Assembly (NCBI GenBank): GCA_030612725.1
Contig: JAUWNJ010000025.1
Coordinates: forward strand, 1 to 46,215
From: Planctomycetales bacterium
GTDB lineage: Bacteria > Planctomycetota > Phycisphaerae > SM23-33
DNA: 46,215 nucleotides
Reading direction: 5' to 3'
Position numbers and translations under genes: made by a program
The notes under the pieces: generated by a model
Seen by the model: only the letters and a program-made list of their open reading frames with translations
The model's database searches: none
What the model was told of the DNA's origin: nothing
In this document: positions 1-46,215 of the stretch, piece by piece
How positions within the stretch are numbered: position 1 is the stretch's first letter
How the letters are laid out: every line of letters starts with the position of its first letter

Positions 1-281
1 AAAAAAAGTGGGGGGCCGGGGGGCCGGGGGTGGGGGCGCCCGTTTGTCCAAATTTTGTGGGGGGGGCCCAAAACCCGGGGCCCACGGCACCCGGCTTCTG
101 GTTGCAAACGGGTTGACTTCAAGAGATGATATTCTTCGCGGCGATGGCTTGGAGGGTGGTGCAGGCGTGGCATCTGCCGCAGGTGGCGAGGCTTGTTTGC
201 CGACAGTGTTCGTTCGGTGTAGCACGGCATTCGGCAAGTATTGTTCGCCGCGTTTTCGAGTTATTCATCCTGCCTTCCACA
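1..281. other. Low-complexity contig end, no supported gene
   Basis: The first roughly 100 bases are dominated by runs of G and C with long homopolymers, unlike the rest of the window, and look like poor-quality or mis-assembled contig-edge sequence. Bases 100-281 are of ordinary composition. On the minus strand a 49-codon frame (268 to 119) follows the stop of the beta-helix gene and contains several cysteines. It has no recognisable homology, and its end lies close to the bad sequence, so I do not call it a gene. Confidence 0.6.
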
Positions 282-2645
282 TCAATCCTCGTTGCCGGGC
301 GAGCGCAGTTCCCAGTAGATCACACCCGTATCATCGATGTAGGCGTCGCCGGGGCCTTTCTTGGTAATGGTGACCGTCGCGGTTGAATTCCTTGCGCCGG
401 TGGTGAACTCGACCACCACAAGTCGCCAGGTCTGCCCCTTGGCCAGTTTTACGTTATTGGCATGAGCCGAAACCGGCACCGCTCCGTGTCCGCGGACCTC
501 AAGCACGACGTCCTTGGCGCTCTCCATCCGCACGTACGCCGCAAAGACATACCGTGAGCCTGGGCGCAAGCCGGCAATGTCCTGCTCTACCCCGTCATCG
601 CCGTTACCACAGAGGCGCAGGCTGTTGCCGTGGACGGAAAGCCGGGCGTTGGCGGGGGGAGTGTTGAAGCCTGGATGATGCTCAACTTTCGCCTGCTTGC
701 CGTGCGTGGGCCGCCAGGGAGTGAGCGGCTGCTTTGTATAATCGTTGTGATATCGGGCGAACTCGAAGGCGGCGTTGACGACATGGTTACGCAACAGCGA
801 TGCGCACCGGCGGTATTGGGGTTGCGGGGGATTCTCGAAATCATGCCCCGCTTTCCACGGCGTCAGTCCCTTCTCAAACGCGCCGATGTCAGGCGCTTTG
901 ACGGAAAACCTGTCCGTGAGGCCGAGAACGGACAGTCCCGCATCGACGGCGTCATTCGGGATAATCGGTTTGCCCTGATCGGGCCGAACCCTCTTGGCTA
1001 CCGGGTTACCAACGAGATTCGCCGCCTGGAACACCTCTTTGTTCATGGCGACGCGGTCGCCGACAAGGTTGTTGAAGACGTGGCTGCCGAACTGAACCTT
1101 CTGCCCCTTCCACGGCCCCCACGGGTTGCGAATGCCCGTCGCCACCGTGTTGTTGGCAATAATGCAATAGCCGGTCGGCCCGTTCAAACGGATGCAACGG
1201 GGCGTATTCCACACCACGTTGTGATGGACCAGGTAGTTCTTCATGTAGTTGTCCAGGTAGATGCCGACGTTATTGCGGTCCCCCGGGTTGTCATGCACCC
1301 AGTTGTGGTGAATCTCGGTGTTTCCGCCGTCCTGCCCACCCGAATAGATGACGCCCAGATCGTGGCAGAGTCTTCCCGGGCGGTAGATGTCGTTGTACTG
1401 GATCAGGTGGCCGGCGCCGCCGAGTTTGATGCAGTCACGACCGGTATCGTGAATGCTGTTGTGGCTGACCAGATGCCCGATGCCGTTCATGTAAATGGAG
1501 GATTCATAGCAGCCCAGATAGTCGGTGTGGTGGATGTGGCAGTTAATCACTGCATTCGAGCGCCCTGCTAGTCGCACACCGCTGCCCGCCGAATAAGCAA
1601 TCTCGCAGTCGCGAAGCACGTTGTGCGAGCCTGATATGCAGACCCCCGGCTTGGCGCGTGGAATGAACATAATCGTGCGACCACCGCGGGTATGGTAGAT
1701 GTGGCGTGCGCGCATGTTCTGCACCAGGCAATGTTTAGCGTCGGTCATGTCAATGCTCGCGCCGACAATGTCGATACCCTTAACCCGCACGTGCGCCGCA
1801 CCGGCCAGGTCGAACGCCAACTTGCGACGTTTGACCGTTACCGCCCCGTCGGCCGGGGCTTTACCGTCTGGCGGACGGACATAGAGCACCTTGTTCGCCG
1901 CATCGTAGCGCCATTCATTCGGCGCATCCAACAGGCACAAGGCGCCGGTGATATAGAACGTTCCGCCCCGGCAGGGGTTGTGCCGCTGGTCCACCCACCA
2001 GCTCTTCTCGCCGTCGTAGGGCTTGCTAACCAGCAGGCGCTTGTTCTTCGGATCGTAGCCGGTTACGGTCGAGGTCCATGAACTCCACTTGCGGTCGGCC
2101 ATCACCCATACCACCGCGCCTTTGAGATCATTCGCGGACCAGTCGGAAGGGAACCGCTCGCAACCGATGGCGGTTACGGAACTGCCGCCGCCAATGGGCG
2201 CGGCGTCCGCCTTCAACAAGTCGGAACTCTTCCGGTTCGGCCAACGGGCCTCGATCATTGGCTCGCCGTTGAGAAAGACCTGGTTCTCGTGGCCTAGATC
2301 GAGTTGAACAGCCGCCTTGTATGTCCCGTTTCCGTGGTCCCGCCAACCGGCCACCGGATCTGTACCGGTTACGATTACCTTTGCACCCGACTCTGCCGTG
2401 AAGGAAATCGGCTTTTCAGGAGCGCCGCTGTTCTTGGGTTTCACGGTTTCGTGATAGACGCCGGCGCCGATCCGGCAGGTGTCGCCAGGCTTCATTGTCG
2501 CAGCCGCACGCTTAATCGTGGCGAAGGGGCGTGATTTTGTCCCCGGATTACCGTCATCGCCTTGTGGCGATACGTAGTACTCGCTTCCTGCCGCAAACGT
2601 CCCCAGTGCAAGAAGCACCGTCAATGCAATAGATTTTCGCATCAT
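282..2645 (-). CDS. Secreted right-handed parallel beta-helix protein
   Basis: The 787-residue protein begins with a signal peptide (hydrophobic stretch at residues 6-20, cleavage near Ala-Gly-Ser). A DUF1565-like opening follows, with the pattern YYVSPQGDDGNPGT, SRPFATIKRA and GDTCRIGAGVYHE. The middle (about 270-560) has the repeating N/H-rich turns of a pectate-lyase-type beta-helix, for example VRLAGRSNAVINCHIHHT and LIQYNDIYRPG. The last 150 residues look like a separate beta-sandwich or carbohydrate-binding module. Proteins of this kind bind or cleave polysaccharides outside the cytoplasm. The substrate cannot be read from the sequence and no catalytic residues are assigned. The first of two adjacent ATGs is used because AAGGA lies 7-8 bases upstream. 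Confidence 0.8.
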   Translation of the reverse strand: MMRKSIALTVLLALGTFAAGSEYYVSPQGDDGNPGTKSRPFATIKRAAATMKPGDTCRIGAGVYHETVKPKNSGAPEKPISFTAESGAKVIVTGTDPVAGWRDHGNGTYKAAVQLDLGHENQVFLNGEPMIEARWPNRKSSDLLKADAAPIGGGSSVTAIGCERFPSDWSANDLKGAVVWVMADRKWSSWTSTVTGYDPKNKRLLVSKPYDGEKSWWVDQRHNPCRGGTFYITGALCLLDAPNEWRYDAANKVLYVRPPDGKAPADGAVTVKRRKLAFDLAGAAHVRVKGIDIVGASIDMTDAKHCLVQNMRARHIYHTRGGRTIMFIPRAKPGVCISGSHNVLRDCEIAYSAGSGVRLAGRSNAVINCHIHHTDYLGCYESSIYMNGIGHLVSHNSIHDTGRDCIKLGGAGHLIQYNDIYRPGRLCHDLGVIYSGGQDGGNTEIHHNWVHDNPGDRNNVGIYLDNYMKNYLVHHNVVWNTPRCIRLNGPTGYCIIANNTVATGIRNPWGPWKGQKVQFGSHVFNNLVGDRVAMNKEVFQAANLVGNPVAKRVRPDQGKPIIPNDAVDAGLSVLGLTDRFSVKAPDIGAFEKGLTPWKAGHDFENPPQPQYRRCASLLRNHVVNAAFEFARYHNDYTKQPLTPWRPTHGKQAKVEHHPGFNTPPANARLSVHGNSLRLCGNGDDGVEQDIAGLRPGSRYVFAAYVRMESAKDVVLEVRGHGAVPVSAHANNVKLAKGQTWRLVVVEFTTGARNSTATVTITKKGPGDAYIDDTGVIYWELRSPGNED

Positions 2646-2817
2646 TTCATATCCTTATGCGCTTTCGTGGGCGAAGTCGGCCCGTTGCGACTTCCGCCAG
2701 TTCGGCCGCTTAGTGTAAGCCTCAAGACCGGACATGTTCCGCCGACTGTATAAATATGCAACAACAACTCAAACCGGGCAAGGAAAATTAGTGGTACAGA
2801 CATCCTGGTCGTTAATG

Positions 2818-2843
2818 TGATATACTTTTTTGATGCGGAAGGA
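2818..2843 (+). promoter_or_regulatory. Extended -10 promoter and Shine-Dalgarno for rubredoxin stub/phosphatase
   Basis: TGATATACT (2818-2826) fits an extended -10 (TG-N-TATAAT-like); no good -35 is seen 17 bases further upstream. It is followed by GGAAGGAG just before the ATG at 2851. These signals serve the rubredoxin stub first, so the phosphatase appears to be expressed from what was a rubredoxin leader. Confidence 0.4.
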
Positions 2844-2850
2844 GCAAATT

Positions 2851-2931
2851 ATGATTAAGTACGTTTGTGATGTTTGTGGGTGGGTTTATGACCCATCCGT
2901 CGGTGATCCTGAAAACAACCCCACGATTTGA
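2851..2931 (+). pseudogene. Rubredoxin N-terminal stub (26 codons)
   Basis: The frame begins [20 protein letters not shown] and stops after 26 codons. This is the first half of a rubredoxin with its first Cys-x2-Cys iron-binding pair, but the second CPxCG knuckle is absent, so it cannot hold an Fe(SCys)4 centre. It matches residue for residue the start of the rubredoxin domain encoded at 12511 (CDVCGW followed by YDP), and the DNA is also alike. It has its own extended -10 and strong Shine-Dalgarno. Its TGA stop lies 7 bases ahead of the phosphatase ATG at 2939. It may be a deletion scar or a translated leader that couples to the next gene. Confidence 0.75.
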
Positions 2932-2938
2932 GAATTCC

Positions 2939-3709
2939 ATGACGGCGCATCAGGCGACAAGCGAACATGAACTGGACCTGATCCTGGCGTCTGAACTACA
3001 GGCGGCGTTGCTACCATCGACCTGTCCGCATGATTGTCCGCACCAGGTCGCTGCCGCCAGAAACCGCATGTGTGCCGGTGTGGGCGGCGATTTCTACGAT
3101 TTCCTCCGCCTCAACGACGACCAATTCGCATTGGTAATCGGCGATGTCGTCGGACATGGTGTCCGGGCGTCGCTGATGATGGCCCAGATAATGGGATTCC
3201 TCCGCTCCGGACATGAAAAACGCAGCAGGCCGACGGACATTATCTCCGGGCTGAACGATATGTTGATAGAACTGGGCGACAGAATCGGGACAGTAGTACC
3301 GTGTTCGATTTTTTACGTCGTTGTTGATTTGCCCAGCGGCGTCTGCTTTTACATCAATGCGGGGCATCCTCGACCGATCCTCTACGATCGAGCCGATGTT
3401 GACGGAGATGTTATTAAACCCTTTGGCGCCAGCAGCATGCTCCTGGGGGTCGAAGAGTACAAAGGCGATGAGATGTGCCATACCTTTATGCCGGGGCAGC
3501 GACTGGTGCTGTACACCGACGGTATTACCGAAGCGCATTCACCGTCCGACGAGCAATTTGGGATTGAGCGCCTGCGGGATATTGTCGTTCGCTGTGCCGA
3601 CTGTACGCCGGATGAACTTGCCGATACGGTAATGAACGCTGTGGATGAATTCCGAGGCGGCGAAGAGCAAGAGGACGACCAAACTATCGTCGTGGTGGAC
3701 CGAATCTGA
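2939..3709 (+). CDS. PP2C-family (SpoIIE/RsbU-type) serine phosphatase
   Basis: This 256-residue protein is a single SpoIIE/RsbU phosphatase domain. The metal-binding motifs are in order: GVGGDFYDF, then GDVVGHGVRASLMM, GHPRPI, YTDGITEA and the final QEDDQTIVVV. It lacks an N-terminal PAS, GAF or receiver domain, so its signal must come from a partner. The family dephosphorylates anti-sigma-factor antagonists in partner-switching pathways; no antagonist or anti-sigma kinase gene lies nearby. The ATG at 2939 is preferred because residues upstream of it overlap the rubredoxin stub in another frame and do not resemble the family. A start at 2867 in the same frame would add 24 residues. Confidence 0.85.
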   Translation: MTAHQATSEHELDLILASELQAALLPSTCPHDCPHQVAAARNRMCAGVGGDFYDFLRLNDDQFALVIGDVVGHGVRASLMMAQIMGFLRSGHEKRSRPTDIISGLNDMLIELGDRIGTVVPCSIFYVVVDLPSGVCFYINAGHPRPILYDRADVDGDVIKPFGASSMLLGVEEYKGDEMCHTFMPGQRLVLYTDGITEAHSPSDEQFGIERLRDIVVRCADCTPDELADTVMNAVDEFRGGEEQEDDQTIVVVDRI

Positions 3710-3796
3710 AAGCAGGCCTGAAGTATTACCGAGGCCGGAGTTTCGACGTGCAATTTAGAGACAACAGAATATCCAAAAATATTTTTCAATTGGCGG

Positions 3797-3825
3797 TTGA
3801 CACAAAAGAATCATAGGTATATAAA
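3797..3825 (+). promoter_or_regulatory. Sigma-70-type promoter of the perR operon
   Basis: A perfect -35 TTGACA (3797-3802) is followed by a 17-base spacer and TATAAA (3820-3825). The ATG of perR is at 3843. The AGGAG at 3827-3831 lies so close to the -10 that a transcript starting at the usual distance would begin just after it. Either initiation is slightly earlier or the first gene is translated from a very short leader. AT-rich sequence just upstream (about 3770-3790) could hold a PerR operator, but no clear PerR box is visible. Confidence 0.7.
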
Positions 3826-3842
3826 TAGGAGTAGTTACTGTT

Positions 3843-4304
3843 ATGAACAAGAAATCCAGGGACAATTCGAAATCTCCACTCCGCATGACCCGTCAGCGGC
3901 GGGTGATTCTCGATGAGTTACGGAAGGTAACGTCGCATCCGACCGCCGATGAAATTTACAATATGGTTCGACGTCGGTTGCCCGGTATCAGCCTTGGGAC
4001 GGTGTATCGAAATCTGGAGATTCTCTCCGGCAACGGGATGATACAGAAAATCGAGTCGTCCGGCTCTGCAAGAAGATACGACGGCAACGTGAAGATACAC
4101 TATCACGTTCGCTGTGTGCGATGCGGGAGGGTGGATGATTTACCATTAAGCACCTTACCGGTCCTTGAACGTGCTGTCCGAAAGGGCTGTGGATACGAAA
4201 TACTCGGTTATAGTCTGGAGTTTGTGGGGATTTGTCCGAATTGTGGAAAATTACCTAAAACCAAGAAGGAAAGGCAGGATAAGAATGGAACTCAAAGGAA
4301 GTAA
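3843..4304 (+). CDS. perR: Peroxide-sensing Fur-family repressor PerR
   Basis: The 153-residue protein has the Fur-family winged helix (residues 12-80) and the C-terminal metal domain. With an offset of five it carries every Bacillus subtilis PerR ligand. His32, Asp80, His86, His88 and Asp99 match the regulatory iron/manganese site (H37, D85, H91, H93, D104). Cys91, Cys94, Cys131 and Cys134 match the structural zinc site. Aspartate rather than glutamate at position 99 favours PerR over Fur. PerR is inactivated by H2O2-driven oxidation of the regulatory histidines. It heads an operon of peroxide- and oxygen-defence genes, which supports autoregulation. The 3' end overlaps the rubrerythrin start by 20 bases. 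Confidence 0.9.
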
Positions 4305-4857
4305 AACCGAAAAGAATCTGATGGCGGCCTTTGCGGGCGAATCGCAGGCGCGAAACCGTTACACCTATTTCGCCAGCCAAGCTAAAAAAGATGGTTACGT
4401 TCAAATCTCGACCATCTTCGCCGAAACGGCCGAGCAGGAAAAAGAGCACGCCGAGCGGTTGTTCAAGTTTATGACCGGCGGAGAGGCCGAGATTACCGGA
4501 GCGTTTCCGTTCGGCGTAATCGGCGACACAATCGACAATCTCAAAGCATCCGCCGGTGGTGAAAACTACGAATGGACGACCATGTATCCGGGGTTCGCCG
4601 CTATCGCCCGCGAGGAAGGTTTCGACGATATCGCCGACATGATGGAAGCAATTGCGGTGGCCGAAAAGCAGCACGAGGCGCGATACCTCGCCCTTGCGAA
4701 GAATATCGCCGACGGTACGGTTTTCAAGAAGGACAAGCCCGTCGTCTGGCGTTGCCGGAACTGCGGCTATCTGCACGAAGGGACCGAGGCGCCGGACGTA
4801 TGCCCGGCCTGCGCTCATCCGCAAGCGTATTTCGAGGTCCTCGGCGAGAACTGGTGA
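4285..4857 (+). CDS. rbr: Rubrerythrin
   Basis: This 190-residue classical rubrerythrin reduces H2O2 to water at a non-haem diiron centre, using electrons from rubredoxin. The ferritin-like domain (residues 1-140) shows the expected glutamate/histidine motifs [22 protein letters not shown] and [16 protein letters not shown]-terminal rubredoxin-like Fe(Cys)4 domain follows, with WRCRNCGY and CPACAHP. The ATG at 4285 fits the family N-terminus ([20 protein letters not shown]) and overlaps the end of perR, so translation is probably coupled. It is the first target gene of the PerR unit. Confidence 0.95.
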
Positions 4858-4865
4858 GCAAGACC

Positions 4866-5681
4866 ATGCCGCTGCGACGACATACCGAGATGTTGAAAGA
4901 TTTGCATGAGCGACTGAATCGGCGTTGCTATGTCCACCCTGACCCGTTGGAGTTTCTGTACGAATATGATGATCCGGCTGATCGCGAGGTTGTTGGACTG
5001 GTGGCGAGTTCGCTGGCGTACGGCAGGGTCGCGCAGATACTCAAAAGTGTCGGGAACGTTCTGGGCCTGATGGGGCGAAGACCTCTTCGTTTCCTGCAGG
5101 ATGCGTCCGAAGCGTCGCTGGGGCGGGATTTTGCGGGTTTTCGGCATCGATTTACCACGGGCGAAAATGTATCGGCCATGTTGTCGGGCGTAAAGCGGGT
5201 CATTGACCGGCACGGGTCGCTTGGGAGTTGTTTTATTGCGGGGATGGGACAGGACGATGAAACGGTCTTGCCGGCGTTATCGTTGTTTGTGAGGGAATTG
5301 GACGGTGATGGTCGGTGCGGGCATTTGCTGCCGGACCCCGCTCGCGGCAGTGCCTGTAAACGGATGAACCTTTTCCTGCGATGGATGGTTCGGGCAGACG
5401 AGGTTGATCCGGGCGGATGGCAGGCTGTGTCGGCGGCGAAACTGATCGTTCCGCTTGATACGCACATGCACAGAATTGCCCTTACTTTAGGCGCAACACA
5501 ACGAAATGCGGCGGACATGCGTACAGCAAGGGAAATCACGGACGCCTTCAGGCGAATCTCGCCCGACGACCCGGTGCGATACGATTTTGCACTGACGCGA
5601 CTGGGAATCCGAAGCGAGATGGACCTTTCGGCGTTATTGAGTCGTAGTGATGCAGGAGCGGAGGTGTGTGTTTATGCCTGA
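4866..5681 (+). CDS. TIGR02757/DUF2400 family protein
   Basis: The 271-residue protein matches my memory of the TIGR02757 (DUF2400) family: an N-terminal LHERLNRRCYVHPDPLEF, a central GLVASSLAYGRV and a C-terminal PLDTHMHRIA followed by YDFALTRLGI. The C-terminal part vaguely resembles helix-hairpin-helix DNA glycosylases, but the function is unknown and I see no catalytic proof. The start is either ATG 4866 or the in-frame GTG at 4854, which overlaps the rubrerythrin stop. The 3' end overlaps the next gene by 8 bases, so it is transcribed within the PerR operon; a role in peroxide defence is only guilt by association. Confidence 0.75.
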   Translation: MPLRRHTEMLKDLHERLNRRCYVHPDPLEFLYEYDDPADREVVGLVASSLAYGRVAQILKSVGNVLGLMGRRPLRFLQDASEASLGRDFAGFRHRFTTGENVSAMLSGVKRVIDRHGSLGSCFIAGMGQDDETVLPALSLFVRELDGDGRCGHLLPDPARGSACKRMNLFLRWMVRADEVDPGGWQAVSAAKLIVPLDTHMHRIALTLGATQRNAADMRTAREITDAFRRISPDDPVRYDFALTRLGIRSEMDLSALLSRSDAGAEVCVYA

Positions 5682-6924
5682 ATGGCTGGCGGACATCCCG
5701 GCGGGATTCTGGTCTGTGCTCAGCGAGATGGCGCCGTACCTGTTGTTCGGTTTTCTGATGGCGGGCGTGCTGTCGGTGTTCGTTTCGCCGGCGCTGGTTG
5801 AGCGTCATCTTGGCGGGAAGGGCTTGTGGTCGGTGGTCAAGGCGGCGGCCTTCGGCGTACCGTTGCCGTTGTGCAGTTGCGGTGTGATTCCGGTCTCTGC
5901 CTCGCTTCGCAGGCACGGCGCAGGGAAGGGCGCGACGACGGCGTTCCTCATCGCCACGCCACAGGACGGCGTTGACAGCATTATGGTTACCTATGGCCTG
6001 CTCGGCGGCGTGTATGCGATTTTCAGGCCTATTGTCGCACTGGTAACGGGTATCGCCGGTGGAGCGATCGTCAACATCGCGGACGGGAACGATGCTCCGC
6101 AGAAAGTGTCCAACGCCGGTGGCCATGACCATTTCACCGAGAACGACCACGGCAGGATACGCCGGATTTTCACATACAGTTTCGACACGCTTCCGCGGGA
6201 CATCGGAAGGGCGCTTCTGGTGGGTCTGGTGCTTGCTGCCGTTATTTCGGCGGTAGTCCAGCCGAACGAGTTGAGGAAATTAGTGGCTCCGGGCATATGG
6301 CAGATGCTGATTCTTATGGCGGCGGGCATTCCGGTGTACGTTTGCGCGACGGCGTCTGTTCCGCTGGTCTATGCGTTGATTGTCGCGGGTGTTTCTCCGG
6401 GGGCTGCGTTTGCGTTCCTGATGACCGGTCCGGCGACAAACGCCGCCACCATCGCCACCGTCTGGAAGGTGATGGGCAAACGGACCACAATCGTCTATCT
6501 GGGCGTCATGCTCGTCGGCGCGCTGGTCGGCGGATTGTTGCTGGACCAGTTAATCACAGGTGAGCAGATTGTCGGCGCGAGCCGAATGGGCTGGATGCTC
6601 CCGCCGGTCGTCAAGTATGTTTCGGCGGCGGTTTTGCTGGGTGTGTTGTTCGTGGCTATCGTCCGTGCTTATGTTCAAGGGCGTGCGAAAGGGAAAGGGC
6701 TCGAAGGCGAGACGATGAAACTGGCGATTTCCGGAATGACGTGCAGCCACTGCGTCGGCAGTGTCCGACGGGCGCTGCTGGAGTGTCCGGGCGTCGAGGG
6801 CGTCGAAGTTAGTCTCGCCGGCGGAGAAGCGGTGGTTTCAGGCGATGGGTTCGACCTGGCGGCGATGAAAAATGCAATTGAAGAGTTGGGCTATCGTGTA
6901 GCGGACAAAACAAGCGTAAGGTAA
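5674..6924 (+). CDS. Permease (SO_0444-like Cu/Zn efflux type) with C-terminal HMA domain
   Basis: This 416-residue membrane protein belongs to the COG0701/PF03773 permease family. The first half has membrane helices and the conserved cysteine turn LPLCSCGVIPVSASLRRHG with TPQDGVDS. The second half holds further helices and the TGPATNAATIATVWKV motif. Residues from about 348 form a heavy-metal-associated domain with the metal-binding MTCSHC. This layout matches predicted copper/zinc exporters in which the HMA domain delivers the metal. The ATG at 5674 has a near-perfect GGAGGTG 7 bases upstream, so the start is well fixed although it overlaps the previous gene. Copper or zinc as substrate is inferred from the HMA domain. 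Confidence 0.8.
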   Translation: MPEWLADIPAGFWSVLSEMAPYLLFGFLMAGVLSVFVSPALVERHLGGKGLWSVVKAAAFGVPLPLCSCGVIPVSASLRRHGAGKGATTAFLIATPQDGVDSIMVTYGLLGGVYAIFRPIVALVTGIAGGAIVNIADGNDAPQKVSNAGGHDHFTENDHGRIRRIFTYSFDTLPRDIGRALLVGLVLAAVISAVVQPNELRKLVAPGIWQMLILMAAGIPVYVCATASVPLVYALIVAGVSPGAAFAFLMTGPATNAATIATVWKVMGKRTTIVYLGVMLVGALVGGLLLDQLITGEQIVGASRMGWMLPPVVKYVSAAVLLGVLFVAIVRAYVQGRAKGKGLEGETMKLAISGMTCSHCVGSVRRALLECPGVEGVEVSLAGGEAVVSGDGFDLAAMKNAIEELGYRVADKTSVR

Positions 6925-6932
6925 GGTGTAAC

Positions 6933-7490
6933 ATGGCAATGTGGATAAGAGTGCTGATTGGAGGCGGGATTGGTCTGCTGGCAGGCGCCCTGCTCGGATA
7001 CTTCGGTAAATGCAGCAGCGGAACGTGTCCGCTGACGGCCAATCCGTATCGCGGAGCGATGTTTGGTCTGATTATCGGAGTATTCTTTGCCCTGTCGATG
7101 ACGCAAGGCTCCTGCAACTCGAAGGAGCAGCAGTCAAGTAGCGTTCCTCATCTGGCAACCAAAGATGAATTCGACGAGAAGGTATTGAAATCGCCCAGGC
7201 CTGTCCTTGTGGATTTTTATTCCGACCGTTGCCCGCCGTGCCGGAAACTTGCGCCGACAATCAGCAAGCTGAAGGATGAATATGAGGGAAAAGCGGACGT
7301 ATTCAAGGTGAACACCGACAACGCGAAAGAACTGGCCCTGGAGTATGGAATTACCAACATCCCGACTGTGATGTTGTTTGATAAAGGTGAAGTTGTCAAG
7401 AACGGGAAATGGATTGGTATTAAAGACGAATCGACATATCGCAAGGCCATTGATGAGGCCTTGTCTAAACGGGAAGGGATTACAGAATGA
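6933..7490 (+). CDS. DUF6132-thioredoxin fusion, membrane-anchored
   Basis: The 185-residue protein has two parts. Residues 1-65 are two glycine-rich membrane helices around a GKCSSGTCPLTANPYRG loop, the signature of the small DUF6132 family. Residues about 75-180 are a thioredoxin fold with the CPPC active site (FYSDRCPPCRKLAP) and the cis-proline turn NIPTVMLF. A flexible linker (CNSKEQQSSS) joins them. DUF6132 proteins are normally stand-alone and about 70 residues long, so the fusion is notable. The helices would tether a disulfide reductase to the membrane next to the metal permease encoded 8 bases upstream. The stop overlaps the hcp start (ATGA). Confidence 0.85.
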   Translation: MAMWIRVLIGGGIGLLAGALLGYFGKCSSGTCPLTANPYRGAMFGLIIGVFFALSMTQGSCNSKEQQSSSVPHLATKDEFDEKVLKSPRPVLVDFYSDRCPPCRKLAPTISKLKDEYEGKADVFKVNTDNAKELALEYGITNIPTVMLFDKGEVVKNGKWIGIKDESTYRKAIDEALSKREGITE

Positions 7491-9136
7491 ACATGTTTTG
7501 CTATCAATGTGAGCAGACCGCCAAGGGTACGGGATGCACCGTCGCGGGCGTGTGTGGTAAGGACGCCGAAACGGCTGCGCTTCAGGACATGCTGGTAACC
7601 GTGGCCAAGAGGCTCGGCGCGTATTCGCATCGGCTAAGGCAACTCGGCGTAACCGACCGCCAGACGGACATTTTCATTGTCGAGGCGATGTTCACTACTG
7701 TTACCAACGTCAATTTCGACCCTGCCCGCCTGGAGCAATTGCTCCGCAAGGCGGCGAAAATCGCCGGCCCGCTCAAGAAGCAATACGAGCAGCAATGCAA
7801 ACAGGCCGGTAAGGAGCCTGAGAGTCTCTGCGGTGATGACTGCGGATTGGCGGATACCGTCGAAGGGATGATCGAACAGGGGCGGTCGTTCGGTATCGAC
7901 AAGCGGCTTGAAGACCCAGGCCCGGACGTTACCGGCTTGCAGGAACTGATAACATATAGTCTTAAAGGCTCGGCTGCTTACATCGACCACGCACAAATAC
8001 TCGGTATCGAGGACGAAGGCGTCTATGCCGGATTCAATGAAATGCTCAGTTACCTGGACGGAAATCCCACCGACGTCGGCGAACTGACGGCAATGGCGCT
8101 GAAGGCAGGCGAACTGAACCTGAAGGTCATGGAACTGCTCGACAAGGCCAACACCGACAGTTATGGCCACCCCGAACCGACGCAGGTTCGCGTAACGCCG
8201 GTGGCCGGCAAGTGCATCCTCGTTTCGGGCCACGACCTGAAAGACCTCGATGAATTGCTTATGCAAACCGCCGGCAAAGGCATTAACGTCTATACGCACG
8301 GCGAGATGCTGCCATGCCTGGCATATCCGGGACTGAAGAAATACGAACATCTCGTCGGCAACTACGGCGGGGCGTGGCAGGATCAGCGAAAGGAGTTCGA
8401 CGAGTTCCCAGGCGCTATCCTGATGACCACAAATTGCATCCAGAAACCCAAAGAAACTTACAAGGGCAGGATATTCACGACGGGTCTGGTCGCCTGGCCG
8501 GGGGTAAAGCACGTCATCGACAACAGGGATTTCTCGCCGGTTATCGACGCCGCCCTGGCCGCTGACGGCTTTGCCGAAGACGCGCCGGAAAAGACCATCA
8601 CTATCGGCTTTGCCCATAATGCGGTGCTTGGTGTGGCCGACAAAGTTATCGAGGCAGTCAAAGCCGGTAATATCCGGCACTTCTTCCTCATCGGTGGCTG
8701 CGACGGAGCGAAGCCCGGGCGGAATTATTACACCGAACTTGCCCAGGCCGTTCCGGATGATTGCGTGATTCTGACACTCGCCTGCGGGAAGTATCGCTTC
8801 AACAAACTCGAGTTCGGCGATATCGGCGGTATCCCGCGCTTGCTGGACTGTGGGCAGTGCAACGACGCATATTCAGCCATTCAGATAGCGGTCGCCCTGG
8901 CCGGGGCGTTCGACTGCGGCGTCAACGACCTGCCGCTCTCGATGGTTTTGAGTTGGTATGAGCAGAAGGCTATCTGCATCCTGCTGACGCTGCTGCACCT
9001 GGGCATTAAGGACATCCGCATCGGACCGACACTTCCTGCCTTCATAACCCCGCCGGTTCTGCAGGTGCTCGTGGATAAATTCAACATAATGCCGGTCTCA
9101 ACACCGGCTGAAGACCTCAAGGCGATGCTCGGATAG
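7487..9136 (+). CDS. hcp: Hybrid cluster protein (hydroxylamine/NO reductase)
   Basis: The 549-residue protein is a full-length Hcp. The N-terminal cluster motif is Cys5-x2-Cys8-x8-Cys17-x5-Cys23, the close spacing of class I enzymes from anaerobes. Later hybrid-cluster cysteines lie in TTNCIQKP, GGCDGAKPGRNYY, ILTLACGKYRFN and LLDCGQCNDAY. Hcp reduces nitric oxide (and hydroxylamine in vitro) and is part of the nitrosative stress response. Its position inside a PerR-headed operon, joined by an ATGA overlap to the thioredoxin gene, puts NO defence under the same switch as peroxide defence. No separate Hcr reductase is present; the rubredoxin system downstream could supply electrons (inference). 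Confidence 0.95.
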   Translation: MNMFCYQCEQTAKGTGCTVAGVCGKDAETAALQDMLVTVAKRLGAYSHRLRQLGVTDRQTDIFIVEAMFTTVTNVNFDPARLEQLLRKAAKIAGPLKKQYEQQCKQAGKEPESLCGDDCGLADTVEGMIEQGRSFGIDKRLEDPGPDVTGLQELITYSLKGSAAYIDHAQILGIEDEGVYAGFNEMLSYLDGNPTDVGELTAMALKAGELNLKVMELLDKANTDSYGHPEPTQVRVTPVAGKCILVSGHDLKDLDELLMQTAGKGINVYTHGEMLPCLAYPGLKKYEHLVGNYGGAWQDQRKEFDEFPGAILMTTNCIQKPKETYKGRIFTTGLVAWPGVKHVIDNRDFSPVIDAALAADGFAEDAPEKTITIGFAHNAVLGVADKVIEAVKAGNIRHFFLIGGCDGAKPGRNYYTELAQAVPDDCVILTLACGKYRFNKLEFGDIGGIPRLLDCGQCNDAYSAIQIAVALAGAFDCGVNDLPLSMVLSWYEQKAICILLTLLHLGIKDIRIGPTLPAFITPPVLQVLVDKFNIMPVSTPAEDLKAMLG

Positions 9137-9180
9137 GAAACATACGAATAACAAGGCGACGATTTTTAAGGAGAAACACA

Positions 9181-9873
9181 ATGTGTGAAAAGCAGGGACG
9201 AATGCCTCTGATTGGCGAAAAGGCCCCGTCGTTCAAGGCCGAAACCACCCAGGGAACGGTGAACTTCCCGGACGACTACAAGGGCAAGTGGGTGATTTTT
9301 TTCTCTCATCCTGCCGATTTCACCCCGGTATGCACGACGGAGTTTATGACGTTCGCGTCGATGCAGGATGAATTCAAGACGCTCAACGCCGAACTTCTGG
9401 GCCTGTCTATTGACGGCATATACAGCCACATAGCATGGTTGCGGACTATCAAGGAAAAGATCGAATACAAGGGCATGAAGGACGTCGAGGTAAATTTCCC
9501 CGTCATAAGCGACCTGACGATGGAAGTGGCCAACAAGTTCGGTATGATCCAGCCGGGTGAAAGCAACACGCAGGCGGTGCGTGCGGTTTTTGTCATCGAC
9601 CCGAAGGCCACCGTTCGGGCGGTTCTTTACTATCCGCTGAGCAACGGTCGGAATATGCAGGAAATCAAACGTCTGCTGATAGCGATGCAGCATTCCGACG
9701 AGCACGGAATCGCAACACCCGCAAACTGGCAGATTGGCGATGACGTCATTATCCCGCCTCCGGGATCGTGCGGAGCGGCTAAGGAGCGCGTCGAATCAGC
9801 CGGCGACGACGTGGAGTGCCTGGACTGGTTCCTCTGCCTGAAAAAATGCCCACATAAAGAGAAAGGAGTATGA
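9181..9873 (+). CDS. Peroxiredoxin, 1-Cys Prx6-like
   Basis: This 230-residue AhpC/TSA-family protein has the peroxidatic cysteine Cys51 in [10 protein letters not shown]. The Prx6-type C-terminal domain follows, with [13 protein letters not shown] and [11 protein letters not shown]. It would reduce H2O2 and organic peroxides to water and alcohols. Extra cysteines near the C-terminus ([15 protein letters not shown]) could resolve the sulfenic acid or be structural. GGAGAAACACA precedes the ATG. There is a 44-base gap after hcp, the largest in the operon, and the 3' end runs to within 2 bases of the desulfoferrodoxin start. Confidence 0.9.
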
Positions 9874-9875
9874 CC

Positions 9876-10253
9876 ATGACCGAGAAATTGCAGGTGTACA
9901 AATGTGAGATTTGCGGCAATATTGTTGAGATGCTCCACGAAGGCGCGGGGGAACTCGTCTGCTGCGGTCAGCCTATGGTATTGCAGGAAGAAAAGACCGA
10001 AGACGTAGCCACCGAAAAACACGTTCCGTGGATTCAGAAGACCGACGGGGGTATAAAGGTAACTGTCGGACAGGCGGCATTGCACCCGATGGAAGAAAAG
10101 CATTACATCGAGTGGATTGAGGTCATTGTGGACGGGAAGGCTTACCGTCAGTTCCTCTCGCCCGGTGATGCGCCCGAAGCGACCTTTGCCGTCTCCGGCG
10201 ATAACATCACCGCCCGCGAGTATTGCAACGTTCATGGCCTGTGGAAAGGATAA
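9876..10253 (+). CDS. dfx: Desulfoferrodoxin (superoxide reductase)
   Basis: The 125-residue two-domain desulfoferrodoxin starts with a desulforedoxin-like Fe(Cys)4 domain (YKCEICGN and LVCCGQPM). The catalytic neelaredoxin domain follows; its centre II ligands are visible as [19 protein letters not shown] and the final CNVHGLW. It reduces superoxide to H2O2 without making O2, taking electrons from rubredoxin. The H2O2 would then go to rubrerythrin and the peroxiredoxin of the same operon. I chose ATG 9876 over ATG 9870 because GGAG at 9865-9868 is 7 bases from the former and only one base from the latter. Confidence 0.95.
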
Positions 10254-10258
10254 CGACA

Positions 10259-10735
10259 ATGATTACATTCAGCGCAGACGAGATTTTCGAAATTGCCGAG
10301 CAGATCGAGCGTAACGGCGCGAAGTTCTACCGCAAGGCCGCCGAATCGGCTGAAGGCGACAATAGCGACCTCCTGCTGCGACTGGCAAAGATGGAAGACG
10401 ATCACGAAAAAATCTTCGCCACAATGCGCGCCGAGTTCGCCAAGGCCGGCGGGACACCGGAGGTGTTCGACCCGGACAACCAGGCTACGCTTTACCTCCA
10501 AGCCGTCGCCGACGGGAAAATCTTCGGCCCCGACCCGTCCGAAAACCTCACGGGTGAGGAGTCCATAAAAGACATACTGACCGTAGCCATAGGCCTGGAA
10601 AAAGATTCCGTTATCTTCTACCAGAGCATGAAAGGCGCCATGTTAAAGGTCGTCGGCGCAATGGGGCTGGAAGGGATTATACAGGAAGAAATCGGGCACA
10701 TCCTTGATTTGAATCAACAGATGAAAGCACTTTAA
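10259..10735 (+). CDS. Ferritin-like diiron protein (rubrerythrin-related, no rubredoxin domain)
   Basis: The 158-residue protein is a four-helix ferritin-like protein. Diiron-type glutamate/histidine motifs are in EIAEQIERNGAKFYRKAAE, KMEDDHEKIF, AIGLEKDSVIFYQ and IQEEIGHIL. It lacks the C-terminal rubredoxin domain of classical rubrerythrin. It could be a peroxidase or iron-binding protein; the sequence does not decide. ATG 10259 has AAAGGA upstream and is 5 bases from the desulfoferrodoxin stop. It is the second ferritin-like gene of the operon, which suggests division of labour with Rbr. Confidence 0.85.
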   Translation: MITFSADEIFEIAEQIERNGAKFYRKAAESAEGDNSDLLLRLAKMEDDHEKIFATMRAEFAKAGGTPEVFDPDNQATLYLQAVADGKIFGPDPSENLTGEESIKDILTVAIGLEKDSVIFYQSMKGAMLKVVGAMGLEGIIQEEIGHILDLNQQMKAL

Positions 10736-10738
10736 GGG

Positions 10739-11944
10739 ATGACGACTAAAAACGTTTTTAACGCTGTCAAAGTAACCGACAACGTCTGGTGGGTCGGCGC
10801 TATCGACTGGGGCATCCGCGATTTCCACGGATACTCGACCAGGCGAGGCACGACGTACAATGCCTACTTAATCCTTGCCGATAAAATTACGCTTATCGAC
10901 ACGGTCAAGGCGCCGTTCAGGGACGAGCTGCTCGCGAGAATCGCATCTGTCGTCGAGCCGGGGAAAATAGACTACATCATCTCCAACCACGCCGAGATGG
11001 ACCACACCGGCTGTCTTCCTGACGTGATAGAGGCGGTCAAACCCGAAAAGGTCTTCGCCTCGGCGATGGGCGCAAAGGCGCTGGCGGAACATTTCGGTAT
11101 GGACTTGCAAATAACGACGGTCAAGGACGGCGAGAAACTCTCGCTGGGTAATCTGAACGTCTCCTTCGTCGAAACTCGAATGTGCCATTGGCCCGACAGC
11201 ATGGTTACATACCTGCACGAAGACGAATTGCTCTTCAGCCAGGACGCGTTCGGGATGCACCTCGCATCGTACGAACGCTTCGCCGACGAGATAGACGAGA
11301 CGATCCTCGACGTCGAGGCTGCGAAGTATTACGCCAACATCCTGCTGCCACTGTCATCTTTTGTCGCCAAAACGCTCGATAAAGCCGTCGGCCTGGGCGT
11401 GCCGTTCAGTATCATCGCGCCGGACCACGGACCCATCTGGCGGGCCGATCCGGGAAGGATAATCGAGTCATACGCCCGCTGGGCCCGGCAAAAGCGGACA
11501 AACAAAGCCATTGTCGTGTACGACACGATGTGGGGAAGCACTGCAATGATGGCCAGGGCAATCGGCGAGGGGCTTGCCTCCGGCGGGTCGGTCGTCAAAT
11601 TGATGCCGATGAGTTCGAGCCACCGCAGCGACGTAGCCACCGAAATCCTCGACGCCGGCGCGATTCTCGTCGGGTCGCCGACAATTAACAATTCACTCTT
11701 TCCAAGACTGGCCGACGTGTTGACTTACATCAGGGGTCTCAAGCCCAAAGGATTGGTCGGTGCGGCGTTCGGCTCCTTCGGATGGAGCGGCGAAGCCGTC
11801 AAGGACATCACCGCTTACCTGAATGACATGGGCGTCGAACCGGTCGGCGAGAGCGTGAAGGTCAAGTACGTTCCCGACGCGGCCTCGCTCGCCGAGTGCC
11901 GCCGGTTGGGTGAGATGGTGTCTCATAGGCTTGGAGATATGTGA
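10739..11944 (+). CDS. fprA: Flavodiiron protein FprA (A-type flavoprotein)
   Basis: This 401-residue flavodiiron protein reduces O2 to water or NO to N2O. The metallo-beta-lactamase-like domain carries the diiron ligands His84-x-Glu86-x-Asp88-His89 in [10 protein letters not shown], then [17 protein letters not shown] and [10 protein letters not shown]-terminal flavodoxin domain (from about 265) has the FMN loop [12 protein letters not shown] and [11 protein letters not shown]. It is a class A enzyme with no fused rubredoxin; the rubredoxin donor is encoded by the next gene, which starts within its stop codon (TGATG). In acetogens FprA is paired with Hrb in the same way. Confidence 0.95.
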
Positions 11945-12672
11945 TGACCGACAGCAACCTTTTGGAAAACCCCGAAGCGCTGTTCACCCTCGGCTACGGG
12001 CTTTACATCCTTACTTCGCGTAAGGACGATCGCCTCAACGGTCAGATATCGAACGCCCTCATGCAGGTAACCGACTCGCCGCCCCGTCTGGCAGCCGCCG
12101 TTAATAAAGACGCGCTGACGCATGATTTCATCAGTTACAGCGGCGTCTTTACCGTTAACGTATTGTCGGAATCGGCCCCAATGAGCCTGATCAGACTCTT
12201 CGGCTTTCAATCCGGAAGGGACAAGGACAAATTCTCGCAGGTTCCATTCGAGATTGGCCTCACCGGTTGTCCGATTGTTACAGACCACGTCGTTGCCTGC
12301 ATGGAGGCGCGGGTTGAAACGACGCTGGAGGGCGGCTCGCACACGGTTTTTATCGGTCAGGTTTCATCCGCCCGAATTATCAGTACCGGCAGGCCCATGA
12401 CCTACGCTTACTACAGAGAGGTTCTTCGTGGTAAAACCCCTCCGACAGCGCCGACCTACAGGGCTTCTTTGGCCGAAAGGCCGCCGAAGAAGATAAAGGA
12501 GACATCAAACATGGGAAAATACGTTTGCGACGTTTGTGGCTGGATATACGATCCCGAACTCGGTGATCCGGACAATGACGTACCTGCGGGCACATCCTTC
12601 GACGATCTGCCTGACGACTGGGTCTGTCCCGAATGCGGCGCAGGCAAGGATGAGTTTTCACCTGTGGAATAG
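11944..12672 (+). CDS. hrb: Flavin reductase-rubredoxin fusion (high-molecular-weight rubredoxin)
   Basis: The 242-residue protein joins an FMN-binding flavin-reductase-like domain (residues 1-165) to a complete rubredoxin (190-242). The first domain shows [20 protein letters not shown] and [11 protein letters not shown]; the rubredoxin has CDVCGW and CPECG. The known role of Hrb is to pass electrons from NAD(P)H to FprA and other rubredoxin-dependent reductases, so it is the natural feeder for the whole operon. The ATG at 11944 overlaps the FprA stop; a GTG one codon earlier is possible. The inter-domain linker contains a Shine-Dalgarno and ATG that could also give a free rubredoxin (see 12511). 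Confidence 0.9.
12511..12672 (+). CDS. Possible free rubredoxin from an internal start within hrb
   Basis: AAGGAG at 12496-12501 is followed after 9 bases by ATG 12511, in frame with hrb. A ribosome starting here would make a complete 53-residue rubredoxin beginning [20 protein letters not shown], with both CxxCG knuckles. The residue before the domain is exactly where a stand-alone rubredoxin would start, so the fusion looks like two genes joined without losing the second gene's initiation signals. This is an inference from the site; no expression data are available. Confidence 0.45.
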
Positions 12673-12739
12673 ACTCACCGGGCAGGCAGGGAGAGTAAGA
12701 AGCGTTGGGCGGGTTGAACATCGTCGGCGGGCGATTTGG

Positions 12740-13213
12740 TTATCCGTCCATATCCGGGAACTCGTTGTCGATGTCCTCGCCCATTCCAAACTGCTGCTTC
12801 AGCAGGCTCTTCACTGCGGCGAACTGGTAGGAGAGGATGTCGCGTGTGGAAAGCATTCCCACGAGCAGTCCGTCTTCGATGATCGGGAGGTGGCGTATGC
12901 CGTGTTTCGCCATAATCTTCTGGGCTGAGGAGACCGAAGTCTGTAGGCTGATTGAGACGACGCCGTTTGTCATTACTTCTTTGACGAGCACGCCGGCGGG
13001 GTCTTTTGCTTCGGCAAGCACCTTGTTGAGCAGGTCCCGCTCGGTAATCATTCCGACAGCGACGCTGAGTTCGTCCATGACGATCAGACTTCCGACGTTG
13101 TGGTACCGCAGTTTCTTGCTCGCCTGAAGTACGTTTGCATCGGCTTTGATGGAAAGGACGCCGTGCCCTTCCTGGATAATGGCCGTTATTGGTTTGGCGA
13201 TTGTAGCTGGCAT
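12740..13213 (-). CDS. CBS-pair domain protein
   Basis: This 157-residue protein consists of two CBS domains. The first includes NVGSLIVMDELSVAVGMITE; the second includes HGIRHLPIIEDGLLVGMLST. CBS pairs bind adenine nucleotides or other ligands and usually regulate a partner. No output domain is fused here, so this is a free-standing sensor of unknown partner. ATG 13213 is chosen because AGGGAGA lies about 7 bases upstream; an earlier in-frame start has no such signal. The gene converges on hrb with 67 bases between the stops and no clear terminator. A histidine-kinase remnant lies upstream on the same strand. Confidence 0.85.
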   Translation of the reverse strand: MPATIAKPITAIIQEGHGVLSIKADANVLQASKKLRYHNVGSLIVMDELSVAVGMITERDLLNKVLAEAKDPAGVLVKEVMTNGVVSISLQTSVSSAQKIMAKHGIRHLPIIEDGLLVGMLSTRDILSYQFAAVKSLLKQQFGMGEDIDNEFPDMDG

Positions 13214-13298
13214 TAGTGGTATTCTCCCTGTGTTTGCAGTCAACAGTTCGTTACAACAGCGTCAAACCTCGTCGTCCATAAACGGGATTCGCTTGTTA

Positions 13299-13470
13299 TT
13301 ATGCGGCATTGGCTGCTTCCTTTACCTTGTTATCTTCGGCCATTTCCGACGATATAATCGGTAGTCGGATGATAAAAGTTGTTCCCTCTCCCGACTGCGC
13401 GGCGAAGTCAATCGAACGGCCATGTTTTGTCCGGTATTCCGTCGCCGGTATCGCCGACGTTGACAATTTG
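13299..13470 (-). pseudogene. Histidine-kinase ATPase-domain remnant (frameshifted)
   Basis: Reading the minus strand, one frame gives QIVNVGDTGDGIPDK, which resembles the kinase G1 box (V-x-DTGxGIPxE). The overlapping frame then continues as KHGRSIDFAAQSGEGTTFII-RLPI, the usual end of a histidine kinase (HGG-I-x-x-x-S-x-GxGTTF-LP). The F/G2 boxes that should lie between are missing. The likeliest reading is a kinase C-terminus with an internal deletion and a frameshift. The G1-like part is also part of the small membrane protein frame at 13408-13650, so one of the two readings may be chance. Confidence 0.5.
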
Positions 13471-13650
13471 GTTGCCTGGATTACTGCCGTTGCCATTATC
13501 AGCAGACAGCGCAGTCGTCGCCAATATCAGCAGAAGTGTAAGGCAGATGACGGCACAGATTGTCCTGATGATATTGCGAGGGCTGTGCGTATCGTTCTCG
13601 TTATCGCCCAGGATCGTGTCGGGTCCATGAAATCCGGTCTCCGTCTCCAT
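13408..13650 (-). CDS. Small membrane protein, unknown; possibly truncated by deletion
   Basis: This 80-codon frame has an excellent AAAGGAGG 6 bases before its ATG. It encodes a hydrophilic N-terminus, one membrane helix or signal anchor (about residues 31-48, TICAVICLTLLLILATTALS) and a short Asn/Gly-rich tail ending in WPFD. I do not recognise a family. The tail overlaps sequence that in another frame encodes a histidine-kinase C-terminus, so this may be the 5' end of a membrane-bound sensor kinase whose middle was deleted. Alternatively it is a real small exported protein. Confidence 0.45.
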   Translation of the reverse strand: METETGFHGPDTILGDNENDTHSPRNIIRTICAVICLTLLLILATTALSADNGNGSNPGNQIVNVGDTGDGIPDKTWPFD

Positions 13651-13805
13651 TTGAAGCCTCCTTTCGCTCGGTACGCCGGCGGATGCACCCGCTGTGAAAG
13701 CGTGTGCGACGGCGAAAAACGTACGTGGCGAACTAAACTTTTACCCCCGGACCCTTCGTCGGTTATCGGTAGGCGGCAACAGCGTCTTGAATATCACGCG
13801 ATATG

Positions 13806-15035
13806 TTATTTGTGCTTCCGGCGGTATATTTCGAGTGCGGACGGGAACGGTTTGAGGATGCGTTCGAAACTGCCGAGCGAATACGCGATGGTCAGTCCGT
13901 AGTTCGAGATCGGAACGCCGGCGTTTTGGCATCGCATGATGCGCGAGAGCATTTCACGACGGTTCCACATGCACCCGCCGCAATGAATGACCATCCGGTA
14001 GTCCGACGGGTCGTCGGGAAAATCATGCCCCTGAACGTGAGAGAAACGCAGGTCGCCGCCGACGTACTGCTTCAACCATTTGGGTATTTTCACACGCCCG
14101 ATGTCGTCTTCGATCGGATGGTGCGAGCAGGATTCCGCCACGAGAATATGATCCCCCGGCTTGAGGTCTTCGATGGCTAGCGTTCCTCGGACGAACTCGT
14201 CCAGGTCGCCCTTGAAACGGGCGAAAAGGATGGAAAAACTCGTCAACGGAACGTCTTCGGGCGTAGCGGCAGCGACCTTGTCGAATGCCTGCGAATCGGT
14301 AACGACCAGGGAAGGGGGGCGGTTGAGGCGGTCCAATGCCTCGGACAGCCTGTTATCCTTGACGACGATGCAATACTGCTCGGCATCGAGTATGTCGCGG
14401 ATGGTCTGGACCTGTGGCAGGATAATCCTTCCTTTCGGCGCTTCCAGATCAATCGGGACGACCAGCACGATGAGTTCGCCCTTCGGGACGAGGTCGCCGA
14501 CGATTGACGGGGTGTTGATAAACTCGTCGGGCGTAGCCTTGATAAGGGCCTCTCGCAAATCGAGGATGCCTTTGCCTTCGGTGGCGACGGTGTGGACCGG
14601 CAGGACTTTTTCGTCGGTAAGTCGTTTGACCAGGGCCTGGTCCGGTTCGGCGATGTCGGACTTGTTGAAGATGACGATTGCGGGGATTTTTCGCTTTTCG
14701 AGTTCGTGGAGTATTTTCTGCTCAAATTCACCCCATTGCCCGGCATCGACGACGATCACGCCGACGTCCGTGCGGTCGAATATCAGGCGGGTCTTGGCCA
14801 CTCGCAATTCGCCGAGCGCGCCGGTGTCGTCGATACCGGCAGTGTCTATGAACAGCACAGGCCCGATCGGCAGCAGTTCCATCGGCTTTTCAACCGGGTC
14901 GGTGGTGGTTCCGGCTACGTGCGAGACAATCGAAACGCTCTGACGAGTCATCGCGTTGAGCACGGAAGATTTACCGACGTTCCGCCGTCCGAACAAACCA
15001 ATATGAAGCCTGAAACCTTTGGGTGTTTTTTGCAT
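13806..15035 (-). CDS. hydF: [FeFe]-hydrogenase maturation GTPase HydF
   Basis: The 409-residue HydF carries an N-terminal GTPase domain (P-loop GLFGRRNVGKSS, switch AGTTTDPV, DTAG, NKSD) and a C-terminal Fe-S domain. The cluster ligands are in ESCSHHP and VIHCGGCMW (Cys-x-His...His-Cys-x2-Cys). HydF is the scaffold on which HydE and HydG build the 2Fe subcluster before transfer to HydA. ATG 15035 follows GGGA by 7 bases; an in-frame TTG at 15047 is less likely. It is the last gene of the hydrogenase operon, and a stem-loop repeat separates it from hydG. Confidence 0.95.
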   Translation of the reverse strand: MQKTPKGFRLHIGLFGRRNVGKSSVLNAMTRQSVSIVSHVAGTTTDPVEKPMELLPIGPVLFIDTAGIDDTGALGELRVAKTRLIFDRTDVGVIVVDAGQWGEFEQKILHELEKRKIPAIVIFNKSDIAEPDQALVKRLTDEKVLPVHTVATEGKGILDLREALIKATPDEFINTPSIVGDLVPKGELIVLVVPIDLEAPKGRIILPQVQTIRDILDAEQYCIVVKDNRLSEALDRLNRPPSLVVTDSQAFDKVAAATPEDVPLTSFSILFARFKGDLDEFVRGTLAIEDLKPGDHILVAESCSHHPIEDDIGRVKIPKWLKQYVGGDLRFSHVQGHDFPDDPSDYRMVIHCGGCMWNRREMLSRIMRCQNAGVPISNYGLTIAYSLGSFERILKPFPSALEIYRRKHK

Positions 15036-15048
15036 ATATTTTCCCAAC

Positions 15049-15105
15049 GTAACATGGGCGTCTCGCCCATGTTTTCTTTGTTCACGGGCGAGACGCCCGT
15101 GTTAC
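15049..15105. repeat. Inverted-repeat element between hydG and hydF
   Basis: Two 23-base arms (15049-15071 and 15083-15105) are inverted copies with two mismatches, separated by 11 bases. Each arm itself contains the near-palindrome GGGCGTCTCGCCC. Related sequence recurs at about 31926-31970 and inside the MITE at 44625-44754. In the transcript it would form a strong hairpin in the hydG-hydF gap. It lacks a T-tract, so a processing or attenuation role is more likely than full termination. Confidence 0.8.
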
Positions 15106-15109
15106 GGTT

Positions 15110-16534
15110 CTAAAAATACAGGTCGCGGTCGTCTGTTTCACGGATACGTTTGAGTCGGCTAATCAATTCCGTTTTTTGCGGTGAATCGGGTAGTTTATCG
15201 AGTTCTGTTCGGATTGTTTTCTCGCCGGCAGTGCGTGTTTCATCCGATGCGTAATCCACAAGGTATTCCGTGAGCGTCGATAGTGCGTTCGGCGTGCAGT
15301 ATTGCTTGATGAATCCGGGGATGGCGAACTCCATGAAGTGTTCGCCGGTTCTGCCCAGTCGGTAGCAGGCGGTGCACCAACTTGGGATGTACTCGTCGGA
15401 AAGCAACTCGTGGACGATTTCATCCAGTGAGCGGATGTCGCCGAGCGTGAACTGTTCCCGTTCCATGACCTGCGCGTCGCCGGCTTCGGTGTATCCGCCG
15501 ATCTCTATCCTGCTGCCGGCGTCGATTTGCGAGACGCCGAAGGCCATGACTTCTCTGCGGAGTTCTGGTTCTTCGCGGGCGGTGAGTATCATCCCGGTAT
15601 AGGGAACGGACAGGCGAAGGATCGCGACGAGGCGTTTGAAATCGTAATCGCCGACCAGGTAGTCTTCGCCCAGGTTCACTCCGCCGGCGGGGCGCAGGCG
15701 CGGAAAACTTATCGTATGCGGACCTACGCCGTAGCGTTCCTGAAGATAAAGCGAATGGGACACGAGTCCCAGCACCTCGAATCGCCAGTCGGTCAATCCG
15801 AACAGCGCGCCGATACCGATGTCGTCAAGGCCCGCCTCCATCGCCCGGTTCAGCCCGTCAAGCCGCCAGAGGTAATCGCCCTTGCGCGTATCGCTCGGAT
15901 GCATCTTCGCGTAGGTTTCGTGGTGATAGGTTTCCTGGAATATCTGGTAGGTTCCGATACCGGCCTGTTTGACCTTTTTGAACTCGTCGTGGTTTAGAGG
16001 GGCTGCGTTGATATTGACTCGGCGTATGCTGCCATGGCCGACTTTTACGCTATATACCAGCCTGACGATTTCAGCGACGTAGTCGGCGTTGTAGTCGGGG
16101 TGTTCACCGAATACGAGTATAAGCCGCTTGTGCCCGACGTTTTCGAGCGCTTCGATTTGTTGGCGAACCTCGTCATGCGAAAGTGTTCGCCGGATCGCGT
16201 TTTCGTTTGACCGCCGGAACGCGCAATATCTGCAATCGTTGACGCACTTGTTCCCGATGTACAGCGGCGCGAACAGGACGATGCGGTTCCCGTACACCTT
16301 GCGTTTCAGTTCGCGGGCGGCTGCGAATATCTCATCAACGAGTTCCGGCTCGTCGGCTGCCAGCAGATCGGCGGTTTCGACGAGGCTGAGGGGTTCCTTG
16401 TTGAGGCTTTTGGCGATAATTTCGCGCACGCGCGCCTTGTCGGGCCTGGCATTATCCAACAGCCCCTCCAGCAGGGCGTCGTCGATGAAATCGACCGCGT
16501 TTTTACTCAATTTTTCCGTCTTCAGGTCGCGCAT
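15110..16534 (-). CDS. hydG: [FeFe]-hydrogenase maturase HydG (tyrosine lyase)
   Basis: The 474-residue radical-SAM enzyme cleaves tyrosine to p-cresol and dehydroglycine, giving the CO and CN ligands of the H-cluster. The radical-SAM cysteines are in NKCVNDCRYCAFRRSN. The C-terminal auxiliary cluster motif is WCTACYRLGRTGEHFM, typical of HydG and absent from ThiH. A start at 16534 has CGGAGA 9 bases upstream and overlaps the end of hydE by 13 bases. It is co-transcribed with hydE and hydF, which act in the same maturation pathway. Confidence 0.95.
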   Translation of the reverse strand: MRDLKTEKLSKNAVDFIDDALLEGLLDNARPDKARVREIIAKSLNKEPLSLVETADLLAADEPELVDEIFAAARELKRKVYGNRIVLFAPLYIGNKCVNDCRYCAFRRSNENAIRRTLSHDEVRQQIEALENVGHKRLILVFGEHPDYNADYVAEIVRLVYSVKVGHGSIRRVNINAAPLNHDEFKKVKQAGIGTYQIFQETYHHETYAKMHPSDTRKGDYLWRLDGLNRAMEAGLDDIGIGALFGLTDWRFEVLGLVSHSLYLQERYGVGPHTISFPRLRPAGGVNLGEDYLVGDYDFKRLVAILRLSVPYTGMILTAREEPELRREVMAFGVSQIDAGSRIEIGGYTEAGDAQVMEREQFTLGDIRSLDEIVHELLSDEYIPSWCTACYRLGRTGEHFMEFAIPGFIKQYCTPNALSTLTEYLVDYASDETRTAGEKTIRTELDKLPDSPQKTELISRLKRIRETDDRDLYF

Positions 16535-17589
16535 GTCGAAGTCTCCGTTCGAGATATATAACCGGGCGAATCGCCTCTGCCTGTACCGACCATGCGACCA
16601 ATCGCTGCGATTCGTTCTTTCAGAAATTCGTGGTAATCATCGGCCTGGTCAACACCCGCCTTGGCGGGGTAAATCTCATACAACGCCCTATACTCTGCCG
16701 GTGTGATATTGGGCATGATGACATTCGCGCCGCGCTGCAGACCAAGTTCGTAACCGCTCTGCCCGTCGAGCGTAGCCAGTGCGGTCGTCGCGGGAATGTT
16801 GGCGAGCGGACAGGAAATCCGCGCCAGGGCAATGACCTTGCAGGATGTCGTTTCGTCGTTGGGAACCTGCATATCGTCGGCAGCGCGGAGTTCGTCGTCG
16901 GCCTGTGCCAGGGGCGTTCGCGGGTTATGGATGTAAGGCCCACATCCAATCATGTCCAGCCTCAATTGTCTGAACAGGTCGATGTCGCGGGCGAGCGTTT
17001 CGTAAGTTTGCCCCGGCAAGCCGATCATCACGCCTCCGCCGATTTCGTAACCGAGGTCCCGCAATTGATGAAGGATTGCGATCCGGTCGGATTTTACCCC
17101 GTTCAAATCCGGGTGAATCCTCTCGTAAAGCGAAGGGTCGGACGTCTCGAATCGCAGGAGGTATCTATCAGCGCCTGCGGCTTGCCAGAGCGCGAGTTCT
17201 TCGGCATTTCGCTCGCCGAGGCCCAGCGTAACGGCCAGCGGCGTTGCCTTTTTGATTTTGGTAACGACGTCGGCAAACCATTGCGCTGAAATCCCGCTGT
17301 CCTGCCCGGACTGGAGGACGATTGTGCCGTAACCAAGTTCGCAGGCCAGATGCGCGCAGGCGAGAATTTCCTCGGCGGTCATTCGGTATCGTTTCAGGTT
17401 TGGATTGTGCGCCCCGAGGCCACAGTAAGCGCATCGGCGGACGCAATGGTTGGAAAATTCTATCAGACCTCGCAGGTGAACTTCGTCGCCGACGTTCCGG
17501 CGGCGTACCTCGTCGGCCAAGGCCCAGAGTTCTTCGAGTCGGCCTTCGTCGGTTTCTCGTAGCCAGTTGTGTATTTCACCGAAGTTCAT
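16522..17589 (-). CDS. hydE: [FeFe]-hydrogenase maturase HydE (radical SAM)
   Basis: The 355-residue radical-SAM protein has the CxxxCxxC motif as NHCVRRCAYCG, then the HydE/BioB-type barrel (IVLQSGQDSG, LRFETSDPSLYERIHP, GVMIGLPGQTYE, NIPATTALATL). It acts in building the dithiomethylamine bridge of the H-cluster. Its ATG lies in an ATGA overlap with the stop of the upstream response-regulator gene and has a weak Shine-Dalgarno, so it probably depends on translational coupling. Confidence 0.93.
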   Translation of the reverse strand: MNFGEIHNWLRETDEGRLEELWALADEVRRRNVGDEVHLRGLIEFSNHCVRRCAYCGLGAHNPNLKRYRMTAEEILACAHLACELGYGTIVLQSGQDSGISAQWFADVVTKIKKATPLAVTLGLGERNAEELALWQAAGADRYLLRFETSDPSLYERIHPDLNGVKSDRIAILHQLRDLGYEIGGGVMIGLPGQTYETLARDIDLFRQLRLDMIGCGPYIHNPRTPLAQADDELRAADDMQVPNDETTSCKVIALARISCPLANIPATTALATLDGQSGYELGLQRGANVIMPNITPAEYRALYEIYPAKAGVDQADDYHEFLKERIAAIGRMVGTGRGDSPGYISRTETSTCAT

Positions 17590-18026
17590 TCCTGTATTGT
17601 TACCGTCGGCTGCTCTTGATCTTCCGGCGGAGCGGGTAGTTTCAGTAACCGGCGTACTTCCGCTTTTATTTGTTCCGGTCTGATTGGCTTATTCAGCACG
17701 CGGTCCATCTTTATCCACGATTTCGCCTCGGGCGACTGCACATCGAAGGACATTCGCATAGCGGCGGCAACGGCCGTCAGCAGAATAACGGGCGTTCCCG
17801 GATATATTTTTTTCAGGTTATGCGCAATGACGAACCCGGAATCCGCATGCTCCATCATCAGGTCTAGGATTACCAGGTCCGGTCTGACCGTCATAAGCAC
17901 CTCTTCGGCCTCTTCTTCACCGCCGGCTTTGAGTATTTCGTAGTCTTCGGCGCCCAGCACGGCTGATATCTGCGCGACTATGTCCGGGTCGTCGTCCACC
18001 ACCAGTATTTTTTTGTTTTCGCTCAT
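17586..18026 (-). CDS. Receiver-only response regulator inside the hydrogenase operon
   Basis: This 146-residue protein is a lone CheY-like receiver domain. The acidic pocket is VVDDDPD, the phospho-acceptor is Asp55 in LVILDLMME, the conserved Thr is in LLTAVA, and the Lys is in LNKPI. A short C-terminal tail rich in Pro/Glu has no output domain. It lies between hydA and hydE, joined to hydE by a 4-base overlap. A signalling protein here is unexpected; it could act on a diguanylate cyclase, an adaptor or the hydrogenase itself. No histidine kinase is in the operon; only a kinase remnant lies downstream of it at 13299-13470. Confidence 0.85.
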   Translation of the reverse strand: MSENKKILVVDDDPDIVAQISAVLGAEDYEILKAGGEEEAEEVLMTVRPDLVILDLMMEHADSGFVIAHNLKKIYPGTPVILLTAVAAAMRMSFDVQSPEAKSWIKMDRVLNKPIRPEQIKAEVRRLLKLPAPPEDQEQPTVTIQE

Positions 18027-18072
18027 CACACGTCCTTAATTTCAACCGTCCGGTCATCTCGCCGAACGAAAG

Positions 18073-19797
18073 TTATAGTGCAAGTCCGTCGCGTTTTTCG
18101 TAGTGCGTATGCAGCATGCGATGGCTCATGTGGCTCAATGGGTGCTCAAGGTACTCGTCGTAAATGCGAGTAATCCACTTGTTCTTATGACTGACTCGCG
18201 TGTGCTCTTCGCGGTCGATTTTATAAAGCGCCTTCATCCTTGCTCGAACGGCCTTCAGGTCTGCGCCTAACGGCTGACCTCCACCGTTGATGCATCCGCC
18301 CGGGCACGTCATTATCTCGATGAATTGCAGGTCGTCCCGTCCCGCGCGAACCTGGTCGAGCAGTTTCCGGGCGTTTCCGAGTCCGCTCACGACGGCGGCT
18401 CCGATCTCCAGGCCGTTAATCTCGATATGAATTTCCTTCGCGCCCTTCAAACCTCGCAATGCCTGAAGTTTCAGGTTCTCAAGTTCCTTTCCCGTCAGCA
18501 GGAAATATGCAGTGCGTACCGCCGCTTCCATCACTCCGCCGCTGGCGCCGAAGAGTTTACCGGCAGTGGACCGCTCGCCGAATGGCGTGTCGGCCTGCTC
18601 GTCGTGCATCGTGGCCAGGTCGATACCGTACATGTGAAGCATCTGTCCCAACTCGCGGGTAGTCAGCACGTAATCCACGTCCGCTACGTTGTTCGGCGAC
18701 ATTTCGGGCCGACCACATTCGAACTTCTTGGCGGTGCACGGCATAACCGAAACGCTGACGATATTGGCGGGATCGATCTTTTCGCGGTCGGCGAAGAAAC
18801 CTTTTATCAACGCGCCCATCATCTGCTGCGGGCTTTTGCAGGTCGAGAGATTAGGGATGAAATCCGGGTAGAACTGCTCTGCGAACTTAATCCATCCCGG
18901 CGAACAACTGGTCAGCATCGGCAGCACGCCGCCGGTCTTAATCCGCTGGGCCAATTCGCTGGCTTCTTCCATGATGGTCAGGTCCGCAGAAAACGACGTA
19001 TCGAATACCCGGTCGAACCCCAATCGCCTCATGGCGGCGACCATCTTCCCGTCCACGTCAACTCCGGGCTTGATGTCGAATTCTTCAGCCAGCGTAACCG
19101 AAACGGCCGGCGCGTGCTGGACGACCACCATCTTGTCGGGGTCGGCCAGGGCGGCGATTACTTCGCTGACGTATGATCGTTCGGACAAGGCTCCGGTCGG
19201 GCAGACCAGGATGCACTGCCCGCAGTTGACGCACGTCGAGACATTCAGACCCCCGTCGAATGCGGTGCCGATAAAGGCCCTGCTTCCGCGCCCGATGAAA
19301 TCAATGGCCGATACGCCCTGTATCTCTTCGCACATCCGCACGCACCTTCCGCAGAGGATGCACTTTTCCGGGTCGCGGTATATCGCCGGGCTGGAGACAT
19401 CCATCGGTTTGGACGTTTTCGTTCCGCGATAAAGCCTTTGGTGAAGCCCCATGTCCTGCGCCAGTTTCTGCAGGTCGCACTTACCGTTGCGCGTACAGTA
19501 AAGGCAGTCGTTGGGATGATTGCTCAGCAGCAGTTGGACAATCGTCCTTCGGGCCTCGAGCACCCTGGGCGTGCTGGTTCTTATCTTCATACCTTCAGCC
19601 ACAGGTTGCGAACACGACGGAACGAGATTCGGCGAACCTTCGATGTCCACGACGCACATTCGGCATGCGCCGGTGGGCGGAAGACCTTCCATGTGGCAGA
19701 GGGTTGGAACATGAATTCCCTCTCGCTTCAAAGCCGTAAGAATAGTCTCGCCGGTCTTGGCTTCAATCGTCCTGCCGTCAACTTCCAATGTAATCAT
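18073..19797 (-). CDS. hydA: [FeFe] hydrogenase catalytic subunit HydA (HndD-type)
   Basis: The 574-residue protein has the full modular set of trimeric NAD(P)-linked hydrogenases. It has an N-terminal [2Fe-2S] domain (CHMEGLPPTGACRMC) and a His/Cys [4Fe-4S] site (HPNDCLYCTRNGKC). Two [4Fe-4S] ferredoxin motifs follow (CILCGRCVRMCEE; CVNCGQCILVCP), and then the H-domain. H-cluster motifs are L1 TSCSPGW at 296-302, L2 MPCTAKKFE with Cys354, and L3 EIMTCPGGCINGGGQP with Cys498 and Cys502. L1 has Ser where many hydrogenases have a second Cys. It catalyses reversible H2 formation with HydB and HydC, possibly by electron confurcation. Confidence 0.95.
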   Translation of the reverse strand: MITLEVDGRTIEAKTGETILTALKREGIHVPTLCHMEGLPPTGACRMCVVDIEGSPNLVPSCSQPVAEGMKIRTSTPRVLEARRTIVQLLLSNHPNDCLYCTRNGKCDLQKLAQDMGLHQRLYRGTKTSKPMDVSSPAIYRDPEKCILCGRCVRMCEEIQGVSAIDFIGRGSRAFIGTAFDGGLNVSTCVNCGQCILVCPTGALSERSYVSEVIAALADPDKMVVVQHAPAVSVTLAEEFDIKPGVDVDGKMVAAMRRLGFDRVFDTSFSADLTIMEEASELAQRIKTGGVLPMLTSCSPGWIKFAEQFYPDFIPNLSTCKSPQQMMGALIKGFFADREKIDPANIVSVSVMPCTAKKFECGRPEMSPNNVADVDYVLTTRELGQMLHMYGIDLATMHDEQADTPFGERSTAGKLFGASGGVMEAAVRTAYFLLTGKELENLKLQALRGLKGAKEIHIEINGLEIGAAVVSGLGNARKLLDQVRAGRDDLQFIEIMTCPGGCINGGGQPLGADLKAVRARMKALYKIDREEHTRVSHKNKWITRIYDEYLEHPLSHMSHRMLHTHYEKRDGLAL

Positions 19798-19839
19798 GCG
19801 AACACCTCTTGTTTTATCAGGCTATATTTTCAAAGGGGG

Positions 19840-22800
19840 TTAATCCGGTTGCGTAAAATCGAGATCGCATCGCAGGCACCTGCGGGCTTCGCAAACCGCA
19901 TCCTGCTCGCTGAGGCACAACTCGACCTCGGCGAAATTAGCCTTACGATTACCGAGAGGTAACAACGGGCAGGCTGCGCGATCGACGATCTCGTCTTCTT
20001 CTTCGGGAACCTGTAAAGGTTCGATATACACTGACGGAAGTTTCGGTTTCGGAAGTATCTTCAGTAGTTTGCCGGAAATGTATCGGTCGATCATAACAGC
20101 GACGTTTTTACCGGCTGCGATTGCTTCGATTACCGTTCCGGGTCCGCCGGCGACGTCTCCGCCGCCGAAAACGCCGGGGCGGTCCGTAACATACGACTCG
20201 CCGTTAACCGCCAGCGTGTTCCATTTCGTCAATCTCAGTCCTTCGAGTCCGTCCGTCTCAGGCTGCTCGCTTATGGCGACTATCAGCGTGTCCAGTTCCA
20301 CGTCGAACTCCGAGCCGGGGATGGGCGTCGGGCTTCTGCGTCCTGAAGCGTCGCGCTCGCCCAGTTTGTTACGGACAAATCTCGCTCCGGTCAGTTTGCC
20401 GTCCTTGACATGCAAGGCCACCGGGGTGATAAGTTCTTCGACCTCGACACCTTCAGCCAGGCCTGCTTCAACCTCTTCAGCGTATGCGGGCATCTCCCGT
20501 CGGGTGCGACGGTAGAAGATGTTGACGCTTTTGACGCCTTCCTGACGAATGGCTACGCGAGCGGCATCCAGCGCTGAATTACCACCGCCGATAACGCCGA
20601 CGCGCCCGCAGGCGAGGGTTTTTCCTTCGAGATTGTGGGCTTTGAGGAATTTTATGCCCGCGACAACGCCGTCGGCGTCTTCGCCGTCCAATGACAGGTT
20701 CCGGCTCTTATGCGCGCCGGTGGCGACATAAACGGCTTTGAAACTGTCATTGAGCAGGCTGTCGATGGTAACGTCGCGTCCGAGCAGGGTGTTGTATTTC
20801 ACTTCGATATTCTCGTTCAGCAGCGAAGCGATTTCCTTGTTGAGCAGTTCCCTCGGAAGGCGGTATTCCGGGATAGCGGAGATCAGCATCCCGCCCGGTT
20901 TGGACTCTCGTTCGAAGATGGTTACTTTGTGTCCGAGCAGCGAGAGGTGATGGGCTGCGGTCAGGCCTGACGGTCCTGCGCCGATAACCGCGACGCTGGT
21001 TGCGTCCGCCGAAGCCGGGGTGATTTCGGGCTTGGTAGTTTCAGGATCGACGTGATCGACGACAAATCGCTTTAGCGAGCGGATGGCAATCGGCTCGCCC
21101 CCGGTTGAACCCGCCCGGCAGGACTGCTCGCACGGGTGGTGGCAAATTCTCGCGCACGCCGACGGGAAAGGATTGGCATTGCGAATGACGCGATATGCCA
21201 ACGCATATTCGCCGCGGGCAATATGGGTTACGTAACGCCATGCCTCGGTACCGACAGGGCATGCGTTCTGGCAGGGGACGCCGACCAGGTCCTTGCACGC
21301 GCCGGCTGGGCAACGACGCTCGAAAACGTGGGCCTCATATTCGTCCCTGAACCAGCGAAGCGTGCTCAAGACCGGGTTCGGCGCTGTCTGTCCCAGCCCG
21401 CAGAGGCTTGTAGCCTTAATCGTCTTGGCCAGTTTCTCAAGATAAATTATCCCCTGGAATCGCAGGAGGGCGTCGATATTTTCCTCGTGCCGACGTGGTC
21501 GAACAATGGCTTGGAGTATTTCGAGCATCCGTCGCGTGCCTTCCCGGCAGGGGATGCACTTTCCGCAACTTTCGGACTGGATGAACTCCATGAAGAACTT
21601 GGCGAAATCGACCATGCAGGTCGATTCGTCAACGACGACCAGTCCGCCGGAACCCATAATAGTCCCGAATTCCTTGAGCGCTTCGTAGTCGGTTTCAATG
21701 TCGAGATGCGCTTCGGGAACGCATCCGCCCGAAGGTCCGCCGATCTGAACGGCTTTGCATTTCTTGTTGTTGGGGATTCCGCCGCCGATCTCGAAGACGA
21801 CCTGACGCAGCGTCGTACCCATCGGAACTTCAACCAGGCCGGTGCGACGAACCATTCCCGAAAGGGCGAATACCTTCGTGCCCTTGCTGTCGGACGTGCC
21901 CATCGCGGCGTACCACTCCGGGCCTTTACCGAGAATCATCGCAAGGTTCGACAATGTTTCGACGTTGTTGATGATGGTCGGTTTTCCGAACAGACCCTGC
22001 ACAGCTGGGAAGGGGGGTCGGGGGCGAGGCATACCGCGCTTGCCCTCGAGCGAATGAATAAGCGCGGTCTCTTCGCCGCAGACGAACGCACCGGCGCCTT
22101 TCTTGATTACGATCTCAAGTTTGTTTCCGCTGCCAAGAATGTTCCGTCCAATCAGTCCATACGCCTTGGCCTGGGCGAGGGCTTCAATCAGGCGTTTAAT
22201 GGCCAGGGGATATTCGGCCCGGATGTAGATATATGCTTTGGTAGCGCCGATGGCGTAGGCAGCGATGATCATACCTTCGAGAAGTCGATGCGGGTCGCTT
22301 TCGCAGACTGCACGGTCCATAAACGCGCCGGGGTCGCCTTCGTCGGCGTTGCAGATGAGGTATTTCTGCTTTCCGGGAGCGTTGAGCGCGAATTTCCACT
22401 TTTTGCCCGTGCCGAATCCGCCGCCGCCCCTGCCTCGAAGACCGCTGCTCTCGACGAGGCTGCATGCCTCGGCCGGTGTCGTTTTTTTGAGTACCGAAGC
22501 CGCTGCGGAATAACCGCCGTTGGCGATGTATTCGTCAATGTCGGTCGGGTCGATAATCCCGCTGCAGGCGAGCACGACTCGACGCTGGCGCGACAGGAAC
22601 GGATGCTCGTCCAGATAAGCGACATCCTCCCAGGCCTCGACGCCGGAGGTGCGGAACTGACCCAGAACCATCTCTTCGGGGACGTCCTGGTTCGATAAAA
22701 CCGCATCGAGCAGGTCGGCGACCTTCTCTTCTGAAACTCCGCCGAAACTGACCCTCGCCTTGCCGGGGAGGCGGACGTCCATAATTGGTTCTTCGGAACA

Positions 22801-23112
22801 CAGGCCGATGCAACCGACTTCGACGACGTCGGCGTCAATTTTTCGCTCTGTAAGATAATCCCGAACGGACGACAGTGTTTTTCCAGCGCCTGCACCGAGT
22901 CCGCAGGTTCCTGTACCGACGAAAACGACCGGTTTTGTTACGGTTTCACGCCGCAGGCGGGACAGTTCTGCCGACAATTTATCATCGCCCGCTTTAATCG
23001 CATTGGTCAAAACGCCTTTTTTCAACCCTGAAAGCAGGTCCAGCGAAGGTTTTGGCGATTCGGGCCAGCATCCGACGGCGTTTTCTGATTTGTTACATTC
23101 ATCCTTCTGCAT
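19840..23112 (-). CDS. hydB: HydB/HndC-type flavoprotein fused to a GltD-like NAD(P)H oxidoreductase
   Basis: The 1090-residue fusion contains, in order, a thioredoxin-like [2Fe-2S] domain (60-145) and a NuoF domain (about 180-590). The NuoF part has FMN/NADH motifs RGRGGGGFGTGKKW and CNADEGDPGAF, and N3-cluster cysteines 516, 519, 522 and 571. After CPAGAC (601-606) the usual HydB ferredoxin domain is absent. Instead a GltD/NfnL-type module follows: Fe-S cysteines (CQNACP; CARICHHPCEQSC), FAD site GAGPSG at 711 and NAD(P) site GGGNSALDAA at 842. It would link the hydrogenase to a second pyridine-nucleotide site. The ATG at 23112 has AGAGGA upstream and overlaps hydC. Confidence 0.92.
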   Translation of the reverse strand: MQKDECNKSENAVGCWPESPKPSLDLLSGLKKGVLTNAIKAGDDKLSAELSRLRRETVTKPVVFVGTGTCGLGAGAGKTLSSVRDYLTERKIDADVVEVGCIGLCSEEPIMDVRLPGKARVSFGGVSEEKVADLLDAVLSNQDVPEEMVLGQFRTSGVEAWEDVAYLDEHPFLSRQRRVVLACSGIIDPTDIDEYIANGGYSAAASVLKKTTPAEACSLVESSGLRGRGGGGFGTGKKWKFALNAPGKQKYLICNADEGDPGAFMDRAVCESDPHRLLEGMIIAAYAIGATKAYIYIRAEYPLAIKRLIEALAQAKAYGLIGRNILGSGNKLEIVIKKGAGAFVCGEETALIHSLEGKRGMPRPRPPFPAVQGLFGKPTIINNVETLSNLAMILGKGPEWYAAMGTSDSKGTKVFALSGMVRRTGLVEVPMGTTLRQVVFEIGGGIPNNKKCKAVQIGGPSGGCVPEAHLDIETDYEALKEFGTIMGSGGLVVVDESTCMVDFAKFFMEFIQSESCGKCIPCREGTRRMLEILQAIVRPRRHEENIDALLRFQGIIYLEKLAKTIKATSLCGLGQTAPNPVLSTLRWFRDEYEAHVFERRCPAGACKDLVGVPCQNACPVGTEAWRYVTHIARGEYALAYRVIRNANPFPSACARICHHPCEQSCRAGSTGGEPIAIRSLKRFVVDHVDPETTKPEITPASADATSVAVIGAGPSGLTAAHHLSLLGHKVTIFERESKPGGMLISAIPEYRLPRELLNKEIASLLNENIEVKYNTLLGRDVTIDSLLNDSFKAVYVATGAHKSRNLSLDGEDADGVVAGIKFLKAHNLEGKTLACGRVGVIGGGNSALDAARVAIRQEGVKSVNIFYRRTRREMPAYAEEVEAGLAEGVEVEELITPVALHVKDGKLTGARFVRNKLGERDASGRRSPTPIPGSEFDVELDTLIVAISEQPETDGLEGLRLTKWNTLAVNGESYVTDRPGVFGGGDVAGGPGTVIEAIAAGKNVAVMIDRYISGKLLKILPKPKLPSVYIEPLQVPEEEDEIVDRAACPLLPLGNRKANFAEVELCLSEQDAVCEARRCLRCDLDFTQPD

Positions 23113-23581
23113 TCGTGGATTCCTCTTCACGGAACTGTTCGATAATTCTTGCGAGTTTCTGCGGCGTGATTTTTGCGTAAAATTCACCGTTTATGTTCAC
23201 TACCGGCGCTAATCCGCACGCGCCCATACAGGCGACGGTTTCCAGGCTGAAGAGTCTGTCGCGAGTCGTTTGCCCCGGTTCGAGTTTCAGTCGCTTCATC
23301 GCCATGTCCAGCACGTTGCCGGAACCTTTGACGTGGCACGCGGTTCCCCGGCAGATGGTGATGTGGTACTTGCCTTTAGGCTGGAACCGGAACTGGTTGT
23401 AAAATGTCGCCACGCCGTAAATTTTACTGGCAGGGAGATTAAGGTGTTCGCCGACGCGCGTTACGGCTTCGGTTGAAAGATACCCCTGGTCTTCCTGTAT
23501 CTCCTGAAGGATCGGGATAAGCGAATCACGTCCCGCGCTGGGGTGTTCCTGGAGAATTGTTTCAATACCGGTTTCTGCCAT
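23099..23581 (-). CDS. hydC: NuoE-like [2Fe-2S] subunit HydC (HndA-type)
   Basis: This 160-residue NuoE/HndA family protein has an N-terminal helical region (LIPILQEIQEDQGYLS, IYGVATFYNQF) and a thioredoxin-like [2Fe-2S] fold. The four ligands are Cys-x4-Cys in CRGTACHVKG and Cys-x3-Cys in CMGACGLAP. It passes electrons between HydB flavin and HydA clusters in the trimeric hydrogenase. GAGGA lies upstream of the ATG, and the 3' end overlaps hydB by 14 bases. It is 22 bases downstream of rex. Confidence 0.93.
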   Translation of the reverse strand: MAETGIETILQEHPSAGRDSLIPILQEIQEDQGYLSTEAVTRVGEHLNLPASKIYGVATFYNQFRFQPKGKYHITICRGTACHVKGSGNVLDMAMKRLKLEPGQTTRDRLFSLETVACMGACGLAPVVNINGEFYAKITPQKLARIIEQFREEESTNAEG

Positions 23582-23603
23582 TATTTATCCATCCTCATCT
23601 TTT

Positions 23604-24227
23604 CTACGGGCGTCTTCCGAAATACGCCGCTTTTTCCAAAGATGTCGTCATGTCAACGTTCTCTACATGTATATATGCGGGAACCCGCAAACCGACCGGC
23701 GCGAAATTCAAAATACCCTTTGCACCGGCATCGACCAACAGGTCGCATACTTCTTGCGCCTGATCGGCGGGAACCGTTATGATCACGGTGGCAATTTCGT
23801 TTTCGGCGAAAACCTCCGGTATCTGCCGGACAGCGTAGCATCTACAACCGCTGATTACTTGGCCGGCTTTGCTCGGATCATTATCGAACGCAGCGACGAT
23901 TTTCAGATTCGGGCGTCTTCCGTCAAAGTAAGACAATATCGCCCGTCCAAGGTTTCCCACGCCCACCAGCGCAACCGCCTCCGGATCAGGAGCATCCAGA
24001 AACTGACCGATGCTCTCGATTAACGATTCAACGTCATAACCCTTCGTCGGGATACCGTTGTATCCGACGACCATCATGTCCCTGCGGACCTGGGCTGCCG
24101 TTACACCGGCTGCTTCGGCCAACCGATGGGAAAAAACAGACCGCACCTTCTCCTGGAGGAGGTGCGACAACAACCTCCGGTAAAGGCTTAGCCTCCCAAC
24201 CGTTCTGTCGGATGCGAGTAATGGCAT
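23604..24227 (-). CDS. rex: Redox-sensing repressor Rex
   Basis: The 207-residue Rex has an N-terminal winged helix (VGRLSLYRRLLSHL, SHRLAEAAGVTAAQVRRD) and an NAD(H)-binding Rossmann domain (VALVGVGNLGRAIL). The conserved C-terminal region includes VIITVPADQAQEVCDLL and GILNFAPV. Rex binds DNA when NADH is low and releases it when NADH rises. As first gene of the hydrogenase operon it probably controls its own operon, so H2 production would follow the NADH/NAD ratio. Palindromes in the promoter (24267-24282) fit an operator. GAGGTGG is placed just upstream of the ATG. Confidence 0.95.
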   Translation of the reverse strand: MPLLASDRTVGRLSLYRRLLSHLLQEKVRSVFSHRLAEAAGVTAAQVRRDMMVVGYNGIPTKGYDVESLIESIGQFLDAPDPEAVALVGVGNLGRAILSYFDGRRPNLKIVAAFDNDPSKAGQVISGCRCYAVRQIPEVFAENEIATVIITVPADQAQEVCDLLVDAGAKGILNFAPVGLRVPAYIHVENVDMTTSLEKAAYFGRRP

Positions 24228-24256
24228 AAATCAGACCACCTCAATACCACATCGTC

Positions 24257-24302
24257 AATATAACATCGTTACATATGTAACGCTGTATTATTTTTCACAA
24301 TA
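24257..24302 (-). promoter_or_regulatory. Candidate Rex operator and promoter region of the hydrogenase operon
   Basis: A perfect 16-base palindrome CGTTACATATGTAACG (24267-24282) extends to 22 bases with one mismatched pair. Its GTTA-N6-TAAC core agrees with the middle of the Rex box TTGTTAA-N4-TTAACAA. On the minus strand a TTGTGAA half-site lies a few bases further upstream (about 24295-24301), and a TATATT -10-like hexamer (24262-24257) lies downstream. The palindrome would then sit in the promoter spacer, a good place for repression. No strong -35 is seen. Confidence 0.5.
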
Positions 24303-24483
24303 TACTGTGCATTTTCGATATGTCAAGGTTTTCGGGGATTTTTTTTTGAGGCTTCGAGGATTGCTCTTTGTTGAAAATGTGCGTGCTTATCCGGAATCTA
24401 CAGGATTACACGGACGCTTGATCACGGATGTGGGTCTGGCACACCTCAAGGGTTTGAGGGTAGAATGCTCCTTACGTTTGCCG

Positions 24484-25497
24484 TTACTCGTGAGGGTTCG
24501 CCGCGGCGGGTGTGTCATTCAGCCCAGTCGTGATGTTGTGCTCATTGCAATATGCTGTGATCCGTCTGGAAACATTGGCCTCAAGATTGCGATACCAGAA
24601 CGCATAGTCGAACCTGTGATAAACACCCTCGGGGAACTGTCCGATATCCAGCGACTCCGGAGGCGTGGTAACCAACGCTCCGGTGCGAGGATCGACTTGG
24701 GCTGCGGCATAGTGCGGAACTTCCCGTTCGATCTTGCCGCTCGCCTTGTCGAAGAAAACAGCCCCAAGATTCAGGGACGCGGCCGCCGGTGTTCCATCCG
24801 TCTTCCAGTTCAGCGGGTTAATGCAAATCGCGTCTGGCAAGAGCACGGGTGACCCTGTAGCCCCCGGGGCCTGAGTGTTGTAGGATACGATCACGCCAGT
24901 ATCCTCTGCGTGCTTGGCTGGTTTCAACCAAGGATATTTCTGAAGGTCCGCAGCGGTTACGGAATAGCCGATCAGATAGGCCGCGATCAGTCGCTTCTGC
25001 AAGGCGGGGTCTTCAAGCCGTTTGCGCATCAAATCGATCAGCACCATCGATCCCTGGCTATGGCCCGCAAGAATGAAGGGGCGATCTCGGTTGAAGTGCT
25101 TCAGATAATAATCGAAGGCTTTGCAGACATCATTGGCCCCTATCTGAAAATAGGGATTCTGATATATATCCTTTGCGGAGTCCAACTGAGCAAAGGTCAT
25201 CTGTCGATAATAGGGAGCAAAAAGGTTGGCGAATGGGCTGTATACTCCCGCCTGGGCAACAAGAAGATGCTTTGCCCTGGCCTGAAGATCGGGGCGTCGA
25301 ATGTCCATGTTCCGCGGAGTCTTCTCGCCGTAGATCGTGGGGTAGACGTAGAAAACATCGACGGGTGTGTCAATATCATTTGGCTTGGCCAGCCAGTTGG
25401 AATTCACTGCATAGTCTGGACTCGATGAGTCACATCCTGCCAGCAAGATCGATCCGAGCACCAACAAAGAGCAGAGCACGATGATACGGTGTTTCAT
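24484..25497 (-). CDS. DUF3089 alpha/beta-hydrolase-like lipoprotein
   Basis: The 337-residue protein starts with a lipoprotein signal (MKHRIIVLCSLLVLGSILLAG followed by the lipobox Cys22). A DUF3089 domain follows: VDVFYVYPTIYG, YYRQMTF, and the nucleophile elbow GHSQGSMVL. DUF3089 proteins have an alpha/beta-hydrolase fold and are presumed esterases or peptidases; the substrate is unknown. The ATG at 25497 is selected for the signal peptide and AAAGGA upstream. It points away from the rest of its surroundings and has no clear functional partner. Confidence 0.8.
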   Translation of the reverse strand: MKHRIIVLCSLLVLGSILLAGCDSSSPDYAVNSNWLAKPNDIDTPVDVFYVYPTIYGEKTPRNMDIRRPDLQARAKHLLVAQAGVYSPFANLFAPYYRQMTFAQLDSAKDIYQNPYFQIGANDVCKAFDYYLKHFNRDRPFILAGHSQGSMVLIDLMRKRLEDPALQKRLIAAYLIGYSVTAADLQKYPWLKPAKHAEDTGVIVSYNTQAPGATGSPVLLPDAICINPLNWKTDGTPAAASLNLGAVFFDKASGKIEREVPHYAAAQVDPRTGALVTTPPESLDIGQFPEGVYHRFDYAFWYRNLEANVSRRITAYCNEHNITTGLNDTPAAANPHE

Positions 25498-25810
25498 AGC
25501 GAGTCCTTTCAACTGGGAGTTCCCGGATGAACTCCAGCCCACGACCATCGCGGACCTTTTGTGAGAGATTGTATCGCGTCTGCGGGGAGTATGCCAGCAA
25601 GTATTCGGCTCGTTCGAGGGAGGTAGCATCGGGCCGTTGTCGGGCCGCGATGCCGCTCGAAGTGACCTTCATACGGATCGCTGCACGCGATCCGCGCAGA
25701 CCATCCGCATCGCCTCCGTCTTCGCTTTGCTTCGCCGTGACGAGTAGTTCACAGCGTTGCCCGACAAGCGAAGCAGGCCCGGCTTCGCGGCTGGCACCGC
25801 TACGCCGTGG
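25498..25810. other. Intergenic region without recognisable gene
   Basis: This stretch between the DUF3089 lipoprotein and the tRNA shows open frames on both strands, but none has a ribosome-binding site with recognisable protein features. It contains several imperfect copies of CTTCGC/GCGAAG words (about 25720-25820), which continue into the hairpin beside the tRNA. I see no promoter or RNA gene that I can support. Confidence 0.5.
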
Positions 25811-25846
25811 CAGTCTTCGTTCGCCTAAAACGGCGAACGAAGACTG
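25811..25846 (-). terminator. Strong hairpin at the 3' end of tRNA-Ile
   Basis: A perfect 15-base stem (25811-25825 with 25832-25846) and a 6-base loop directly follow the tRNA on the minus strand. The stem reaches the last tRNA base. No T-run follows, so it is either a weak intrinsic terminator or a 3'-processing hairpin. Confidence 0.55.
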
Positions 25847-25917
25847 GGCCCTGTAGGATTTGAACCTACGACCAATGGATTATGAGTCCACTGCTCTAAC
25901 CGCTGAGCTAAGGGCCC
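25845..25917 (-). tRNA. tRNA-Ile(CAT), lysidine type
   Basis: The minus strand folds into a complete cloverleaf: a 7-bp acceptor stem (GGGCCCT with AGGGCCC), D-arm GCTC-AGCGGTTA-GAGC, anticodon arm GTGGA-CTCATAA-TCCAT, and T-arm GTAGG-TTCAAAT-CCTAC. The anticodon is CAT. The whole sequence resembles bacterial tRNA-Ile2 rather than initiator or elongator tRNA-Met, so the C34 would be modified to lysidine to read AUA. The discriminator is A, and no CCA end is encoded. Confidence 0.93.
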
Positions 25918-25965
25918 TTGTTCAATTGCCAATTTTCAATTGCCGATTGCCAATTGAAAGAAACA
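25918..25965. repeat. CAATTGCC short-word repeat
   Basis: Forward and inverted copies of CAATTGCC/GGCAATTG (TTCAATTGCCAATTTTCAAT and following) are packed into 45 bases upstream of the tRNA. It is one of a series of locus-specific word repeats in this window. Confidence 0.6.
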
Positions 25966-26041
25966 ACGGATTGTCAACCGTTGATTGCAATGATCAAGTT
26001 TATAGGTCTGCGCCGTTACGGTCAAGTTAGTTTGCACGAGA

Positions 26042-26380
26042 TCAGTGGTCGCAAATATTCTCTCCCGCCTGCAAAGCCCCGTTGATGTACGATTCCACCA
26101 GCCTTTCCGGTGTTTCGGACGGCGCTCCGACAACGACGGTGATTCCGCTTTGGGTGAATAATTCCTGGGCGCGATTACCCATGCCGCCGGCGATGATGAC
26201 GGTCGCCCCTTGCTCGTGAAGCCAACGGGGAAGTACGCCAGGCTCATGGCCCGGTGGCGTCAGCATCTCTGTTTCGCCCGCCTTCTTCGCAACTTCGTCC
26301 ACCTCTACAAGAGCGAACTGCTCGCAGTGTCCGAAATGCATGCTCAACTGCCCGTTGGTAAGTGGAATCGCTATCTTCAT
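26042..26380 (-). CDS. NifX/NifB-type iron-molybdenum-cluster-binding-like protein
   Basis: The 112-residue protein belongs to the dinitrogenase iron-molybdenum cofactor (NifB/NifX/NafY C-terminal) fold. It has the N-terminal MKIAIPLTNGQLSMHFGHCE, the central IIAGGMGNRAQELF and a Cys-Asp-His tail (GENICDH). Stand-alone members occur in many anaerobes without nitrogenase and may carry an Fe-S or mixed-metal cluster. The ATG at 26380 is supported by GGAGA 9 bases upstream. It lies downstream of a MinD-like ATPase on the same strand, as in other genomes where these families cluster. No nif structural genes are in the window. Confidence 0.85.
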   Translation of the reverse strand: MKIAIPLTNGQLSMHFGHCEQFALVEVDEVAKKAGETEMLTPPGHEPGVLPRWLHEQGATVIIAGGMGNRAQELFTQSGITVVVGAPSETPERLVESYINGALQAGENICDH

Positions 26381-26399
26381 GTTCGTGTTCTCCATAAAA

Positions 26400-26590
26400 G
26401 TTTGAAACATTCGTGTTTCATACGTAAATCCGAAATCCGAATTTCGAAATACGAAACAAATTCAAAATCATAAATTCAAATGCTCAAAACATTTTAATCG
26501 AGACTCGCTGTTGTTTTTCGTTTTGAGAATTTGAATTTTGGTGATTTGATATTGTTTCGTATTTCGTATTTCGATATTCGTATTTCTCCG
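26400..26590. repeat. AT-rich inverted word repeat (TTCGAAATACGAA type)
   Basis: Both sides of this gap contain repeated words: ATCCGAAATCCGAATTTCGA and AAATACGAAAC on the left, and TTTCGTATTTCGTATTTCGA on the right. CAAATTCAAAAT pairs with ATTTGAATTTTG further in. The whole segment can fold as one long imperfect hairpin between the NifX-type and ATPase genes. Confidence 0.65.
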
Positions 26591-26594
26591 TTAT

Positions 26595-27503
26595 TCACCG
26601 TTCTCTATTTCCCGTCAAAACCGACTGCACCTCTGCCCAAACCTGCTTGATTTCCGTCGCTGCGCCGTTGCTTTGATACTCCACGAGCGATTTTTTCTGA
26701 ATCTGCGCTTCAGTAACCGCGCGATCATAGCGGATTTTACCTGCCAATTTCAGGCCTCGCTCGCGGGTCTGCGTTTCGATTTGCGAGGCGACGTCCTCGT
26801 TCAAGTCCCATTTATTGATACATACGAGCGTTTCGATCCCGAAGTGTTTCGTCAGCTCGGTTACGCGTTGAAGATCGTGCAGGCCGCTGAGCGTCGGCTC
26901 GGTTACCACTAACACAAGGTCAGCGCCGGTGATTGAGGCGATGACCGGACATCCGATGCCCGGCGACCCGTCAATGAGAACGAGGTCCATCTTGCGGTCT
27001 TCGGCGATTTTTTTCGCTTGTGTGCGGACAATGCTGACCAGTTTGCCGGAATTTTCTTCAGCCACGCCGAGTTTGGCGTGAACCATAGGCCCGCAACGGG
27101 TATCGCAGATGAACCATTCACCATTCACCACAGGCCCGAACTCGATGGCTTTATCGGCGCAGAACCAGGCGCATACTCCGCATCCTTCGCAGGCGATTGG
27201 GTCGATACGATACGTCTTGTCGGTTTTGCCGTTTCCAGGTCCGTCGAAGAAGACCGCGTCGAAGCGGCATACTTCCTGGCACTTCCCGCAGGCGGTGCAG
27301 TGCCCGGTCTTAATCCTCGCGCGGGAGCCGCCGGAGAATTTCTCACGTTTGACGATGGTCGGATCGAGGACAAGGTGCAGGTCGGCGGCGTCCACGTCGC
27401 AATCGGCAAGCACCGCCTTATCGGCCAGGGCGGCGAACGATGCGACGATAGAAGTCTTTCCCGTCCCGCCTTTACCGCTGATAACAACTAATTCCTTTGG
27501 CAC
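26595..27503 (-). CDS. MinD/Mrp-superfamily ATPase with inserted 2[4Fe-4S] ferredoxin domain (copy 1)
   Basis: The 302-residue protein has a deviant Walker A P-loop, SGKGGTGKTS (9-18), the MinD-like DCDVDAADLHL, and the later IDGSPGIGCPVIASI and TEPTLSGLHDL. Between them (about 65-120) sits a ferredoxin insert with CTACGKCQEVCR and CEGCGVCAWFC. Such ATPases are thought to be Fe-S carrier or assembly proteins. The start is GTG 27503, with GGAG 7 bases upstream. It lies between the NifX-type gene and the CoA-disulfide-reductase gene. A second ATPase of the same architecture lies 2.2 kb upstream. Confidence 0.9.
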   Translation of the reverse strand: MPKELVVISGKGGTGKTSIVASFAALADKAVLADCDVDAADLHLVLDPTIVKREKFSGGSRARIKTGHCTACGKCQEVCRFDAVFFDGPGNGKTDKTYRIDPIACEGCGVCAWFCADKAIEFGPVVNGEWFICDTRCGPMVHAKLGVAEENSGKLVSIVRTQAKKIAEDRKMDLVLIDGSPGIGCPVIASITGADLVLVVTEPTLSGLHDLQRVTELTKHFGIETLVCINKWDLNEDVASQIETQTRERGLKLAGKIRYDRAVTEAQIQKKSLVEYQSNGAATEIKQVWAEVQSVLTGNRER

Positions 27504-27529
27504 AAAATATCTCCTCGAGATAACAACCG

Positions 27530-29287
27530 TCAGTTCTTATTGCGAACGATGTTTCTTTCTTCCGGCGTTGAACAGAACGTCTCAAGCGCTAGAATCCTTT
27601 TCCAGCGATGCAATCCGGGAATCTCTTTGCACTTCGCCGGCGACGCGGCGCAATAGACCATGTAACCGCCGCTGAGATTTCGCACGGTATAGCCAAGTTG
27701 CTTGAGTATCCGGCAGACGTAATAACTGCGGATTCCCGTGAGGCAGTACACAAAGAGCGTTTGGTCCTTCGGTAATTCCTTGAGGCGGTTTCGGACGTCG
27801 TCGATGGGGATGTTAACTGCCTCTTCGATATGCCCTCGGTGGAACTCGCCTTCCGTACGAACATCAAGCACAAATTCACCTTTCTCGATCAGCCGATTAA
27901 GGTCTTCTGCGTGGAATATCTCAATGTCGCCATGGATAATGTTGTCGGCCACGTAGCCGGCGATGTTCACCGCGTCCTTTCCCGTGCCGTACTGCGGGGC
28001 GTACGATAATTCAAGCCGGGTCAGGTCGAATACGGTCATTCCCGCATGAAGGGCAGTCGCCAGGACGTCGATTCGCTTATCGACACCGTCGATTCCGATG
28101 ATCTGAGCGCCGAGAATCTTCCCGTCCTTCGGCGAGAACAGGAGTTTCATCACCATCGGCGTAGCCCCGGGAAAGTATCCGGCGTGCGAGGCGGGATGCG
28201 TGTACGACTTCCGATAGGCGACGCCTTTGGCCTTCAGGCTTCGCTCGTTTGCGCCGGTCGAAGCCACGGACAAGTCGAATACCCGCACGATGTTCGTGCC
28301 GAAAGCGCCGGGAAACGAAACATCCTTTGCGAAGATGTGGTCCGCAGCCAGTCGCCCTTGCTTGTTGGCGATACCCGCCAGTGGCATCAGTCGCCGACCG
28401 CCCAGGACGCGGTCTTCGGTCTCTATGGCGTCGCCGATGGCATAGACGGACTCGTCCGTCGTTTGCAGGTGCTCGTTGACGCTAATTCCGCCTCGTTCGC
28501 CGATTTTCAGACCGGCCTGACGCGCCAGTTCAGTCTCAGGCTTGACGCCAATGGCGGAAATCACCATGTCGCAGGGAATCTGCCGGCCACCCCGGACGGT
28601 AACCACTAATTGATGCTCCCCGTTTTCGTGGAAGGACTCGACCGGACAACCGAGGACCAACTCGACGCCGCTGATCTGTAATTGCTGGTGAATCCATTCT
28701 GCCATCTCCCGATCCAGTGCAGGCATGACCTGATCCAGCATCTCCACCAGTGTAACGTGGATACCCAGGTGGCTCATATTTTCCGTCATTTCCAGGCCTA
28801 TGAACCCGCCGCCTACGACCACTGCCTCCTGCGGGTCCGTCTGCTCCACGAAGCCACGAATTTTTTCGGCGTCTTCTATGGTGCGAAGGGAGAATATCCT
28901 CGGGTCGTCTATTCCCGGTAGCGGAGGACGCACAGGCTCAGCCCCCGGAGAAAGCACCAGTTTGTCATACGGCTGGCGATAATTCCGTCCGGTGAGATGG
29001 TCCAAAACCTCGACAGTTTTTCCTTGTCGATCAATGGACAGCACCTCGTTCCTGACGCGGACGTCCACGCGGAAACGTCGTGCGAAACGTTCCACTGTTT
29101 CCACGAGCAGTTTGTCTCGCCTTTCGATTTCGCCGCTGACGAAGTAAGGCAGGCCACAATTAGCAAACGAGATGTGTTCGCCGCGCTCGATCATTACGAT
29201 TGTCGCGGACTCGCTGAGCCGTCGCGCACGGGCGGCAAACGACGCTCCACCCGCCACACCGCCTACAACTACAATAGTCTCCGGCAT
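27530..29287 (-). CDS. CoA-disulfide reductase-type FAD oxidoreductase with C-terminal rhodanese domain
   Basis: The 585-residue flavoprotein has an FAD site (VVVGGVAGGASFAARARR) and the redox-active single cysteine Cys44 in SFANCGLPYF. Further on it has an NAD(P)H site (EAVVVGGGFIGLEM), a dimerisation domain, and from about 470 a rhodanese domain with active cysteine in LFVYCLTGIRS. This matches CoA-disulfide/polysulfide reductase (CoADR-RHD, Npsr) proteins, which reduce CoA disulfide, persulfides or polysulfide with NAD(P)H. In this cluster it may deliver or remove sulfane sulfur for Fe-S work (inference). It is 26 bases upstream of the ATPase gene. Confidence 0.9.
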   Translation of the reverse strand: MPETIVVVGGVAGGASFAARARRLSESATIVMIERGEHISFANCGLPYFVSGEIERRDKLLVETVERFARRFRVDVRVRNEVLSIDRQGKTVEVLDHLTGRNYRQPYDKLVLSPGAEPVRPPLPGIDDPRIFSLRTIEDAEKIRGFVEQTDPQEAVVVGGGFIGLEMTENMSHLGIHVTLVEMLDQVMPALDREMAEWIHQQLQISGVELVLGCPVESFHENGEHQLVVTVRGGRQIPCDMVISAIGVKPETELARQAGLKIGERGGISVNEHLQTTDESVYAIGDAIETEDRVLGGRRLMPLAGIANKQGRLAADHIFAKDVSFPGAFGTNIVRVFDLSVASTGANERSLKAKGVAYRKSYTHPASHAGYFPGATPMVMKLLFSPKDGKILGAQIIGIDGVDKRIDVLATALHAGMTVFDLTRLELSYAPQYGTGKDAVNIAGYVADNIIHGDIEIFHAEDLNRLIEKGEFVLDVRTEGEFHRGHIEEAVNIPIDDVRNRLKELPKDQTLFVYCLTGIRSYYVCRILKQLGYTVRNLSGGYMVYCAASPAKCKEIPGLHRWKRILALETFCSTPEERNIVRNKN

Positions 29288-29387
29288 GGATTTTGATCCT
29301 TATGGTTTTTCAGACTATGTGTTCCCGTTCTCCACCGTCGGGCGAAAACCCTTCGCCCAGACGATTTGTCCCTGTTTAATAAGCCTG

Positions 29388-29582
29388 TTACGAAAACGGA
29401 CACGTCCCTGTCGGGCAACTCGAACTACCCGACGAGCCGGACTTTGCGGCGAAGGTCGAGAAAACTTTCTCGGTCTTTCCGGAACCGCACTTCTCGCACA
29501 CGTGGGCCTTTCTACTGCCGGCCTTTTCCAGAAAACTCGTTACGTGTCCGCATTTTTCACATTGATATTCAAAAACAGGCAT
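29388..29582 (-). CDS. FmdB-type zinc ribbon protein
   Basis: The 64-residue protein is a small zinc ribbon: MPVFEYQCEKCGHVTSFLEK, then VCEKCGSGKTEKVFSTF and a Ser/Gly-rich tail ending CPTGTCPFS. Two CxxC knuckles match the FmdB/CxxC_CxxC_SSSS family; the function of the family is poorly known. AGGAGA lies 8 bases before the ATG. It sits between the two ATPase-encoding halves of the cluster. The two tail cysteines could add a further metal site. Confidence 0.85.
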   Translation of the reverse strand: MPVFEYQCEKCGHVTSFLEKAGSRKAHVCEKCGSGKTEKVFSTFAAKSGSSGSSSCPTGTCPFS

Positions 29583-29617
29583 CGGTATTCTCCTAAATCT
29601 CTTCTAAAGAAGAAAAA

Positions 29618-29725
29618 TTTACCGCAGAGAACGCAGAGAGCGCAGAGAGTTTTATAAATGGTAAAAAGATTCTTCTGTTGTTTCTTCTAACATCTCTGCG
29701 GTCTCTGCGTGCTCTGCGGTGAGAT
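29618..29725. repeat. CTCTGCGG-type inverted word repeat
   Basis: The left side reads ACCGCAGAGAACGCAGAGAG and the right side CTCTGCGGTCTCTGCGTGCT, with more copies on each side, separated by about 45 AT-rich bases. The arms are inverted copies and could form a long hairpin between the FmdB gene and the second ATPase gene. Confidence 0.8.
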
Positions 29726-29733
29726 TCTTTTTG

Positions 29734-30579
29734 TTATACGCTCATTTCGGTAATTTTCTTCAGTAATCCCGTCAGCAGCGGCGTATAGTCGCTCAAAACG
29801 TCGCATATCATCTCACCTCGCGAGTATGCTTCGGCGATCCTCCGATCATCGGGTATCTCGGCGAGTATTTCAATCCGGCTCGATCGGCAGTAAGACTGCG
29901 TTTGCCGGTCGCCTACGTCGGCGCGGTTGATAACTACGCCAAAAGGCAACTTCAAGGCGCGAACCATCTCCACAGCCAATTTTAAATCATTCAGGCCGAA
30001 GGGTGTCGGCTCGGTAACAAGAAGCACAAAATCCGAATCTTTGACGCTTTCGATAACAGGGCAGGAAGTGCCCGGCGGGGCATCGATAATCACCAGGTCC
30101 ACTTCCGGTGCGGCTGACTTGACTTCTTTAATCAGCGGCGGACTCATCACCTCGCCGATATTCAGCAATCCTTGCACGAACTGGATGTCCCCGGCTTGGC
30201 CTGTCTCCAACGTGCCCATTTCGCGGGGAGTTTCGGTAATCGCATCAACCGGGCAGACCATCGCGCATCCGCCGCAGGCGTGGCACATTTCGGGATAAAC
30301 CAGGACCTTCTCGCCGACACAGACGATCGCGCTATACTGGCATATCTCGCCGCACTTTCCGCAATGGATACACTTAGACTCGTCCACCACTGGAATCAGG
30401 TTGCCGATCGGCTTGCTCTCGCTGATTTGAGGTTTCAGGAAAATGTGGCCGTTGGGTTCCTCGACATCGCAATCGAGATATGCGACGCTTTGACCGTTGC
30501 GTGAGGCTACGCAGGCCAGATTCGTCGCAACGGTTGTTTTACCCGTACCGCCCTTGCCGCTGGCGATTGCAATCTTCAT
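29734..30579 (-). CDS. MinD/Mrp-superfamily ATPase with inserted 2[4Fe-4S] ferredoxin domain (copy 2)
   Basis: The 281-residue protein has a P-loop ASGKGGTGKTTVA (6-18), DCDVEEPNGHIFL, DAPPGTSCPVIESV and TEPTPFGLNDL. The ferredoxin insert at 70-110 contains CIHCGKCGEICQ and CHACGGCAMVCP. It shares the architecture of copy 1, but the sequences differ enough that this is an old pair, not a recent duplication. Each probably forms part of a heterodimer or handles a different client. It is co-directional with and 21 bases downstream of the NifX-DUF5320 fusion. Confidence 0.9.
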   Translation of the reverse strand: MKIAIASGKGGTGKTTVATNLACVASRNGQSVAYLDCDVEEPNGHIFLKPQISESKPIGNLIPVVDESKCIHCGKCGEICQYSAIVCVGEKVLVYPEMCHACGGCAMVCPVDAITETPREMGTLETGQAGDIQFVQGLLNIGEVMSPPLIKEVKSAAPEVDLVIIDAPPGTSCPVIESVKDSDFVLLVTEPTPFGLNDLKLAVEMVRALKLPFGVVINRADVGDRQTQSYCRSSRIEILAEIPDDRRIAEAYSRGEMICDVLSDYTPLLTGLLKKITEMSV

Positions 30580-30600
30580 TGAGTTGATTCCTTCATGACC

Positions 30601-31263
30601 TTAATCTTCTTGTTCCATCTGCTTAATTCGTTCCTGAATTTGCTGCATCTGCCGGCTCATTGCCTCTGCCTGCTGCTTGAGCATGGCTAGTTCGTCGTCT
30701 TTGGTCAGATTCTGGGTCGGTGGTTGCGGTATCGGTGCAGGTTCCTGCGAAAAAGCAGCCCCCATGCCTCGCCCGCCGCCACGTCCCATTCCGCCGCCTC
30801 CACCTTGTCCCATTCCACGTCCCATGCCCATTCCTCTACCCGTCATTGCTGGTTGCTGCAAACCACCTTCCGGCTGGTTAGCAACCGATCCTTGTGCATC
30901 GGATATACCGGACTTGCTGGCTACATTAGGTTGACCGGCGGCGTTTAATTGTCCCGCCTTGAACTGTTCAACCACGTCTTCGGCCGCACCGCTGCATCCG
31001 ATAATCACCTCGATACCGGCGGCAGAGAGCGTCTGATAGGCATTAGGTCCGCAATTACCCGTCAGGACGAACTGCACAGACTTTCCCGCCATCAGTTGGG
31101 CCGATTGTATCCCCGCGCCGCCGCCCAACATCAGGTTGGGGTTTTCCAATGCCTCAAACTTCATGGTGTCGGTATCAACAATCAGGAAAAATGGGCAACG
31201 CCCAAAACGAGGATCAACTTTCGCATCCAGCGTCGGTTCCGTTGCGGTAATTGCTATGTTCAT
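30601..31263 (-). CDS. NifX-type domain fused to a Gly/Met-rich and coiled-coil (DUF5320-like) tail
   Basis: The 220-residue protein begins with a NifB/NifX-type fold (MNIAITATEPTLDAKVDPRF; LTGNCGPNAYQTLSAAGIEV; residues 1-115). A linker leads to a Gly/Arg/Met-rich segment (about 148-178: GRGMGMGRGMGQGGGGGMGR) and a C-terminal coiled coil (LAMLKQQAEAMSRQMQQIQE). The tail has the same plan as the adjacent DUF5320 protein. It starts at ATG 31263 with AAAGGA upstream. A metal or cluster carrier is the likeliest role. Confidence 0.85.
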   Translation of the reverse strand: MNIAITATEPTLDAKVDPRFGRCPFFLIVDTDTMKFEALENPNLMLGGGAGIQSAQLMAGKSVQFVLTGNCGPNAYQTLSAAGIEVIIGCSGAAEDVVEQFKAGQLNAAGQPNVASKSGISDAQGSVANQPEGGLQQPAMTGRGMGMGRGMGQGGGGGMGRGGGRGMGAAFSQEPAPIPQPPTQNLTKDDELAMLKQQAEAMSRQMQQIQERIKQMEQED

Positions 31264-31288
31264 GGTCGTTCCTTTCCAGTAAGCGCAC

Positions 31289-31326
31289 CAACCGGGGCTG
31301 CACACTACCCGTTGCGGCCCCGGTTG
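31289..31326 (-). repeat. Hairpin between DUF5320 and NifX-fusion genes
   Basis: CAACCGGGGC (31289-31298) and its exact inverse (31317-31326) form a 10-bp GC-rich stem with an 18-base loop, just upstream of the Shine-Dalgarno of the NifX-fusion gene. With no T-run it may adjust expression of downstream genes or stabilise the upstream message. Confidence 0.55.
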
Positions 31327-31347
31327 TGTTAACTATTGCGGTGTCGG

Positions 31348-31752
31348 TTATTTGTTTTTTTCGGAGGCCGATGCCTGGAGTTCTTCGATTCGCTTCCCGA
31401 TCTCTTTCAGGGCGTCTCCGAAGTACTCTGCTTGGCCTTTGAGCGCATCCAGTTCCTGCTCGACTGTTGCAGCAGGGCCGAACGGTGCGACGTTGGGCGT
31501 TGGATACGCCGGTGGCATACCGTATGCGGGAACACCCATCCCCGCGCGTTGCCATCCGGTCAGTCCGGTCGCGTAAAACTGGTTACGCCGTCCCCAACCG
31601 CCGCTACCGCCTCGACCTCGCCCAAAACCGCCGAAGCCGCGTCCGCCAACCGGATTCATATATCCGGGAGTCGAATACCCTGCGCAGTAACCGGCTGCGC
31701 GTCCTGTCATTGGTCCCATTCCTGCGGGTCCTGTTCCATTTCCACCTGGCAT
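31348..31752 (-). CDS. DUF5320-family protein
   Basis: The 134-residue protein has the family's opening MPGGNGTGPAGMGPMTGRAA followed by GYCAGY, a Gly/Arg-rich middle (about 40-56), and a predicted C-terminal helix/coiled coil (EQELDALKGQAEYFGDALKE). DUF5320 proteins are common in anaerobes next to NifX-type genes; their function is unknown. AAAGGAG is 8 bases from the ATG. It is the first gene after the strong promoter/operator at 31793-31838, so it probably leads the cluster. Confidence 0.85.
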   Translation of the reverse strand: MPGGNGTGPAGMGPMTGRAAGYCAGYSTPGYMNPVGGRGFGGFGRGRGGSGGWGRRNQFYATGLTGWQRAGMGVPAYGMPPAYPTPNVAPFGPAATVEQELDALKGQAEYFGDALKEIGKRIEELQASASEKNK

Positions 31753-31792
31753 GATTGTACTCCTTTCCGCCGAGTCTCGGCATAGTCATTTC

Positions 31793-31838
31793 ATTATGAA
31801 CCTACGTTCATAATAACATCGACCCGGAGGCGTGTCAA
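31793..31838 (-). promoter_or_regulatory. Strong promoter with overlapping palindromic operator for the DUF5320/NifX/ATPase cluster
   Basis: On the minus strand a perfect TTGACA (31838-31833) is separated by 17 bases from TATTAT (31815-31810). A perfect inverted repeat with 9-base arms, ATTATGAAC-N4-GTTCATAAT (31793-31814), overlaps the -10 and the start point. The TGAAC-N-GTTCA pattern resembles operators of ArsR/SmtB-type metal or redox repressors. No such regulator gene lies in the window. This is the cleanest promoter I can see here. Confidence 0.8.
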
Positions 31839-31903
31839 CTTGTATTGAATTTTTTTTCCGGTGGGCGGTATGCCGCCGATTATCCCCTTTAAAGGGGGGA
31901 AGG

Positions 31904-31972
31904 GGGGTTGTTGAAAAAGTCGCGGCACGGGCGACGCGTAGCATCACTACGTGAGACGCCCGTGCTACGTAT
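31904..31972. repeat. Partial MITE copy (one terminal repeat plus hairpin)
   Basis: GGGGTTGTTGAAAAAGT (31904-31920) equals the terminal repeat of the MITE at 44625. It is followed by a stem (CACGGGCG with CGCCCGTG) around a shorter middle. The second terminal repeat is missing, so this is a decayed or one-ended copy. Confidence 0.7.
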
Positions 31973-31990
31973 TCGGTCAGTTTGAGCAGG

Positions 31991-33358
31991 TTATAAACCG
32001 TCGTTTGCGATTTTTTCGAGTACTTCGAGTCCTTCGCGGAGTCCTTCTTCGTTAATCAGAAGCGGCGGGCAGATCTTCACCGCACATCCGCCGATGCCGA
32101 CCGGGGCAAAGAGCATGAGACCCTGCTGCACCGCGCGGTGGACCATCTGCCATGCCGGTTCGGGATCCGGATCAGTCGTGCCCGGCCTGGTGAACTGCAA
32201 TGCTCCAACCAGACCCGTCGATACCCATCGCCCGATTTTTCCGCCCGCTGCCTTGGTGATACGTTCGCAACCGTCAGCGAGAACGGGCGCTAACTTCGCG
32301 GCGTTTTCGATGAGACCTTCAGACTCGACGACTTCCAGATTCGCCAGCGCAGCCGCCGAGCAAATCGGATTGGCCGAGTGCGTGCTGGTCATCTCGCCGG
32401 GCCCGTACATGCTCATTAACTCTTCCGTACCCAGCACCGCCGAGACCGGCATGCCGCCGGAGATGCTCTTTCCACACGCCACGAGGTCCGGAACGACGCC
32501 AAGGTGCGAGAAACCGAACGGTTTACCAGTCCGACCGAAACCGGCTTGAACCTCGTCAAAGATCATCACTGCCTTGTGTTCGTCGCACCACGCGCGAATT
32601 TTCTGCGCATAATCCGCCGGCATGAGCGTCGCGTTACAGCCCTGGAAGGTCTCGCCCATCACGCCGCAAACGTCGTCGGGATTTACACCCTTATCAGCCA
32701 GCGTTTTGACGAATACGTCGAAACTCGTGTCGGTTTGGCGGAAACCTTCGGGGAAGGGGACCTGGACGAATTCCGGATGTTCCCCGCCAAGCCAGGATTT
32801 AAGCGCATCCGACCCGCCCGCCAGTTGCGCGCCCATCGACCGCCCGTGAAAACCGTTCTCGAACGACACCATAATATTCTTTTTATCGCCGCCGACCTGT
32901 TGGCCTTTCGTCCGCGCCAGTTTGATGCAACATTCGGTCGCTTCGGCGCCGGTCGTTAGCAGGAAGACCCGTTTCAGCGGAGCAGGGAGCATGGCTGTGA
33001 TCTTCTCAACCAGTCTGACGCGAATCTCCGTTACGAAGCAGTAGGAGTGGTACATTCCGTGGTTGGCCATATCTGCGATGGCCTTGACGATTTTCGGATG
33101 CCCATGCCCGGACGATGTTACCAGCACGCCGGCGGAGAAGTCCAGCCAGGTATTTCCGTATGCGTCGGAGATGGTAAATCCCTGACCGTGGTCCCAGACA
33201 ATCGGAGGCTGACCGCCCATGCTCCGGGGTTCGAGGCTTCGCAGACGCTTGAGCAAATCAACAGATTCGGGAACCGGAATCTGCGTGCAAATTGTCCGAT
33301 ATTTCGTCTTGACCGGAGCGACATTTTCCGGAACGAGTGGGAATTCCTTGGTAGCCAT
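31991..33358 (-). CDS. Class III PLP-dependent aminotransferase
   Basis: The 455-residue fold-type I enzyme resembles 4-aminobutyrate/acetylornithine-type transaminases. Motifs include TTGAEATECCIKLAR, FHGRSMG, the aspartate in IMIFDEVQAGFGRTG, and the PLP-binding lysine in LVACGKSISGGMPVSAVLG. It would move an amino group from an omega-amino acid or amino sugar to 2-oxoglutarate or pyruvate; the substrate cannot be fixed from sequence. GGAAC lies 5-9 bases upstream of the ATG. It is 130 bases downstream of a Gfo/Idh/MocA gene on the same strand, which hints at sugar or cyclitol amine metabolism (inference). Confidence 0.88.
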   Translation of the reverse strand: MATKEFPLVPENVAPVKTKYRTICTQIPVPESVDLLKRLRSLEPRSMGGQPPIVWDHGQGFTISDAYGNTWLDFSAGVLVTSSGHGHPKIVKAIADMANHGMYHSYCFVTEIRVRLVEKITAMLPAPLKRVFLLTTGAEATECCIKLARTKGQQVGGDKKNIMVSFENGFHGRSMGAQLAGGSDALKSWLGGEHPEFVQVPFPEGFRQTDTSFDVFVKTLADKGVNPDDVCGVMGETFQGCNATLMPADYAQKIRAWCDEHKAVMIFDEVQAGFGRTGKPFGFSHLGVVPDLVACGKSISGGMPVSAVLGTEELMSMYGPGEMTSTHSANPICSAAALANLEVVESEGLIENAAKLAPVLADGCERITKAAGGKIGRWVSTGLVGALQFTRPGTTDPDPEPAWQMVHRAVQQGLMLFAPVGIGGCAVKICPPLLINEEGLREGLEVLEKIANDGL

Positions 33359-33374
33359 GCTTGTTCCTTATTTT

Positions 33375-33482
33375 ACCTAATGCCAAATGCCTGATTCATA
33401 ATGCCAAATGATAAATTCTAAATGCTAAATGTTTTGGTTGGACGTCTTTGAAGTTTATCATTTAGCATTTAGCATTAGTCAT
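33375..33482. repeat. AAATGC/TTAGCATTT inverted word repeat
   Basis: Between the aminotransferase and the oxidoreductase gene there are repeated words, ATGCCAAATG and TAAATGCTAAATG on one side and CATTTAGCATTTAGCATTAG on the other. They can fold into a long imperfect hairpin. Confidence 0.75.
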
Positions 33483-33487
33483 TTCCG

Positions 33488-34744
33488 TTAGTATTCTCTA
33501 AACCGCACTGCCGACTTATCGTAATCTATCAGCACTTCCCGTCCGCCGGACAGGATACTCTTTCTGCCGGCCTCGACCACCAGTTCGTTATAATTGCTGT
33601 TGGCGGGGGTGGCCATTATACCTTCTTTATCAAATTGTTTGACGAGTTTCTGCCGCTGGGCCAGGTCGTCGATTTCTCTGGCCTTGCATCCTGCTCGGAT
33701 GATGAATTCGGCGCTGCGTTGGGCGTATCCGACGGGCGTAAGCCCACCGCCGCCGAGGTCGAGCAGTTTGAAGTAATCGGGGCTTGGTTCAGCGTAAATC
33801 GTATCGCCCGGATCGCTCCCTGCCGAGTTGTAACTGTATTTCACGCCGCGATACTGGTCGCGGTGCAGAAGCAGCGTCGCGTCGTTGTCGCCCTGGCACC
33901 ACATTGTCAGGCCTTGGGCGTTCCCGCCGGGTGCGGCATTGGGATAGCCCATCGCATCGACCACGCTCAGCGACGCGCCGTTCTCCCATATAACCCGCCC
34001 GTCCGTCCAGAGATAGCCTTCGCGTCCGTTGGGGTATTTATCGACGATGCCATAGACGCTTACGGAAACAGGTTTCAGGCCTGTGATGAAGGCCACCAGA
34101 TCGACGTAATGGCATCCGACGTAGGTGAACATGTCGGAGTTTTCGCAGGTGCACCAGTTCTGGAAGTTTGAGTCGCGGTAGTACCAAGGCTCGATCATTT
34201 GGGCCTGGGCGAGGCGAAACTCGCCGAAGCGTCCTGCCCGGTATGCCTGGCGTGCCATAAGGTTGCGGTCGTCGAAACGCTTGTGATACTCGACGCCGAC
34301 GATGAGGCCTCGCTCGTACGCGCGGGCGGCGATTTCTTCTGCCTGTGCGTGCGAGAGAACCAGCGGCTTGACGATGCAGACGTGCTGATCGTTCTTGATG
34401 GCGGCGTCCAGCACGGAATAGTGGAATTGGTCCGGTACGGCGATTACGGTGATGCCGCCGCGTGGAGCGTCCGCGAGGACTTCGGCGTACATATCGGGGA
34501 ATTTTTCATCCGCGCCGACCTTGGCCGGATCGGGATGAGGCCTGAAACTCTGTCCGGGGAAGGCGTTTTTCAGCGTCTCGTCATTGGCCAATTCTGCAAG
34601 TGGTGCCGCGTTCAGGGCGCAGATGTGGATGTCGCCGACAACGCCGGAGCGCTGGAGGTGATAGACCGTCGGAAGAAGTTGAATCCGCGTAATCATACCA
34701 CCGCCGACAAATGTTACCTGTGGTAATGCGTCTGTATTCTTCAT
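33488..34744 (-). CDS. Gfo/Idh/MocA-family oxidoreductase
   Basis: The 418-residue protein has an N-terminal Rossmann fold (VTFVGGGMITRIQLLP) and the family's substrate region. CIVKPLVLSHAQAEE fits the usual EKP motif (here VKP), and YHKRFDDRN follows. A C-terminal beta-domain contains GCHYVDLVAFITG. Members oxidise or reduce sugars, inositols or amino sugars with NAD(P); the particular substrate is unknown. ATG 34744 is used because GGAGA is 9 bases upstream; a longer frame upstream has no family similarity. The gene faces away from the membrane-protein gene at 34906. Confidence 0.85.
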   Translation of the reverse strand: MKNTDALPQVTFVGGGMITRIQLLPTVYHLQRSGVVGDIHICALNAAPLAELANDETLKNAFPGQSFRPHPDPAKVGADEKFPDMYAEVLADAPRGGITVIAVPDQFHYSVLDAAIKNDQHVCIVKPLVLSHAQAEEIAARAYERGLIVGVEYHKRFDDRNLMARQAYRAGRFGEFRLAQAQMIEPWYYRDSNFQNWCTCENSDMFTYVGCHYVDLVAFITGLKPVSVSVYGIVDKYPNGREGYLWTDGRVIWENGASLSVVDAMGYPNAAPGGNAQGLTMWCQGDNDATLLLHRDQYRGVKYSYNSAGSDPGDTIYAEPSPDYFKLLDLGGGGLTPVGYAQRSAEFIIRAGCKAREIDDLAQRQKLVKQFDKEGIMATPANSNYNELVVEAGRKSILSGGREVLIDYDKSAVRFREY

Positions 34745-34905
34745 TGATGCTTTCTCCGCTCTTACAACCCAACCTGCCCGTTTGACTGACTGGCAAACGT
34801 GGGAATTTACGCCATAGACCATTTTTAGTCAAGGGCGGTTTGGGTGTTGACGAGGCTGTGGCGTTGGTGATAATAAACTCCAGGGGCATATGAAAGGATT
34901 GAGAG

Positions 34906-35706
34906 ATGTGGGATTGGAAGAGGATCGTAATTTTTTCTGTTCCTTTTGTCCTTTTGATGTTTGGGGCGGTTGCGTGGCTTTTCCTGAGAAAGACAATCCG
35001 CTCCCGAGCGCGCGTCGCAAAGCAACTCAAGGCCGACCCCGACATCAACGAGTGGCTGGTCGTCTTCGGATGGAGCCGGAAGGTACTGTACGTTCCGGTG
35101 ATACTGACCTCGCTGGTGGCGTTCGTATTAATGCTGCTCCAGGCCGGGCCTATACCCGGAATCAATGCCGGAATCGTCGGCGGAATCTGGGTGGGCGTAT
35201 TCATCCTGAACTTCCTCGTCGATGAATACGAGATGAGCATAAAGGTGCTGCTGATCGGACTGCTGTGCGCGATTGTCCTTTTACTGTGGCTGATGTTCAT
35301 GGGCTGGCTGATGCCGTTTTTGAAATTCTTCAGACACTTTGGTATCGAAATCAGCGCAATGGGATATCTGCTTCTGGCGATGGTGTTCACGCTGGCCATT
35401 CTGATTGCGTGGCTTAGGGGATTGTTCTACTACGTAGCCATTACGCCGAACTACATGAACATCCAGGTCGGCCCAACGGAGACGGGCGAGCAGATTGCCC
35501 GCGAGGAGTACAGCACTCGGATCGACACGGGCGATTTTCTGGAGCGGCTGCTGGGCTTCGGGCGGATTATAATCACCTTCAGCGACCAGCGTCGTCAGCC
35601 AATGATGCTTCTGGTGGGGCGGATAGGAAAAAAGGCCACTCTGCTGGAATCAATCCGCGGAAAACTCGCACTAGACCGCTATCAGCCAGCAAGGGAAGGG
35701 GAATGA
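34906..35706 (+). CDS. Membrane protein with C-terminal PH-like domain, unknown function
   Basis: The 266-residue protein has one membrane helix near the N-terminus (7-26), a short cytoplasmic stretch, and four to five further helices (about 60-175). A soluble C-terminal domain of about 90 residues (YVAITPNYMNIQVGPTETGE, IIITFSDQRRQPMMLLVG) resembles bacterial PH-like (bPH2/YdbT) domains. I do not recognise a named family. AAAGGATT precedes the ATG. The last bases run into the remnant of an XRE regulator. Confidence 0.65.
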   Translation: MWDWKRIVIFSVPFVLLMFGAVAWLFLRKTIRSRARVAKQLKADPDINEWLVVFGWSRKVLYVPVILTSLVAFVLMLLQAGPIPGINAGIVGGIWVGVFILNFLVDEYEMSIKVLLIGLLCAIVLLLWLMFMGWLMPFLKFFRHFGIEISAMGYLLLAMVFTLAILIAWLRGLFYYVAITPNYMNIQVGPTETGEQIAREEYSTRIDTGDFLERLLGFGRIIITFSDQRRQPMMLLVGRIGKKATLLESIRGKLALDRYQPAREGE

Positions 35707-35794
35707 AAGCGGTGTAGTTAATAAACCAAACGTTCAAACTATGGCGAAAATCACTAAAGCTCTTGATGTTTCAATAGAGGAGTTAATAAAATGA
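35705..35794 (+). pseudogene. C-terminal remnant of an XRE-type (HTH) regulator
   Basis: Following the stop of the membrane-protein gene, one frame reads ESGVVNKPNVQTMAKITKAL then DVSIEELIK and stops. This is the typical end of an HTH_3 domain (E-x-G-x3-KP-x2-x-T-x-x-KIAKAL-x-VS-x-EL). The DNA-binding first half is absent. An ATG at 35741 could start a 17-codon peptide. The stop overlaps the ATG of the next gene (ATGA), so the pair was once translationally coupled. Confidence 0.7.
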
Positions 35795-36267
35795 AACAAA
35801 CCATGATTACCAAAGCAGAAAATTATTACTTAAACCAACCCATAAATGAAGCGCCCGATTTAAAAGAATACACAGCCGAAGAATATCAAATGTTCGAGAT
35901 GGCTGGCTGGGTAAAAATGTTAGAAGATGAAAGAATATATCATGGGAAAGAAACTAATCTAAACGGGAGTTTGTGGGACACGGTAATCGGTGCTACTAAT
36001 GGCAAAATTTACAAAATTTCTTTGCTAATCATAGATGCGAACAAAAAGCATATGGGGAATGTTTTCAAATCAACACTCGATTATATGATTAAAGAAATGG
36101 GCAAATATAGCGAACATCCATTTTTATCTAAAAGATATATTTGGGACGCACCAGAAGGAAATCTAATTTTTGAACAACTAAGTAAATTCGGACAACACTG
36201 TATAAATATTTTTATTACTTCCAGTTCTATAAGAGAACAAGTGCAAAATTATATTTCTAAACACTAG
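35791..36267 (+). CDS. AT-rich orphan protein
   Basis: This 158-residue soluble protein is of no family I recognise. Residues 1-60 are acidic and Tyr/Glu-rich (KEYTAEEYQMFEMAGWVKML); the second half has a possible alpha/beta pattern (ISLLIIDANKKHMGNVFKST). Codon use and base composition are clearly more AT-rich than any neighbour, a mark of recent transfer. AGAGGAG precedes the ATG, which overlaps the stop of the XRE remnant; in related mobile modules an XRE gene and its partner often form a toxin-antitoxin or defence pair, but nothing here proves that. Confidence 0.7.
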   Translation: MKQTMITKAENYYLNQPINEAPDLKEYTAEEYQMFEMAGWVKMLEDERIYHGKETNLNGSLWDTVIGATNGKIYKISLLIIDANKKHMGNVFKSTLDYMIKEMGKYSEHPFLSKRYIWDAPEGNLIFEQLSKFGQHCINIFITSSSIREQVQNYISKH

Positions 36268-36475
36268 GGAAACATGGGGAAACATGGGAAACATGGGAAA
36301 CATGGGGAGGGAAGGGATTTGAAAAGCAAAAATCCAATTTGCGGCTTTCGTAGAGTACATCAGTGCCACCAACCAGGGAAATAGGGGACGCTAACCTATT
36401 TCCTATTTCCCGCCGCGCTATCTTCGATAAAAAACAGGGAAATATGAGACGTTCCCATATCTCCCCAGTTGTGTA
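36264..36475. repeat. GGGAAACATG/GGGAAATAG hairpin repeats left of the ATPase gene
   Basis: Five close copies of GGAAACATG lie at about 36268-36312. A hairpin GGAAATAGG (36377-36385) with CCTATTTCC (36395-36403) and another imperfect one (about 36437-36468, GGGAAATATGAGACGTTCCC) follow. Similar sequence lies right of the ATPase gene (38299-38329). They look like REP-type mobile hairpins. Confidence 0.7.
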
Positions 36476-36498
36476 ATGAGTCAGTGCCGTACCAAGTT

Positions 36499-38010
36499 TC
36501 AGCGCACAACCTCTGTCTCTATTTGTCTGAGTATCTTAATAACGTCAGCCGCCGATTTTTCAAATGCATCTTTAGCATCTTCATCGTTGGAAGCAATCCA
36601 CGCTTCCACTTTCTCAAGGAGCGACTTTTTCAATGCCTGTTTCTCTTGCCCTCCCTGCATTGGAAGGATAGCGTTAACGTCCTCCCGAAATTGGTCAGGA
36701 TAATACTGTTCAAAGTCGTGTTGTGATAGTTGAAGAAACCGGTCTTCGCTCCAGCCTGACTTAGTATAAACGTCCTTCAGCTTGTCAATGACCTTCTTCT
36801 CCTCCTCACCCCCATCAACCACAACCCAAGCACCTTTTTTATACATTGGCTCCAAGTGGAGGAACACCAGTAGGTTATTTAGAGCGTCGAACTTCTGGGA
36901 CACCTGCGACAGTGATCGTGCGGAATATGTGCGTAGGCGATTGACAAGTTTAGGCGCAAACCAAGGGATTAGGTACTCCCTGATGATTTTTTCTGCCGAC
37001 GACTCTTCTAGGACTAACCAGGCATCCCAAAGGTCAAGGTCGCTGAACTCATACCCAAGTTCATCCAAAATGTCTTTACGTGCGTCGCATGTGGGCTCGA
37101 TTTCTCGTATGGTCGATGTCGGTAGTCGGTCCTTTAGGCTAAACTCAAAGTGAAAAATTTTGGCTTCGGGCAATGCACCCAGCTGCTTCAGGACAATGTT
37201 CGAGTGTGTTGTAATTATGAATTGGTTATTCTCTGACTTCTCTGCGATAAATCCGAGGAGTATCTTGAGTGCTCGCGGATGCACATCGTTCTCTGGTTCT
37301 TCGATCAGGAACAACTTGTCTTTAGCCATGGCTAGGTCTTTCACAAGCCCGAGGATGTTCATCACCCCTTCGCCCATTGCCAACAGAGGGATATTCTGCA
37401 TATCATCGACCGTATAGACCGCTCGCTTGCCGCCATCAGTGTGCGCTGCCGTAATATTGAAGCCGAAGATGTCTTTACAGGCACGCATGTAAAACTCGTT
37501 GGCTGGCAATTCAGGATTGGAGAGCCGGTCAATTTTCGCGTTCAGGTTTTCAAAATTTTTGAGAACGCTTTGAACTATACTAGATGTTACTTGTTCTTTA
37601 AGTTCAGCAACCTTTCGCTTGGAGATAAAGGGATAAATAAAATTATTCGGCTCTCTGTTTTGTATTCGTCCGACCAGTTCAGTTTGGCCCTTGGAACTTT
37701 CTTGGGCTGAAAGAACCAATTGTCCCTCGTTCCTTGGGTTACGTTCTAAAAATATCCTTTTGTATTTACCCTCAAAATATATCCTGTCAACATCTTCAAA
37801 GTATATCTCGGCACGGACTTCTTGCTGGTGAATTCTGACATCCGTCAACGCCATGGAAGGTAATTGATCCTGGAGCGACAATAGCGGAAGAAGGACGGTA
37901 GACTTGCCTGAGTTGTTAGGACCAACCAAGATGTTCACTCTTCGTGAGAGAGGGAGCGTTTCGTCCTCAAACGAACGAATGTTCAGAAGGCGAAGCTTTT
38001 TGATCCACAT
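36499..38010 (-). CDS. OLD-like AAA ATPase (AAA15/AAA21) with possible TOPRIM domain
   Basis: The 503-residue protein begins with an SMC/RecF-type ATPase (MWIKKLRLLNIRSFEDETLP; Walker A GPNNSGKSTVLLP at 31-43). It continues to the ABC-like LLAMGEGVMNILGL signature and Walker B FLIEEPENDVHPRAL, with TTHSNIVLKQL after it. The C-terminal third (about 335-440) has WLVLEESSAEKIIREYLIPW and VVVDGGEEEKK, which fit the Glu and Asp positions of a TOPRIM nuclease fold as in OLD proteins. Such proteins are often anti-phage effectors, but no partner such as a UvrD-like helicase is adjacent. The gene is flanked by REP-like hairpins. Confidence 0.8.
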   Translation of the reverse strand: MWIKKLRLLNIRSFEDETLPLSRRVNILVGPNNSGKSTVLLPLLSLQDQLPSMALTDVRIHQQEVRAEIYFEDVDRIYFEGKYKRIFLERNPRNEGQLVLSAQESSKGQTELVGRIQNREPNNFIYPFISKRKVAELKEQVTSSIVQSVLKNFENLNAKIDRLSNPELPANEFYMRACKDIFGFNITAAHTDGGKRAVYTVDDMQNIPLLAMGEGVMNILGLVKDLAMAKDKLFLIEEPENDVHPRALKILLGFIAEKSENNQFIITTHSNIVLKQLGALPEAKIFHFEFSLKDRLPTSTIREIEPTCDARKDILDELGYEFSDLDLWDAWLVLEESSAEKIIREYLIPWFAPKLVNRLRTYSARSLSQVSQKFDALNNLLVFLHLEPMYKKGAWVVVDGGEEEKKVIDKLKDVYTKSGWSEDRFLQLSQHDFEQYYPDQFREDVNAILPMQGGQEKQALKKSLLEKVEAWIASNDEDAKDAFEKSAADVIKILRQIETEVVR

Positions 38011-38374
38011 ACCCTTATCCCCTGGTGGTAATGCGACAATTACCCATCAGTCGTAGGCTGTGTCGAGGCCCACCTCGGCCTGCCCCACAAACCCGGCCTG
38101 TACATTCAAAGCAATTAGCAATCAGCCAAAACCCAATAAACAAAAGACCTGAATGCTGACTGCTTTGAGACGATATCTGGCTTTTCAGGCAGAGCCTAAA
38201 ATCAACAACCCCGACCGAAATTGCCATAATAAATGAATTGCCAAAATTCTAACCTAACCAGATAGCGTCCGTCAAGTTTTCGCGTGTAAAAATCCGATAG
38301 GAAACATGGGGATGTTCCCCAGGTTTCCTAATAATTATTTCGGTTGGCCATAAAGCGGAAAAGCAGAAATCGGG
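38011..38374. other. Intergenic region right of the ATPase gene with one hairpin
   Basis: No gene can be supported here. A hairpin at 38299-38329 (14-base arms with one mismatch, AGGAAACATGGGGA against TCCCCAGGTTTCCT) shares its word with the repeats at 36264-36475. The rest (38030-38250) is unremarkable; short frames have no ribosome-binding site or recognisable product. Confidence 0.6.
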
Positions 38375-38788
38375 ATGGAAACTCAAAAAGTACAAATGGC
38401 GGGAACGGCTATATTCGCCTGGGCGCTCTTGGGGGTATCCGGGACGTATGGAATTATGCTGGCGGTGTCCATCTGGCAAATTGGAATAGAGGGCATGGTC
38501 GGCTTTCCTGTCTGCCTGCTCAATGCCGCTATATTCTTCTCTCTGTCCAGAGATGTTCGAAGAGGCTCTTATCTGGGGTTCGCTGTGGGGTATCTCGCTT
38601 TGGGTTTTGCAAGTTATTTGTGTATTGCGATTTTCGGATGGCCTGTAAGTAAGTGGCTATCAGATCCGATAATGGTTGCGTTTTATGGTATCCCGATGCT
38701 GGCGTCCTTTTTGGCGCTTGGCGTTGGGATGTGGACCATCGTGTCAGTAAGACGCAGGAAGAAAGTCGAGGACTTGATTCAAGGGTAG
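38375..38788 (+). CDS. Small four-helix membrane protein, unknown
   Basis: The 137-residue protein has four predicted membrane helices (about 8-32, 40-56, 62-84, 96-122) and ends in a basic tail (RRRKKVEDLIQG). No family is recognised. The start at ATG 38375 has only a weak Shine-Dalgarno (CGGAAAAGCAG). It stands alone between repeat-rich gaps. Confidence 0.55.
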   Translation: METQKVQMAGTAIFAWALLGVSGTYGIMLAVSIWQIGIEGMVGFPVCLLNAAIFFSLSRDVRRGSYLGFAVGYLALGFASYLCIAIFGWPVSKWLSDPIMVAFYGIPMLASFLALGVGMWTIVSVRRRKKVEDLIQG

Positions 38789-39038
38789 CGGTAGGCTCCG
38801 GACCAGGGTTTTGGGTCTGGTGGGTGCTTGCTGCGAAAACAAACAACGTCTTCGGGAGGCACAATTGGCCGGTATCAGAGCACCCACAAGTTTCCGCTCC
38901 GCTCCAACTTGAAGGTGCCACCCGCCGTATGGGACCGGTCGTGAAAATTCCAAATTCCCCATACAGGGAAGCCCCCGGCATTGCCGGGGGATATGTGTGC
39001 TCCCGCGTTTCAACATTATTCCCCCGCATTGACATTAT

Positions 39039-39063
39039 CCCCCTGCAGTGCAGGGGGCTTTTT
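39039..39063 (+). terminator. GC hairpin with T-run
   Basis: CCCCCTGCA (39039-39047) pairs with TGCAGGGGG (39049-39057) and is followed by CTTTTT. It has the form of an intrinsic terminator, but the nearest upstream gene ends 250 bases away, so it may be a mobile repeat; a similar hairpin without T-run lies at 38972-38990. Confidence 0.5.
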
Positions 39064-39074
39064 GATCGCGCTGT

Positions 39075-39211
39075 GTTCGCGTTTGCGCGCGCAAAGGCGA
39101 ACGTAAAAATCGGGGAGATGAAAAATTCCAAAAAAACTTTTCCCAAGGCCGCCAAGGACTTATGCCGTCGCAATCCGTTTTGTGTTCGCGTTTGCGCGCG
39201 CAAACGCGAAC
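39075..39211. repeat. Two copies of a 28-base palindrome
   Basis: At 39184-39211 there is a perfect 28-base palindrome (GTTCGCGTTTGCGC and its inverse). At 39075-39102 a copy has one changed base. Both follow TGTG and precede GTAAAA/GCAAAA, so longer units of about 40 bases are repeated. Confidence 0.85.
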
Positions 39212-39237
39212 GCAAAAGTTAATGTAGAGGACAGATA

Positions 39238-39282
39238 GGGACTTGGGACTTGGGACTTGGGACTAGGGACTAGGGACTAGGG
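39238..39282. repeat. Six tandem GGGACTT/GGGACTA units
   Basis: Three copies of GGGACTT followed by three of GGGACTA and a final GGG. The change of the last base in the second half suggests expansion in two steps. Confidence 0.9.
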
Positions 39283-39485
39283 AAAAGAAAAACAGAGGAA
39301 CAGAAGAAAAGAAAAACAACAGATGAACCAATCAATCAATCAATCAATCAACCAATCAACCAGTCAACCATCAACTTGGGCCGTTTAGGCAAGATAGGCA
39401 ATGGCGGATTTTTTAAAATGGGCGTAAAAATGACCTCGAAAACCGCAACTGCTTGCACGGAAAGAACTTATGGATTTTGGAAACT

Positions 39486-39592
39486 TTCCCAATTGTTCCC
39501 AATCGTTCCCATTTGTTCCCAATCGTTCCGAATCGTTCCGAATCGTTCCCAATCGTTCCGTTTCGTTCCGTTTTGTTCCGTTTCGTTCCACA
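39486..39592. repeat. GTTCCCAATC-type tandem array
   Basis: About ten units of 10-11 bases (GTTCCCAATC, GTTCCGAATC, GTTCCGTTTC). The units drift in sequence from left to right. The array gives stop-free frames on both strands. Confidence 0.9.
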
Positions 39593-39803
39593 ACGTGGTC
39601 CTCGCAGAGTCCTCGCAGAGTCCTACGGACTACGGACTACGGACCGCTTCGGCCAGGAAATGTTCCCTCGCCAGTACCTGCAGGGATTGGGACGGAGCAC
39701 TCAACTTCCCTTGGTAAATTTTCTCGCCGGAATCGGGATATTGCTGTATAATAAGGTATGGCTCATTGCTCGACTGAATAATGGATATGAAGGAGGATTT
39801 TCC

Positions 39804-41057
39804 ATGAAGGCTCGCGCGCGCGTTGTTGTGCTTATCCTGTCGGGGCTGATCTTGTGGGTTAATGCATCGGCAGTGGCTGAAGACGCTCACCTTCAGGCGG
39901 CAGGAGCCATCGGGCTTGGATACGTGGGGATGTACTACGGCCTGACTAATCCCGCCGGCGTCTGGTACGAAGGCGAGGATATTATGGGTTCGCCTTCGAC
40001 GACCTGGCTTGCGGTGGTGGATACGGGCGCATCGGCGACTATCCTGGGTAAATCGACGCAGGAGGCCTATGCGGCAGGGACGCCCATTCCGATGCAGGAT
40101 TACCCGGCAGTGAAGTTTTCCGATATAGGTTTCGGCGGGACGGAGGATTTCGCCGTTACCCAGTCGGTGCAGGTGGTGCTTGCCGGCCAGAAGGAAGCGG
40201 AAGGTGATACGGAAAATCACAGTCTTTACACAGCCTACACTCCGCCGATGACGTTGGCGGCGTCCCGTAGTTACATCGGCGGCGGCGCGATGGACTTTGA
40301 CATCATCGGAACGAGCATTCTCCAGGGTCAGGTTCTCCATGTGGACCCGCACCATCTGGAATTCCTTCGCTGGATGCTGATTACGATGGCAGGGTCGCTT
40401 GGACAGAATCCTCCGGCGGCGGGCGGCGACGTCCTCTATATGCCGATGACGATGCAGAACTTTTTCACCGGGGATCAGAACGCCGCGGTCGGCGACAATC
40501 CGATGATTCCGATGAAGATTCGCCGAACGGATTCGGACGCTTTCGCCGAACGGTCAGCCTTGTTCGACACCGGTTCGCCGGTCAACTTCGTCTCGGAATC
40601 TTTCGCACTCGCTGCCGGTATAGACACAAGCGCCACAGCCGAGTTGACGATACCCGTTTCAGGCGTCGGCGGCGAGCCAACGACGCGCGACGGATGGTAT
40701 GTGGACGCGCTGGCGCTGGAACTGGGCGTCGGCAGGGAAGGCGACGACCTGGTGATTGGAAATACAGCCGTTTTCGTCATCCCCGACGCGGAGATGCCCG
40801 GCGGCCTGGACGCCATACTGGGAAGCGGAATCCTCTCACCCGCGAATACGTTTGCCGATACTACTGTCTCGGAGTGGTACGTCGATATGCGGGACAGCGA
40901 CGAGGCGTACCTTGTAGTTGTGCTTCCCGAACCGACGGGGATTGTTCTGCTGATGGTGGCCTTTCCGGTCATTTTTCGCCGCAGGCGCAGGCGTTTGGTT
41001 CCGTTTCGTTCCCATACGATCGCCGAATTAGCTCAGTGCCAGAAGGCTCTCGACTGA
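39804..41057 (+). CDS. Two-lobed aspartic-protease-like exported protein with PEP-CTERM-like tail
   Basis: The 417-residue protein has a signal peptide (MKARARVVVLILSGLILWVN). Two retropepsin-like motifs follow: AVVDTGASATILG (Asp73) and ALFDTGSPVNFVSE (Asp255). Each is followed by the hydrophobic-hydrophobic-Gly element of its lobe, FDIIGTSIL (about 165) and AILGSGIL. This is the layout of a pepsin-type bilobal protease. The C-terminus LPEPTG, then a hydrophobic stretch and an Arg6 block, is a PEP-CTERM-like sorting signal. AAGGAGG is 7 bases before the ATG. The last 10 codons overlap a DUF2442 fragment on the other strand, so the original end may be altered. Confidence 0.8.
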   Translation: MKARARVVVLILSGLILWVNASAVAEDAHLQAAGAIGLGYVGMYYGLTNPAGVWYEGEDIMGSPSTTWLAVVDTGASATILGKSTQEAYAAGTPIPMQDYPAVKFSDIGFGGTEDFAVTQSVQVVLAGQKEAEGDTENHSLYTAYTPPMTLAASRSYIGGGAMDFDIIGTSILQGQVLHVDPHHLEFLRWMLITMAGSLGQNPPAAGGDVLYMPMTMQNFFTGDQNAAVGDNPMIPMKIRRTDSDAFAERSALFDTGSPVNFVSESFALAAGIDTSATAELTIPVSGVGGEPTTRDGWYVDALALELGVGREGDDLVIGNTAVFVIPDAEMPGGLDAILGSGILSPANTFADTTVSEWYVDMRDSDEAYLVVVLPEPTGIVLLMVAFPVIFRRRRRRLVPFRSHTIAELAQCQKALD

Positions 41058-41118
41058 TATGTCCTCGTCGAGCGCTTCCCAGTGGAGGCCGATGCCGCCG
41101 CCGATGAGACGCCAATCC
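41028..41118 (-). pseudogene. 3' fragment of a DUF2442 gene
   Basis: The minus strand encodes DWRLIGGGIGLHWEALDEDI then SVESLLALS and a stop. This is nearly identical to the last 29 residues of the intact DUF2442 protein at 42541-42759. The fragment is cut at its 5' end exactly where the hairpin repeat at 41119 begins, and its stop lies inside the 3' end of the aspartic-protease gene. Confidence 0.9.
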
Positions 41119-41219
41119 TGAATTAAGGGGACGGAGCACTTAATTATTTTGACGCAGGCTGTCTTCTGTGGTAGTTTCAACTATACGGTAATAATTAAGT
41201 GCTCCGTCCCCTTAATTCC
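41119..41219. repeat. REP-like inverted repeat (GGGGACGGAGCAC type)
   Basis: Two perfect inverted arms of 28 bases (41121-41148 and 41190-41217; AATTAAGGGGACGGAGCACT and onward) enclose 41 bases. Twenty-seven bases of the right arm occur again at 46037-46063, and a 12-base core (GTGCTCCGTCCC) is seen at 44848. CCTTAATT words repeat downstream to about 41262. Confidence 0.9.
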
Positions 41220-41327
41220 TTCCCTTAATTCCCTTAATTCCCTTAATTCTTAATTCTATTAACCCGTCCCCACGGGCTTGTGCCCGTGGCTACTATCAAT
41301 CGCCCCAAGGGGCTACGATGCGACACA

Positions 41328-42485
41328 CTACGGTTTCTTTGCCGGTGTGATTACGTCCCACAGAATCACGGTTCTGTCATGTCCGCCGGTGGCTAGGGTC
41401 TTTCCGTCCGGCGAAAACGCCACATGCCCAAAATTGCCCTTTACGTTCGCCAACTGTCGGTCCTTTACGGTTAACAATTTTCGGCAGGTCTTGACGTCCC
41501 GGATTTCTATTTTATTGAACACCGTTACGAGCATCCTGCTGTCAGGAGAAAAAACAACGTTGTAAGGACTGAGGTGTCTGGGAGGTGAGATGGGCCGCAC
41601 TGCCTGTTGACTGACATCCCACATTCGACTGCGATACCCGCTGTTGAGAATAAACCTGCCGTCCGGTGAAAAGAGGACAACGTCCATTGAAAATCGCTGG
41701 CAGCGGCCTTTGCCTTTAGGTTGTTTCGGATCTCGCCATATTTGCCTTGTCCACGTGTCCGTATCCCACAGAAAGATTGTCCCCGCGCCTCGCAATACAT
41801 CGTCGTCGGTGAACTCAACACCTTCACCTGCGACAAATGTCTTTCCGTCCGGGCTGAACGCAACAGCCGAGTAACATCCCTTGAGGACTCGGATTTCCCT
41901 GCGAGTGTCCAGGTCGAACATGTGAACGCTGGTGCCGAGCAGGCCGACGACGGCAAGCGTCTTTCCGTCCGGGGACAGTGCCATTGCCCCCAACTCCCTG
42001 CTACCCTTGCTGAGCCCGCCGAGTTTGTATATCCTGCCGATCTCGCCGATTCGCTTGAAACTGTCGAGGTTCCAGATATCGACGTGAGATTTCTCCTTCG
42101 CTACCAGGCGTTTTCCGTCAGGAGTTATCGCGAATGCGCTGTAATCCTCCCTGATGAATTTATAGTGGATGCGTTTTAGCGTTTTCGTGTCCCATACGGC
42201 CAAGTCTCCTTTTGGTCTGAACCACGTCCGCCAGCCGCTTCCGACGATCAGCCTCTTTCCGTCCGGTGTAAAGATTAAAGCGCCAAGATTCCCCCGATGT
42301 TTGCCCAGGACCGCCCGCTTTTTCAGTGTTACTTTCCGTACAGACGTCTGGGTATCTTTTTGTGAAGCGGCGGTTTCGCCTACCCTTGTCGCGGTGGGCT
42401 GATTGCCGTTGTCCTCGCACCCCGGAATGAACCAGGACAGGAGCATAATGGCCAAACACCGCAGGGCAACATATTGCCTGGACAT
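41328..42485 (-). CDS. WD40-like beta-propeller lipoprotein
   Basis: The 385-residue protein has a lipoprotein signal (lipobox around FIPGC, about residue 23). Blades follow with repeated FTPDGKRL, LSPDGKTLA, FSPDGKTFVA, FSPDGRFIL, FSPDSRMLV and FSPDGKTLATGGHDRTVILW. About seven blades fit one propeller. Such proteins act as binding scaffolds; no enzyme domain is seen. The ATG at 42485 is chosen for GGAG 8 bases upstream. It stands alone on this strand next to repeats. Confidence 0.85.
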   Translation of the reverse strand: MSRQYVALRCLAIMLLSWFIPGCEDNGNQPTATRVGETAASQKDTQTSVRKVTLKKRAVLGKHRGNLGALIFTPDGKRLIVGSGWRTWFRPKGDLAVWDTKTLKRIHYKFIREDYSAFAITPDGKRLVAKEKSHVDIWNLDSFKRIGEIGRIYKLGGLSKGSRELGAMALSPDGKTLAVVGLLGTSVHMFDLDTRREIRVLKGCYSAVAFSPDGKTFVAGEGVEFTDDDVLRGAGTIFLWDTDTWTRQIWRDPKQPKGKGRCQRFSMDVVLFSPDGRFILNSGYRSRMWDVSQQAVRPISPPRHLSPYNVVFSPDSRMLVTVFNKIEIRDVKTCRKLLTVKDRQLANVKGNFGHVAFSPDGKTLATGGHDRTVILWDVITPAKKP

Positions 42486-42540
42486 TGCATTCACTCCTTA
42501 TTTCCAGAGCATCTCGCCGGCGCAGATGGTGGATACGAGA

Positions 42541-42759
42541 TTAACTTAATGCCAGAAGGCTCTCGACTGAAATATCCTCGTCGATTGATTCCCAATGTAC
42601 CCCGATACCACTACCGATGAGTCGCCAGTTCTTGCGCTGCTGATCCGTCGCATCCCGAAGGCGCGGAAACCACTCCAGCGGGACAGTTATCTCCCTGCCA
42701 TCGGACAGAATCACGCAAAGCGAGTCTTCCGTGAAAGATACGTCCGTAGCAATCGGCAT
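42541..42759 (-). CDS. DUF2442-family small protein
   Basis: The 72-residue protein matches DUF2442: FTEDSLCVILSDGREITVPL, EWFPRL, and NWRLIGSGIGVHWESIDEDI with the ending SVESLLALS. Family members often accompany DUF4160 proteins in what may be toxin-antitoxin-like pairs; here there is no DUF4160 partner. It starts 27 bases after the LarA-like gene. A damaged copy lies at 41028. Confidence 0.85.
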   Translation of the reverse strand: MPIATDVSFTEDSLCVILSDGREITVPLEWFPRLRDATDQQRKNWRLIGSGIGVHWESIDEDISVESLLALS

Positions 42760-42786
42760 CGACCCATTATAACAGTTTATAGGTCG

Positions 42787-44061
42787 CTACTCCCCAAATT
42801 TTTGCCAATCCGGCGGGTTTTTGAGTTTGTAGAGCATTTCGCCGGCGCGCGGAATGTAGAATCGGCCTTCGTCCTCCCGGCCTTGCCAGTCGGCAATGTC
42901 AATCGAGGCGGGGTCGAGATAGCCGAGGTTGACCTTCCGGCAGCGACTTTCGGGAATGCCGGTGGCCAGCGTAACCTTGACGCGACATTTTTCCACACCA
43001 TCAACATAAGTCCCGATTCCTCGGACATGCGTCGAGTGGGCAAGGACGCCCCAGGGATAGTTCTTGAATTTGTCCCATTGTCCGAGGAAATAATCGCGCG
43101 TGTGGTAGCCGAACTTGTCGATAATCTTGCCGTGGGTGTATGAGATTTCCGTAACGTGCGGGGCGTAGATAATCAGTTCGCCGCCGTCGGCGACAATCGC
43201 TTCGGTCTTGTACATGCACTTGCCCGCCACCCAGATGTCGTCGTACATCTCCGGTGCGCGGGCGAGGATCGAATCGTATGGCCTGTCCATATAGGTAACG
43301 TGAATCTTCGCTGATAAGTCCGCCGCCGACGACCAGGCGTCTTCCGGGCTTCCGAAGTACAGGCCGAAGAGTCCGTCCTTGGTCGTTACCATGCACAGGG
43401 CGAATTTGTCCATTTTGAGCATCTTGGCCGCTCGATCCACGGTCGTGCGGACGGGCGTTTTCTTCGTTCCGATGATCTTGGGGTTGGTAATCACAGCCCC
43501 GAGCCAATGGAAGAAGTTCAGCAGTTCCGCCCCGCAGATACCGGGGAAGAAATACTTGTTTCCGCCTGAGAATCCGACGACTTCGTGCGGGAACACAGGC
43601 CCGCAAATCAGAACGCGGTCGTAATCGAAGACGAGGCGGTTGACGGTAACTTTGACGTCCATTTGGAACAGTCCGCCGCTGATTTGGTCTATCTCGTCGG
43701 CGGTCAGCGTTCCGATATGGGCCAAGGCATCTTCGCTCTGCCATTCGTGGTTGAAGGCCTTTGATTTTCCGAAGACCTTTTCCCATTGGCCTGGTTCGAC
43801 GCCGAAATGCTTTTCGATGTGTTCGTCGTCCATCGGCGGATGTGTGCCGAGGGCGATGAGGAAGTCCAGTTTCGTCGTTTGCGGCGCGAGATTTTCGTGC
43901 AGCGCCCTTGCCAGCGCCGGCAATGGGCAGGTGCGTGTATGGTCCGGTACGATTACCAGCACGCTCTTTCCGTCGGCGTTCAGTTCGCCGGCTGATTGCG
44001 CGACGATGTCCCGCATCTCTGCGTCAGTCAATGTCCGTTCGACGTATCCTTGTCCGATCAT
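42787..44061 (-). CDS. LarA-family (nickel-pincer lactate racemase-like) protein
   Basis: The 424-residue protein has LarA/DUF2088 motifs: VIVPDHTRTCP, LGTHPPM, VFPHEVVGFSGGNKYFFPGI. The latter holds the His and Lys equivalents that in Lactobacillus LarA bind the nickel-pincer nucleotide. LarA homologues racemise or epimerise 2-hydroxyacids or sugar acids. No larB, larC or larE is in the window, so the cofactor genes would be elsewhere. AAAGGACC lies ahead of the ATG. The C-terminus is longer and different from lactate racemase, so the substrate is open. Confidence 0.85.
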   Translation of the reverse strand: MIGQGYVERTLTDAEMRDIVAQSAGELNADGKSVLVIVPDHTRTCPLPALARALHENLAPQTTKLDFLIALGTHPPMDDEHIEKHFGVEPGQWEKVFGKSKAFNHEWQSEDALAHIGTLTADEIDQISGGLFQMDVKVTVNRLVFDYDRVLICGPVFPHEVVGFSGGNKYFFPGICGAELLNFFHWLGAVITNPKIIGTKKTPVRTTVDRAAKMLKMDKFALCMVTTKDGLFGLYFGSPEDAWSSAADLSAKIHVTYMDRPYDSILARAPEMYDDIWVAGKCMYKTEAIVADGGELIIYAPHVTEISYTHGKIIDKFGYHTRDYFLGQWDKFKNYPWGVLAHSTHVRGIGTYVDGVEKCRVKVTLATGIPESRCRKVNLGYLDPASIDIADWQGREDEGRFYIPRAGEMLYKLKNPPDWQKFGE

Positions 44062-44122
44062 TATTTTGGTCCTTTCCCATGTGTCGTGTCGGGATATTGT
44101 AGCGACAAGTGGTGGTTAAATG

Positions 44123-44154
44123 GAAGACGCCGGTGGGTCGGTACCGGCGTCTTC
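44123..44154 (-). terminator. Hairpin after the small PEP-CTERM gene
   Basis: GAAGACGCCGGT (44123-44134) and its exact inverse ACCGGCGTCTTC (44143-44154) form a 12-bp stem with an 8-base loop. It lies 43 bases after the stop of the PEP-CTERM gene and 62 before the LarA-like start, so it probably separates the two transcripts. Confidence 0.6.
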
Positions 44155-44196
44155 GTGAGCGAAGGTGTACGTCTGTGCAGGTTTTTGGGAAGTCAT

Positions 44197-44442
44197 CTAT
44201 CGTGAACGGCGGCGTGCGTGGCGGGTGAGGACGCCGATACCACCGATAATCAGCAGGGTCAGTACGCCGGGTTCGGGCACGGAAGTCTGGGCGAATGAGC
44301 AGTTGGAGTCGTCGGATGCCGGATCGACTTGAACGGACGGATTTTCGCCGGATGAGATGGTCGAGTCGTTGATGCCGGCGGGGGTCGATGAAAGCGGCAG
44401 GAAAAACAGAGAAATAAGAAGTATTGATAATATATGTTTCAT
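44197..44442 (-). CDS. Tiny PEP-CTERM protein
   Basis: The 81-residue protein is a signal peptide (MKHILSILLISLFFLPLSST), a 35-residue Ser/Asp/Asn-rich mature part, and a textbook PEP-CTERM tail (SVPEPGVLTLLIIGGIGVLT then RHARRRSR). The tail directs processing by an exosortase; none is encoded here. The mature part is too small for a usual domain, so it may be a surface peptide or matrix piece. AGGAGA is 10 bases from the ATG. A longer upstream frame runs into the MITE and is not used. Confidence 0.8.
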   Translation of the reverse strand: MKHILSILLISLFFLPLSSTPAGINDSTISSGENPSVQVDPASDDSNCSFAQTSVPEPGVLTLLIIGGIGVLTRHARRRSR

Positions 44443-44624
44443 TACGCGGTTCTCCTGGGAACCTATACAAAATTCGCCCTGAATCCTAACGCGTCTTTGC
44501 GCGGCAGCGTGAACCGCGTGGAAGCGGACATTTTTTCGGTGCGAAACCGATTTCGGCCCCGACCAATAGAAATGTACGATTCGCCTGACCGTCAGGCCAA
44601 TCGAGAAGGAAAAATTAATTATGT

Positions 44625-44754
44625 GGGGTTGTTGAAAAAGTCCGCTGATGAGTAACACGGGCGTCTCGCCCGTGCTGATTTTACCGGAAACCGCAGCGTT
44701 TTTCACGGTTCCTCACGGGCGAGACGCCCGTGTTACGGCTTTTTCAACAACCCC
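44625..44754. mobile_element. MITE of 130 bp with terminal inverted repeats and 5-bp target duplication
   Basis: GGGGTTGTTGAAAAAG (44625-44640) is matched by its exact inverse at 44739-44754. The direct repeat TATGT flanks both ends (44620-44624 and 44755-44759). Inside, two inverted copies of CACGGGCG-x-CGCCCGTG (around 44655-44675 and 44713-44732) give a second stem. It has no coding capacity, so it needs a transposase from elsewhere. Related pieces are at 15049-15105 and 31904-31972. Confidence 0.9.
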
Positions 44755-44846
44755 TATGTTCCCGGTTTTGTAAGGTGCGATTGCGACGGCAGGAAAGTCT
44801 CGCTAGAATAGCAGCACGGTACGTTGACTTTATTGAGGTAATTCAG

Positions 44847-46040
44847 GTGCTCCGTCCCAAATCCAAATCCGCCAGCCGCATCGCCATCGTGAACGGCGAG
44901 GTCTATACCTCGCGGATGGTGATTCGACGTGGCGTGGTCGTGGTTCAGGATGGGAAGATCGAGGCTGTGGAGGTAGGTTCGCCGAGCGCCCGGCTTCTGA
45001 AGGGGGCTTTGGTGGTCGATGCGAGGGGGATGATTGTCGCTCCGGGGTTCATTGATCTGCACATTCACGGAGCCGGCGGCGGCGACACCAGCGATTGCAA
45101 AGTTGAGTCTATCCGAAAAATGGCTTCGACCCTGGTTAGATTCGGAACAACATCCTTCCTCCCGACAATATACCCAGCCAGTGAGTCCGGGATGATCCGT
45201 CGCGTAGCCACCGTCCGTCGGGCAACCGAATCGCCGAGCAAAGGGGCCGAGGTATTGGGCGTGCATCTCGAAGGGCCATTCCTGAACCCTCGGAGAAAAG
45301 GCGCACTTCGGGAGAAAGACCTCCGTCCCGCCTCGCTCGAAGAACTTCACAGCCTGATAGAAGCCTCAAATAACGGTATTCGTCTTATATCGGTGGCTCC
45401 GGAAATCCCCGGCGCTATTGAGTTTATCCGGGAATGTCGCAACAGGGGAATTCGGGTGGCGGTGGGGCATTCCGATGCCTCCCACGAAGAGATGTCGGTT
45501 GGGATAAACGCCGGCATCAATCACGTTACCCACGTATTCAACGCTCTGCGTCGAACGCATCACCGCGATCCCGGCGTGATGGGCACGGTACTGACCAATC
45601 CGGAGATTACCGTGGAACTCATCGCAGATATGCACCACGTTCACCCTGTCGTGGTCAAACTCCTGCTCCTTGCCAAGCCTGCCGACAAGATATGCCTGAT
45701 TACCGACGCCTTGAGAATCACCGGCTTGCGAGGGAAGCGTTTCCTAGCCGACGGGAGAAAGGTAATCGTGGATGACGGTGTAGCCAAACTGCCGGACGGT
45801 ACTATCGCCGGAAGTGTCCTTACGCTCAACCGGGCAGTCGGGAATATGGTTGCCACAGGGATGGTTCCTTTGGAGGATGCTCTCAAAATGGCCAGCGTTA
45901 TCCCTGCCAAGGTTTTGGGTGTGAACCACCGCAAGGGGAACATCCTCCCCGGAAGCGACGCCGACATTGTGATACTAGGCCGGGATTTCGACGTGCAGAT
46001 GACAATGGTCGGCGGGAAGATTGTCCACCAGAAAAGATAA
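44847..46040 (+). CDS. nagA: N-acetylglucosamine-6-phosphate deacetylase
   Basis: The 397-residue amidohydrolase removes acetate from GlcNAc-6-phosphate in amino-sugar catabolism and cell-wall recycling. Motifs are in order: GFIDLHIHGAGGGDT, LGVHLEGPFLNPRRKGA, VGHSDAS, HVFNALRRTHHRDPG, ELIADMHHVHP, LITDALR (catalytic Asp) and the C-terminal KGNILPGSDADIVIL. The GTG at 44847 with GAGGT upstream gives the best family N-terminus; the frame extends back into the MITE but that part is not homologous. The stop codon lies inside a REP-like repeat. Confidence 0.9.
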   Translation: MLRPKSKSASRIAIVNGEVYTSRMVIRRGVVVVQDGKIEAVEVGSPSARLLKGALVVDARGMIVAPGFIDLHIHGAGGGDTSDCKVESIRKMASTLVRFGTTSFLPTIYPASESGMIRRVATVRRATESPSKGAEVLGVHLEGPFLNPRRKGALREKDLRPASLEELHSLIEASNNGIRLISVAPEIPGAIEFIRECRNRGIRVAVGHSDASHEEMSVGINAGINHVTHVFNALRRTHHRDPGVMGTVLTNPEITVELIADMHHVHPVVVKLLLLAKPADKICLITDALRITGLRGKRFLADGRKVIVDDGVAKLPDGTIAGSVLTLNRAVGNMVATGMVPLEDALKMASVIPAKVLGVNHRKGNILPGSDADIVILGRDFDVQMTMVGGKIVHQKR

Positions 46041-46063
46041 TTAAGTGCTCCGTCCCCTTAATT
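46037..46063. repeat. REP-like arm overlapping the nagA stop
   Basis: These 27 bases are identical to 41191-41217 (ATAATTAAGTGCTCCGTCCC and onward). The nagA stop TAA (46038-46040) is formed by the repeat's own bases. Only one arm is seen here. Confidence 0.9.
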
Positions 46064-46109
46064 CACCTTAATTCAAAGCCGTAATCACGCTCAGTAAGGA
46101 GAGCACCTC

Positions 46110-46215
46110 ATGCGAATTATTGATACTATATTCCGACGCGTCGGAATGTTGGTGGTAGTATTTATTCTTGCTACATCAGGATGCAGTTGTAGCGGCAAAA
46201 ATGATGAGCATCTGA
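46110..46215 (+). CDS. Start of a lipoprotein gene, cut by the window end
   Basis: A frame starts at ATG 46110 with AAGGAG 8 bases upstream. It encodes a signal peptide ending in a lipobox (MRIIDTIFRRVGMLVVVFIL then ATSGCSCSG). It runs open to the end of the window. The mature protein is not visible, so the function is unknown. Confidence 0.65.
   Translation, partial: MRIIDTIFRRVGMLVVVFILATSGCSCSGKNDEHL

Follow-up and report, generated by a model that had tools for sequence, protein, structure and literature searches.

The DNA analyzed here (the window) is a stretch of 46,215 nt of contig JAUWNJ010000025.1 in assembly GCA_030612725.1, derived from a Planctomycetales bacterium (Phycisphaerae; SM23-33). 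An open reading frame on its forward strand encodes a protein of 417 amino acids (a.a.), which we predict to be an exported aspartic protease with two retropepsin-like lobes and a C-terminal sorting signal. The features of this gene are as follows.

39804–41057, + strand: coding sequence (417 a.a.) of the predicted two-lobed retropepsin-like aspartic protease with a PEP-CTERM tail
39790–39796, + strand: Shine-Dalgarno-like AAGGAGG, 7 nt 5′ of the ATG, read from the sequence
39804–39878, + strand: predicted Sec signal peptide, residues 1–25, with an AVA/ED site; inferred from the sequence, with helix 2–21 and strand 27–31 in the model
39909–40403, + strand: lobe 1, about residues 36–200, from the alignment, the comparison of lobe profiles and the fold match
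40020–40028, + strand: DTG 1 (VVDTGAS) with the predicted catalytic Asp73 (codon 40020–40022), invariant in 29 aligned proteins
40116–40157, + strand: putative flap 1, FSDIGFGGTEDFAV, residues 105–118, with conserved G109 and G112, aligned with flap 2; low pLDDT
40299–40322, + strand: hydrophobic-hydrophobic-Gly motif of lobe 1, DIIGTSIL, residues 166–173, with G169 invariant in the 26-member alignment
40488–40928, + strand: lobe 2, about residues 229–375, from the PF13650 match at 251–340, the alignment and the fold match
40566–40574, + strand: DTG 2 (LFDTGSP) with the predicted catalytic Asp255 (codon 40566–40568); Asp and Gly invariant, T or S between them
40656–40697, + strand: putative flap 2, VSGVGGEPTTRDGW, residues 285–298, from the alignment and the lobe comparison; low pLDDT at 287–290
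40812–40835, + strand: hydrophobic-hydrophobic-Gly motif of lobe 2, AILGSGIL, residues 337–344, with L335 invariant and G340 nearly invariant
40926–40994, + strand: PEP-CTERM tail (PEP, transmembrane helix and Arg cluster), residues 375–397, PEPTGIVLLMVAFPVIFRRRRRR, from TIGR02595 and the relatives
40995–41054, + strand: 20-residue extension beyond the Arg cluster, not common to the relatives, diverging from L042 right after the Arg codons

The neighboring genes in the window encode an AAA ATPase, a WD40 protein, a LarA-like protein and a NagA-like amidohydrolase. No conserved operon partner was found, and synteny was seen with the nearest relative, L042, only; since no neighbor is conserved, the neighborhood gives no pointer to the substrate. 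In L042, the genes that flank an AAA_15/AAA_21 ATPase (OLD-like) region of the window (36499–38010, − strand, extending to about 39400) are direct neighbors; from this sequence comparison, an insertion or a deletion appears to separate the two genomes at this point. Short tandem arrays with units of 7–11 bases (TAGGGAC, AACCAATC, TTCCCAATCG, GTCCTCGCAGA and TTCCCTTAA) occupy the intergenic DNA on both flanks of the gene (39236–39624 and 41220–41249), and GTTCC words similar to the array units are also found at the 3′ end of the protease gene. This 3′ end and the next 300 bases (40995–41320) differ from L042, whose frame continues into the shared downstream sequence, suggesting that the stretch past the Arg cluster was replaced or inserted; the 20-residue extension is probably such a replaced 3′ end. 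The tail of a second, small PEP-CTERM protein (44209–44280, − strand, 17.2 bits) lies between the LarA-like and NagA-like genes.

The initial annotation had proposed two DTG motifs (Asp73 and Asp255), each with a hydrophobic-hydrophobic-Gly (HHG) partner, and both pairs are present in the open reading frame at the normal spacing. When the protein was shuffled 20,000 times, 112 shuffles contained one or more correctly spaced units of D[TS]G and HHG, and none contained two. Two conserved D[TS]G motifs, each with its HHG partner, are what identifies a single-chain clan AA aspartic protease at the sequence level. D73, T74, G75, D255 and G257 were invariant in a 26-member alignment and again in a 29-row alignment, and the conservation of both Asp and both motif Gly residues extended to relatives with 16–20% identity. 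The sole exception seen was L028 (1468–2088, − strand), a fragment at a contig end with FDSAA in lobe 2 (DSA in place of D[TS]G), which is possibly an inactive family member, judging from this substitution. Variation of the motifs among homologues, which the annotation had named as an observation that would speak against the protease, was thus absent from both alignments, the L028 fragment aside. The dN/dS values against three relatives (0.32, 0.20 and 0.34) indicated purifying selection on the protease gene.

These data bear on whether the protein is instead a catalytically dead surface protein, which binds a substrate or ligand through a protease fold. The structurally similar PE_PGRS16 is a precedent for such a protein, as it has the fold and yet no activity was observed in vitro in an earlier study, as cited in PMC6819658, and the DSA found in place of the lobe 2 DTG in the distant L028 fragment fits the same explanation. 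However, the invariance of both Asp and the motif Gly residues down to 16–20% identity would be unexpected if catalysis had been lost, and we regard a dead enzyme as unlikely. The protein is very probably a real two-lobed aspartic protease of a recognized kind, exported and probably active, as judged from its sequence and the structure model described below.

The whole protein matched PF13650 (Asp_protease_2) with an E-value of 1.2e-8 and 35.9 bits, against the curated gathering cut-off of 24.3, and the best-matching stretch was lobe 2. Every one of the 26 family members matched the same model, with E-values no higher than 0.01. Lobe 1 of the query protein alone matched no Pfam model at E 0.01, and lobe 1 alone matched PF13650 in 14 of the 26 members. 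When the profiles of the two lobes were compared by hhalign, they aligned with an E-value of 1.1e-8, with the DTG motifs and the GxGG segments of the two lobes falling in register, so that the two lobes are detectably homologous to each other at the profile level. In retropepsins, the position of this GxGG segment is occupied by a glycine-rich flap; the single flap of pepsin belongs to its N-terminal lobe. In the alignment, each lobe of the planctomycete protein has a GxGG segment at the retropepsin flap position, the geometry of which is of low confidence in the model. In addition, lobe 1 carries DTGA, a motif typical of retropepsins (PMC12239564).

The pepsin-type plan proposed in the initial annotation raises the alternative of a genuine bacterial member of pepsin family A1, inherited by descent or acquired by horizontal transfer from a eukaryote. 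The bilobed plan, the many A1 enzymes at a Z-score of about 14 in the fold search and a match of the lobe 1 profile to cod pepsin (E 0.012) are all consistent with this origin. In contrast, no A1 Pfam model was matched by any of the 26 family members at E 0.01, whereas nearly all of them matched PF13650 or PF13975. The best PDB sequence matches of the whole family were DDI1 (0.0018), 9iy9 (0.0082) and ApRick (0.018), and that of the lobe 1 profile was ApRick, the Rickettsia retropepsin-like protease (0.0059); a plain phmmer search of the query protein against the PDB sequences gave chance matches only. Both lobes have a putative flap and are still similar to each other, and the bacterial A1 proteins reported in 2009 have no signal peptide (PMC2761423). 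A1 membership was rejected on the Pfam and PDB sequence matches, and we consider an A1 origin very improbable. Of the proposed plan, the bilobed single chain stands, while the assignment to pepsin itself does not on the present evidence, given the retropepsin-like matches and the putative GxGG flap in each lobe. Retropepsins of family A2 in the strict sense are one-lobed homodimers, whereas two lobes are fused in one chain here. By its sequence profile, the family belongs to PF13650; it is not demonstrably A1, nor is it A2 in the strict homodimeric sense. Furthermore, judging from the sequence and the model, the first strand follows the signal peptide too closely to accommodate a pepsin-type propeptide, which makes acid-triggered zymogen activation unlikely.

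The structure was predicted by AlphaFold from 10 sequences without templates. One of the five models was usable, with a moderate confidence (pLDDT 69.8, pTM 0.68), the other four having values of 36–40. Its lowest-confidence parts include residues 102–113 and 287–290, both of which fall in the putative flap segments, and this is what mobile flaps would give. In the fold search, the model matched bilobed aspartic proteases across residues 36–375, that is, over both lobes, which bears out the earlier proposal of two lobes in one chain. The top match was 9iy9 (Z 16.1, 248 residues, 3.7 Å, 8% identity in the structural alignment), followed by endothiapepsin and BACE (about Z 14), Rv0977 (4ehc; Z 13.8, 227 residues, 3.5 Å) and the covalently linked HIV-1 protease (Z 13.7, 192/203 residues, 3.1–3.2 Å). 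The whole-chain TM scores by Foldseek were modest, about 0.4, so how the lobes are arranged relative to each other is uncertain. A second AlphaFold model, of the mature domain only, was weaker (pLDDT 57.5, pTM 0.49) and recovered the same fold (Z about 10). The matches in a viral fold library were mostly one-lobed retropepsin-like proteins, none of them closer. From the full-length alignment of the model to the bilobed enzymes, we infer that Asp73 and Asp255 form one active site.

We then consider the C-terminal tail, residues 375–397 of which matched TIGR02595 with 18.2 bits (cut-off 16) in the genome search, and marginally, with 10.4 bits, in the whole-protein scan. A signal peptide, a PEP motif, a transmembrane helix and an Arg cluster, the sequence elements of a PEP-CTERM substrate, are all present, and PEP is invariant in a 10-member set including the query protein; in relatives L009 and L010, the tails read VPLPST/IPLPST in place of PEP. 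The source genome contains 68 PEP-CTERM matches, 64 of which are above the cut-off, and two complete-looking exosortases (PF09721 at 1.9e-56 and 3.0e-54), both above the cut-off of TIGR02602. Their Cys, Arg and His motifs, which we take to be catalytic, are in place (AEACSGMR, NVLRVA and MHTFTG in one; NVCNGLRT, NSLRIV and FHDFSG in the other). The PEP-CTERM-like anchor proposed earlier is accompanied by a predicted signal peptide and by exosortases in the same genome. One of the two exosortases sits in an apparent exopolysaccharide gene cluster, and the PEP-CTERM/EpsH system, with Planctomycetes among its carriers, has been proposed to sort proteins toward the exopolysaccharide layer (PMC1569441). 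L041 (739–2403, − strand) encodes a 555-a.a. fusion of an exosortase with an EpsI-like C-terminal domain, which comes closest to the XrtD/XrtW models without reaching their cut-offs.

PEP-CTERM proteins mostly end just past the Arg cluster. The 20 extra residues of this protein, together with a different extension in the nearest relative, L042, might mean that the signal is spoiled and that the tail of a genuine protease is merely an inner-membrane anchor, without sorting by exosortase. However, PEP, the helix and the Arg cluster remain intact, with a score in the genome search that exceeds the cut-off, and the other relatives end normally, which makes an anchor without sorting quite unlikely.

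Other DTG-DTG-PEP-CTERM proteins, for which the initial annotation had suggested a search, were found. Among the genomes of the same class, 54 of 397 had a match. A close family with at least 54% identity occurs in eight genomes, including the source genome, and keeps the D[TS]G and HHG motifs as well as the PEP tail, with a dockerin-like insert ahead of the tail in two members. Remoter relatives, down to 16–20% identity, are also two-lobed, and their ends vary among PEP-CTERM, dockerin repeats, both or neither; typically, the planctomycete relatives carry a tail of the PEP-CTERM or dockerin type. One relative, L054, comes from outside the class. PF13650 is present in 161 of 294 genomes of the phylum, often with two matches per open frame, and no relatives of the protease were found on viral contigs. 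By sequence, the DTG-DTG family with exosortase or dockerin tails is widespread in planctomycetes and not an isolated case, so the architecture is less surprising than it first appeared.

Several known systems share parts of this architecture. The solved exported protein of Bacteroides fragilis (9iy9), for which no paper was found, likewise has two DTG motifs in a two-copy PF13650-type chain. The mycobacterial PecA/PE_PGRS35 and its homologue PE_PGRS16 (Rv0977, 4ehc) are also bacterial, surface-located and bilobed aspartic proteases with DTG/DSG motifs (PMC6819658), but PecA and PE_PGRS16 use type VII secretion via a PE domain rather than Sec and exosortase, and their sequences are far diverged. 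APRc of Rickettsia and RloA of Pseudomonas, the latter a secreted retropepsin, share the DTGA-type motif and the putative flaps, but consist of a single lobe and function as homodimers (PMC12239564). Shewasins, the bacterial A1 pepsin homologues, are bilobed monomers with two DTG-type motifs, but are cytoplasmic, lack a signal peptide and belong to the A1 sequence family (PMC2761423). The tethered, or covalent-dimer, HIV-1 protease has two retropepsin lobes and two flaps in one chain; it is man-made and symmetric, whereas the lobes of the planctomycete protein are diverged and carry inserts. In the open-access papers searched, no description of PEP-CTERM together with an aspartic or aspartyl protease was found. 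The earlier claim that the combination was undescribed therefore holds, within this literature, for the exosortase/dockerin-tailed family, and does not extend to bilobed exported bacterial aspartic proteases, of which the surface protein PecA (PMC6819658) and 9iy9 were already known.

Taken together, we favor an exported single-chain aspartic protease composed of two fused retropepsin-like lobes and sorted by exosortase toward the surface or matrix, with a probability of roughly 0.7. In the proposed mechanism, the signal peptide would direct passage across the inner membrane, and the two lobes would pack together and bring Asp73 and Asp255 into a single catalytic dyad, by which a water molecule would be activated. 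An extended substrate peptide would then be covered by the glycine-rich flap of each lobe, an arrangement that retropepsins achieve by dimerization and that a single chain would provide here. Anchored in the inner membrane by its PEP-CTERM tail, the protein would stay there until the tail is cleaved by one of the two exosortases, after which it may be handed toward the outer surface or the exopolysaccharide layer. There, its most likely role would be the processing of other surface or matrix proteins, or the degradation of external protein. A more far-reaching reading, which we hold to be rather doubtful, is that these proteins are natural single-chain retropepsins: products of a bacterial duplication and fusion parallel to that of pepsin, which kept both flaps, are delivered via exosortase or dockerin and serve as house-keeping proteases of the surface or matrix.

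If active, the protein would represent a further branch, secreted and sorted by exosortase, among the bilobed aspartic proteases of bacteria, few of which are known, and would be a candidate enzyme for surface-protein processing in planctomycetes. With its similar lobes, each with one putative flap, the family would also be a good test system for the transition from a retropepsin-like dimer to a pepsin-like monomer.
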